Assembly: GCA_963971425.1 (NCBI GenBank)
Contig: OZ020526.1
Coordinates: 1,516,180 to 1,580,179 of the forward strand
Direction: 5' to 3'
DNA length: 64,000 bases
Origin: Bryoerythrophyllum caledonicum
Lineage: Eukaryota; Streptophyta; Bryopsida; Pottiales; Pottiaceae
The stretch's first letter is position 1, and each line of letters begins with the position of its first letter. The translations under genes and the position numbers were made by a program. The notes below the pieces were generated by a model. It saw nothing but the letters and a program-made list of their open reading frames with translations. It was not told the origin of the DNA and did no database searches. Shown here in pieces: positions 1 to 64,000 of this stretch.

Positions 1-639
1 GAAAGAGAGGCACACAAATAAACTATATATTAATAAAAAAAATCCTAGATCACGGTTGTAGTGAGCATCTCCCTCCTTGACTTGATTACGCCGCCGACTC
101 CTTATTGCAACCATCACACAAACGAATGCTAATTCTAATTTTGTAGCCTTGACACCGCCTTTTGCAATGATTCCTCATCCCCTTTCAGCGCGGGATCCTT
201 TCTACTCCTCGTCTTTTGCAATCTCGCGCTGCCAATGTGCTCCACGATAAAGAGCATCTTGTAAGCAGCTAGCGCCGCTACCAATTCAAGCTGCAGCAGT
301 TTTTACATTGACAAACTTCACGTCAAAAGTAGTGTTCAAGCATGTATACCACCGGATGGTTCCAGCCTTCCCTTCTTTGATCAGGTTTTCCTTTGGCCTT
401 CCCCCAAGGATATCAGCTCCTCGTAGTCTAATGTCGATACATAGCATCCAGATTCTAATGTTGGGCCTCGCAACCGGCCTCTAATGCCAAGGATATTAGT
501 TACTCGAGTATTGAAGCCGGGCCTCTTCCCGGTTCTTGCCCCTAGCGAGGGTTTGTCTCTACATGTCCTCGTGCTCCCGGTCCTTGTGTTGCCAGCTATC
601 GAGTATTGCTAGTTTCCAGCCTTCATTCTGACTCCTTTT

Positions 640-755
640 TTTTTCTAATTTCTTTTATCCCTCTCGCTTTTCTTTTTTCTTCTTTCCTTTTCTTTTCAGA
701 ATTTTTTCCACTTCTATTTTTTTTTTTTTTTTTTTTTTCTCTTCCTTTTTTCTTG
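640..755. repeat. polypyrimidine/poly-T tract
   Basis: The top strand is almost pure T and C, with a run of more than 20 T in the middle. It is low-complexity DNA. No adjacent coding end or LTR end could be assigned to it. Confidence 0.8.
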
Positions 756-1491
756 CACGCATTAAACAAGTGTCATGTATAATCAAGTCTTAACTTTGAC
801 TACCACTAATTTTAGCATGAATAGTTTTGTATTTTAATCCTTTCTAATCTTGAACCTCTAATTTTGACTAACTTTTCCCTACTAATTTTGCCTCCATAAT
901 TTATGAGTGGACTATTGAGCATCAACCACGAACTCTAACTAACACTTAAATCCCCACCTTCTCTTCTAATTACTTTAAGGTGTACACATGACCGGAATTT
1001 GTTAATTCAATCCTATTTTTAGGATTTAAATACTCATTTAAATCATGATGGCCCTATTAAGGCCCAAACACTAACCTAATACTTATATGGTGTCATTGAC
1101 CACCAATTAATCATAACTACGGCTAATTAACCCGTTTGCCGATAATTTAGAGCTAACTAAATTTGTGGCGCTTTCGAGCGCTCATAGTTGCGATTACAAC
1201 ACGCAAACAGAGAGACCCTCATTTGTGTGCCAAATTTGTACCGGTGTTGTTTTAGGGTCAACTTGAGACACTTTTGAGAACCAAAACAAAAGCTTTGCTT
1301 TGAGAAGGGCAATTGAGGATTTTGTTTAAATTGATTATGTGATTAACTTGTTTAATTTACTGGAGCAGAGTAGGCACAATACTCATTGCAGGTTTAGGGC
1401 GCCAAACTTCAATATCATCAGCAAAAAAATCTTTAGGTTAAGGTTGTCACTTGTTTGCAACTGATTTTGACTTTAAAGTGAGTTTCTATAA

Positions 1492-1623
1492 ATGGCGTTG
1501 TTGAGCAAACTAGGTGATGCATTGGGTTGCGGTGACGGAGGTGGAGCACCATGGAGGTATTACGATATGGGAGCTTATCAATTACAACTCAACTATGAAT
1601 CCCACACCAAGTTCTATCTCTAA
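1492..1623 (+). CDS. short hypothetical ORF, 43 aa
   Basis: An ATG follows a TATAA stretch and opens a 43-codon frame starting MALLSKLGDALGCGDGGG and ending in HTKFYL. The amino-acid composition (Gly-rich middle, aromatic tail) looks less random than the surrounding AT-rich DNA. I do not recognise a family and see no flanking splice structure that would extend it. It could be a chance frame or an exon of a lost gene. Confidence 0.15.
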   Translation: MALLSKLGDALGCGDGGGAPWRYYDMGAYQLQLNYESHTKFYL

Positions 1624-1719
1624 CGTCTCTGCCCTCCTCAGCTTTATGGAAAACAATTCTCAAATTTAGCATTTTTCTTATCAAATTTTCTTTCAAAATT
1701 CCAATTTTTCTTGTGTTTG

Positions 1720-2060
1720 TTAGGATTTAGGGTTACTTTAGGGTTTTTCTAGGGTTTTATATAGGATTTCAATGGTTTCTAGACACGACCTCCATACTTT
1801 GTTCACAATGATGATATTTTTCCTTGTATTTGTCTATTTGTTTTTTTTTATTTTGTAAGGATTTAGAGTTACAATAAGGTATTTTTAGGATTTTGTGTAG
1901 TGTTTTGGTCGTTTCAACTGCATTTTCTATGTGTTTTTTATAACCAATGGTATTTTTCACCCTATTGTTCTTTGTTTCTTTGTAAGTTTCCTCTTTTCTT
2001 TTATTTAAGATATTTTTTAGGATTTAGGGCTTCTAGAGGGTTTCTTCACATTTTTGTGTG
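1720..2060 (+). repeat. three imperfect repeats with TTTAGGG-like motifs
   Basis: Phrases such as GGATTTAGGGTTACTTTAGG (near 1723), GGATTTAGAGTTACAATAAG (near 1859) and GGATTTAGGGCTTCTAGAGG (near 2018) recur about 135-160 bp apart, each followed by T-rich DNA. They look like three diverged copies of one unit. The motif resembles the plant telomere repeat but is not a telomeric array. Confidence 0.4.
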
Positions 2061-2629
2061 GGGTTGTAAATATTTTCTGGTCATTGTGATCTTCTATGTT
2101 GGTTTTTTTTTGGTGGATGTGGGGTTGAAAAATCAAGGTTAGGAGATATTTCAAGAGTTATTCAATGTTACTCCCACATTGCTCTTGGCTTTTGGGTACA
2201 AATCGCCACATGTTCCATGAAGTGTTGTTGTCTCCAATCTTTTATTTGCATTTTAAGAGTACAACAAACATTTCAATATTGTCCCATCCCCATTGGTGTC
2301 TACTATTTTTGATGAGACTAGCAATGGAGCAAGGGAAGGAGATTGTGTGGTTACAAGAGCTTTTTATGGTAGGAAAAGACCTAGATATTCATGAACGCAA
2401 AGTGCAGGGGGTCTATAGAACTATTGTAAAATCAATGCAACTTAGTATTCTTGTTGCATCTTATCATAAGCATTTTTAGAGTATTTTAGAGGTAGGAAGA
2501 AAGAAGTAAATCAAAATGTATTTAGAGTCATTTGAAAGCATATTTTTTGTGATATTCTAAACGAAATATCGAGATAATATACTCCAAGATGCAAGCCTTA
2601 AAAAAAAGTTATGCAATATTCTTAAGAAA

Positions 2630-2998
2630 ATAAAGACAGTGACTAGTAATCAGGAGGGGAGTGATAGTGCTACCTTGGAGCCATGTGATCTGTGTGAGCA
2701 AATTAAGAGCACAAATTTTCTTGCATCAGGAAATGTATTGAAAGCATTGATAATTGTCATCAGTGGATAAAGTTCTAGTGGTGGTCCTACTAGTGATATT
2801 TCTGACACGCCACCAAGGAAAGACAATGAAATGGCTTGTTTCATTGGTACACATGATAAACAACATGCTGAATTGTAAAAAAGGGGCTATCCACTACAAC
2901 AATGAAGAATGAAAAGCCTATGTCAAAGGCAAAGACTTTGGCATGGCAAGCCAAAGATACATGTGCCATAGCAAAGCCTACAACAATTGTGAAGGTGT
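2630..2998 (+). pseudogene. decayed coding segment, left part
   Basis: A frame starting near 2633 reads through ordinary-looking protein (TSNQEGSDSATLEPCDLCEQ, later SSSGGPTSDISDTPP) with only a few stops, unlike the surrounding DNA. It runs to the left LTR of the gypsy element. Coding-like sequence begins again right after the other LTR at 11825, so the retroelement may have landed in this gene. A similar phrase, IAKPT, occurs inside the CACTA element near 17325, so this may be an old transposon gene and not a host gene. No family is recognised. Confidence 0.3.
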
Positions 2999-3517
2999 TG
3001 AACGACCACGATTAATTTTAGGACTTCAACTGTTTCAGACCTTGTGCACACATGTGGCGAGTATCCTTGTTAGTCTCCTTGTTTCTTTTCTTGTCTTGAG
3101 GTTGCGGTTTCTTGCCAAAATGGCATCTCAGGGACCAACCAGTTACTCAACCAATCACCATCATCGCGACCACATGGGCGCAAGCATCGGGGCCGATCAG
3201 ATCATTCAAGTTAGTGGAGAGATGGAATATCATCAGGCAGCTCAAGGACGTGAGCCCATGCAGAGTCAAGAAGAGCAGAGTTAGAACACGAACATGATTA
3301 GATGTGACATGTGGAGTTGAGTTCATAATAGAAAGATAGATAAGTATTAGCTAGAGAAGGTGAACAGTCATGAACATGCAATCGTGAGCTTGATAAAAGT
3401 AAAACGGATTAGTATTACTACTTTCTATATGAACTGAGAACCAACCAGTGACGTGAAACAATATGATATGTATGAGTTCAATATGGGACGGGTATGAGTA
3501 ATAATTTCAGCTTATCA
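2999..3517 (+). repeat. left LTR of gypsy element A
   Basis: It starts TGAACGACCACG and ends CAGCTTATCA. It matches 11306-11824 over its full 519-bp length, with roughly 30 substitutions and no visible length change. Confidence 0.9.
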
Positions 3518-3520
3518 TCT

Positions 3521-3538
3521 TGGTTCCATTGTCGGGAC
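3521..3538 (+). promoter_or_regulatory. primer-binding site of gypsy element A (tRNA-Asp-like)
   Basis: TGGTTCCATTGTCGGGAC starts three bases after the left LTR. It resembles the tRNA-Asp-type primer site of many plant gypsy elements (TGGCGCCGTTGCCGGGGA). The match is partial but the position is right. Confidence 0.55.
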
Positions 3539-4067
3539 ACGATTTATCAAAAGCGTGAGAGCCGAGTTTTAGCACAAGAGAAGGTTATCTTCTAGAGAGC
3601 AGACCAATCATAGTGATGCAAAAGTTGTATTAAGTAGACAGTCGCTCGGGTGAGCTTGATGACATAAGCGGGACAAACTGTAGCAAAGAATCATCCAAGA
3701 TAGAGTTTCGACACACATATGGTTTGAATATGGTTCTTAAGTATCTTTTGTCTCCTATAACTTTGTCAGAGTTGAGATATTTCATAAATGACGTTGAACT
3801 TTCCAGAGCAGCAAATCAATCTCGTATTCTTATCCCAGTGAATCTGTATATCAAAATATTGCGAGTGTGCGAGCTTACACACAAATGGTCACCGTTTCAG
3901 GAACACACATTCATTAAAATATGCAGCAAAGTATATCAAATAAGAGCTAAAATAATAGCCGAGAGATTACAACATTGCAAGAAAAGTCTGAAGTTAAAGC
4001 ATGTTCCACATAAGTAGTAATTGAGTGCATGCGTCCACGTACAGTATGCACCACGTACAGTATAGAG

Positions 4068-4450
4068 ATGGGTTCTTGGAAAATGAATTTTGATGGCTCA
4101 TGTTCTAAGATTTATGGAACGGGAGCTGGAGTAGTTTTAAAAAATTCGTCGAGCGATAAAAAAATTTCATCAAGATTTGGGAAAAGGATTGACGTGCAAT
4201 CAGTCTGAGTATGGTGCTTTTATAACCGGATTAGAGATTGCGAGGGAGAAAAATATCAAGCACCTCAAAATACGCGGCAACTACAAACTGGTATGCAACC
4301 AAGTGCGTGGAAACTGGAAGGTGCGTTCAGAAAATCTACTTCCATATTACCATACCGTCCAGGAGTTACCTTAAGATTTTGATTCAATAGAAATTCGTCA
4401 TGTACCTCGTAGCTTAAATCAACATGCCGACAATGCAGCTAAGAATGACT
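4068..4450 (+). other. RNase H-like fossil domain in gypsy element A
   Basis: The reading MGSWKMNFDGS, then GAGVVL, and at the far end HVPRSLNQHADNAA, follow the pattern of plant retroelement RNase H (first Asp strand, glycine turn, final His-x-x-x-Asn-x-x-Ala-Asp region). It lies upstream of the gag-like stretch, which is not the usual gypsy order. It is a fossil and not an intact gene. Confidence 0.55.
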
Positions 4451-4648
4451 AGGCTCTAAAATATCGCCAATCAGCAAGTTGACACCACAATGGTGAACAT
4501 CCAAATGTTGAAATCTTAGCGGAATTTTAAACACAGTTAGCGGAGTTTTAAGCACAATTAGCGGAGTTTTATACGTAGTTAGTGGAGTTTTCCACACTGT
4601 TAGCAAAGTTTCCTATATAGTAATTTAGTCTTCACAAAATATGTACAT

Positions 4649-5257
4649 ATGTACAATAGGTTTAATTTTGGAAGGGAAGAGTCTTATTTAGAAGAAACAT
4701 TGTGGTCTCATTTCTTAGAACGACAAGAACAAAAGTCCAAGGACACGAAAGGTTGTAAGAAAGAAAGACCAATCATCGCCACCATGGTATCAATACCGAT
4801 TTTTACCGGGAAGGAGGGAGAGGACCCTGAGCGCTTCCTGAAGCAGTATAAGCAGGCGTGCATGGCAATGGCAATCGAACGGTGAACAACTGGTTGGAGC
4901 TTCTACCAATACACCTAGACAATACAACATCTTATTGGTATGACAGACAACCACCTTCTATCAGAACTTCATGGCAGAATCTGACTATAGTATTAGTCAC
5001 GGAGTTTCAAGAAAGAGAATCTTATTAGACGCTTTTGGGATTGCTCAGTCTAATGAAACAAGGCGCAGAAGAAAGCATTTGTCAATTTAGTGAACGAGTA
5101 AGAGAAATACAAGCGCGCATCCAAAGAAGTTTGCGAGGAACTGTAAGCAACAACGGAGAAGGCGGCTTGGACTACTTTGAAGACACTGCAGCCAACTTAG
5201 GTGCCATGAATGCACTTGCATTGAGAAGTTTTGTGATTTCCCGTAGTGATCGGAGAC
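4649..5257 (+). other. gag-like fossil region of gypsy element A
   Basis: MVSIPIFTGKEGEDPERFLK resembles the start of a plant gypsy capsid region (a phrase like 'F.G..GEDP..FL..Y..AC'). A second coding-like piece at 5035-5257 contains the SLMKQGAEESICQFSERVRE stretch expected in capsid. The MITE at 5260 ends the recognisable gag. Confidence 0.55.
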
Positions 5258-5259
5258 TA

Positions 5260-5842
5260 CACTGTTCACTGAATATAGTGTGGAGGTATAGGTAATGTGG
5301 ATGAAAATTGATGTGGACCACATCAATTCTAGTTTTGGATGAAAATTGACGTAGACCACATCAATTTTGGTTATTGTATATAATATTAATATGTTATTAT
5401 TTTATGTTATTATTATGTTATTATTATATTATTATATTATTGTATTATTATGTTATATTCTTATGTTAATATCATTTTATGTTATATTATATTATAATAT
5501 TATGTTAATATTCTTATGTTATATTCTTATGTTATAAAATAATAATATTATTTTATATTATGTTATTGTGTTATTATTTTATTATTTTATTATGTTATTA
5601 TTATATTATTTTATTATGTTATTATCATGTTATTATATTATAATTTTGGTTTTGAGTACAATTTGTAAAAACTTATCCACATCAATTCCCGTATCTTTTA
5701 TTTTGAAACAAGCCACACTATTTCTAATGGACATGATTTGATGTGGATGGAAAATTCAAGTGGACCACTTTAATTTGCGTTTATTGAAATTACTGTAGGA
5801 AATTTCAAATAGTCTAGTCTGTACTATATTCAGGGAACGGTG
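5260..5842. mobile_element. TA-flanked MITE inserted in gypsy element A
   Basis: The ends are inverted repeats: CACTGTTCACTGAATATAG on the left and, read on the bottom strand from the right, CACCGTTCCCTGAATATAG. Each is flanked by TA, as expected for a Tc1/mariner-type (Stowaway-like) insertion. The 583-bp interior has no coding capacity. It holds a (TTA)n-like block (about 5380-5650) and copies of a 'GATGTGGACCACATCAATT' phrase near both ends. The CACTG end also recalls CACTA elements, but a 3-bp duplication is not seen. Confidence 0.7.
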
Positions 5843-5844
5843 TA

Positions 5845-6069
5845 GTTGATTTATCTCTAAATCTTTAATGCTAGTCCCAGCCTTAAATTCGGCAATGGAT
5901 GGTATGGTCTGCACTAACTGAGTAACCATGGCAGTCACCGCTGCGTTTATCACATGCGGCTGTGTAATACTCTGCAAATTCATCTCTTTCTTTTGTGTCA
6001 ACGATAGAGCGGATTCAAATGAGTTAGGTTCTTTCTAGGCTACAATTTCTTGAATCGCCGGTTTAAGTC
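5845..6069. other. unassigned stretch between MITE and repeat-rich element
   Basis: The bottom strand reads MTQKKEMNLQSITQPHVINA and continues for about 80 codons. It has a gag-like look (hydrophobic heptads, then IKDLEINQL), but I cannot tie it to a family. It may be gag debris in the opposite orientation. Confidence 0.25.
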
Positions 6070-9000
6070 TTCCGACAAGGCATCAATGACTAGCGATTTT
6101 AGTCATTGCTGAGTCATAGATGACATGTATTACTAGGGAATGACTAAAAAAAATTTAGATCGGGTACAATAATAATTTTGAGTCATTTATTTCTGTAGTC
6201 ATTCTTTTTGCCATGTGGATTTCTCATCCATCTGCTGATGTGGCCCATCATCCTTGAAGATTGATGAGGTGGCTACTAACGTGGATTTGAGTGTGACATG
6301 AAATTTAAGGTGGATAATGATGTGGATTTTATGTGTGATGTGGAATTAAACATGGCGGTTGATGTGGACAATGATGTGTTCTCTTGCTGACATGGATTCC
6401 TACGTGGCAGCTTATGTGTCAATGTATGTGTGGGATCCACTTCTTTGTACGTGGAGGTGGTTCACTGGATACCATTTTTGAATGTCCAGCCTAGTGATTG
6501 TTTAGTCATTATCCAGTGTTACGCTAGTAATTCCTTAGTTATTGTGGTATTATAAATTTAGCTATAATAGAATTGCATGCACTAATTTCAGTTCGTGTCA
6601 GGGAGTCATTTGGATATTATAAGGTTTTTGTGTAGTTATTGTGTAGTTATTTGATAGTTTTTTGGTGAACTGCGTAATTATTATTTAGTCATTGTGTGGT
6701 GTTAGTTTGGTTCTACTTTAGTTATTATTTGGTTGCCATGAGGTTTTTCTGTAGTTATTCTGTAGTTATTTATTAGTTTTTATTTATATTGCCTAGTTAT
6801 TGTTTAATCATTGTGTTGTGTCATAAAACCATAAATAATACCAAAGATGTCTTCGTCATGAAATACTTTGAAATAAACAAAATGGTCACTAGAGCAATGC
6901 TACAAAAGCCCCACAAATACAACGCCCAATAACAACCATCTACTAGCACCTATAATGCATGCTTGATAAAAATCAAACATAAAACAAAGTCCTCAATCAA
7001 TTCTTTTGTTTGAGCTTCATAAATTTCTCTTCCCATATAACATTACTGCCACAAGCATCTTGGACCTTGTACTCGTCAGCTAGCTTGTTCACAAACATAA
7101 GATCAACGTTGTTGTAGACACCACTGATACCTACCTGGAACCATGATTTTGAAATACTTCTTCCATGCCATTTGTCCCGTACAAGACCACTCACTCTTCC
7201 CCAAGCCCCTTTCTGTCGCTTATTTTTGGGGTTTAGCAAATCCACCAATACCTCCACATGGTACCGCAAGCCCATACCCATACAAATTTATTATACAACA
7301 ATTTTTTTGTACAATGACTACACAAGCCGTAAATAGTTTACTTTGTATATCGTTACTAAACAATGACTTTAGTACAACTACAAAATTACTAGAGAAAGCA
7401 TAAATAGTACATGAAATGACTACAAATCATTGACTACACAATTACTAATCACAATTAAATAATTACATGAAAAAAATGACTGATATTACTTTTAAATGAG
7501 TGCAATATTACTATATTATGACTTTAAATTACATCGTAACAAGTATAGAATTTACACATACCAACTTCTAGAAATCACTATTGTTTAGTGCTTACTGTGA
7601 GCAATCCACCCCGCAAGATGAATGTCATAGAGATGGGCCGGTGGAGAGTGTATGACATATATGATCTAAGTGCCTCCAAGCAATGGACTTCTAACCAAGA
7701 ATTTGACTTCCACATTCACATGTACGTCACGTACATAACCGACGCACTTCACATCCATGACAACATACACATGCACGTGCATGTATTATTCACTTACAGC
7801 CACCACACGCGCTAAGATCATACATGTAGATTATAGCAAGGACATTGAAAACAATACTTGCAGGTGGAAAATCAACATAAAAAAGGAGGCAACACATCCC
7901 CTGGCACTAAAACATACGCCATTCCCTATTGGAGACTCCAAATTCAACAAAATAAATGTTTTATCAATGCTGGCTAAAATACCCTTCAGCTCGTGAAAAA
8001 ATCACTAGAAAAAACCTTACCAATCAAATGTCACAAGCCTCTAAAGTAAGGGCTTCCCAAATATTGCGGCAGTCGATCCTCTTGCGATTGGTTGGCCGTA
8101 ACTTTGTTGTTATCGCTTCAAATCCCTTGATTCTAGGCTTGTTGAAAAGCTAATCTAACAAAATTTAACTTCCGCAAATCTCACGTGTTGAATTGTCCTC
8201 ACCTCAAAGCTATTGTCCTCCAAAGTCAGTGCTTGAGGTCTGTATTGGCGGCGGACCCCTTCTTGCTTTGGCAGCCGTATCTCCCTTGTCAATGCTCCAA
8301 ATCCTTTGAACCTAGACTTTTCGTAAAGTCAGCTTAATAAGCTTGTTCTTCTCCAAATCTCACTACTATCTCGTACTTACTCCAACCGTAGTTGTAGATC
8401 TAGCCACGGCCTTCTCCAATCTCACTTTAATCCTAACTTACTACCCTCTTTTACATACTCCACAAACACACACACCTTGGAAAGAAGAGAGAGAGAGAGT
8501 GAGAGAGGGAGGAGGGAAACCCTTGCAAGCCACTCCTTCAAATCCTAGCCGCCACCTTTTGTCACCCTAAGTCTAACATTCATCCGGTTGGGCATTTTCC
8601 ATCCTGATCATCTTCTTTCTACCTAGTTGCACACTCATATTCCTTTGTTTATCTACTTTTCTACCTATTTCAAATTTCACTTGTATTTTTCCATAGTCTA
8701 ACTCTTACTTAATCCTTTAATTCTCCCTATTTCTTCTTTTCTACTTAAAATCTTTCAATAATCATAACATAGTGTGGATATTTTCCTCTTGCTATTCTTT
8801 GGCATACATTTTTCATTGATTGCTTCTACAAAGTTTACTAATTCAATTTTGTGGACAAACATTCAAATATTTAATTGAAATTTGACACTAACCTATCTGA
8901 CACATCATCAATGTCAAACACAAATAGACATCCATCTACGTCAACAAGTAGAAAAAATATACACTAGTAATTTTTTAGTTATAAATATATTACTAGACCT

Positions 9001-10253
9001 AGTTATTTTTTAGTCACACAATAATTCTTTTATATATATCACTAATGAATGGCTTAGACATAATCCAAGTCAGCAGTATCTGAAAAAACCTTGCATCCAT
9101 CTACATCGGCAAAATGTCTAAAGTGTCAATGTTTTAATTGGAAGTTATAAAATATATTAATGTGTTGAGTAACTATCTAGTGACGCAGTAATATGTCTCA
9201 AATGTATCACTAAAGAATTACTAGCATACAATCCAAATCACCTCTAATTGCTACATCACAAATGTCAAATGGAAATGGGCATTCATCCACGTGAGCAGTT
9301 GATAAAAAATTATCCACTAGTAATTTTTCAGTTATAAAATATATTACTGTGCCGAGATATTTCTCAATGATGCAGCGATTTGTGCAAAATGCATTACCAA
9401 GGAATTACTGGAATACAATCCAAGTCACCACCTACTTGCCACATCACTAGTGTCAAATGGAAGTAGACATCCATACATGTCTACAATTTTTTTTAAATAC
9501 CCATGAGTTATTCTACAATACCCATGAGTTATTTTTGAGTTATACAATATTTAATTGTGCCGAGTTATATTCCAGTCACATAGTAATTTGTGTCAAATGT
9601 ATTACTACAGAACTACTGGAATACAATCCAAGTCAATGCCTATTTGCCACATCAGCAATGTCGGACAGAAGTAGACATCCATCTACGTCAGCAGTTTTCT
9701 AAAAAATATCCTTGAGTTATTTTTTAATTATAAAATATATTACTGCACCAAGTAATTTTTTAGTAACGCGGTGATTTGTGCCAAATGTATTACAAAGGAA
9801 TTACTCAAATACAATCCAAGTCATCACCTATTTGCCACATCAGCAATGCCCGATGGAAGTAGACATCCATCTACGTCATCAATTTTCTAAAAATACCCAT
9901 AAATTATTTTTCAGCTCTAACATATATTGCTATAGCTAGTGAGACAGTAACTCTTTATAATTGTATCACTAATGAATCACTAAGGCACAACCCTAGTTAG
10001 TCACCTTCTTGCCAAGTCAAGACTACCACATGAAGCATGGATGAAAACACTGGGATGACGATATGAACGATGTTGGCCGTCACATGGTTTTCATCACCGC
10101 TCTGCCCGCAAAAAATTAAATTACTATAAAATGACAGGGACAGTTAACTAGTTAGACCCGGGCAGCGTCTGCAGATCTTGAGTAATTCTGTAGTAATTGT
10201 TTTCTAGCTAGTCATTTGTGCTATAGTAATTTATAGGCCAATTTCCCATAGTG
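6070..10253. mobile_element. repeat-rich DNA element nested in gypsy element A (limits tentative)
   Basis: This block separates the gag part from the zinc-knuckle/integrase part of gypsy A. Its right end, read on the bottom strand, starts CACTATGGGAAATTGGCC, a CACTA-type terminus. A matching left end was not found, so the left limit is where TAGTCATT/AGTTATT-rich DNA begins. It holds GATGTGG-rich DNA (6220-6420), a 94-codon bottom-strand frame at 6997-7281 with no recognised family, a possible transcript start region near 8460-8570, and the 188-bp array at 8912-10000. No transposase is seen. Confidence 0.4.
8912..10000. repeat. tandem array, about six units of about 188 bp
   Basis: The phrase 'AGACATCCATCTACGTCA' or a close variant recurs near 8927, 9092, 9279, 9466, 9673 and 9861, giving spacings of 165-207 bp, mostly 187-188. 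Between anchors each unit repeats 'TATAAAATATATTACT', a non-coding spacer and 'GGAATTACTNNAATACAATCCAAGTCA'. The units differ by several percent. Confidence 0.8.
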
Positions 10254-10359
10254 GATATGCGGGATCTAAAGCTGTTTTTTTTACAAGGACAAAACAGCTC
10301 TCGCACAAAAAGTCCAAAAACATAAAACCAGCAAAATACCAATCGTTTTGTACAGCTTG

Positions 10360-11290
10360 TTACTTGTCATGGTTGCGGTCGTAAAGGCCACTACAAGAGT
10401 GATTGCCCAGACTCCGACAAACTACCTCTCCCACTTACCGCCAAGCGAAATGAATACTTGATTGTAGCTACCGATTACCTCTCTAAGTGGTTTGAAGCGG
10501 CACTACTCAAAAAATGCAATAAAAAGACATCTGCTGATTTTATTTTCAATCAAGTAATTTTCCATTACAACTGCCCATTGGAAATTGTGACGCACCAGGG
10601 CACGCATTTTGTGAACGAGTCAATCACTAAACTGCTTGCCAAAATGTCTGTGAAGCATGGCCGCGCAAGCCCATATTATCCATAAGTGAACGGGTTAGTT
10701 GAAAGAACTATTGGAATATTTGTTGGTATAATCGGCAAGGTGGTACTTGACAAACGTAAAGAATGGGACTTGCACGTAGGGGAGGCTCTGTGGGCGTACC
10801 GCACCGCGCATAAGACAACCGGAATTCATACTTTTTTTCAACTTGCGTTCGGCTTTGAAGCTATTATGCCGATCGAGCTGGAGCTGCTATCTCTGCACAC
10901 AGCAGTACGTCATCAACTTGGAGATATCGACTTACTATCCAACAAAGTTTTATAATTAGAGAGACTTGATGAGACACGTCGTCGAGCATTGCAGAATTAC
11001 GAGGCAACGCAGTCAAGGAGGAAAGCTCGGCACGATGCTGCAAAATCCGTTTTAAAATTTGAACGTGGCGATCTCGTGTTGATGATCAACCATTGGCTGA
11101 TTAAGCAACATGGCTAGAAGTTTAGACCACGCTGGAACGAACTGTATGTGATCCATAAGTGCTTCGACAAACGGCGCGTACTTGTTAAGCACACCTTTTG
11201 GCGACATCATGCATAAAGTTTATAACGGGTCGAAACTCAAGTTATATCGATATCGCTCTGAGCAGTCTCCAAACGCTTTCAAAGCGCTAG
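10360..11290 (+). other. zinc knuckle and integrase fossil of gypsy element A
   Basis: CHGCGRKGHYKSDCP (near 10367-10411) is a retroviral-type zinc knuckle. Downstream come YLIVATDYLSKWFEA and IVTHQGTHFVNE, the two Asp-bearing strands of a gypsy integrase core, then NGLVERTIG with the catalytic Glu and LWAYRTAHKTT. A basic C-terminal stretch follows (QNYEATQSRRKARHD, FRPRWNELYVI). This is the plant gypsy arrangement. It is broken. Confidence 0.85.
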
Positions 11291-11305
11291 AGACTGGAGA
11301 AGAGA

Positions 11306-11824
11306 TGAACAACCACAATTAATTTTAGGACTTCAATTGTTTCAGACCTTATGCACACACGTGGCAAGTATCCCTGTTAGTCTCCTCGTTTCTTTTCTTG
11401 TCCTGAGGTTGCGGTTTCTTGCCAATATGGCATCTCAGTGACCAACCAGTTACTCAACCGATCACCATCATCACGACCACATGGGCGCAAGCATCAAGGC
11501 CGATCAATTCATTTGAGTTAGTGGAAAGATGGAATATCATCAGGCAGCTCAAGGACGTGAGCCCATGCAGAGTCAAGAGGAGTAGGGTTAGAACACGAAC
11601 ATGATTAGATGTGACATGTGGAGTTGAGTTCATAATAGAAAGATAGATAAGTATTAGCTAGAGAAGGTGAATAGTCATGAACATGCAATCGTGAGCTTGA
11701 TAAAAGTAAAACCGATTAGTATTATTACTTTCTGCATGAATTGAGGACCAACCAGTGACGTGAAACAATATGATATGTATGAGTTCAATATGGGACGGGT
11801 ATGAGTAATAATTTCAGCTTATCA
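11306..11824 (+). repeat. right LTR of gypsy element A
   Basis: It starts TGAACAACCACA, ends CAGCTTATCA and is the partner of 2999-3517. The bases just before it (GGAGAAGAGA) serve as a short polypurine tract. Confidence 0.9.
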
Positions 11825-12033
11825 GTACTCGTGAAGCTTACATTTGAGCAAGAGCTAATTCTTCTGAGATAAAGGTAAAGACTGCAAAAAGAAAACGTAT
11901 ACGGTTTTACAATGCCAAGGCTTGTATTGTCCTTTTAAATAATTTGTCCATGTTCAAAGAAGCAGGTATCTACATTGAAGAAGAGTTCAAGATAAAGAGC
12001 AAGAAAGTAATTGATTCAATTCATGATTTGTAA
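11825..12033 (+). pseudogene. decayed coding segment, right part
   Basis: Immediately after the right LTR one frame reads SEIKVKTAKRKRIRFYNAK and continues through NNLSMFKEAGIYIEEEFKIK to a stop near 12033. The bias toward Lys/Glu codons and the lack of stops suggest real former coding DNA. It may be the continuation of the segment ending at 2998. No family is recognised. Confidence 0.3.
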
Positions 12034-12721
12034 ATCCTATGTATTTGAATAAGAGATACCTTCTTAAAACATATTATGTATTGGTGTTTATAACCTTTGT
12101 CTACCTCTAAAAATTGGTGTACAAGGAACTTATATCATGCTTAACATGATGGAAATGAAGATAGACCTTGTGTAGTGCAAAAATTTGACATCAAGTGAAG
12201 TCAAAGTTTGATGATCCATGAAATGCAAGGAAGAAAATGGACCCTTTTCTCTACTTCATACACTATAATATTACAATCCATGCGGTCAAACTTTATAAAT
12301 TTTTTATGTAAGTTACTTAGTAAGTTTAATTGAGATCCTAGGGTTAAATATAGAAGTAGAAGTTTTTTGTTTCGTCCTTACTCATTGCATTAAAACAAGC
12401 AATTTTGAAGTATTTTTGGTGTGGAATTGCCAAAGAAATTTAGGGGTTAAAGATGTTTAATGTATCCTAACCAATTTTAATACTTAAAAACGTGCTGATG
12501 TGGATGGATGTATATTTTCATCTGACACTATTGATTAGAGTTGTTTGTAGAACCTCCTCGTCCAAAGTGCCTTTCGGTGTGCATGTCTCTCCGTTAAGGT
12601 TTAGGGGAGGTTCGTTATGGGTTAATTTAGGGTTGACCATCTGAATGGCTGAAATAGACTTATCTTGTCTACCTAGGATGCAACACGTCCTACATGTCAT
12701 CAAATATTCCAAGGAATTAAG

Positions 12722-12815
12722 CTAACATGGAGGGACGCGAGCGGTTGGGGGCCACGTGTCTGGGAAGGGGAAAGGCGCACACATCTGGAAGGGGATGCGT
12801 GCGCGTGTCAATTCT
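12722..12815. repeat. GC-rich short repeats, left block
   Basis: Short phrases such as GCCACGTGTCTGGGAAGGGG and GCGCACACATCTGGAAGGGG recur at about 30-bp intervals. The same words occur in reverse complement at 13930-14130. Confidence 0.5.
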
Positions 12816-13929
12816 TTTATTTTCTTCCGTTACCAAACTAGTGATACAAAGTTTTCACCTCAACAATATTACACATTCATTAAAATTGATTTAAATTAAT
12901 TTTGTATATTTTACTACAAGGCCATGTAGGCAATCAAAATATTGAAAAAACATTGTCTAATGCTCAAAACATATACATATAAATGTGGCACTGATTGTAT
13001 ATCTATAACAACTACTGAGGACCATGTACTAGATTGAGGACCATGTACTAGATTTCCTTGTACATGGATGCGTTTTCTTCGTGCTCTCCAAATTGCGCTC
13101 CTTGTCGTTTGGTGGACCATATACAAAAATTAACTTGGAAGCCATCCCTCGCTTGGCATTCCTTGTTTCTTAGCAATCACGTTCATTTTGAAAACCATAA
13201 AATGAGGACTTATTCTCCACAATTTGGCTTGCCATCCTCCAATCACACACTCATATATAAGCATTCTCCACTTGATATATGATTGGTGTAGTCCATGGTG
13301 AAGTCAGTCTTAACCCTTTGAATACATTTTTCCATTCATATTTAATTCACCAAAGAAGTCCATATACACATATCCCATCCTTTGAATGCTCATAATGTAG
13401 GAAGGCCAAATTGGAACTTACATGTGAATTTAGATTTTATTTTTCACCATCCACAGCTTGTGCCCACGAAATGAACTCGCTCGTGTACCCTTGCTATCCG
13501 TCTACCCCTCTGATACCCGTTTACCCCCCTAATACTCATTTGCCCCCCCCAATCTATATGCGCCCTCCGTGGCCTGTAGGACCCATTTGCGCCCTCCAAT
13601 ACCTGTTTGTGCCCACTAATACCCGTTCATGTCTCCCTAGGGGAATTTAAGGCCAAAGAAAAAATTACTATATATAGAAAATCTTTCATCAAATTCCTAA
13701 AGAAGAAATATTATTTCATGCCACTCAGAATAAGACACTAAAAGACAAAAACTTCAAGGAAATATGATGCTAAAACATATTTTAATAAATTAGAGTGAAC
13801 CTAAATAGTTTAAGTTCCTACACTAATTGAAAAAATTGGACGTTTTAAGAAAAATGATCCACCTTCTCTAACTGTGCAAAAACAAGGAGAATAAGAACGC
13901 CAATACTCAAGAAAATCAATAGAGCCAAC

Positions 13930-14130
13930 CAATGAAATAAAACGTGAGAGAGCGCGCACACACCCCTTCCTTCCAGATGAGCGCGCCTCCTTCCTAGACA
14001 CGTGTGCCCTTCCTTTTAGAGTTGTGCGCCTCCCCTCCCAGACGCACGCGCCCCTCCTGCCAGATACGCGTGTCCTCCCTTCCAAACGCTCGCACCCCTC
14101 TCAAGACACACTTGCCCTCAGAGGTTCACG
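13930..14130. repeat. GC-rich short repeats, right block
   Basis: A run of about seven imperfect units of 25-30 bp built on CACGTGTGCCCTTCC or CGCGCCTCCTTCC phrases. It is the reverse complement in style of the block at 12722-12815. Confidence 0.55.
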
Positions 14131-15352
14131 TCTCCTTGCACATGTGGCGTTCCAAATCGTCGATGTCATCATATCATTCTAACTTTTGGTAATTAGTGAA
14201 ATTTTTTTTTGACCGCACTAGATTTTTCTCCTGCTTTCTATGTCCAATGTTTGGACAGGGCTGTTTGGTCCTTCCATACATCCGTTTGTCCAGTCTGCTA
14301 GATTTTGGCCATGTTTGTGCTTTATGACAACCCTGTCTAATAAGAACAAATCCTCTTTGGCACCACTATGATCATGCGACCAAGTTGGAAGTAAAAGGAC
14401 ATTCTTGGACAAATTAAGCATGTGCTTAGTTAGACTATCGTCAATCACAAGAGTATTCTCCAAAGTATATTACCATCCAACCTATTAAAGAGGTGGTTCG
14501 ACAAGGTCTTTAAAAAGATGTCCTTCTGAGTGCCAAGTTCCTTCATGTAGAATGTTCGGGAACCGATCCTACGCTCCAGAAATATATTGCAATCTTCTTA
14601 AGCTAAGATTCTGATAGGGTACGAAGGGCAATGCTGAAAAAGATATTTACATATCAGAGAGTTTGTAGATGCCATCATCAAACTCCATATCATGATGGTG
14701 GCAACTTTGTAAGAAATTTGGAGCACCCTGGCCGCATCCAGACAAGTTTTGGGCCTACTCCAGTGGACAACCTACTTGAGTGCTTAGAGAAGTCAAGGTT
14801 CTTTAATCCTTTGACTTGCCAAGCATGCTCACAGGCACAAAGAATCCCATTTAGGTTGAGCACAACATTCAACCACTTGACGGAAGAATTTGATGGGACT
14901 CTAGGTATTTCTTCTATATTACTGGCACCACTTACTGATGCATTGCAGACCTCGTTAGAAATGCGAGGGGAATAAACATCTGTAGCTTCAACGACCTCTT
15001 CTACAACTAGGACGAGAGCTTGAACGACCACTTCTACGACTAGTGGAGCGACCGCTTCATTGCCGAAATCTAAATCTAGACAATTCAGCTTTACAACTAC
15101 CAGGCCATATACACTAAAGAGCCAAGTACATTTTGTGGAGGAAAGCATCCTACCCAAAATTGCTCGCATTTACAAAGACAACAACAATTTCAAAGCCAGA
15201 CGCTCGTACAGCCAATTCAATATTACAAACAAGAAACATGGGTGGTTGGAATAATAATCGACCCAATCAACCTAGTTGTGGCTATGGAAATTTTCAAAAT
15301 ACCAATGTGATTTATGGAAACAATATGCCGAACAGTGGTAATATTCAAAGGA

Positions 15353-18235
15353 CACTATAAGAAAACCATGTTTTTGGTGTCGTCAAGGCTGTTACGTGTT
15401 GTGTTTCTATGATGTCACACGTGAGGTGGAAAATCTCTATAGTACCTCGAATTTAGTTTGACGTTGCATCAAACGTGTTCTCGTTAAAGACGAAACGCGG
15501 TGATGTCACCATAGACATGGACGTTTTTAGTGACGACCAAAAAAATGTGGTCACGTCTGAGTGCAATGTCATAGAAAACGCGGGATGTCCATGTCAGCCA
15601 CTATGTTTATTTTCACTATAGGATGACTGCAGCGCGCTGCCCAAAAACAAAACACTCAGAAAATGGGCAGATTGTCTACATAGGTAGACAACACCTATTT
15701 ATATGGAAACAGTGGCTTTGTAAGCATCGGCGCACAAACATATCCACAGACCTCGGCCATCACCATCACAATGTGCACCAATTTGTCTCCTCCACGTCTT
15801 CCAAACGTGCATACTTCTTTTTCTTCCTTCTCGTCACAAAATTGGAGTTGGGTTTTGAGAAGAGAGAGCGTGGTTGGAGGTGGGATTAGAATTTGGCAAG
15901 AGAAGGCGTAATTGCTAGGGTTTTCACGGTTTTGCGATCTCCCGCCCTTCATTGCTGAAATTCTCATTGAATTTCGAGGTGGGTTTTCTTGAATTTTGTG
16001 TGGGCACCTTCTAACGTTTTAGTTATGGAATCTAGATATTGTTTGGTTTGGATGTAGAGTCGTGGCCTTTGCCAAGGACAACATCCGCCTCGTTAAGCCT
16101 TGCTATAAGCCCGATTGCTGAGGTACAAAACAAACCAACACCCCACAGTTACGCCCAACAACTCCACATGCTCCGTGTTGTATTAGAGTTTGAAGTTCTA
16201 GAATTAGGGTTTGGATTTTTTGATGGATTCTAAAGTTGGTTGTGTGCGTGCAGAGCTCTTGAAGGTGACAATTTGAAGGGCATTGGGGTTCATTGGAATC
16301 TTTGTGAAGTTGATCTTCATCTCGATCAACAACATCATTGTCGACACTGTGTAGTAGGAGGTGATGCCTTGTGGATGTGGTGGAGTCGATTTTGAGCACT
16401 AGTAAATAGATTTTGTTGAGAAGTGTATGATGTTGTTTACATGTTGGTTTGGAGGAAGAATTTTCTCAGAAGAGTGTACACAGTTTTGCACAGAGTGAGA
16501 CCCTTTCCAACGGGGAAATGGCTTGTTCTTTGATTTTTGATTTTGTAACATTGTATCCGTTTGAACTGACAACTCGAGAAACATGTAGGTAGACACACTG
16601 TTGTTCACTTTGACATCAAGTAAAATGTAAGTGGTAAAGCCTAGCCTCAAAGCTTTGTACTTGATATTTGCAATTTGTAGAATTTGTTTGGTGATTTGAG
16701 TAGAGAGTAGAGGCTTTATCTAACTTGCTTTAGGCAATCTCTCTCTCTTACGCCACCAAAGTCACTTGATCTCAATCTCCTTGATAAATGTCTGGTACCA
16801 CTTTTTAGTAAAGTGCTTGTCATAAACTCTAGTTTATATTTCGTTTGAAATTGAAGTGCATCAATTAGGTCAGCTTGACTCATGAGATCTCAACCTATCT
16901 GGCAACAAAAAGAGGACTAGAGTCTTCAACATGACAACCTTCTGTCAATCTTGACGTCTTTTTTGACAACATAGATGACAGCTTGTAATGTTAGAACTTA
17001 GTGAGGACGGGGGCAATACCTCTAATTTATCTTACAAGTGACTGTGGTCTCTAAATTTGTTCATTTTCATAGCCAAGTTCTTTCATTAGCTTGTATGGAT
17101 GGTAGATGTTGTGTTTCCATATAATTAAAAACACTCAATTCATTGAGCTCTAGAATTGATGCAAGTATGCACTCTAACATGTCATCCTATTGAACTCTTG
17201 CAAGATGAGATTGAAGCACCGGGTGAGCCATCAAGTTGCCCACGATGTACTACGAAGACCTCACAAGCTACGAAGGCATCAAAACAAACGGATAAGGGAG
17301 CAAAAAGCGAATGCCCAATAGCAAAGCCAACTATTCTATCCAAACCTCCGCAAGTTGTGTCAAAGGTGACTAAGAAGTATCTAACTTTTTTTTATCGCAT
17401 GAGATGAGATACACTTTGTATGTCATACTTCAATTAGTAGACCACAAAGATGTATAGGATGCTTTGCGTTGCTACATGCGATGGATGTAGCAACGGTGTC
17501 CCACGGTTGACCACCATTCATGTTACTGGGTATGTGAAAGCCACGTTGATGGCATGTTCATCTCTCACATCAGAGCTGAGAGTGTTGCACGTCTCCACTG
17601 ACATTGTCACACGTTCATCCCTCATTAAAGAGAACATTACATAGAAGAGTAGTTTTTTAAGTGCATGTTTAGAAAAATGTCCGCAAAAACAAAGAGATGT
17701 TCAAGTGAATATGAGCTCTAGCATGACAAATGTCAATGACAAAATATTGGCAAAACGCACAAACATCAGGATTGATGCCATGAATAACACGAGCATATCA
17801 TAACAAACCTCAAAAGTAACAGCCCTCTGTGGACAAAAATGCCCTAAAACCATGACGTTAGGTGATATGGACTGTCCACGTCAGGAATTGGGGAGTCCAA
17901 GTCAGCAAACATTAAATTCCACGTCACTGCGCGCTCAAAATGGATTTGGATGGAAAAAAGTCCCGCGTGGCGCTGTCCAAAGGAAAACATTGCTGATGTG
18001 GACATAGGCCCCCCTCCATGTGGAGCTCTTTCCAAAGCTTGTTAAGCCACGTTCATTTAGATGTCAAGAGGTTGACAACCCCAAATCAACCATGTTACAA
18101 AAAATTTGGACGTTTTTTGCCCGTCAAGGTAGATGGATTTTAGGTGACATCAACATTGATGTCACAACATGTTCATTTTGATGTTCAAGCATGTTTTTCA
18201 ACGCGTCACAAAAAACACGGGTTTTTTTTATAGTG
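15353..18235. mobile_element. CACTA (En/Spm-type) DNA transposon, non-autonomous
   Basis: The left end is CACTATAAGAAAACCATG. The right end, read on the bottom strand, is CACTATAAAAAAAACCCGTG. The element is flanked by GGA on both sides (15350-15352 and 18236-18238), the 3-bp target duplication of this superfamily. Subterminal DNA carries repeated GTGACG/CGTCAC-type words on both sides. At 2883 bp it has no visible En/Spm transposase. A short coding-like piece at 17156-17407 (CPRCTTKTSQATKASKQTDK) may be a remnant of its gene. It sits inside the gag region of gypsy element B. Confidence 0.88.
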
Positions 18236-20722
18236 GGAGTCATCCTCAAAATATGCCAATTCAGCAATCCAATTCTGGATCAGTAGTAACTAATCACCAT
18301 GATTATTTACGACAACAACTTGGAATGGGCCAAGTAGACATATATGATATACCAGTGAATAACTCCAAATGCGCCTGATGGTATGAGTTATAAACCAATC
18401 CGATGTTTAAGGCGCTGGCAAATTGGTCATTATGCCAGTGAATGCCCAAATCCAAGGTTTATATTAGATGAATATGATAATATGCACTAGTTTGCGGCAA
18501 TTGTAAATAATTAGGTCATTCCCATTACCAATGCAATCTTCCATTTAATCCTAATAATTGTGATCAACAAATACAATTGACGGTGCAAATTGTAGAAGAG
18601 AAAAACAACGGAACCCAAGAATCACCAGTTCATTAGGTGGAAGTTGTTTAAGCTGTAGTTACAAGGAATCAACAAAAAGGAAAATAACCAATTCAAATAT
18701 TGGCTGAACCAATTTTTGTGAAGTGTCCAAATACAATTCCAGACAATCGTCCAATATTGGAAGTAGGTCCAACGTCAAACACTAATCCTACCAGTATATT
18801 AAGTCGGACACAAATTTCAAATGTACCAATGACTTTCCAATTGGGCAAGCAAACTTATTCTCTAAAAGATCCAATTATACAGGCTCAAGAGAAATCAATT
18901 CCAGTAGTTGTCCCAATTTCCAATATTGAGACAACCAATTTACCTGTAGCAGGGTTTCGAACTAGGAAGAAGAATAAGGCATTTGGTATTACATCCAATA
19001 TGGAACCTTATGATATTTTAAAGGACTTATATAAAATTCATCCAACAATTTCAAAGAAGCAATTATTGGCTGTAGCACCTGAATGTCGTTCAATTTTAAA
19101 TTTTAATTTTTTTGTTAATTTGACGACAATCTCATAATAAGGAAATAAGAGAAGTAAGCTTGAACCCCAATTCGGGAGCACCAACTATTGATGTATCAAT
19201 TGATGCACTGTTAGTGCCGAGCGTGCAAGTAGATGGGGATCTAGTGTGAACCTCATGAATGCAGAAACAATGGAAGTCTTGGGTTTGGACCAATTATTGC
19301 CTACCACATACAATGGTCTTACAATTGGCTAATTCAAGTCGCGTTCAACCTATGGGTATTCTGCAAAGTATTGATATTGTCATTGCTAGGATAACGTACA
19401 AAATTGATCAAATTGTTTTCCGATTTCAAAGCTCTATATTGTCCTACCCAATTTTATTAGGTCGACCGTCGTTGTATCAAGCTAAAGCTCGAAATGATTG
19501 GGGTCGCGGTACATTGACAATTGGAAAAGGTACTCATAAAATTATATTACAAATATTCCTAGTCCAATATCAAGGAGAAACTCAATTTGCCAGTTTAGAA
19601 TTTACGTTGGAATATAAAGGGGAGTTTATTGAAGACAAAACGAACAATTGTAACCCAATTTATGCAGATACAAGGACAGTTGTCAAGCATACATGAATAA
19701 AATACCAGTGTGAGGACCAAGAGAGTACTTAGTTCCTCCAGATATTATTGATGATTGAGATCATATGCTTGCAGATTGGATAAATAAGCATGATGTTAAT
19801 CAAGTGAGTGTTTTGGAACCAGAATTGGACAGCTCCAATATGACAGATTTTATGAAAGAGTCCGAGATTGAGCATAAAATACACTTTGAGGCTTTAGAAA
19901 CCCCCAAGTGTCAATTACTAAATTTAGGCACCCAGGAGCACCCTCAAACTATTTAGATCTATGATGGTATAACGGATACGAAGAAAGAGCTTTAGAAAAA
20001 TTTCTTTATCAAGCATAAATTTGCTTTTGCTTGGTTGTATGTAGATCTAAAGAATATTCCTGCCAAGGTTTGTGAACATTGAACTATCCTGGAGGAGAAT
20101 GCTACACCATTACGCCAAAGACAATATTGGCTTAATCCAAAATATTCCCTTACGGTAAAGGATGAATTGGACAAGCTTCTTGAGGTGAAATTTATATATC
20201 CAATTCCCTACAGTGAATGGGTTTCCCCAATTGTTATGGTATCAAAGAAGAATGAGAAAATTTGAATTTGTGAAGATTTTCGTAAATTGAATGCTGCTAC
20301 AAAGAAGGATTATTTTCCTTTACCATTTTCGTAAATTGAATGCTGCTACAAAGAAGGATTATTTTCCTTTACCATTTTCATAAAATATCTTAGATGCAGC
20401 AACGGGCCATGAATGTTATTCGTTCCTGGATGGCTTTTCTGGTTATAACCAAGTAAAAACTGCAAAGGAGGACCAGTTAAAGACTACTTTTACTATGGAT
20501 TGGGGCACTTTTGCAGATAAGGTTATGCCATTGCGCCTGTGCAACGCACCACCTACATTTCAAAGAATAATGATGTAGGCTTTTCAAGATTATTTGCGGA
20601 TTTGAATGGAGATATTTTAAGACGATTTTTGTATATTTAGTACACGAGTCAAACATTTGGAATGTTTGGACCAATGTTTGGAATAATGTACTAAATATGG
20701 TATAAATAGTAAAATCCTTTTA

Positions 20723-21927
20723 AAGGATTGGGAATTTCAATGTTGACCCAAGATGAAGAGTGATTGCGATAAAGAGCCTTCCTCTTTGTCTTCCTTGAGT
20801 GTGTGCCCAACCTTCAACTAAGCCTAGCTAGGCTAATGGAACTTATTTAATGTTAATGTACAAAATTTCAAAGAAATAATATAAGAGTTGTATTGTACAA
20901 AAATTATTATAGCTCATTGCTTTGTTCCTTCAATATTTGGTTGATTATTAATTCATTATTTACCTCAAGCAATTAACGCTCATTTCTTCCATCACTAACG
21001 TCCACGGCTAAACTTTTAAGCTCCAAGTGGCTCATCAATCACACACATTAATTTAAACAATTCCATTTGTTAGAACTTAATTAAAAAATAATTCTCTTTG
21101 AATTCTATACTCTAACACATTTATTTTCAATCAAATTGAATTCCTTTAATTAAATTTACCATTTAATACTCTTAGGCTTAAAGTAATTGCATTCTTCTAA
21201 AATAACTCTATTCTCTTTAATGCAGTTAATTCTTCAAAATTGATCAATTCACTTCCACTAAAAGAATTCTTATCTATAATGTGATTATTGTTACAAGAAT
21301 TCTTACTCACAAGAATATTTAAAAATTTAAATATGTTTTATTTTCTTTTAATGTCACTTATTCAATAAGTGCAATATTAAATCTTCTTAAATTGCCTAAC
21401 AATTTAAGGTATTATAATTAAATAAATTTCCACTTTCTTAATTATTAAGAATCACTTACACAAGTCACATGTGCAAATTTTACTTAATCAATTAGAATCA
21501 ATACAATTTACACAACACAATATATATTCACATAAATATTCTTACAACCATTTGCAAGAATTTCTTTACTAGCTCTAAGTTAGGACTCACAAATTCTTCT
21601 TCAATGTGGTGAATTCTTCACAAAATTCTATTCACTTATATTATTTTATTATGAAAAGGCACCACCTTCCTAAAGGTTTTTCCTATTACTCTTTTGACTT
21701 AATTCAAAACCTTTTCATGTAACTAGGAGTTGTGTCTTTTCTTCACACCTTTCTATTAATATTTTCTATTTACTTTAGTTGGTTTTATTGATTTTTAGTT
21801 TTACTTCTACCATTACTTTTTCTTTATTCTTTTGAAGTCATTTCTATAGCTTTTAAGCTCTAAATTTTTGAAAATTAAAAACTTTTACATTTTGGCTCTA
21901 CATATGGGATCTCCCTAAATTAAAAAA
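20723..21927. mobile_element. AT-rich insertion splitting the reverse transcriptase of gypsy B
   Basis: Reverse-transcriptase sequence stops near 20722 after a KYGIN-like phrase and resumes near 21928 with FGVPSGKLLGHIV. The 1.2 kb between has no coding capacity and is rich in AAGAATTCTT and TTAATTAA words. I found neither convincing inverted ends nor TG...CA ends with a duplication, so the type is unknown. Confidence 0.5.
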
Positions 21928-23435
21928 ATATCATTTTGGGGTACCTTCTGGAAAATTATTGGGCCACATCGTTTCGATGGCAGACATTGCTACTGATTCA
22001 AATAAAATAAAAATTATATTGGAATTACGGCAACTGGACACTATAACGGGTGTTTGAGCCTTTGACGATCATGTCAGCTATTATCGCCGTTTCATTTATC
22101 TATTTGCAGTCATATGCTTATCCTTAACTAACCTATTAAAGAAATCATTAGCTGATGGCACTAGTCCAATTTGAACCACAGACTGCATAGTAGCATTTCA
22201 AACATTGAAGCAAAAATTGGTTATTGCACCAATATTGGTTGCACCTTCTTGGACAGAGTCATTTTAGGTCTATGTAGATGCCTCTTATGTTGCTATTGGA
22301 TCCGTATTGAGTCAGAAAGATGATAAAGGTTTTAATCACCCATTGTATTATACTAGTCGTCAATTGGATTCAGCTAATAGAAATACTACAACTAAACAGT
22401 AAGCATTGGGAATGATTTATTCTGTTAAGAAGTTTAGGCATTATCTTTTGGGTCATAAATTTTTTTTCCATGTCGATCATGATGCTCTAAAATATATAAT
22501 TAATAAGCCTCAGTTGAGTGGTTGTAATGCACAATGAGTTTTATTATTGCAGGAATTTTATTTAACTATTAATGTAAGGCTAGGAAAATTCCATTCAAAT
22601 GTAGACCATTTATCTTGGTTATCCAATATATTGGGTAATGAACCTATTAAGCTATTAATGATGCGCTACTTGACGCAATATGCCAATACTGTAGCGACAT
22701 TTTTGTATGAAAATATTATTATACGATTTAGGTGTCCAAAAGAATTGGTTAGTGATCGGGGAACCCATTTTATTAATAGTACAATTGAAGCTTTGACAAA
22801 AAAATGAGATTAAACATCGGAAGACTACGCCATATCACCCTCGAGCCAATGAGCAAACGGAAAAGACTAATGGCATTTTATGTAAAATCTTAACAAAAAT
22901 AGTTTCAAGAGCAGGAACCGATTGGGATGCTAAATTGTTTGCCACTTTATAGGCATACTGTACCGCATGTAATGTTACCACTAATGCTACACCATTCCAA
23001 TTGATTTATGGCCAGGAAGCAGTATTTAGCTATTGAATTGGAAGCCCAAAGTTTACAAATTGCTATAAATGAACGATTGGGAGATTTTGATTCTTTACAA
23101 CATCGTTTAGAAGAATTGGAGAAATTGGATGAAGTTTGATCCAATGCCTTGTTAACAATGGAAACAACTCAACAGAGAGAGAAAAGTTGTTATCATAGTA
23201 AATTACAACCAAAGCCTTTTATGCCCAATGATTTAGTTCTTCTATATGATGATTGTTTTAAAAAAATTCCTGGTAAGTTTTCAAGTTCATTAGTATGGAC
23301 CGTATTAGGTGATTGAAGGATTTTCAAATGGTTCAGTGGAATTGGAAGAATTTAATGGCACCCAATTTTCTATACGTATTAACGGGAATCGGTTATGTCT
23401 TTACAATACTTGAACCCAAGACAAGTTTCAATTTT

Positions 23436-23450
23436 AAAAAGGGGGGAAGA
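23436..23450 (+). promoter_or_regulatory. polypurine tract of gypsy element B
   Basis: AAAAAGGGGGGAAGA follows the end of the pol region, as expected for the plus-strand primer of an LTR element. An LTR should start just after it, but no partner repeat was found upstream. Confidence 0.6.
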
Positions 23451-23456
23451 TCGTAC

Positions 23457-24925
23457 AATAGTCATTAGATGTGTTGACATAGTAATGAGTGGATTAGGGG
23501 TGAAAGTTTAAATGGTGGTTATTATGATTAACCTGGTTGGTGTAGGCATCATTATGAAGTAAAGGATTGTGCAACATGACAGTTATGGTGAGTTAAGTTT
23601 CGAGCAGATCAATAGTATGAATTTAAAATGGGGCTCTGGGCAGTTATCAGTTGTCATCGTATGTTTGTGTTTTGCAATTGTGAGGAAACCTTGTAAACGT
23701 AGTGAAGAGAGAAAGATGGCTATTGAGTGTAAGAAGAGGATAGCAGTTCAAGAGGAGAGATAGCGCAATGTGAGGAAGAAGGGTGAATTAACACCAATAG
23801 AGTGTGTGATAGTGACCAATATGGAGATGATTTCTGTAGAATTGTGTTGAAAGTAGAAATAGAGAGAGTTGAGGTTTTTGCAGAATTTGCCATTGATCGA
23901 TGTAGGATTGGTGGATGAGTATGTGAAGAATTATGACCCGGAAGATGGATCAAGTGTGGTGAAGGGTCAGATTAATAGTATAGACGGAGTAGTTCCGAAT
24001 AAGGTTCTAGCTCTTCCGATGGGTGAGTTGTCAGTGTCGGAGGATATGGAGTCGGATTTTGTTCCAGGTGATTATTTTTATTGGGAAATGGATCATTTGA
24101 GAAGAGCCAAGGTTTGAAGACTACGGATGCAATTTCACCGGAGCTTGGAGAGTGGATGCAATTTTTTGAGAAGAATTTGGCATTAAATTAGCATTCAATG
24201 TACTTGGCGAAGAAGCTGTTGATTTTAGCCGTGGCAACCTTGGAAGGGATGGTGTTCAATTGGGCAATATATGTAGCTACACATATTATTTGTTCACTCC
24301 ATTTATGCATATTGCTTAACAAGGGAAAAATGAGTCTCTGAGAGCTCTGCGTTTCTAGGTGGGGGGAGCTCCGGAAGTTAGCCTGTAGAGTATGCACTAA
24401 GATTTTCAAGTGCCGCTGGAGCTTGGGAGAGCGTCTTGCTTAGTGAATACTCTTATGTGATGTGTGTTCTAGGATGATGTTTAGTGTTGGAAAGGACGCA
24501 AACAAGTCAGATTTGAACCTTGAAGGTGCAATTTGGTGCACAGTGAGTAGATCTAGTAAGGTACACTGAGAGCTGGGAACCTTGTTTTGTTGGAAAACTA
24601 GATCTACACTCACTAAGGCAAACCCCACCATCCTCGGTCAGATCTACTTGAGAGGGCTAACTACAAGCACCATAGTCACAAAACTTCGGAAGCAACCCAA
24701 ACCTAGATACTTACTATCATTGAAATGGAGAATATGAGTGAGTCGTTAGAATGCCACCTAAGAAATAGTACAACACTAGATCTAGCAAACAGATTGCACC
24801 ATGCACCACGCCGGGACACACAGAGAAACAAAGACGCAACTTCGGATCAGAGACACAAGACCGCGCCACGACAGGAGAGACATTCAGAGACACACGCAAC
24901 ACAAGGAAGCTGAACACACCACATT
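23457..24925. other. unassigned stretch after gypsy B (possible 3' LTR or flank)
   Basis: Two coding-like top-strand pieces lie here: 23569-23763 and 23869-24117 (the latter reads DVGLVDEYVKNYDPEDGSSV, then ELSVSEDMESDFVPGDYF). Neither matches a family I know. The stretch could be the 3' LTR of element B, but no second copy is present to prove it. Downstream to 24925 no gene is seen. Confidence 0.35.
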
Positions 24926-26100
24926 TTGACACTGAAGAGCAGAATCCAACGCATGTGCAGCAGTATTCACAACACTACAAGACCATCGCAAGAATCAAGA
25001 CTGGATCGCAACCTTGTGGACACACACCATCGAAACTGCACGCCACAACACCAACGACAACCAAGAATAGCTACACTCTCTACCAGAACCTTTTCTTTCA
25101 TGTTCTCCTTTGTAATTGGAACTATGTTTACTGCTTTATTTTTTGTTCTATACAGAAACAGTGTAAATACTAAACCATGCAAAAACATAGTAATTGCAAT
25201 TGCTTTCAAAAAACATGATTCTATTGACTTCATACGGGAAAGCTGCTGGAGGTTGGATAAGCGCCAAGGGAGGGGTAGATTGACCCTCATAACAGGTATC
25301 GCAACCTGCGCACAGAGACGGAATATCAGGACAATACAATCAATCGTGAAACAAACAACCTCGGAGCCTGCCTCTTGACTACCTCACAGGGACATACCTC
25401 AATGCGGCAACAGAAGCACCAGGGCGAGTGTCCCTGAACACAGACGAAATCGACACCACGTACTCCTGCAGCATGAGACAAGAGTGGTATATGCAGAAAA
25501 GCCCAAGCTAGACCACAAGAACATGAACTCAAGACTAGACCGCAACCTTGTGGACTCACACCATCAGACCCGCAAGACACAACACCAACGACAACCAACC
25601 ATAGCTACACTCTCTACCAAAATCCTCTCTTTCATGTTTTCTTTCAGAATCGGAACTCTGTTTACTGCTTTATTTTCTGATCAATACATGAATTGTGCAA
25701 ATACTAAAACACATGAAAGTATAGTAGCTATAAACGCCTCCAATGCACATGACTCTACTGACCTGATACTAAAAAGATGCTGGAGTTTGGATAAGAGCAG
25801 AAGGAGGTGCAGATCGACCTTCAACAAAGGTATCGCAACTTGCGCACAAAGACAAAACATCAGGAGAACACAACCAGTCGAGAAATAAGCAACCTCATAT
25901 GCAAGCACAGAGCCCCGAATACAGACGCACCAAAAGTAGGAGCTTGCCTCCCGACCACCTCAACACAGGGACAAACCTACATACGGCAACGGAGGCACCA
26001 GGGCGTGTGTCCCTAGACACAGGTGAAACCAACACCACGAACTTCTGCAACATGAGACAGAAATGTTATATGCAGAAAAGTACAAGCTAGCCCACGTGAG
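24926..26100 (+). repeat. tandem repeat, two units of about 530-580 bp
   Basis: The phrase CGCAACCTTGTGGAC occurs at 25008 and 25541, and CACCAGGGCG at 25417 and 25996, giving an offset of 533-579 bp. Other matching segments are CAACACCAACGACAACCAA and GCTACACTCTCTACCA, each followed by a similar T-rich stretch. The units are AC-rich on the top strand and diverged by perhaps 15 percent. Open frames here follow the repeat and are not convincing genes. Confidence 0.8.
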
Positions 26101-26109
26101 CAGGAACAC

Positions 26110-26600
26110 CAACGTCCATCCAAGAGGAAGTACTCAAGCACAAAAGACCAACAAGGTAAGCTCTATAACCCCCCCAAATTTTCACTTCTGCAATACAATG
26201 TTATTAGGAAGGATTTGCGCAGAAATAACCAAGGCGAATCACAAGAAAAAGAACCACGACGCCCACGCACGAAGAAACAAACATGCACAAACAACCAACA
26301 AGGTAAAACCTCTACCCCTGGTAAAATCTCATTTTCATAATACAACATTACCAGGTAGAACATGTGCAAAAAAGAGCCAAGCGGAACTGCAAAAAAAGAA
26401 CTCCAACGTCCACCCAAGCAGAAGCAGCCAAGTGCAAACGCTCAACAAGGTAAGTTCCCTAACCGTTCCAAATTTTCACTTAAGCAATGCCATATTACCT
26501 GGAAGAATGCGTGCAGGGAAAGCCAAGCTGAAGTACAAAAAAAGGAATTCCAACGACCACAATCAAAGAAACAGCCAAGCACAAGTAGACAAGCACGACC
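26110..26600 (+). repeat. tandem repeat, three units of about 147 bp with donor-like motif
   Basis: ACAAGGTAAG-like sequence occurs at 26151, 26297 and 26445, 146 and 148 bp apart. Each is followed by a CCAAATTTTCACTT-like stretch and an ACC(A/T)GG(A/T)AGAA phrase. In one frame the unit encodes about 49 residues (NKVSS...NFH...LPGR), so an open frame of 282 codons runs across the array. It continues into the terminal repeat of the transposon at 26798, so it is not a native gene end. Confidence 0.75.
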
Positions 26601-26786
26601 CCAAAAAAACTAGATTCAAGTGGCCCCACTCAACGGGCAAGTCTTTTCATGGCGCCACACCTGTAAGAACCCTAAAGATGAGCATTGATGCCTGGCAGCA
26701 GAGATGCCCCCCAATCTCAAGCGTAGACACCTCACCAAACCCTAGATCGGCAGAAGAAGAGGAGCGGCGCCTTAACGGCCTACACG

Positions 26787-26797
26787 ACCCTTCCAAC
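26787..26797 (+). repeat. target-site duplication of MULE, left
   Basis: CCCTTCCAACC here is repeated exactly at 41712-41722. Up to 11 bp match. Mutator-type elements usually duplicate 9 bp (range 8-11), so 9-11 bp are target duplication. Confidence 0.8.
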
Positions 26798-26862
26798 CGG
26801 ACCAAGCTATTTTGCGTGCTCAATTTTGCGAGCTGCGAGCTGCGAGCCTACGGTTGCGAGCC
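26798..26862 (+). repeat. left terminal inverted repeat of MULE
   Basis: From 26805 it reads GCTATTTTGCGTGCTCAATT and then three tandem GCGAGCT-type heptamers. It pairs with 41647-41711 with only a few mismatches. Beyond it both ends turn A/T-rich with a shared GTAAAAGT word. Confidence 0.9.
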
Positions 26863-26889
26863 TTGCAGGAAAATATTTTGTTTCAAATT

Positions 26890-27720
26890 TGAAAAAAGTA
26901 AGAGAAAGTAAAAGTTTAGTGGGTTTAGGGTTTGGTGACCTAGGTTTGGGCGCAATAAATGGGTGGACCTATGACTGTGCCGGACGGCGAAAGGTCTCAA
27001 AACGTGAGGTTATAGGGTTTTATAATTTAGTTCATATTTCCCTACCTGTACCTATGGCCGTGGATTCTATGGTCCAACAATAACGGGTAGATTGGATATC
27101 TGTAGCTATGAAGCATTTGGTTTACGGGTTCAACGTATAAAATAGTGCAGTGGAAGAGAGGAGGAGAGGCATGTGGTAGTGTAGTTTTCAGGTTAGGGTT
27201 CAGGGTGTAGGACTCCTGGATTAGGGGAACTAGTACTTAGGGTTATGGGTCCACAGTTTTATGGAGCTGTAGAGACACAACGTCGGTGGCAGACACAGTA
27301 GAAGATGGAGATATGTAGGTTTAGGCGAGAGTGATGGATAACAAAAGATATACGGTTAGAGTAAAAGGTGTAGTGTCTCATGGGAGTCCTATATGAAGTG
27401 GTCAATAAGAAGATGGATAGTTGGATTTGGTTTAGGTGAAGTGGATAGCAAACACGGTTTAGGGTATTGGGGGAGCATCATAAGTTTAAGATAACTGACG
27501 ATAGACAGTCACAAGGGGTTAGTGGAATAGTGAGAGATTCAACCACGTTCGGTTTAGGGACAAGCAAAATTAGAAGCGGCAGAGGGTAACTGTCCCTTCT
27601 TTCATGCAAGTGAAGAGATAGAGTAGACAAGATGTACTTCAAGCTGTGGAGGTGGCCCTTTTAGTCTCACCGTTTTTTAAATGGAAGGATTGTCTTCTTA
27701 CAAGCTTAGCGAGTGGAAAT
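26890..27720. other. left subterminal non-coding region of MULE with GGTTTAGGG-type motifs
   Basis: No gene is seen. GGGTTTAGGGTTTGG (near 26920), GGTTAGGGTTCAGGG (near 27192) and GGTTTAGGGTATTGGGG (near 27455), plus several GGTTTAGG words, recur in about 600 bp. They look like telobox-type motifs (AAACCCTAA on the other strand) often found in plant promoters. Here they lie at the 3' end of the transposase gene. Confidence 0.5.
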
Positions 27721-27725
27721 GGTAG

Positions 27726-30700
27726 CTATACTGCATAGTATTTGAGGAGTAGAATGTGAAGAATACGCTTGATTTCATTCCAACTGAAACTAGGTGCGTG
27801 AATAAAGACATCTACCTCCGGATCTAAACCACACACAATGTTGAATATGTAGTAGAGGTGCTTACAGTAAGTCCATGAGCCGCGTTTGCCAAGCGACTTC
27901 TTCGACATCTCTGTGAAAGAGAGGCAGTCGCAGCTTGGAAATTGACCGATTGTGACGAAATATCGGGAAACAGTGGAAATGTTCCGTGACTTCAAAGTGA
28001 CAATGCAACCAAGGGCTGGAGGTGGAACCATTAGAATCGTGCAGAGTTTTCCCATTATGGAGTGAGCAGAGGCGCAGCTGTTATGGTGACGAGTAGTAGG
28101 AGCAGCTTCATTTCTTCGGATGTTTTTTCTGTATCGCTTGGTTGGATGGTCTGTAGGGTTAGGAGGCATAGGGTAATTGTTCAGGTTCACCGAGACGCCT
28201 TCACCGAACAACTTTCTAGGAGACAGAACCTCACGCTCAGCGAGACAAAACCCAGCAGTTTCTAAGGCAAGTATCTCTGTTCTGCTCAGGTTTGTGCCCA
28301 TTTGAACTGGCCAGAACTGTGGAGGAGGTGGCATACTTTGAACCCACTTGCGCCGTGTGCCCATAACACAACGATGAATGTCGTCGTTGCAGAAGAAGAA
28401 CCGATGTCTCTCTAATCTAGTCTTTCTGTAATTGTCCATCAAGCCAGTGTAAGTAGGGGTAGCTGTTGCTTGGTTGTTCTGTACAATAGATGCCACACAC
28501 TTCTTCCTTGTACCGGCTTGAAGAGCGAAACATTTCCTAGCAGATGTTTTAGGAAGCCTTGCGATGTGCCAGTCATTCTCATCACAGACCGTCTCTTGTA
28601 CAGCTCTCACGCCTGGAACCCGGGAAGAAGTTCTTGGTGGAGAAGAAGGAAGTACTTTAGGAGCTTCCGGAGAGGGATTTGGTGATGGCAAGGGATCATC
28701 AGCTGTGAGATCCACAATCACTTCATCAATGCGACGTGCCTTACCTCTGGGGCGGGAGATGCTAATCTTATCCGGGCGATGTGAATCAAATTCAGAACCT
28801 GGAGGAAGATCAACTTTTCTCTTCAAGTATACAAACTCCTCTTCTCCTTCTAGGTGAGGATTGCGAGTGCAGAATTCGTCCCCACCGGGCATGTTGGCAA
28901 GGGCGGCATGAAGAACCTTAGCATTTCCTGTGCGCTGCGCGGTGCGAAGGGCAGTACGGAGCCGGAGTTCTTCCTTTCCTAGACCCGTACGTGGCTTCTC
29001 ACCCTTCACGAATTGATAGTACGCGACAACTTGCATGAAAGCACGAACCATGTCGACGACTGCAGCAACATACAAATCATTCCCTCGTTTTCCCGACTGT
29101 TGTAACCATTTGTTGTGAACCGACTTCGCCAAATTACAGGAAGGCATCTCGGCTAGTTCAGCTTCGCTAAGGTTCTGCAGAGAACGGGACAAAACATAGT
29201 TCAAGAGAAAGATTGAATTGTAAGGACCGTTTAGAACAGCAAAGAAAAGCAATGCAGTGACAAAGATGTGAATTAAATAACAGAGGAGTTCACTGAGAGG
29301 AGGGACATGTTAGGAAATCTTGCAATGCGAGTTCAATGATTATATGTAACATAATCAGGGCCACAACTTTTGTATTGCCGATATCGGCAGGCCCAAAACT
29401 GATGGGGCGACTATCAAGGGAGGACCAAACAGCGGTGCTTCGGCTCTAGTGCACGAGCCGCCGACGTCGGCAATGTTTAAATGAATGATATGAAATGTAA
29501 AATATAGAATGTGCAACTTAGAATTTGTGAGGCTATCGGATGACACCAATTCAAGCAATTGTGAAAAGGAAACAATGAGTGCACTTACAAGTTCCATGAA
29601 TCCTCCCCACTGCCGATATCGGAAATGCCACAAAGATAGCCAGAGCTCTAGTCTCAGAAGCCCGTCCTCAGTTGATGCCCCGGAGGACAACCACCACGCC
29701 CTGATTGCCAGGTACCTGCACTCGGCCACCTCCAAAGAGATGGAATTTTTATATTGCTTACAAAGCCTTCGGTGCTCATCTTGGAGGTCGCTTCGAATAT
29801 CTGCCTTCGTATGCTTTTCAAGAGACTGAGCCCAATGAAAGAGGCAAGTTCTTTCTCTGGACTCCATTGGAACGGCAGGGTAGCCACTACCGTAAATTAT
29901 TCGAACAACATTCCAGTTTGCCTGGGCACTATCCGCCATGAATCCCTTGAAATTTGGACTGAGAAGGTCATGTCTGCTACAAACTGCACTCAGATTCCGC
30001 CAGAACACTATCTGAGCTGCCACATCTTCGGACTGCAAATCGCAAATAGCAATGGTCATGATCCGACAGTAAGTAGAGTCGTACACATGGCAAGCCATTG
30101 TGGTCCAAGATTTGACACGTTTGACGTGGTCAAACATCATCCAGGAGTCTCCTAAATCACCCCCTTGTTGCATTCGCTTCACTAAATCAACTCCACTCCC
30201 AGGACCAACCTCGGCCATCTTGAAAATGAAGACTTTATCAGAGTCTGTTCCTTGACCAGGGAAACGATTCTCCTGTATGAAGGCCGAGTTGCTTGACCCC
30301 CTCAGCTTGGTGATGCTGTTCATGACACCGAATCGGCGAAGGTAACGGAACGTTGTCACCTCATTCCGAATGCTAGGAGAGGACATCAGTTTGAACTTGT
30401 CCAAGACGGGGACAAGTTCTTCCAAAGGCAATGTTCTCTGTGGCACGCCATCAGGGCATAAGAGTAATTCCCCAAGAAACTCCTTGCTAGCTTCGAGGAC
30501 AATAGAGGAATTTGTTCCAGCCGGAGTTCGTTCCACCTGGTCGCCAATGAGGCAACGAAGCTTTGCCGAGGAGTCCCTGTAGTTCCCTTTCTTCACAGCA
30601 TGACCATGTGAACCCAAGTGAATACAGGCTCGGGTCACATGGCTTTCGCCAGGAACGTAATATATCTTTGCCGGGCAACAACCATAACAGGTTGGCGGAA

Positions 30701-31699
30701 CGTGACACACAGCGCAGACAACAGTAGAATGAAGAGGAGGGTCACAGCCAGGCACAAAAGGTGATGCAGAATTCCCCTCCCACACAGTTTCATTAACTGA
30801 GGACGACCTATTGGACGCTTTAAAAAATCACAGGAATCATTGGCGCACTTCAACTCGCCAAGACATGAAGACATTCGAAAGGTGAGGTGAAACTCAGATT
30901 TGATGTGCGAAGTGGCAGTTCGCGTCCAAGCGTGGCCATCATCCCGCTTGTCCATTCCGTGCAGGTGCCCAGCTTTTGTGGAAGGAGGATACTTTCCCAG
31001 AGGAGGTAGTTCGAAGATGACATCTCCATTGAAATCTGGAGGAAGAAAATTAACCTTGCGAACTAGAATGGAATTGTAATCTAGTTTTGACAAAACGGAC
31101 TTCGATCCAGGTCTGCTGCTAAGAAGTCGGAGATAGTGGACGACACTATCGGAAGGAGGAAGAGGGGGTTTAAGATTGGCGGGACCAACACGCTGAGACG
31201 CTGTGGACTGAGAAACATGGATTGCCGAGTTCAAAACGGAAGCACTAGGAACGGTAGCATAAGGGATGCAGTTGCTGTCGGAATCGTCACTTAGAACGAC
31301 TACTCCTTCATCAGGTGGCTCTAGTTTAACCTTCCGGAGAAGTGGAGTCACATCAGAACAGCGACCAGGTGTCAAGTTGGACGAACCAATATCAGGTGCT
31401 ATATCCACAGTTCCATAGACTCGATAGTTTCCACGAGCCAGGAGCCAAGTCTTTGTACCGTCAACAGAGGAAGGCATCTGAGCAACTGTATGGCTGACCT
31501 CGTTTGTGACGGGGTCAAGAACATCCATATCAACATGGACACTGTGTTCCAAGAAATGGAAACGAGAGGCCAAACGACTTTTAGAAACTGTAGCAAACCC
31601 ATCTTCTAAAGCAGGAAAAGAAATGGGTAAAGCTTGACCAGCAGCCCGAATGAGAACAGATCCACAGTTCAGAACATGTGATGCAGCCATGTAATACAA
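27726..31699 (-). CDS. MULE transposase with SWIM zinc finger
   Basis: This would catalyse cut-and-paste movement of the surrounding element. Reading leftward: an N-terminal region of about 290 codons (start ATG at 31699 or 31690); a Cys/His-rich segment (CAVCHVPPTCYGCC, then CIHLGSHGH); a DDE core with Asp in HVYDSTYC (near 30085), Asp in FMADSAQANW and the typical CLFHW after it; an intron (29175-29588, donor GTAAGTGC, acceptor TCTGCAG); and a C-terminal half ending in a SWIM finger (CDC...CKH, near 27860-27935). Total length is near 1185 aa, long for a MULE. Two SUMO-interaction-like motifs occur (VVVLSDDSD and VIVDLTADD). One frame change is needed at a T6 run near 30826-30831, either slippage or an assembly error. 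Confidence 0.87.
29375..29390. repeat. 18-bp-type palindrome, transposase intron
   Basis: TTGCCGATATCGGCAG is a copy of the element-wide GCTGCCGA-N2-TCGGCAGC palindrome with shortened arms. It lies in the transposase intron. Confidence 0.75.
29457..29474. repeat. palindrome copy, transposase intron
   Basis: GCCGCCGACGTCGGCAAT is a variant of the element-wide palindrome, 82 bp from the previous copy. Confidence 0.7.
29611..29624. repeat. palindrome copy inside transposase exon
   Basis: TGCCGATATCGGAA has the palindrome core and lies in coding DNA, where it encodes part of RYRQW shortly before the exon end. Confidence 0.6.
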
Positions 31700-33330
31700 G
31701 AGATTTGGTGAAGAGATTCAAAAGAAGGCGGAGGCTGCTGAGGCTAAGGATGCAGAATTATGTGAAGCCTGAAAATGGCAAGATCTTTGGAGAGGATGGA
31801 ATATAGAGTAAATATAAGTTTAGAGAATGCCAAAAGTACAAGGGAGACGAAGTTCAACTAATTCCGTTGAGTGATTAAGATATGCCGCTGTTGAACTGTG
31901 GTATCAGAGGTTGAATCATAAAATCCGTGAAGAGTACACTGTTTCAAAACATGTCACGTAGGAGCACTAATGAGCGATATAGTGGATTAAAGTATTTTAA
32001 AAAGGAGGCCGTCAATATTCATCTCAGGTTGCAGCCTAAATATCCAATAGTTAAAAGAATGGCGGCGAACTCAATTTATTTCATAAAAGTACCAGCTCAG
32101 TTAGCACAGTGACCGATGCATACCAAATTCAGTGAATCAATGATCGTGGGTTCTACCAGGGATTTTGGCTTGGCAATTAGTATTAAGTGCCAGATTAATG
32201 AACTTGTCAGATTTATCGGTGGCGGTCGCTATTCAGGATTAGAATGAGTAGGGGGTCTCGACTAGAAAGGAGGGATGAATTTGACAAATTTGGGGAATTG
32301 CAATTCAAGGGCTATGCCGAAGAGACGCAGAAAACAAACATTTTTCTTTACAAATAGAAAGCAACTGAAACGATCTAGGCAGATAAGGGCGATGAGATCG
32401 AGCAATAGATTGGCAAATGTCGGGGACACAACAAAAGTACTTGAGTTTGAAGGGACAGGGAAGGCCAGAGTGGGGGAGGGAGGAGCTAGTTTGATTGAGC
32501 TTCAGAGATTGTTAGAAAGCAATATGATAAAAGGTGGTAGTCTCGCGGGGAGCCACATCGGTAGTCCAAGTGAGGATGGTGTTGGTGAATGCAGCAGTGC
32601 CGATGAGACGGGGCAAGGTTTGTGGAACAGACTGCTTGTAAGTGCACAAAGTCTCTTATGACTGCAGACAATTTGCTCACTCAATCAAGTCGAAATGATA
32701 GCTGTTACACGCGTTGTTTCGGTCGTTCTCTTTTACCACAAATCCCAATCAGGGTGATGAATGTTGTAGTGTCATAGGGTTTCAGATCAACGTTCTTACC
32801 CTTCGTGCTAGTATCTGTGATCGTCCTGCTACCTCGTAAGAGATGAACCCGCTATCTGAATCAAAGCGGCAGTCATAGTTTTGCTTGCTTAAACTGTGTT
32901 GACGTGATCGCAGAAGAACGAGATCTTCATAGTCTGGCGATAGAGGAAACCGGTGGTGGGGGGAGCTCGCCGGCCATCATCGAGGGTTTGTAACTCTTGT
33001 CTATGTATTTTGTTAGTGTCATGTTTCCAGATTTGGTCACAACTGAGGTGTCCAGGCTTGAGGAGTCGTTCCATTTCTCGGAAGTAGTTATGCATGCTCA
33101 AACTCTGCTCTCGAGAATATAGAAGAACGTGATCCTAATAGTTTCGCGATCTAGGGCGCTGATTTTAGAAGCAGCTCGCCGGCCGTCATCGACGGTATTT
33201 AAATCCTGTCGCTTTTCATCTCATTGTCATGTTTTCAGATAAGGTCTTGGGTGTGGACTTGTCACTTGCAAGGTGAGTGAAATGAGTCAGTATAGTCGAA
33301 GTCGATTGATTTCACAGAAGTAGGGTTAGC
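31700..33330. other. central intergenic region of MULE, left part
   Basis: This lies upstream of the transposase gene and should contain its promoter. The only coding candidate is the ORF at 32275. Two blocks near 32880-33080 and 33120-33240 are diverged copies of each other (each has GATCGCAGAAGAACGAGATC-like or AGAAGAACGTGATCCTAATA-like text, then AGCTCGCCGGCC.TCATCGA and TTGTCATGTTTTCAGAT-like text). Confidence 0.5.
32275..32661 (+). CDS. small basic hypothetical protein, 128 aa
   Basis: An ATG preceded by AAGGAGGG opens 128 codons between the two main genes of the transposon. The first third is strongly basic (MPKRRRKQTFFFTNRKQLKR) and would act as a nuclear-localisation or nucleic-acid-binding tail. 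The rest is acidic/neutral, ending NRLLVSAQSLL. I do not recognise a family. It could be a third gene of the element or an unspliced first exon. It could also be chance. Confidence 0.3.
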   Translation: MNLTNLGNCNSRAMPKRRRKQTFFFTNRKQLKRSRQIRAMRSSNRLANVGDTTKVLEFEGTGKARVGEGGASLIELQRLLESNMIKGGSLAGSHIGSPSEDGVGECSSADETGQGLWNRLLVSAQSLL

Positions 33331-33353
33331 AGAGGTTGCGGCGCCAACAGGAA

Positions 33354-33766
33354 GCTGCCAATGTCGGTAGCTCCCAGGTGCCCACACTCTTGTTGGAGTC
33401 GCGACCCTTGCTGGTTGCGACGCGAGTAGGGGGCTGCCGATGACGGCAGCTCCCAAGTCTGGACACTCTTAGCGCGAGAGGGCCACCACCTGGAGGCTGC
33501 CGACATCGGCAGCCCCATGCTAGCGTCGCGACCGTTGCTGGTAGCGACGCCAGTATGGGGCTGCCGATGTCGGCAACTCCCAAGTGTGGACACTCTTAGC
33601 GCGAGAGGGCCACCACCTGGAGGCTGCCGACATCGGCAGCCCATGCTGGCGTCGCGACCGTTGCTGGTAGCGGCGCCAGCATGGGACTGCCGATGTCGGT
33701 AGCTCCCAAGTGTGGACACTCTTGGCGCGAGAGGGCCACCACCTGGAGGCTGCCGACATTGGCAGC
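33354..33766. repeat. phased palindrome array, seven sites at 63-bp spacing
   Basis: Copies of GCTGCCGACATCGGCAGC or its reverse complement start at 33354, 33433, 33496, 33560, 33623, 33686 and 33749. After the first interval (79 bp) the spacing is 63, 64, 63, 63 and 63 bp, six helical turns, with orientation alternating. The spacers alternate between two 45-bp sequences, giving a 126-127-bp tandem unit. One spacer is itself an inverted repeat around GTTGCT. This is iteron-like in design and lies between the two divergent genes. Confidence 0.88.
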
Positions 33767-34750
33767 CCCTTGCACACACATATTGGGATCAAATTTTGTA
33801 TTGAAGAGTCCTGTGAGCATGGTTTAGGTTACTAGTTATATCCTCTATATTTTAGGTGGCTTGACAGAATATCACTAGGCGCTCACCGGTAAAGTTGGGT
33901 GGAGTGTTTACCAGCATTGACCACATTGCTCTTGAGCAGTTTGGACCCCCCATGGTTCAAATCGAATTGACAATATGCTAGTTTGGTGCCAACTTCATAG
34001 ATCACTCCTTCCGTGTTGATTGTTGGTTTCTTGTGCCGCTTTGCTTGATCGGACTTTGGAATTTGTATTTTATGGTAACATAGGTTTTTCATTTTTCATT
34101 TTAAGCAATGCTAATAGGCGTCGAGGTATGAACTTGTTCCTTCAGGATCGGTGATATTCACTTTATTCAACAAATTTAATGAGTTTAGGCCGTGATCGAA
34201 GATGCTTGGGGCCCAAACATTTTAAGTTTTGAGCCCAAACTCCAGATGATAAGGGCCTAAACCAGAGAAGTTTAGGCCCTAACTAAAGATGTTATCCTCA
34301 CTGCTATGAGTCGCATTGATCACTGATAATTAGTTATTGTCTGGGTTGGGTTAGAAGAATGCACCACGACGATAATAGAGTTACTGTTGATGAGAGCCGT
34401 TGTTCATTCAGTTTGTAATCGCTGCTACCTTCTTAGAGCATATTATCGTCATTTAGGGTTTAGGTTCAAACTGAAGATCTGATCCTCACTGCTGTGAGTT
34501 GCATTGAGCACTGATAATTAGTCCTCGTCTGGGTTGGGTTAGTGGAATGCACCACAACGAAATTAGAGTTACTTTTGATAAGAGCCGTTGTTCATTCAGT
34601 TTGTAAGAAGTTCTCCTAATCGCTGCTAATTTCTTAGAGCTTATTATGGTCTTCTAGGGTTTAATGCGCCCGCGAGCGATTTCAGAAGATTGAAATGCAT
34701 TGCATTTGTGTTTGACCCAAAACCAATGTCTTTCAACAGGACGCGATCAC
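33767..34750. other. central intergenic region of MULE, right part
   Basis: This is presumed 5' region of the ParB-methyltransferase gene. Two blocks (about 34240-34420 and 34450-34650) are diverged copies, both containing CACTGCTGTGAGTYGCATTG-like text, CTGATAATTAGT and GGTTGGGTTAG. Just before exon 1, TTTCAACAG resembles a splice acceptor, so a leader intron is likely. Confidence 0.5.
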
Positions 34751-37700
34751 ATGGCAACTGGAGAGGGCAACGACCGGCGCAGTATGGAGACAGGGAATGA
34801 AGAACCCCTCAGGAGCGGACAAGACGTGGTGGACGGTAAGTGCACTAGTTCCATTGTCAAAATTTTCACGATTCGAATCTCAATAGTTAATGTCCAAGCA
34901 TTCGATTTATCGTGACATAGCTCCCGCCGAGGGGCTGCCGACATCGGCAGCTCCAAAGTGCGGGCACTTTCCTAACGGGAAGCACCTACACTCCGGAGCT
35001 GCCGATGTCGGCAGCCCCTCGCCAGGAGGAGCTGACGATAATGTCAGCCTGGCTACGGCAGGGCTGTTTAAATTGACAGCTCGTCCGAGGAGATTCGAGT
35101 CAGTGTCTGCTCGTCCTGACACGGATATCTCGTTCGCGCCTTTCAGAGAGTGCGAGTCCGCTACTGCTCACAGCTTTCCATTCTTAGCTGCCGTCTTTGA
35201 TTGCCAACCTGACCGCACGAGGAAGCCTTATTATGTGACCATAATTAATCCCTGAAACGTCAATCTTGACAGGGACGCATTTCACTCCGCAGATTACAAA
35301 AAATGTAGCACCTTTGGATTGAGGATTCATCAACTTTCATCTTTCATAAGGAGGTCATTTCAATAGATTACCTTGTTATGTTCAAAGACGACACCTAACA
35401 TGTAGAATACTATGGCCTTGTGACGTTTAAGGGTTATTTGACATATTCATGTTAACTTCCAAGGGTTGTTTGTGAGAGGGATCACCTGTATTGGCTCATG
35501 GATCACCTGTATTGGACATACTGGACGTTTAAGGGTTAAGGGATCACCTGTATTGAGTCCATGAGCCATGAACACCCATTCACCATATTATTATCAGCTT
35601 ATTCGTTAACAAGCCCGACCAGATTCTCACTGGAGGATTTGACGACGAATAACTTGTTGTCGAGAAGGGCGGAGTCGTAGAGCTCCAGGAAGATATTCAT
35701 GGACGATATCAGGTGCCATTGATTGCTCTCGGGGTTGAATACCTGGGCAGTCGACCCTGCAACTGATCACGTTCAGGTTATTTATAACACCTGAAAACCG
35801 AAAGAATATCACGATATCACCTGACCAACGAGGGGACATGTGTTGATTAATGAATGGACTAATCATCTTCAACAAGAGATGATATTTACTCAAAATAGGT
35901 ACGGGATAATGATCAACCTGCCTTGCACTTGGCCCGGGGATTGTTCAGTGGGGCGACAGATTTCCACCAGTAAAGTTGTATGTCATGTCTCGTATAGTTA
36001 TAATCAACCACAACTGCATGCATTGTCATGTCTCTACCGCTCCTTTGCCGATGAGCTGCCGACATCGGCAGCTCTGGAGTGCGGGTGCTTCCCGCTAGGA
36101 AAGTGCCCGCACTCCGGAGCTGCCGATATCGGCAGCCCCTCGGCAGGAGGAGCTGTCTGAGGCTGACAAGAGGAGCTGACAGCCTGGGTGTGGTGGGGCT
36201 GTTTAAATGAACATTGTCTCCGAGAAGATTTGGACATCGGTGACGCTCAATTGCATGAGCTTCTTGTTTGGAATTTGCGTGATGACTTCTGATTTTGTTC
36301 TTATTTGCAAATAATTTGTTCTCATTTGCTTGGATATTGATGATTAGCTTCAGAGGAGGGAGAGGAGACGACTAGTGCTCGGGCTTATGGTGGATCATCT
36401 CAACGGTCGCAACCGCATATTTTTATGGCAGGTAATGACAATGCTGTTTAAATTATGGATTTATTTCTGAATTGCAGTCTGACCTCATTTTATTAGGTTC
36501 GGAGGTTGGGGAGGCTGCTGATCGCATTAATGTTCCGGTCAACGACTTTCCGGTTGAAGATGACTTGCTTGAAAATAGTGTTCTTGGTGTAGAGATGTCA
36601 GCGGAGGACCTCAGTAGAGAAATGGATAAGTTGGTGGTTATGGAGTCCGCTAATACAAGTCTTGTCCTTGACGAACTTCGGTTCAAACCAAGGAACAAAT
36701 CAAAGCTAAATATTCCTCTGTGCCAAATGCTTCCCTTAGCTGCTGTTAGGCCATATTTAAAGAACGATGTCATGGCACTTGGGGCTCAGTTTGTGAGCAC
36801 CGGATATATGGATGGCCAAGAAGTGTTCTACGTTGCGATGCATGATAATGAAGGCAGATCCAAGGCTGTCTCTGACCATATAAAATCAAATTGGAGCCGG
36901 TTTTGGGTTGAGGCTAACAATGCCTTTGAAGTAGAGCTAATGAAGGAGGAAGATTGGAAGCAGTTTTCTGGAATGATGTTCTTTGTTTGGGACGGTAACC
37001 ACCGTCTTGCAGCATGGTTGCCAATAATCAACAGAGATCATGCAAGTGATTCAGCATGGCACTATGCGGTGGAGTCCATCATTCTTGTTGTTGATGGTCA
37101 GGTGGGAAGGCTTCAAACAACGCTCCATCAAGTGAATTGGTAAGCCACTCGACAATGTCTAGATCACTTCCATTGCCTCCCTAGATATTTATTGTTTTAA
37201 ATGTGATGTGCAGGAGAAATCAAACTGGGCATGTCAAACTTAACCTTGTCCACAAGTTGTACCGCATGCAAGGAATCGCAGGTCAACCGTTGACGTTTTT
37301 CGAGAATTTAGTATCGAAGGAAGACTTAGCGAGTGCTGACAAGAAGCAGAAGTCTGCTAATCATCAAACGTGGTACACATTGACAGTGGATGCACTAATC
37401 GGTGTGCTCTATCAGGTACAACTTAGAATTCTAATCTCCATTTCCGTTCAGTCTCTCAATTTTTGCTTCTCTTGGATTGACGTGACGGCCTCGAGCATAC
37501 TTTCCGCTTGAAGAGGTACCGAGCTAGTAGTGCCGACATCGGCACATCCTGTAATGGTTTTCGTTCCATGAATGATTATTTCTGTTAATTTAGTCACTAA
37601 TTGTAGAACCTCCACAAAGGTGCCGATTTTGACTCCCCCAAGGACCAAGATAATTACTTCGACTTCTAGAATTTTCTTCTATTAACTTGAATGAGCGTTT

Positions 37701-40700
37701 ATTTGTTCCGCCTCCATTTACTAATATTGCGTAGATTCTATTATGTAAGAGAACGTTCATAATAAACCTCCTCGCAGTTGACTTTGCCTGTCATCTACTT
37801 TTATTCTCATTTTCTGATCAGACTCTTTCTCTGTAATTCTTGCAGCAAGATTTAGGCGATGCGGTTGCCCATGCGACAAGGAAGTTTAAAGAACAGTTTC
37901 CGGCGAAATCAAGCCAGTGGAACGCTGCGAAGCTTCATGAGGTCATTGGGAGAGCTGTAGCTAAGATAAGGAAGGACAGGCGCTCTGAAGTTATGAAGCA
38001 GCTACCCATTGCTGATCCGAAGCACTCGCCTCAATTTCTCGAAGAAATTCGAAGGCATTATGAGAACCACGAAGATGACCCGGAAATGTCCCAAGAGAAG
38101 CTCTGGTACTTAGCTACTTCGACCATGGAGTCCACTACAAAGGTGAAGTGGTTGCAGCGTTGGAATATGCCAGCATCTCTTCGTGCAGCAGTTCGCTTTC
38201 CGCGTGCAAAGTTCGCTGACCACTCATTTCCAGAGTGGCTCCACAAGGCGACTTGGTGGGCGCAGGTAAGCATTGCTGTTGCTTTTGAAAGACAATGTGT
38301 TTTCATTGAATTCTCTGACAATTATCAATTTTCCTTTCTCAGATTGCAAGTGAAGTTCAAGACCTGTTTTCAGCCTCACTTTCTGATCTTAATGTCACCA
38401 TTGACTATCATCCAGCGGGTCAATCTGTAGTCAAGAGTCTTGCTGATTATGTCGAAGAGATGCAAATCCAACTTTGGGATTTGGCATTTGTTCAGGACTT
38501 TGAGGCAAACAAGACTCACAAAAATAAACAACCTGAGGACCAGGTTGGTTTGGCCGAGGCGGTTTCCAGACTACTCTATAGGTACTATAACTTTGTCCTT
38601 CTCCCTCGGAATGTTGTAACGAAGACTCCAGCCTTTTTTCCTGGATACCTCGATAGAAGGAGTGACAATTGCATGATCACCGAGGAGATTGCGAAGAGGT
38701 GGGGAGAAGAGCATTTTGCAACTTGTGGTTGGTACTTGGACTGCCCTGTAGTAGCCCTCCGTCCTTTGAAATTTCACTGAGGAACGGGATTCAACCTGCA
38801 TTCACTGGCACGGAAGTGGTTGTTCTTTCTTCACCTGCCGAACCCAATGCTATAAAACCACGGATCTCAAAGCGGAAAGCCGAGGAGGAGGCTAAGAAAA
38901 AGGCTACCGAAGCAGAAGTAGCTCAAAGGGCCAAAGTGGCGGCTGCGGAAGAAAAAGCGAGAATCAAACAGGTAGCCCTCGCTTCCGCAGCTGAATCCAG
39001 CCAGAAAGTAGCGGCAGACCCCTTGATTGAGGTGACGGATTATAATGTGGACGTTCTAGAGGCCTCTCCGGAGTTCATCGACTCACAACCACCTCGTTGC
39101 CCTGTGGCACTCACACCTGACCCTGAAGCTGACCTTTTAAGCCCCATCTCCATCATTTCAGAGAAGTTGAAGAGGCGAGCGGCTTCAAAGAAGTCACAGA
39201 GCCACCCTTCCAACACTGTTCATTCACGTGTTTTTGTTGCGGACTCCAGCATCAGAAAGATTATGGAGGCTCTTCCATCCGTACATCCCAATCTCCAAGG
39301 GCTAAACGACTTTGCCTTTCAGGTATTCTTTTTGTCTTAAACTGCACTTTTTTTTCTCCTGAATTTGATATTGTAGTCTTATCAAGTTATCATGCAATCG
39401 TTGTTCAATTTTTAGAGGTGCAGTTGCCGTCTTTTATCCGTACGAACAGTATCATTTCCTTTCATTTCCTTTCAATTTTGGCACCACAATTGATTTATTT
39501 ATTTTGTTTGCTTCTTGTATATTATGATATTTATGTATTTCCTTTGAATGTTGGTTGTGCCTCTAATTGTGTTTATCTTTAATTTTTTTCTAATTGCACG
39601 CATGGTGGAGTTTCTCGTGTTCCATACACTTCGGTTCTATATTCACTTTTCTTGCGCCCTCTCTGTCATTGCCGATGTCGGCAGCAACTCCAGTGAATAC
39701 ATCCATCTATGCGTTTATTCTATACCTCCGTTGAATCCTATACTGCTATTTTTTACTCTCACCATCTCTATTTGGTTTAAACTTCATTTTTTTTCAGGTC
39801 AAGAATGAGACTGGGACAATGTCACTTCTACTCATTGCCCCCACAACGGCTTTGATTTGATTATTGGAGATTTTAAGGACGGAATGATGGTTCTAGGAGT
39901 CTCCGTGAACTCTAGCACAATTTCAGTCTGGAATGAGTACGCCGTGGAGGACACGGAGACGCTATTTGAATTCGCTGAGTACTTTCTTCAAGCAAAGGGA
40001 GCAATTCTTGTCTTTGTCCCCGACGTCCCCAACATTAAAGCTGATGTACTCTCTTTTGCGGCTGCTTATGGCTTTCAGCCAATCCGTGAGTGGTGGGGCA
40101 TTAACGACCTTCCCTTGTCGTCGTTCTTCACTCCTGGAATTCAAGTATGTCCACGTTTTTTATTGATCTTTTGCTCTTATATGTTGATCCTTGTTTTCAT
40201 CCTCACTTATATATTGATCCTCATTTTCACTGCCTTCTTTTCTTTATTTCAGAGCAAGCGATTTAAAATTCAACTTTATATTCATGAGAAGCTTGGAGCG
40301 GATCAATTTCACATTGCTAGGAATGCAGATCACACCGAGTTGGGCATGGGAACAGCTGATTCGGATGTACTCTTCAATTTTACCACTAGTGTGTCTCAAT
40401 CCATGAACGGCTCTATTCCGTGGAGGGGCCCCCGTGAGAAGGACGCAGTCTTCATTGAGATGTTCATTGAGGCGCTTACGGAACCTGGCTCCCTCGTCCT
40501 CGATGCCTTTGCCTCCGTTGGTTTGTTTATTCTTCAAATTCTCCATGCATCAGTGGTTCCTAATATCCGCTTTTTTCAGTTCCATACTGAACTTCTGTTA
40601 TTCTCTTGCAGGGAATTCCATTCGTGCTTGCAAATCAGCGGGCCGCCACATCGTTGCACTTGACGACGACATTTCAGTTTTCAATGCAAAATTGAGGCCG

Positions 40701-41107
40701 TTTCTTCATGGGCGTCCTCCAAGTGCTCGTGTTCCCTCTGTCGCTCAAGCTCCTCCTCTTATTGACGTGGACGTCTCTATTCGGAGAGTCACAAAAAGAA
40801 CTAGATTGAGTAAGTAAGTTTCATTCATTGATGCTCCTTAGTACTGCATTCTTTCATGCAGTCCATAATTCAGTATTTTGTGGTTGTTATGGACAGGTTG
40901 ATTGAGCTGCAATTATCTCCTCACCGAGATTTCAACATGGTGCCTTGGGACGCAGCAACTGCAACTTTTCAGGCTATGGCAGAATCTCCATCCCCAACTC
41001 TGTCTATTCCTAGTTACGACAGTCATGTTCGTTGTTTCATTGATGATGAAGCTGAGGTTGAGATTTGTTCGCACTCATCTTCCATAGAAGCTTCAACGGA
41101 TTCGTAG
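34751..41107 (+). CDS. ParB-like / DNA N4/N6-methyltransferase-fold fusion protein, about ten exons
   Basis: Proposed exons: 34751-34835, 36348-36431, 36497-37139, 37214-37415, 37846-38265, 38343-39322, 39798-40144, 40253-40520, 40612-40813, 40897-41107, all with GT-AG borders; about 1147 aa. Exon 3 holds a ParB/sulfiredoxin-type fold ending FVWDGNHRLAAW. Exon 6 carries an Ala/Lys/Glu coiled coil (KRKAEEEAKKKATEAEVAQR). Exons 7-9 hold a beta-class methyltransferase order: FDLIIGDFKD where DPPY is expected, then SIPWRGPREKDAVFIEMF, then PGSLVLDAFASVGNSIRACK where FxGxG is expected. ParB-methylase fusions are familiar from phages and prophages. Both catalytic motifs are altered, so activity is doubtful. 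The frame must shift in exon 6 (near 38750) and early in exon 7 (39800-39850) with no clean intron, so the copy may be decaying or mis-assembled. Confidence 0.78.
34934..35015. repeat. foldback unit with two palindromes 64 bp apart (intron 1)
   Basis: GCTGCCGACATCGGCAGC at 34934 and GCTGCCGATGTCGGCAGC at 34998 flank a spacer with its own inverted words (GTGCGGGCACTTTCC / GGGAAGCACC). The unit, extended by flanking GAGGGG/CCCCTC, folds on itself over about 90 bp. It is the reverse complement of the unit at 36055-36136. Confidence 0.85.
36055..36136. repeat. second foldback unit, inverted relative to the first (intron 1)
   Basis: GCTGCCGACATCGGCAGC at 36055 and the perfect palindrome GCTGCCGATATCGGCAGC at 36119 lie 64 bp apart. 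The spacer GGAGTGCGGGTGCTTCCCG / AAAGTGCCCGCACTCC is an inverted repeat. The downstream flank (GGGGCTGTTTAAAT, then TCCGAGRAGATT) also follows the first unit, so a larger segment was duplicated and the foldback core flipped. Confidence 0.85.
37531..37544. repeat. palindrome copy in intron 4
   Basis: TGCCGACATCGGCA, the core of the element-wide palindrome, lies in the intron between exons 4 and 5 of the ParB-methyltransferase gene. Confidence 0.75.
39670..39685. repeat. palindrome copy in intron 6
   Basis: TGCCGATGTCGGCAGC lies in the 475-bp intron between exons 6 and 7. Confidence 0.75.
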
Positions 41108-41646
41108 TTCTATCAACAAGTTTGATGTTGTCTTAGATCTTTTTTAGTATATCTTTGGGTTTCGAAGTTTTGTTACCACATCCTAAATTGACCACCACAC
41201 TCAGTCCAGCAATGTGCCTTCGTTGTGTTCAATTTCTGAGATTACTCTTCTGTAGTTAGTTTATTTAAGTTGCTTCCCTTCCACAAGAAACTGTAGAGTT
41301 TTACTCCGTTTGAATTTACCACAATCCACCCAAATCAACGGTCCACATCCCACGGCCTTAGGGTACCTAGAATATTGCCGTTGTATAGGTCACCCTCACC
41401 CTAAACCTGGTCGCCTTATTGTTTTGGACTTCATTCATATTGACGCCACAAGTTGACAGGTTTCCATGGCTATAGGGCCCTCCCCTTTTCTCTTTGACTT
41501 TCATCTTCACTTTTTTGTCCTTTATTTTTCATTTTTTTCCCACATTTTTTTTTCGACCCTTCAATTTTTTCTTTATGTTTCTGAAAACTTTCTCTACGCT
41601 CTGTTACTTTTACTTTATCTCCAAAAATTTACAACTTTTTAATTTC
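41108..41646. other. right subterminal non-coding region of MULE
   Basis: This is the 3' flank of the ParB-methyltransferase gene up to the terminal repeat. It is T-rich and has CCTTAGGGTACC and CACCCTAAACCTGG words near 41360-41405 that mirror the TTTAGGG-like motifs of the other end. No gene is seen. Confidence 0.5.
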
Positions 41647-41711
41647 TACGCTCGCAAACCTAGGCTCGCAGCTCGCAGCTCGCAAAATTAGGCACGCAAA
41701 ATAGCAATCCC
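41647..41711 (-). repeat. right terminal inverted repeat of MULE
   Basis: Read on the bottom strand it gives GGGATTGCTATTTTGCGTGC, then AATTTTGCGAGCTGCGAGC. It is the partner of 26798-26862, including the three tandem GCGAGCT-type heptamers. Confidence 0.9.
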
Positions 41712-41722
41712 CCCTTCCAACC
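41712..41722 (+). repeat. target-site duplication of MULE, right
   Basis: CCCTTCCAACC, identical to 26787-26797. Confidence 0.8.
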
Positions 41723-43311
41723 TAAACCTATGCCCGGCAGGCGTGATTCAACACCCCCACTACATATACCACCGCTCAGTCTCGTCTCTCACCTCTCATT
41801 ATCTAGATCCAGAATGTTGTGATAGTTATGCACGTACTGAGCACCTAGAGGGAGACAGTTCCTATGAGAGTAAGCAAGTAGATACGTACCTTAGCCGGCC
41901 CTGCGCCACATTGTGCCGAAGTCATAGACACCGCACCTTACCGCCCTTCGCAACATTAGCGAGGAGCTGCCCATGGACTTCACGGCGACGTAATCGATTC
42001 CTCTTGTGCCACACCAAGCCACCAAGGGCCAACCTCTGGACGCGCCGCCCACGACACCACGCCACATTGCCCTACGTCAACTTCAGGAGGAGCCTCTGGA
42101 CTCAACATCGCCGTCGATCGTGGAAGACAACACGCCGAAGGACCAGCTGTGCAAACCCACCAAGCCCCCACGTTTACGTGAAGAGAAGAGGCGGGTGGAA
42201 ACGCGGCAGACCCACACACTACAACCCTCGGGTGGAGAGACATCACAAGGCTCAGGAAGTAGAGCTCCTTGAAGGCCCACGCGGAGCGGAACCACAGCAC
42301 AGAGCCCAGAGAACCTGCGGAGAGAAGACACGCAGAATCACGAAGAGAAGTCGTGAAGCAGAGCTGCAGGACAGGACAAAGCGGACCCACGGAGGTGAGC
42401 CACAACCCAGAGAAGGAGAGTACTGCGGAGCAAGTCTGCAGTACACAGGTAAGTGGTTTGGATACAAACATTGCGTAGGTATTTGGAAGAAAGTGGATGA
42501 GGTAAAGCAAGCCCGGGCCAGACTCGATCACTGAAAGACCACGATCAAAGACTGCAAACAGCGGAAGCCTGCGCTGGTGCATCGGAGGACCGCAAAGAAG
42601 CCCTGGAGACAACGTTCGAAGAACAACAACAGCGGAGTGAGAACCCTAAATTCCATACGTAAACACTAGAGGAGTGCTTGCAAAAAGTGGAGGTCGGGAG
42701 ACGACTGCGGGAGGCCTACATACGTGCGAAGGGAGTACTCAAGGTATGCTTGTAGCGATTGGCGGTCCAGAGGAAACCACAGGAGGCCTGGATACGAGCT
42801 ATGGTCACTAAAAAGGAATAGACATCAGAAGACATCACAAGGTGATTTAGTTTACTACCTGAAGACACGAGGAGAAGCCATACAATCAGGTCAAAACTCC
42901 TTCTCACTCCCCCCACTACTTGTTAGGCTCTATCCTCACTGGGTTTATTTTTCAAACCCATGGACATTTGCACAACTCTTATATAAACATCCCTTTACTT
43001 GGGGAGGTGACCTCTTTTTAGGCCCCTCCCATGTGTGTATATGTGCTGTAATTATTAGGCTACACAATATCTCTCCACTTAGCACCTTCTTCTTCCATAA
43101 GATGGTGCAAATGGTCAGAAATGCATGGTGTAAGTTGTATGCATGTTGTGTAGTTAGAAATGTTGCAAGGAAACACTTCTTCTTAAGTACAAACTCTCAA
43201 ACATGCCCACAACTTAATTTGTGGAATGAGGTTTTAGTTAAGGTGATAAGAAGTCATTTGAATGGCAAAAGCAAATATAAAGTCCAATACCTCTCTCTTG
43301 TTATGTACAAA
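41723..43311 (+). other. 5' region of the LINE
   Basis: AC/GA-rich DNA with phrases such as ACACAGGTAAGTGG (near 42443) and a TTATATAAACATCCC box near 42979 that could serve as a promoter. Frames are open for long distances (41743-42534) only because the composition is skewed; I do not recognise the translations. The ORF1 frame is open back to 42724, with upstream ATGs at 43102 and 43303. Confidence 0.45.
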
Positions 43312-44965
43312 ATGGCGTCATCTCCAAATGTTGCATCTACCTCCAAATTTTTTTTTTCTGATAGTCAAATGATTGAACTAGAAGTATTGAGTCAAAAAAG
43401 GTCTAGTGGGGCACAAATCCTTTCTAGCCAGAAGAAGGTTAAGGGCAAGGAAATTCATGAATTTCAACGCCCTCCCTTTTGGCTAGGATTTCACGCACTA
43501 AACTCACTTCCCATGGACCAAAACCTTCCTATGGAACCAAAACATTCGGTGAGCCAAATGGTTAGAATGGGTATAAGTCATGAGGAAGCATTGGAAAGTA
43601 ATGTGTCGAACCCCGCCTTCCCATATGTCGTTCAGGAAGAATGGCCTTCCAAAAGAAATCATAGAGAAGGGGGAAATCATTACAATCTGACACAACTCCT
43701 TCATGAACTTGAGATTGATGAATACGGGTTTGCACTTGATTATCACATTGCCATCTTTTTTGAGATAGGGGAACTTGTGATAGTGAAAGATGATGTGATG
43801 ACCATGGTTATTGCAAGATTGAAACACATGAACATTGAAGTGGGAGATATACTTGGTGAACCCATTGCAATCATGTGTCATCACGGGTCGAAAAGATGGA
43901 GTGGGGCAATCAAAATACACCTCAAACATCCTAAAACGGATGGGAGAGGGCTCTTACAAGGTCTTCGTCCGTTCATCCTTAAGTTGGATGAACAAATGTG
44001 TAGGGGGAAAGTTGGATGAACAAATGTGTAAGTCCTTTGACTCCATTGCCATTGCGAGTTTACTCTCTATAAGAGTGAATAGTGCAAACCTAAAAGGAAA
44101 GAAGTGGTATAAGATGTTTGAAGAAGTTGTCATGGATGGTTTTTCTAGAGGTCTAGACTTTGAAGTGACCAACATCCAAAAAAATGAAGGGGCAGACTTT
44201 GCTTGGATCAAAGCACCGTCACCGGATGAAGCTAAAAGGATAAGGTCTCTCAAAATTGCCTTTTTCAATGAGCTTATGGAAGCTTCATTTGCAAGCAAGG
44301 AAAAGATGTCACAAGATGACAAGGCTAAGAAAAACGCCGTAGTCTTAATTGCCAAAAATTTGAATAAAACCAAATCCACTTCATCATTAGAAGAGGGCAT
44401 CAAAGCATATATGGGTGAAAGAAATGTGGTGGGTGTCTTCTTTCGGTTAGAAAATAGTGAGCATGTGGGGACTTGCAATATCCAATGTCTTAATGCAGCT
44501 GTATACAAAAAGTTTGTCAAACAAAATGCAAAAATATTAGGAAAATATGTCGAGTTTTGTCCCCATCCAAAAAGTTTGGATGGAACAAACGCACCAACAT
44601 CCGAGGAGCTCGCACGGCTTGGCTTCACCGATGTGAATACCGCCCTAGCCAATACCGTGCAAGCTTTGGAAAATGCACCAACACAAAACTTCACCAAATC
44701 AGACCTCAACCAAATGGTTGAGGAAGCTGTAAACAAAGGTGCAGTGACAACATTGGGGGAAATAAGAAAAGAAATGAGTTTGCTCAAAGACGAGATCGTG
44801 GAGGAAGCAAGGGTATATGCGGATAAAGTCCAAGCTGAATTGAATAGAAACTCAAGAGTCCAAATAGCCCTCCTTCAAGAACAAATGAGAATTACCTTGG
44901 AAACCCTTCAAGGTGACCATCCGGATACACTCGAAATCAAAGGCAATATGGACACGTCAAACTAG
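43312..44965 (+). pseudogene. LINE ORF1, RRM-like RNA-binding protein
   Basis: ORF1 proteins coat the element RNA. From the ATG at 43312 (MASSPNVASTSKF) the frame is open to 44019 and then continues in another frame to 44965. The break is a 28-bp tandem duplication: AAGTTGGATGAACAAATGTG begins at 43981 and again at 44009, and 28 is not a multiple of 3. Removing one copy gives a protein of about 540 aa. The C-terminal half has an RRM-like pattern (KKNAVVLIAKNLNKTKS, GVFFRLENSEHVGTCNI, YKKFVKQNAKILGKYVEFC), followed by a long coiled coil (VNKGAVTTLGEIRKEMSLLK onward). There is no CCHC knuckle. The assignment as LINE ORF1 rests mainly on its position just upstream of ORF2. Confidence 0.7.
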
Positions 44966-45131
44966 TGTTGACCAATGTAGCGAAGGGAAAAACACCACTA
45001 AAAGTATATATATATACTAAAAAAAAACAAAAACAAAAATAAATAAAGTATCCCTAGATACTATAATACTAAAAACCACAATTAATAATAAAATACTAAA
45101 TAATAACCACAAAATCAAAAAAGTTGTATTT

Positions 45132-45163
<32 letters not shown>

Positions 45164-45202
45164 AAACAAAAAATATATATGTAATAATAATAATAATATT
45201 AA
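44966..45202 (+). other. inter-ORF spacer of the LINE
   Basis: A-rich, G-free DNA with (AAC)n and (TAA)n runs and stops in every frame. It separates ORF1 from the open part of ORF2. Very long 'proteins' on the bottom strand here are poly-Leu or poly-Val from the simple repeats and are not genes. Confidence 0.7.
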
Positions 45203-45246
45203 AAACAACAACATCAAAAAAAAAATACAAAAAAAAAGAGAACACA

Positions 45247-45247
45247 A

Positions 45248-45290
<43 letters not shown>
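45247..45290 (+). repeat. (CAA)n microsatellite, in frame with the 2A motif
   Basis: About 14 CAA triplets. In the frame of the downstream 2A motif this would encode poly-Gln. Confidence 0.85.
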
Positions 45291-45291
<1 letters not shown>

Positions 45292-45328
45292 CTCCACACC
45301 CCTTCCACTAGCAACCATAAACATTATT

Positions 45329-45382
45329 CATTGCCAACTACTAATTATACTTTGTGGAGACATAGAAACTAACCCCGGCCCA
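45329..45382 (+). other. 2A-type ribosome-skipping motif in LINE ORF2
   Basis: The frame reads HCQLLIILCGDIETNPGP, then MPNVFH. This fits the 2A consensus D-(V/I)-E-x-N-P-G-P preceded by a Leu/Ile-rich helix. 2A peptides make the ribosome skip the Gly-Pro bond and release the upstream peptide. They are known in viruses, trypanosome L1Tc and several animal LINE clades. The motif lies upstream of the endonuclease, as in other 2A-bearing LINEs. The match is full, but function is untested here. Confidence 0.85.
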
Positions 45383-48300
45383 ATGCCAAATGTCTTCCAC
45401 AACCACCCAAAAACACACAAAAGATTATCGAAAATATATTTTATACCAAATACTATAAAACTCCACCCCGAATATCAACACCTGGCATCTTCCTTTGCAC
45501 CACTTCTAAAAATTAATCACATACTTCACCAAACTTATTCCACCCTCTACCCCAACATTTCCCACTACATACATAAAAAAACAACCACCCATCCACACAT
45601 ATCCTATTTGCCATAATTACCACCCTCCACCCTTCAATAAACGAATGCAACAATATCACCAACCAACATTCTACCAACACAAACCCAACATATTGGACAA
45701 ATATATTACTAAACACCCTATCCTCTCTACATAATCCCCCCGAAAGACATATAGATACACTTCACCCATACACCAAATTCCTAGAGGAAAACCAGCACCT
45801 CTTTGAACACAAAACCTCTCTACACAATGATCTAAATAACTTTATTCATAGCCAAACCCCACCCCCTTCCCCCGAAGAAGTACAACTAAAATTTCCCTAC
45901 TTTCCGCACAATCTTATCATTGAAGCTCTTAGATGCTTTGAACCAATTCATGCTTACACGCACCCCACCCCGACCCCCGCCTACATTTCCCCTCCACTCT
46001 GTAACCACAACAATATAGACAATAGAAGCACATATATAACCACATGGAACGCCGCAACGTTAAACATTGCTTTACCATGCATCCACAATCTAACCGCCCA
46101 CACCAACACTCCACCCGCCATAATTGCCATACAAGAAACTAAACTAACCGCTACTAAATCCACAAAATACATCCAAAAAACATTTCCCGATTATAAACTT
46201 ATATTTAATAACACTCACTCTCTCACACGATGCATCCAACAACGAAGGCCATATACACCGGCAAAAGGAGGCCTACTCATGCTCATACACCAATCATATG
46301 CCTTCCCCGGGAATATTACTAAAATCCCTACCCCGGCTAATATATCACCGTACCTTCAAATTATTGAAATTACCAACCAACCCCTCCAACCATGGCTCAT
46401 TCTTCATCTATACATGCCCACGCACATAGAAGACTCTAGACTTTTTCCGGAGATCCAAAATTCCATCACTTCACAAATAAATATACATACTAACCATACA
46501 ATAATACTTTGTGGAGACTTTAACCGAGATATCGCCCTTATTGGACAAAAAAACGGAGGGGTTTCTACCCCCCCACTTGACATAGACTATCAATGGAAAA
46601 ACTACACGGATAACCTAGAATTATATCTAATCCCAACCAACACACAATACTCTCGTCAAGGTGGACTTAATTACACATACACTAGCCTAGGTGATGGATT
46701 TTACATTAAAACACCTAACCATACCCAATACACATCCACCACAAATACCACAACCAACTTAAACTCAGACCACTTCCCAATCCAACTCAACATACCTCAC
46801 AACACCCTTATAAGTAGACCTCCCACAATCATCAACTTAAATGATACTAAAATACTAAACGCCATCCCAAAAGAAAACCTTGATAACTTTAATACAATAT
46901 TCTTTGAAAAAAACTCACTACAAATAGACTCCCTTATAGATATTCTTTCTAACCACCAACACCTTACACATATACAATGGCAAGAAGCTGGCACGACTCT
47001 TGACAAACTTATTAATGAAATTTCTACTATACTAGAGAAAACCTGTAAAGCACCCCCGATTCCACAACTCACGTCTCGAACCTCAAAACAAGGGGGGTAT
47101 CTCCCGAGAAAACTAGCCAAAAAGTGGAAACAACATCTTGTCACATACCACACTATTTGAAAAACAATTTATATTGCTAAAACTAACCAAAATTGGCGAA
47201 CCCACCCCATACTCTCCGAGATACAAAACCTCCGTCACCCTCAAATCCCACAAGCACCACTATCCAACACCCTACACGAAGTCTGGCTAAAAGACATTGC
47301 AATCATTGCAAAAGCTGCCAACAAAGATGCTCGGAAAATTACTACAAAATATGCAAGAGAATGTGTCCAAAAAGCCATATCTAAGTATCGTCAATTATAC
47401 AAAACTAGCCCAAAAAAGATTAATAGAAAAGTCTTTAAAAATAACACAAACCTGCCACTAGACTGTATTTTGGATCAAAACAATAACATTCTAACCAGCC
47501 TAGATGACATTGCAAACGAAATACACTTTCAACAATCCATAAACAATAGACCATCCACCCCCTCCATGCCACTTCCAACCACAACATACATCAACATGCA
47601 CGTGCGGAGTTAGGCAATACCCGTGGCATGATTTGAACGGATTTACCATTGATAAAAGAGGAGAACCGACAACGCCTCTCCACACATATTATAACAAAGA
47701 CTAATACAACATGTGCCTAAAAAATTTGGGAAACAACAAAGCCCCCGGACCAGACCATATACCTAACTCAATTCTAAAAAACATGCCTCCAAGATTCCAT
47801 GATCTTCTATCATTATTCTTCGTTCATTGTTATAAACAAAAATCCATTCCCGCATCTTGGAAAACAAGTTTAACAATCCTATTATACAAAAAAGGCAACC
47901 CATCCGTGCTACCTAACCACCATCCTATTGCCTTAGCTAACACCATTTACAAGCTATATACTAGCACACTAACATCAATATTATCGGCCTACGGGGAAAA
48001 ACACCAAACACTACACGAAAGCCAAGAAGGGTTTAGAGCCGAGAGAAGTACCACCCGACAACGTCAAACCCTCATAGCTGCTCTTGAAGATGCAAAATTC
48101 ACTAATAAAGACATTTACATACTCTACATTGACTTCAAAAACGCATTTGGTTCCATTGACCACCCTCGATTGCTAGCCATTATGAGCGATCTTGGTTACC
48201 CGGAAGACGCAGTCACACTGGTTGGCAATATATACTCCCAATCTACCACTACATACACTGGAGAATTCTTTGGTAAAACACGCCCTATTCCCATCCAACG

Positions 48301-51300
48301 TGGTACCATTCAAGGCGATACACTGAGCCCATATCTCTTTATCATTTTTCTAGAACCTCTATTGAGATGGCTTCAAAGAGGCAATAATGGCTACACATTT
48401 GGCACCTCAAAAATCACCGTACACTCGGCCGCATATGCCGACGATCTAGCAGCCATCTCCGGACGTCTTAAATCACTCCAAATTCAATTAGACAAAATAG
48501 ACAAATTTTGTCTATGGACCGGGATGGAACTTGGGGTCCAAAAATGTGCCGTAACTGGATGCCCAAACAAATCCAAAATAAATCCGACCGCCTTCAAAGC
48601 CCTAATCCAAGCTACCAATATCCACTACCGTAACCAACCAATTCCGGTTCTCAACCAAAACCAACCCTACATATATCTGGGAATAAACCTAGTCCCATCG
48701 TTAAAATGGAAAATTCAAATTCACGCCACCACTACAAAACTTATTAAACAATACAAGGAACTTACACTATGTCCGACTACATTGCAACAAAAAATAAAAA
48801 TGATTGATACTGTCATACGCCCGGGTATCTCATATAGTTTCTATGCGGTCCCTTATTCCATGCCCGTCATAAACAAACTTGATAAAAAAATCATAGCCAT
48901 ACAAAAGAAAGTATGCGGACTCCCTAATTGTACGCCCAATGTCATAACACAACTCCCCCACGAACTATTTGGATTAGAAGCTTTGTCCCTCAAAAATGCC
49001 TATCTACGTTGCATCGGAGAACAACTCCAAAATGCACTTAACGACAAGGGACGACTAGGACTAATTTACACTGGACTCCTTCGGCACATCCTTGCCATTT
49101 ATGGAGGAGCACAATACCTCCAAAGATTTAAAAAATCTGACTGTCTTCGGTCTCCCATTACCCGTACACTTTTTCTACTCAAAACAGAAGGTCAAACATT
49201 CTTAAAAAGCACACTAGAAGATTTCCTACTAGGCCCCGCGCCGCTCGAACAAAATTGGGCAAATGAAATACATAACCTCCCTAGACTTGATCGTCAATTA
49301 TCCGCCAAACTCCTACAAAAACTTTTCTCCGCAAACATTACCAATCTAAAACAAATTACACTACCGAATGGAACACACCTTATGGACGACAAGAGCTACA
49401 AAATATTCTACGGTACCCCTCACGAAAGTGCACTAAATATTGCTAAACAATTATTTTGTCATCCTCCATGCCTCCCTATATGCCCCAACCCTTGCACCAC
49501 TCACGCCCCACCTTACACACTTAAAGACTCATACATCATCGGTCACAACGACATCCACCCCAACATCAACCTCCCATTAATCCCTCCAAACCCGCCACAT
49601 TTACGACCATATGTCCATCCACCACATATATTAAAAAATCCTTCCATACACCCAATAAATAACATAACCGCGCACAAACATAGAAAATACATTGACTCTA
49701 ACAACATAAGCAAACAATATACGTCATACCTATGCCATTGGTCCCACAATAACACCATCTACGCCAAATGGCTCCCTCAAAGAAATCTTTTTCGGTAGCA
49801 CAACCCAAATACCTCCTCACATAACACCAAAATCCTCACACAATACTACCTTAGAACTCAAAACAATTATTACCTAAATATCATACAATTACACCACCCC
49901 CAAGCACAACCTCGAGATAGAAGATTTGTCACGCCACCTCTTATTATCCCCCTCCTTAACATCTTTACAACCGAATGCAACCCCGAAACGGACATCCTCA
50001 CACAAACAAATACAATCAAAATACAACAAGACAATGCCCACATATATGAAAGTAATGGTAGACACCTAATAACCATACCACTTGCTAGACTACAATGGCT
50101 GTGGATCCAATACCACAACGCAATACAAACCCCCATTAACATTGAACCAATACCTCAAACATTTGAAACCGAAATTGTTTGGCTATACCAAAGATATAAA
50201 TACCGAATTCCCAAAAATGACCCTCTAAAAAATGCACACTATTCACTACGTGATCCTATCTTAGACCACCTTATCACATCTCTGAATATTACACATTCAT
50301 ACTTTTCATCCCCCGTTACATGTTCTACAAAAATTTCAAAATTCTACTCCCCATTTGAACGTGATAAGATTTTTGGTTCTCTTGGAAAAACTTTTGATTA
50401 TAAGTGGAGCGGAATAGGCCTTGCACACCCTCACAACGAAGAAGAAACACAACAAGTAGTTCATTGGGCACGCCTAGCGGCAAATAATGATCCCATCCAC
50501 AACATCACCATTATTATCACTCCCGACACTCACTGGTACCACAACTCTAATCCACATATAGGTCCATTCCCGGACTCTCACATCATAGTACTATTTGAAG
50601 CGGACTCTATGACCTACAAAGAACCCACTATACCACCACAAATACAAACACCCCGCCTTGAACTAGCAACCTTACGTATCCTATGTATACATCACCAAAC
50701 TCGGGAAATAGGTACCCTAGAAAACCTCACTCATCTCACTTTGATAGCAAAAAATCTAAACATTAACAAGGTATACACCGCAATTGCCCCCCCCACACCT
50801 ATTTCAATCCGAGTAAACCGTAACAAAAAATGGTCTAAAATCCCCCATACAAACATCTCCGCACTACCAATTACCAAATTGAGCCTCCCACTCCCCAACT
50901 ACCAAATTAATACCATCCTTAAATTTGACCCCAACTTTAGCTACTACAGTGATGGCTCCTTTAAAGAACCAACCAAAATAAGCCCCGGACATTGGCACCG
51001 AGAAAAAGCCGGTTATGGGATATACAATTCAACCAAACAAATTAAATTAGGCAAAAGACTACACGGACTCCAAAATATTCTAAGAGCCGAAATGATGGCT
51101 ATACACAAAACCCTTAAAACACTCACCACTCAATACCCAAACGAATCGGCTCACATTTTTACAGATTGCGAAAATGTGTTATATTTCCTTAATACACACA
51201 TTAAACACCCCACTTTACATAATAGTCACCCGGATAAAACTATCCTTACATCTATGGTTACAATGCTCCAAAACCGCACACAGATTACTACACTCCACAA

Positions 51301-51658
51301 AGTCCGAGCTCATGCTAATATCGACGGCAACGAACAAGCTGACAAACTAGCAAAGGAAGGAAGAGAAAAAACCCACAAGAATGCCGAACACCCATACGAA
51401 CAGGCCCATGCCACCCCATATTACTTTCATAGATATGAATGGCCCTCTATGGGCGAAACTCTCGATAAAGGCCCCATACGATTCTTGGACAAATACCTCA
51501 AAAAACACGATCTTATAAATAACCTAGAAAAACTTACAAAAAACTTCCCCAATATTGATAAATGGACCGGCAACCCAAACATTCACAACGTAGTGTCCAA
51601 CAATTTTTGGAAAAATCCCACTGTAACGGATCCACAAATCACATGCCTAATCAAATTC

Positions 51659-51666
51659 CGCACCGG
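51659..51666 (+). repeat. 8-bp target duplication of foldback element, left
   Basis: CGCACCGG, repeated at 63654-63661. Removing the element plus one copy restores an unbroken LINE frame (KFRTG then QYMGNAR). Confidence 0.9.
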
Positions 51667-51760
51667 CAGGGTTGTCTATTGTGTCGTGACAGGGACAGAT
51701 TCCGTCACAATGTCACGATGTCACGACACAATGACGGCATGACATTCTGACGGATCGTGA
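51667..51760 (+). repeat. left terminal inverted repeat of foldback element
   Basis: The first 14-16 bp match the other end closely; further in, both ends share TGTCACGA / TCGTGACA words in varied order (51683-51730 and 63575-63640). The outer match is short and the rest is repetitive. Confidence 0.8.
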
Positions 51761-51939
51761 CTTTACTGTAACAAGACCATTTTGACGTCAGAAAACACAA
51801 TATTTACATTTACCTCGAGAGAGACACGTTGGATACATAAAGGAATCTGTATGCCACATGTGCAGACATGTCATCAACTACGGTAAATTCATGTCTCAGT
51901 AATTTTCAGCATGGATAAAAGGAGGGTCCGCACCAATCC

Positions 51940-52205
51940 GCGCTCACTCCGTTTTCAAATGCTGTCCGCGGCTTGTCCGCGCCATGTCCACGGCCATTCC
52001 ACAGCCATTCCGCGTTCAGTCCGCGGCCATTCCGTGTTCAATCCGCGGCCAGTCCGCGGTCTGTCCGCAAGCAATTCAAACGAGTCCGCGGCCAGTCCGC
52101 GGCCATTCCGCGTTCAATCTGCGGTCAGTCCGCGGACACTCCGGAACGAGTCCGCAGCCAGTCTGCGGCCATTCCGCGGTCAGTCCGCAGCCATTCCCCA
52201 TACCC
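51940..52205 (+). repeat. CCGCGG minisatellite, left
   Basis: Short units built on AGTCCGCGGCCATTCCGCGT and variants recur at 10-22-bp intervals. The reverse-complement version lies at 63190-63385 near the other end. Confidence 0.85.
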
Positions 52206-53060
52206 CCTCACCTTTGAGCAGACATAGCGCGTATAATTCTTGCTCAAATCTTATGTTTGATGACATTTAGGACATCTATGTTTGTCAAGGATATCAAAAA
52301 TGTCCTCACACTTGATATTTGAGCAAGTAATCAAGCTGATATGGCCTCCTGTCCGCGGGCAGTCCGCGGGCTGTCCGCAGCCATTCTGCGTACCCCCTCA
52401 GCTTTGAGCGGACATAGCACACGGAATTCTTGCTCAAATCTTACGTGTGAGGACATTTTGGACATCTAAGTTGCAGAAGCATGTCGAAAATGTCCTCAAA
52501 CTTGACATTCAAGTAAGTAATCCAGCTGATATGGCCTCCTGTCCGCGGGCAGTCCGCGGGCTGTCCACAGCCATTCTGCGTACCCCTCAACTTTGAGCGG
52601 ACATAGCACACGGAATTCTTGCTCAAATCTTACGTGTGAGGACGTTTTGGACATCTATGTTTCACAAGCATGTCGAAAATGTCCTCAAACTTGACATTCA
52701 AGTAAGTAATCCAGCTCATATGGCCTCCTGTCCGCGGGCAGTCCGCGGGCTGTCCGCAGCCATTCTGCGTACCCCCTCAGCTTTGAGCGGACATAGCGCA
52801 CGGAATCCTTGCTCAAATCTTACGTGTGAGGACATTTTGGACATCTACGTTTTACAAGGATGTCAAAAATGTCCTCATACTTGACTTTTGAGCAAGTTAT
52901 CAGGCTGATATGGCCTCCTGTCCGCGGGCAGTCCACGGGCTGTCCACAGCCATTCCGCGTACCCCCTCAGCTTTGAGCGGACATAGCACACGGAGTTCTT
53001 GCTCAAATATTTCATTTGAGGAAATTGTAGACATCTACGTTTCACAAGGATGTCAAAATT
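52205..53060 (+). repeat. tandem array of about 190-bp units, left arm
   Basis: The word GACATAGC recurs near 52217, 52411, 52600, 52790 and 52980, 189-194 bp apart. Each unit has CTCAAATCTTACGTGTGAGG, a TGTCGAAAATGTCCTC-like stretch, GATATGGCCTCCTGTCCGCG and TACCCCCTCAGCTTTGAGCG. Units differ by a few percent. The same unit in reverse forms the array at 62150-63180 and one copy at 59320-59480. Confidence 0.88.
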
Positions 53061-54070
53061 GTCCTTAAAAGTGTAGTTTGATTTGAGTATCAGGGTTGTA
53101 ATAGCTAGACTCATTGTCCACAACTCTATCGGACCCCATCCAACTCCTTCTATTTTGGAGGTTGTGGCGGAATAATTATTCCTTCATTGTTTCTTGTGAA
53201 GACACTTTTGGCATCAACATTTAATAGGGATGTTAAGAACGTCTTTCTTTATGTGATTTGAATAAAATGTGAGGTTGCTAGAGCCTCCTAAATGTGGCCA
53301 TATTCTCCCACCCTACTTCCACTATCTATCCAACTTTGAGGCCTTCTCCCTCTTCCTCATTCCTCCCTCTTATTCCCTCTCACTCCCACTTCCTCTCTTG
53401 CCCTCTCCTTCCCTCCTACTCCGTCTCCATCTCCTTCCCCTCCCTCCTTCCACTCCCTTTCCCTCCTTGTTTGCTCTCCATCTTCCTACCCCTCTCTCTT
53501 TTGTTATTTCTTTCTCAATATCTTTCTTTTCTTGTTTTTTTTTCTTAAATTCATTTATTTGTGGATATGAATATTTTCAACTTAGACTTCATGATTTTGT
53601 TTTTCGAATAAACAAGTATCTCTTTTCTAAATTTCATCCTTATTGAAATCCTTCTTGCTCTATTCTATTCATGTGTTTTTATTCTTAGTTAATAGCTTGG
53701 TGTTTTATTTTTTTGTTTAAAATGGTTAAATGCTCAATCATTGATTCTAGTGTTTCACGGTAGGCTTCTTCTATGAAGTATGTTCTTTAAAATATCCATA
53801 TGGCATTCAAATTTAGTTCTACCAACCAATTAGTTTGAAGCAACTTTATGGTTGGTACAACCTTCTAAAGATAATTTGTGAAATCCTTGCAATCATTAGT
53901 CTTTATGGAGCTCCCTTTTTACCCATATGAATCATGTAAGATCCATCTTTGGCATTAATAGTTTGTATGGATATCCAATTTGTCTTTTCATGTAGCATTT
54001 GGTTCCATATGGAAGCTCTTTGGAGTCCCAAAGCATCAACCCTTCTTCCTCCACCTCCCTAATTCTTTTA
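52880..54070 (+). repeat. inner inverted arm, left
   Basis: This segment is the reverse complement of 58260-59480 and appears identical over the stretches compared by eye, including a 378-bp pyrimidine-rich block (53269-53646 versus 58687-59064). Similarity fades past CTTCTTCCTCCACCTCC near 54055. Confidence 0.9.
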
Positions 54071-55229
54071 ATGGCAATTTTTGGAGTGGGATCATCCCTT
54101 TTCGTGCCATCTTTCCTCTTCTTGTCTCACACTTTTTTCCTTTCATTCTCCATAATCTCTCTCCTTTCTTTTGTAGTAAATTTTTGTTTTTGAAAAATTG
54201 TCTTTCTCTTCCATTATCCTCTTTATCTATTTTTATTATAGATTTGACATCATTTTTGGATTTTCTCATATTTTGATAATAATTCTACCACTCGATTCTA
54301 AAAGTATTTAATATTTTTCTTAGATCCCACGTAGAATTTCAAATTTCCTTCATAAAAATTGTGTTTGTTTTTTAATTTGATGTTTATACATATTTTTCTT
54401 TCCTATTGCCCCTCAATGAATAAGTTATTTTCTTTGAAAAGTTGTCCTACTTCCTCCCCCCTTCATCCTCACTATTTCTATTTAATTTTTAGTTTTGGTC
54501 TCTCAAGTGGCCCTATTCTTAGTAAGTATTTTTTATGCTTTAGAAATATAAATAAACACGTCATTGAGAGTACCCTTGGAGCTCAATTGATCGGACTAAA
54601 TAACATCAATTATTATTAATGGGGAGATTGATGATGAGCTTTGGTAATTAATGCATTATTTCTAAGTCCAACTAGTTTGCACCGCCACATTATCATTAAG
54701 GATTTATAATTTGTCTTTCTTTTAAAAAGATTTGTTCCTCTTTATAAAGTTTTTCCCTTCTCTTATATGCATTATTGTTAAGCTCAATGAATTTGAATCG
54801 CCATGTCATCGGGGCTCTCTATTCCTCCTTTAAGTCATTGTCCCTCTCTAAACCTCTCTCCATTAATTCTCTAATTTTTGTTTTTGAGAAAGGAATTCCA
54901 TATCTCCTTCCGTTTCCCTCTCTATATCTTGTATTATTTTGATTTTAAAGTCTTTGTTGCCCCTTATTTAATTAATTATACACTATTAAGAAAATTCTTT
55001 TCCTTGAATTCCTCATAGGATTTCCTCCTTACTTTTATGATTCATTCCTTCCTCCCTCCCCCTTCTATTATGTTTTAAAATTATAATTTAGATTTTTCCT
55101 CTCTTCTCTTAAACTATCTTTTGTAATTGAGATTATTCTTCACCCACTCTCTTCCCTACTTTAATTCAAACTATCTCTCAACCACTCTCTTTCATCTCTT
55201 CCCCCTCTCCATAGCCCTTAAATTTCCAA

Positions 55230-55840
55230 GGTTCGTTTACACCAAAAGCACTTCAGAACTACTCGATCTAGTGCAATGAGTAAGGAAGAAAAGAGAACCT
55301 CTTATTTATAATTCTAACCGTAGAATCCTAATTAACCTCAATTAAAACTTATTAAGTCACATACTCAAAATATTTCATACTCATTGACAGCAGATGTTGA
55401 AAGATTATGGTGCTTGGAATAGAGAAAACAATTCATTTTCTTCCCTAAATTGAGTAGATTAGCAAGACCTTAACGCCACATAGTGTCAAATCTTTGCACA
55501 CGCAAGGTCTAAGTTCAATACCATCATATCTAGCATGATATTAGTTACTCGTAATCCAAATTTGAGAGGTAGAAACAGAGTGAAGCATATTCAAAACAAT
55601 TATGCAAGGAGTGGAGGTTAAAAAATTGCCAAGCCACTTTATAATGTTTTTTGAACTATTATCTTCTAGGAAAAGAATCTAAACGGTCAATAAGAAGGTT
55701 ACACCACATCTTCTAGTTGAAAAATAGAATGTAAGAAATATGAATATTTATAAGTTTATTTGGAAAAGAAGAAATGTTTTTGGTAGCTTGCCCAATCATG
55801 TGAAACTATGAAAGAAATGCACATCCATCCTACATAGCAT
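55230..55840 (+). repeat. diverged direct repeat in loop, copy 1
   Basis: Shares with copy 2, in order: GCACCAAAA/ACACCAAAAGCACTTC text, TGAAAGATTATRGTGYTTG, CATTTTCTTCCCT, AAGGTCTAARTYC, AGAGGTAGAAA, CGGTCAATA.GAAGGT and TTGGTANCTTGCCC. The copies differ strongly, perhaps 25-30 percent. Confidence 0.7.
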
Positions 55841-57034
55841 AGGACACGTAGTTAAAAATTTTGGTCTCCCTTTTGCACATTTGATTTTAACTAAAAATTA
55901 AATAAAAATGAAATTTTTCTAGGATACCCCCTACTACCTAGTGTTCCTTCTCCAACTTTATAATAATGGTTCAATACTTATGTAATACTAAGTCCACTTT
56001 TGATTTTAAATTCTCTCATGAAATAGCACCAATAACCTTCAAAGAATACAAGGCATTACAAATCTTAAATGATTTATAAGCAAAGAAAAATAAAAACTTC
56101 TATCTAGAAAGTATAAAAAAATTTACCTACCTCTTCAATTAAATTAGCCAAAATCTAATTGGAGATTTGAGAATAGATACATTTAGAATTTCAATAGAAT
56201 TTGCAGTATATCAAAATTCATAATCTTATTTTAAACCATTGTCATGCACCACCACATCGTGTGCAGATAACATCGTGCCACATGAGTAGTCGCACACCCC
56301 TCTGGACAAAACCCGGGACCAAAAGTGTCCAAAACTAACACCGCTGTCCCCACGAACAATAAAACAATAGGTCATACTATAAAGCAAACACTATCAACAA
56401 CTAAGACTCGGGAAAAGAAATTCAGAGTCCATAATCACTAATACTTTCATGTAGTAAGCGGTCCACGGACCTCTTTACTAATAAATAAGTAGAAAACACG
56501 TATACATTACAACATAGTCAAGTCCATGCCATTCTTAATGAATGATTGCATGATAATAATGGAGCTAGCGGTGTGTGCAAACACACCCTCACTTTGTTAT
56601 GTGGGAGACTCAATTTGTGAAAGATAAGTCTCCCAACAACATCTACAGAGGTCATTTGAGATCCAAGTCCCAAATGAGGTGTCCAAAAGACACCATCATT
56701 AACCCTAAAGCCACTTGGCACTAAAACTAACCCTGATATCTAATTAGAGTTAATTTTAATGCCTTGCCACAACAAAAGAACATATCACTATATTAGGTGG
56801 TTTCTAACACTTAAACCACCTCTGCAAACTCTACTGTGCGCCAATCTCAACACCATAGCAATTGAAATGATTTCTTTGTTTCCATTTGGAACAAAATTAA
56901 AACAAACAACCAACACCTTTAAGCTCTAAAACTTTGAACAACCATACATATGCAAGCAATTCAAAGGAATTATTTTGGTCTAAGCGCCTTGCATACAAAA
57001 TCAAATCAACATATTTTAGATTAACCCCTAAAGG

Positions 57035-57640
57035 CCCAAGGCATTTTTGCACCAAAAACACTTCAAAATAATGCCTAAGAAGGGAGACAAAAACTTTTTA
57101 TTTCTACATCCAATCAAAGGATCTCAATAATGACTTCCTTATTGATGTCCCCAAAAAATTTCATAAACTTTAACCGCACGGATTGAAAGATTATAGTGTT
57201 TGAAGTAAAGCAAATGGTTCATTTTCTTCCCTGTGTTTGGTGGATCAGTAGACTTTGACTTCACTTGGTATCAAATTTTTGCGCTACATAAGGTCTAAAT
57301 CCATTACTATTGTATTAAGGATGATGTTAGTTCCTTATACACAAATTTTTAGAGGTAGAAAAAGGGTGTAGCTTATTCAAGTCAACTGTGCTAGAATAGG
57401 AGGTTCAAAAACTGCCAATTCACGTTTTAGTTTTTTAGAAACTTTACATGTTTTAGATTGATGATCCAAACGGTCAATATGAAGGTCTACACCACATATT
57501 GTTGTGGAAAAAATCAAAATTGAAAAAAATTAAAATCTCTAAGTTTTATGTGGTAAGAAGTTTTTTTTTTGGTACCTTGCCCGACAATGTGAGGCAATAT
57601 GTGGAAATTTTTGACTTGGGTTCATGCGCTATTTTCCACT
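57035..57640 (+). repeat. diverged direct repeat in loop, copy 2
   Basis: Partner of 55230-55840, offset about 1.8 kb, same orientation and same order of shared words. Confidence 0.7.
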
Positions 57641-58259
57641 CAAGACAAGATTTTTTTTTTGAAAATATGAAAGGAAATAATATTATTTGCTAGTATTGAA
57701 AATCTCACATTCAATAGACTATACTAGCAAAAGGTTTTGGAGGTGCCCGATGTGCCTGCTGGCCCTGCTCTCCCCGTTTGAAATTCAAATTGCTATAAAT
57801 TTTTTATATGATATCAGATTTAGAAAAAAATCATTTTCCCAAATAGTTTTTAGTAATGCCCTTCTACAATAAATTTTTTGAAGAAGAATGTTAGAAATTG
57901 ACACCATTGGAACCTGACCAAATTTTCAAATTGTCATTTTGTGACACTTGGGCTTTTAGGGGTTTAAAAACACAAAAGTATGAAAAGCTCAAAAAGATGT
58001 AATCATTGATTTGTTGAAAAAACATGGATTTTAAACGCAAAATTTTAAAGTTGAATTGCCACAAAATATTAAAATATTTCCCTATCCACAAACATTGTCA
58101 TGTTTTTTTATAATATGCAATGAATATAATATATTTCAATCAAACGACAACTTTTTCAATAACTTATTCGTATGTAAATCAATTTATTCAATTTCCTTGA
58201 ATTTGAACCAAACCCTTGCAGAAATATTACGTTCTTCATAGACTTTTTCACCTACAAAC

Positions 58260-59480
58260 CGTGAAGAGAATTAAGGAGGTGGAGGAAGAAGGGTTGATGC
58301 TTTGGGACTCCAAAGAGCTTCAATATGGAACCAAATGCTACATGAAAAGACAAATTGGATATCCATACAAACTATTAATGCCAAAGATGGATCTTACATG
58401 ATTCATATGGGTAAAAAGGGAGCTCCATAAAGACTAATGATTGCAAGGATTTCACAAATTATCTTTAGAAGGTTGTACCAACCATAAAGTTGCTTCAAAC
58501 TAATTGGTTGGTAGAACTAAATTTGAATGCCATATGGATATTTTAAAGAACATACTTCATAGAAGAAGCCTACCGTGAAACACTAGAATCAATGATTGAG
58601 CATTTAACCATTTTAAACAAAAAAATAAAACACCAAGCTATTAACTAAGAATAAAAACACATGAATAGAATAGAGCAAGAAGGATTTCAATAAGGATGAA
58701 ATTTAGAAAAGAGATACTTGTTTATTCGAAAAACAAAATCATGAAGTCTAAGTTGAAAATATTCATATCCACAAATAAATGAATTTAAGAAAAAAAAACA
58801 AGAAAAGAAAGATATTGAGAAAGAAATAACAAAAGAGAGAGGGGTAGGAAGATGGAGAGCAAACAAGGAGGGAAAGGGAGTGGAAGGAGGGAGGGGAAGG
58901 AGATGGAGACGGAGTAGGAGGGAAGGAGAGGGCAAGAGAGGAAGTGGGAGTGAGAGGGAATAAGAGGGAGGAATGAGGAAGAGGGAGAAGGCCTCAAAGT
59001 TGGATAGATAGTGGAAGTAGGGTGGGAGAATATGGCCACATTTAGGAGGCTCTAGCAACCTCACATTTTATTCAAATCACATAAAGAAAGACGTTCTTAA
59101 CATCCCTATTAAATGTTGATGCCAAAAGTGTCTTCACAAGAAACAATGAAGGAATAATTATTCCGCCACAACCTCCAAAATAGAAGGAGTTGGATGGGGT
59201 CCGATAGAGTTGTGGACAATGAGTCTAGCTATTACAACCCTGATACTCAAATCAAACTACACTTTTAAGGACAATTTTGACATCCTTGTGAAACGTAGAT
59301 GTCTACAATTTCCTCAAATGAAATATTTGAGCAAGAACTCCGTGTGCTATGTCCGCTCAAAGCTGAGGGGGTACGCGGAATGGCTGTGGACAGCCCGTGG
59401 ACTGCCCGCGGACAGGAGGCCATATCAGCCTGATAACTTGCTCAAAAGTCAAGTATGAGGACATTTTTGACATCCTTGTA
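58260..59480 (-). repeat. inner inverted arm, right
   Basis: Reverse complement of 52880-54070. It ends where the LTR-like insertion begins at 59487; the arm's tandem repeat resumes at 62150. Confidence 0.9.
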
Positions 59481-59486
59481 AAACGT

Positions 59487-62149
59487 TGTCGTGTTGTAAA
59501 TTAATATATTGTGTGAAAACATTAAAGATGTTGCCTTGGACATCGGATAGAATATGAGGAGAAAGATACAAAAGGTTGGGGTCGTGGAGAAATCCACGGT
59601 TTGGTTCAATGGGGGATAACCGGAGCTTATTAGTATAACTTGGAAGCCTGCATCTTGTCACTGTAGCTCAGGAAAGCGTAGGTGGCCGGTTGGCTGCTTA
59701 TTTCCTGCTTTCACTAGCAAGTACCAAGTTGCAACTATCCAGGCCGTTCAACGAGTTTGATAAAGCTCGAACCCGGAACCGGCAGACAACAATCAACGGA
59801 CCTTGACAGCCAACCAAGTCCGCAACTTGGCGACCATTAGTAGACTTAAGGCGGCTTTATACAACTGTTGAGGGACTGTACAATGTCGCGACCTTGTCCT
59901 TTAGCCAGATCTTTTGATGCGGGCAACTTTTAGTTTAAATAGAATTATTTATGGCTACTTGAGTAATTCAGTGAAGGCAAGCTTCTTAAAGAAGTTACTG
60001 AGAGATATAAAAAAGAAGATAGTTTCTTTGCCTCACATGTTTTGCTTCAAGCCAATAGCTTGGATTGCTTAGAGTTGATAGTATAGATTCTCAAGACCCA
60101 GATGAGTGGGAGTTGTCGTTATCGCAATTATCGGAGGATCCGTTTCAATCTTCTCAGCCATCAACTTCTAGACGGCGAGTGCGAGATGAAGCGGGGCCTT
60201 CCGAGCGTCGTGTTCAACCACGTCCAGATCCAAGTCTGCGGCAATTTGCATTTGTGAATCTACAACCGGACGCGAGAGCTCTAGTGATTGTATTGGAGGC
60301 TGAAGCTTCATTGACGGGTGGCCGTCAAATGGTGTTTGAAGGGTATTTTGAAAATACCAATGAAGGCCAAACGGTGAGTCGCTTTTCTAATGAGATGGGC
60401 CATCGTCTTTGGCTTCGAGGGCCGTTGACCTACTTAAGCGATGAACGGAGAGCGAGTTATGTTTCTGCGGTGCTCCGTCAAATTCTAGAGTTTTTATTCG
60501 GTTAAATAAAGGTAGAATCCATTCAGTTGTTAATATAGGAGTTTGTTATGTGTTTATGTTTATGTTAGATCAAGATCCAAGAAAGAAAAAGAAAAGAAAC
60601 TAAGAAAAGGTTTGACCGTCTTAGAATTCTTTTGGAACTTCACCTTTTGAAGCCCAATGGTTGGGGTTTCTTTCCTATCTTATCTTGATAGACTTTAGAG
60701 TGATTTTGGAGGTTAACCAATAGGCTTTAGATGCCCATGTGGCTTAGACGTGGGCTGATGTGGAAGGATAAGGGGGGGCGACTCTCTTTTCTTTTTGGTG
60801 TGTGTTTTTGGTGTGTAGAGAGTGCTGTGAGAAAATTCCCGAGAAAGAGATCGGGCGGTGTGTACTCGTTTTTCATGAGAATGTTATGAAAGTTTGTGAA
60901 GTTGTTCCTTGTGAAGTTGCGCTTCTTTGAGCGGTGTTTTTGTTCAATTTGGAGTTCATACGCAAAAGTTATGAGAGATTGAGTGAGGAGTAGTTGGCCG
61001 CTACCCAATTAGAGGAGCAGCAACTTCGGGCCTTCACCACGGCTTCGATACTTTGTTTTCGGACTTGAAATTTGAGAGAAGCATTCCTCATTGTATTAGC
61101 TTTCTAAGAAGCTATCACTCGACTCATTTAGATGCGCTATGAAAAAGTTATAGCCATCTAAGTAGAGGAGAGTTCTGCCGTCTTGGAAGTGGGGAGGCGT
61201 GAGTTTTAAGCTTATACAACTTTTAGTGAGTAGATTAGTTTGAAGTGAAATTTAGAGGAGTTGTAGCTTATTAAATTAACTTTCTATAAAGCTATTATAC
61301 GGCTCATAAATTCTATATTACTATAGAATAGTAATATAGAAGTTATAGCCGCCGAAGTTGGAGAGGGTTTGCTGCCATCGACATAAGAAGGCACAAACTT
61401 TGAACCTCCATAACTTTTAGAAGGTAGTTTAGAATAACCTGAGATTTTAGAGGGTATTAGCTTATTGCACCAGCTTTCTAAAAAGCTATGGCACTTGGCA
61501 TTTGGCGGCTCAAATCATCTGTGGCATCGATCGGAAGCTCGCAGCTAGTGTGGACAAGAACTTTGGGAGGTCTTTTGTGTTTTTGAACACTTCAAGACTT
61601 GAAGATATGAAGACTTGAAGATAAGAAGACTAGAAGACTCGCGTGTTGTGGCTTGTGGCTTATTATTCCTAGCCGGTTTTGGAGGCTCGTTGTTTTTATT
61701 TGTTATTCCCAGCCGGTTTTGGAGGCTAGTTGTCTTTCAATTCTGCTTCGTAAACTTTGTTGCGGCGAAGTGGGGTTAATGGCCCACACGGTCGTGTTTA
61801 TGTTGTTCCCACCGGTGAGGCGCGATTGCTGGTCACCGTGGGTTTGAAGTTTAGGAGCCAATCTTTCGGACGGTCAGCTCGTGGTTTGGCCGTCCCGTTT
61901 TACCCGTCCGAGGCCGTGGTTTCTTATCACCTACCCTTACCCTTAACCCTTTAGAGCCATCACAAGATAGGCCAACGGGGAGGAGTTTGAAGATTGAAGA
62001 TTGAAGAATGAAGATTAAAGATTTGAAGACAAGAGGATTTGGTGGTCAAGACTAGAGATTTATTTGGAGACAATCTTTGTTCTCAAACAATTTCTAGCAG
62101 CAGCTAGGATCTCCGCGATTTTCCAAAGAAAAACTCTCGCTACTCGACA
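59487..62149 (+). mobile_element. LTR-like insertion (possible solo LTR), fossil
   Basis: A 2.66-kb block splits one unit of the right-arm tandem repeat. It starts TGTCGTG and ends CTCGACA, giving TG...CA ends with a TGTCG/CGACA inverted pair. It is flanked by ACGT on both sides (AACGT if the shared A is counted). The best reading is a solo LTR of a large LTR element. There is no second copy in the window and no gag-pol. It contains one 146-codon frame. It is younger than the foldback element it sits in. Confidence 0.6.
60065..60505 (+). other. 146-codon open frame within the LTR-like insertion
   Basis: The frame opens MLRVDSIDSQDPDEWELSLS, has a Ser/Arg-rich linker with an Asp/Glu-rich start, and ends RQILEFLFG. 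Composition is balanced and looks coding. I do not recognise a family. Such a frame is unusual inside an LTR. Confidence 0.35.
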
Positions 62150-63180
62150 ACGTAGATGTCCAAAATGTCCTCACACGTAAGATTTGAGCAAGGATTCCGT
62201 GCGCTATGTCCGCTCAAAGCTGAGGGGGTACGCGGAATGGCTGTGGACAGCCCGCGGACAGGAGGCTATATCAGCTGGATTACTTACTTGAATGTCAAGT
62301 TTGAGGACATTTTCGACATGCTTGTGAAACGTAGATGTCCAAAACGTCCTCACACGTAAGATTTGAGCAAGAATTCCGTGCGCTATGTCCGCTCAAAGCT
62401 GAGGGGGTACGCAGAATGGCTGCGGACAGCCCGCGGACTGCCCGCGGACAGGAGGCCATATGAGCTGGATTACTTACTTGAATGTCAAGTTTGAGGACAT
62501 TTTCGACATGCTTGTGAAACGTTGATGTCCAAAATGTCATCAAACGTAAGATTTGAGCAAGAATTCCGTGTGCTATGTCCGCTCAAAGCTGAGGGGGTAC
62601 GCGGAATGGCTGCGGACAGCCCGCGGACTGCCCGCGGCCAGGAGGCCATATCAGCCTGATAACATGCTCAAATGTCAAATATGAGGACATTTTCGACATG
62701 CTTGTGAAATGTAGATGTCCAAAATGTCCTCACACGTAAGATTTGAGCAAGGACTCCTTGCGCTATGTCCGCTCAAAGCTGAGGGGGTACGCGGAATGGC
62801 TGCAGACAGCCCGCGGACTGCCCGCAGACAGGAGGCCATATCAGCTAGATTACTTACTTGAATGTCAAGTTTGAGGACATTTTTGACATGCTTGTGAAAC
62901 GTAGATGTCCAAAACGTCCTCACACGTAAGATTTGAGCAAGAATTCCGTGCGCTATGTCCGCTCAAAGTTGAGGGGGTATGCAGAATGGCTGCGGACAGC
63001 CCGCGGACTGCCCGCGGACAGGAGGCCATATGAGCTTGATTACTTGCTTAAATATCAAGTGTGAGGACATTTTCGACATGCTTGTAAAACGTAGATGTCC
63101 AAAATGTCATCAAACATAAGATTTGAGCAAGAACTCCGTGTGCTATGTCCGCTCCAAGGTGAGGGGGTACGTGGAATGGC
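62150..63180 (-). repeat. tandem array of about 187-bp units, right arm
   Basis: GCTATGTCCGCTC recurs near 62204, 62387, 62574, 62762, 62950 and 63140, 183-190 bp apart. It is the reverse complement of the left array, and one further unit lies at 59320-59480 before the LTR-like insertion. Confidence 0.88.
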
Positions 63181-63189
63181 TGTGGACAG

Positions 63190-63385
63190 CCCGCGGGCTG
63201 AACTTGGAATGGCCGCGGACTGGCCGCGGACTCGTTCCGGACTGACCGCGGACTGGCCGCGGACTAGCCTCGGAGTGACCGCGGACTAGTCGTAGACTGG
63301 CCGCGGACTGACCGCGGACTAGACGCGGACTGACTGCGGACTGCCCGCGGACTTGTTCCGGAGTGCCCGCGGACTGCCTTCAAAT
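63190..63385 (-). repeat. CCGCGG minisatellite, right
   Basis: GGACTGGCCGCGGACT and GACTGACCGCGGACTAG variants recur every 10-22 bp. Partner in reverse of 51940-52205. Confidence 0.85.
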
Positions 63386-63559
63386 TGGAGTTGAGGGGAA
63401 TTTAGAATTAACTCACTAAGGTAAAATGATGGTATACACATTGGATATCACTGCCATCTAGGATAGCCACGTTGGATTTCATTGCCACATATGACGGCCA
63501 CGTCGACGCTGAGGTAACTAATGTACCATACAAAGGGGTAAAGTTCATCTTTGACCCTA

Positions 63560-63653
63560 GGTTGACTCTATTGTGTCGTGACGAGAGGGTCCGTCACGAC
63601 ATGTCGCGTCATGACGGCACGTCACTGTCACAATGTCACGATAGACAACCATG
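63560..63653 (-). repeat. right terminal inverted repeat of foldback element
   Basis: Read on the bottom strand it starts CATGGTTGTCTATCGTGAC. Partner of 51667-51760. Confidence 0.8.
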
Positions 63654-63661
63654 CGCACCGG
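63654..63661 (+). repeat. 8-bp target duplication of foldback element, right
   Basis: CGCACCGG, identical to 51659-51666. Confidence 0.9.
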
Positions 63662-64000
63662 ACAATACATGGGTAATGCCCGCAAACAACTCTTCTTTGG
63701 AATAGAAAGATTTCCTACAATAACATGTCCAATTTGCAACACCACGGACCCGGACACATGGCTACATGTCTTACTCAAGTGCCAAAACCCCCATATACAC
63801 TCACTAATTGTCAAAAGATACAACAAAGCCGTATGGGCTATTCGTAAACTACTTATATCATCAACCAAATCCCGGTGTTTCATTCTCATGAATGCCGGAA
63901 CCTTTAATGACAACCCACAAGAAAATATGGTCCCTCCTTGGCTATTACCATGCATCTATCAGACTGTCATACTAAAAAATGCCACTGTAATGCAAGACTC
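63662..64000 (+). pseudogene. LINE ORF2, 3' part with zinc knuckle
   Basis: The LINE frame resumes with QYMGNARKQLFFGIERF and then CPICNTTDPDTWLHVLLKC, a Cys-x2-Cys...His...Cys knuckle typical of the C-terminus of LINE ORF2. It stays open to the window end (MVPPWLLPCIYQTVILKNAT). The stop and 3' tail lie outside. Confidence 0.88.

Follow-up and report, generated by a model that had tools for sequence, protein, structure and literature searches.

Short, family-specific motifs recur within the introns of VANDAL genes and ahead of these genes; VANC proteins bind the motifs and induce loss of methylation (available text of PMC5735166 and PMC10398659). Proteins that join a ParB-like domain to a DNA methyltransferase are also on record in transposons: the Ectocarpus element Sola1-1_Ec32 encodes one of 1104 amino acids, and the available part of the same paper cites green and red algal cases (PMC12477816, citing Iyer 2011 and Petroll 2025). 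From the accessible portions of the prokaryotic literature, ParB-fold fusions have been surveyed and N6_N4 methyltransferases are frequent in phages (PMC12704722), a Bacillus ParB-methylase has nicking activity (PMC5512222), and NTP binding has been reported for other ParB fusions (PMC5512222, PMC12704722). SET-domain genes are described in MuDR and Harbinger elements (PMC12730594, in part), and the accessible portion of a MULE paper (PMC6446971) makes no mention of ParB or methyltransferase. The initial annotation of the DNA analyzed here had called a phage-type methylase fusion serving a plant-lineage MULE undescribed to its knowledge; in view of the Ectocarpus protein and the algal cases cited with it, that claim holds only in part. 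In the open-access literature we found no description of such a protein in a MULE, of palindrome arrays specific to each family, or of the degenerate catalytic site reported below, nor of private palindromes for any ParB-methyltransferase protein, which is weak evidence of absence.

The window, by which we mean the whole 64,000-nucleotide stretch that was analyzed, is C15:1516180-1580179 of the 437,360,962-base (437-Mb) assembly of Bryoerythrophyllum caledonicum. It contains a Mutator-like element whose limits, 26799-41712, were set by the end positions in sister copies. The parts of the element and of its transposase gene are as follows.

26789-26798, no strand assigned: target duplication CCTTCCAACC, left copy, from the sequence
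26799-41712, no strand assigned: whole Mutator-like element, from inverted ends, duplication, and a ~97% identical sister, C2:31519670, over nearly its length
26799-26878, plus strand: left terminal inverted repeat, tandem 7-mers GCGAGCT, from end pairing and at least 40 genome matches at 86-100%
27726-29174, minus strand: transposase exon 2, SWIM-type CxC...CxH
29175-29588, minus strand: transposase intron; palindromes are its best-conserved blocks versus families F1 and F5
29589-31690, minus strand: transposase exon 1, which encodes the RNase H-like core and has one frame break in the window copy
41633-41712, minus strand: right terminal inverted repeat, from end pairing
41713-41722, no strand assigned: target duplication CCTTCCAACC, right copy, from the sequence

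Terminal inverted repeats with target duplications in the 8- to 11-bp range are a hallmark of MULEs, and the element has both. The arms at 26806-26878 and 41633-41705 are 84% complementary across 73 nt. At two or fewer mismatches, the window has two places for the 14-bp end motif GCTATTTTGCGTGC; both are exact, and each end of the element has one of them, inverted relative to the other; 0.32 places are expected by chance, and two were reached in 3 of 100 shuffles. The duplication CCTTCCAACC is 10 bp long, or 11 bp if an ambiguous shared C is counted. Duplications of 10 to 11 bp flank the window copy and five sister copies, and duplications of 9 to 10 bp flank two copies of the related family E (read by eye). 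The two-exon transposase gene on the minus strand is divergent from a ParB/methyltransferase gene on the plus strand. The predicted transposase core is closest to the ISCth4 transposase and is of the MULE/IS256 kind, with an RNase H-like core; two Asp residues of a putative DDE triad (in FDH and ADS), CxxH, and the CxC...CxH of a putative SWIM zinc finger are kept among the aligned transposases, and the third acidic residue was not placed. The window transposase is 89 to 96% identical to those of sisters in families A and B and 66 to 68% identical to that of family E. Public protein sets contain at least 50 relatives. In a search with the Pfam MULE/MuDR profiles, neither the transposase nor the 5 scanned of 50 metagenomic relatives matched any family, and the lineage is therefore divergent. 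The identity of this DNA as one MULE-type element is supported, and the matching inverted ends, the target duplication of up to 11 bp, and the MULE-type transposase with a SWIM-type CxC...CxH pattern agree with the initial annotation. Outside the element, long open frames at 45577-51742 look endonuclease-, reverse-transcriptase-, and RNase H-like, and by eye the region resembles a LINE.

The ParB/methyltransferase gene has nine exons at 36354-41107, of which the first is tentative, and a further 5' exon, also tentative, at 34751-34835.

34751-34835, plus strand: tentative 5' exon, own ATG out of the joining frame, from splice signals only
36354-36431, plus strand: tentative second exon, from splice signals only
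36478-37139, plus strand: ParB-like exon (FVWDGNHRLAAW), from genome and protein matches and predicted structure
37214-37415, plus strand: exon following the ParB-like exon
37846-38265, plus strand: middle exon
38343-39322, plus strand: middle exon, one frame break in the window copy
39798-40144, plus strand: methyltransferase-like exon, motif IV DFKD (DLKD in A and B sisters), one frame break in the window copy
40253-40520, plus strand: methyltransferase-like exon with the motif X region and with LDAFASVG as motif I
40612-40813, plus strand: methyltransferase-like exon, SAM-binding region continued
40897-41107, plus strand: last exon and stop

When the predicted structure of the ParB exon was compared with the PDB, the first 13 matches were ParB-type proteins, followed by SerK and sulfiredoxin. 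The model supports a fold of the ParB/sulfiredoxin superfamily; a ParB-type fold is what the initial annotation had proposed for this divergent multi-exon gene. Among 90 sequences compared (that of the window plus 89 from the 120 listed relatives), the Asp of the motif WDGNHR is invariant and its Gly, Asn, His, and Arg are at least 90% conserved; from the motif match, we take the Arg to be the phosphate-binding (P-motif) Arg. A profile of this single exon found 437 relatives in public protein sets. With the whole protein, none of 7,990 scored candidates among 5.8 billion proteins reached an E value of ≤1, probably because metagenomic gene calls end at introns. No relative was found in two scans of viral contigs, no PDB match in a sequence search with the ParB exon alone, and no Pfam family for the ParB part; comparing the ParB model with viral models in Foldseek gave many ParB-like names, none at an E value of ≤0.001. 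The profile of the exon against the PDB matched the ribosomal protein eL24 (middle part, E = 0.0016) and an ATPase (E = 1.2), both of which we judged to be chance. The gene is under purifying selection; between two A copies the ParB exon has few changes, giving a dN/dS of 0.806.

The methyltransferase half is related by its sequence to N4/N6 enzymes. A five-member profile matched DpnA in the PDB (E = 4e-06), with kinship also to CcrM and RsrI; all five members matched Pfam N6_N4_Mtase (PF01555; best 2.1e-07), the first at 25.0 bits against a cutoff of 26.7; and a PHROG phage methyltransferase family matched at E = 1.4e-06. A PHROG scan of the exon from family D found no methyltransferase family. 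In the Pfam searches, which the initial annotation had suggested for both proteins, N6_N4_Mtase was matched by all five members, and Pfam was silent on the transposase and the ParB part. The N4/N6-type fold that it named has this homology, but motif IV is degenerate: [DNS]PP[YFW] was present in 0 of 10 readable copies, its place being taken by DLKD, DFKD, DIPD, or DVPE. At motif I the sequence is AS[VIT]G. The domain is under purifying selection despite the loss of DPPY. Judged by these motifs, it probably does not methylate by the canonical route.

The left end has at least 40 scored matches in the genome at 86 to 100% identity (320 first-look candidates). Sister copies, some of them 99.7 to 99.9% identical, have both genes between the same ends with different flanks and duplications (six different duplications among the window copy and five complete sisters), so the gene pair moves as a unit, as had been claimed. 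Three frame breaks interrupt the window copy, one in the transposase gene and two in the ParB/methyltransferase gene; unbroken copies exist, and at C2:22335558 there was no stop in any compared exon of either gene. The B copy C7:1554029 is 99.1 to 99.9% identical to C2:22335558, C14:16766480, and C6:20208532 in aligned blocks of >400 bp, except for 469-base repeat blocks at 88 to 89%. This is a large, recently active MULE family. Among 11 further copies examined, 9 have ParB exons inside the 16 to 18 kb read; at C10:15826672 the ParB exon is 20 kb from the end, beyond a palindrome array of >9 kb, and at C6:20208532 a transposase is present with no ParB exon in the 16 kb read. When 57 ParB exons were compared with the 40 listed left ends, a same-strand exon was located 9.3 to 31.7 kb downstream of 34 ends, but 6 had none within 60 kb. 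The initial annotation had counted ends lacking the methyltransferase gene against its proposal; most ends do have a ParB exon, but because C6:20208532, one of the six, shows a transposase and no ParB exon, copies without the ParB gene probably exist beside the many that have it. The six ends are possibly deleted or non-autonomous copies.

Related families extend well beyond these copies, with at least 150 scored matches to the ParB exon at 61 to 100% identity (1,769 first-look candidates). Family E has two copies on different chromosomes that are 99.84% identical over 12.2 kb; identity to the window is 66 to 68% in the transposase, 67% in the ParB exon, and 37 to 64% in the remaining exons, and the ends of family E have an outer sequence similar to the window's, different 7-mers, and their own duplications. 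The tandem 7-mers are GCGAGCT in family A versus GCGGTGA in E and F7, and the outer end sequence is similar between families; from sequence, the family-specific 7-mers may be transposase sites. Family D (L033, L032) is nested in a family C copy, and its gene pair is again divergent. Its transposase is 32% identical to the window's in the part read and its ParB exon, which contains a stop, is 39% identical; its long exon has 77 scored matches (3,722 first-look candidates), the first 29 at 96 to 100%. For six further families, F1, F2, F3, F4, F5, and F7, 8 kb each was read, and a transposase was found in five of the six; versus the window, F5 is 79 to 86% identical in the transposase and 68% in the ParB exon.

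The initial annotation made no mention of palindrome arrays. Palindromes of the type TGCCGAYRTCGGCA, mostly 63 to 64 bp apart, are present in the intergenic region and within introns of each gene.

29376-29389, no strand assigned: palindrome TGCCGATATCGGCA, transposase intron
29459-29472, no strand assigned: palindrome CGCCGACGTCGGCA (1 mismatch), transposase intron
29611-29624, no strand assigned: palindrome-like site with 1 mismatch, toward the end of transposase exon 1 and perhaps a coincidence of the coding sequence
33356-33764, no strand assigned: intergenic array of seven palindrome-like sites (0 to 2 mismatches), first gap 79 bp, then 63 to 64 bp
34936-35013, no strand assigned: palindrome pair, 64 bp apart
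36057-36134, no strand assigned: palindrome pair at 64-bp spacing, where the region around the 34936-35013 pair is repeated in inverted orientation
37531-37544, no strand assigned: palindrome, ParB-gene intron
39670-39683, no strand assigned: palindrome, ParB-gene intron

Exact CCGANNTCGG occurs at 13 sites in the window, all of them in the element (29378-39672) and all with a YR centre; exceptions to the YR centre were five GG in the C10 copy and, in two B copies, a single GT apiece. At two or fewer mismatches, 16 of the 17 places matching TGCCGANNTCGGCA are inside the element, and 20 simulated windows gave 0 to 4 places each. The 18-bp form of TGCCGAYRTCGGCA has 252 sites in the genome (reversed control, 0). 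All 50 of these 252 sites that were listed are 323 to 4,898 bp upstream of a ParB exon, and 20 kb around the 57 ParB exons used amounts to 0.26% of the genome. Across everything read, 248 gaps measured 40 to 140 bp, and 208 of these were 63 or 64 bp; the counts are not independent, since the C10 array alone supplied 138 of the 208 and copies that are nearly identical contribute more. The C10:15826672 copy (L017, L018) has 145 sites at two or fewer mismatches in 16 kb, with the inter-gene array exceeding 9 kb. Array lengths differ among near-identical B copies where both arrays were read.

Other families have other palindromes. In family E, GGTGCCGACAGCGGCACC is present in the transposase intron and upstream of the ParB gene, with 83 genome sites (control, 0). 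Sixty-seven of the 83 are 270 to 4,997 bp upstream of listed ParB exons, all of 62 to 68% identity, and the other 16 have no ParB exon within 8 kb among the matches listed, which may reflect the limited length of that list; none of the 89 exons at ≥69% identity, among the 150 listed, was paired with GGTGCCGACAGCGGCACC. In family D, AATGGCTTTCGGATCCGAAAGCCATT centres long palindromes, seven of which, one with an altered centre, are spaced 519 to 541 bp. It has 206 genome sites (control, 0); when the 50 listed were compared with 49 D exons, 47 had such an exon 1,807 to 5,216 bp downstream and 3 did not. A-type sites were found in F2 and F3, E-type sites in F4, and one A-type site plus two variants in F5. 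F1 has a GGCCATGGCC repeat (L038 6877-7055) near the ParB gene and A-type cores in the transposase intron, possibly a switch of site type. Family-specific repeated motifs are thus found in noncoding parts of the elements with the exception of F7, in which the 8 kb read contains no exact site and one place at two or fewer mismatches. When the transposase intron of the window was compared with that of F1, the best shared block was a palindrome (E = 7e-04), the second was also a palindrome (0.002), and the third was an unrelated block (0.03); versus F5 the best block was likewise a palindrome (E = 4e-05), and versus family E there was only a nonpalindromic 9-base match.

The ParB/methyltransferase gene and the family-specific palindromes suggest a role in marking or protecting the DNA of the element itself. 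We favor self-recognition because the fold is of a clamp type, the palindromes differ by family, and they are placed in introns and between divergent genes. We give a probability of about 0.5 to the reading that the second gene of these MULE families encodes a self-recognition protein whose ParB module acts at the element's own palindromes, in anti-silencing or expression tuning. The ParB-like module, probably an NTP-gated clamp, would load at these palindromes, and the spacing of 63 to 64 bp, about six helical turns, would let several molecules line up along the same side of the helix. For the methyltransferase-like half, the ligand may be SAM, DNA, or a partner, and the complex would hold the element's promoters and introns open against host silencing, or tune expression, as VANC does for VANDAL. 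If changes in the arrays are coupled to changes in the protein, each family would recognize itself. Of the roles that had been proposed initially, recognition and anti-silencing would fit the family-specific palindromes, but marking by active methylation is weakened by the loss of DPPY. A fuller version seems to us doubtful as a whole, if conceivable: a ParB-parS-like system in eukaryotic nuclear transposons, in which an NTP-gated clamp would load at element-specific palindromes six turns apart and spread along the element, a catalytically retired methyltransferase fold would shield promoters against host silencing, and each family would have its own protein-site pair, together a toolkit of orthogonal pairs for DNA recognition.

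Several results count against our reading: the lack of an exact site in the 8 kb of F7, the nonpalindromic match to the intron of family E, the share of the C10 array in the gap counts, the exceptions to the YR centre, and the dN/dS of the ParB exon between two A copies; nor did we identify a helix-turn-helix. The palindrome type is coinherited with the ParB clade and with the transposase, and therefore their matching does not prove recognition by the ParB protein. The same coinheritance would be seen if the palindromes were sites of the transposase or the transposition complex and the ParB/methyltransferase protein did something else, and transposases of other superfamilies do bind repeated subterminal sites. 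However, the palindromes are mid-element, in introns and between genes, and not at the ends, and F5, which has the more similar transposase and the less similar ParB exon, has two non-A sites of three, which fits the ParB gene weakly better; we regard transposase binding as unlikely. A passive origin, with the palindromes as satellite or foldback repeats that grow by chance between the genes, would account for the array of >9 kb in the C10 copy and for length changes between near-identical copies. It would not lead one to expect palindromes as the best blocks shared with the introns of F1 and F5, or different sequences arranged much alike across families A, E, and D, and we consider it very improbable.

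The remaining alternatives concern the protein. An active N4-cytosine or N6-adenine methyltransferase could mark element copies, as has been proposed in print for the Ectocarpus relative, and the kinship to DpnA, CcrM, and RsrI, the PHROG and N6_N4_Mtase matches, and the selection on the domain would all agree with this; the 10 readable copies, all without [DNS]PP[YFW] at motif IV and with AS[VIT]G at motif I, make it quite unlikely. A use closer to that of ParB and parS, with the protein bridging or condensing copies for segregation, clustering, or target immunity, would be in keeping with ParB-type proteins being the closest structures and with palindromic arrays that resemble parS clusters in logic, but no ParA was noticed and a chromosomal element should need no partition, and we give this idea little credence.

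Self-recognition would provide a testable function for transposon proteins so far reported without one. Because the genome has many diverged candidate protein-site pairs, the rules of recognition should be learnable by comparison. If true, our reading would add a second, ParB-type protein solution to sequence-specific MULE anti-silencing and a new eukaryotic use for a bacterial partition fold.

Among known systems, bacterial ParB-parS shares with the present one the predicted fold and palindromic, clustered sites, and differs in the sequence of the sites. As described in the available literature, phage and bacterial ParB-methylase fusions likewise combine a ParB fold with a methyltransferase of the N6_N4 or adenine type, and mobile elements frequently carry them, but they are prokaryotic, whereas the gene described here is interrupted by introns and degenerate at motif IV. 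The Ectocarpus element, by its description, has ParB-like and N4/N6-type domains in one protein encoded on the strand opposite the transposase; it is a Sola1 element and not a MULE, and the available text of PMC12477816 describes no cognate palindromes. VANC/VANDAL of Arabidopsis, as far as the available accounts go, differs in that VANC21 motifs are arrayed in one orientation, whereas the motifs here are palindromes, and in that binding and methylation loss have been measured for VANC, whereas the present system is known from its sequence. The two are alike in being MULE-type transposons with an accessory protein and with short motifs, specific to each family, that recur in introns and ahead of genes, in the fast turnover of their arrays, and in that the type of motif follows the family.
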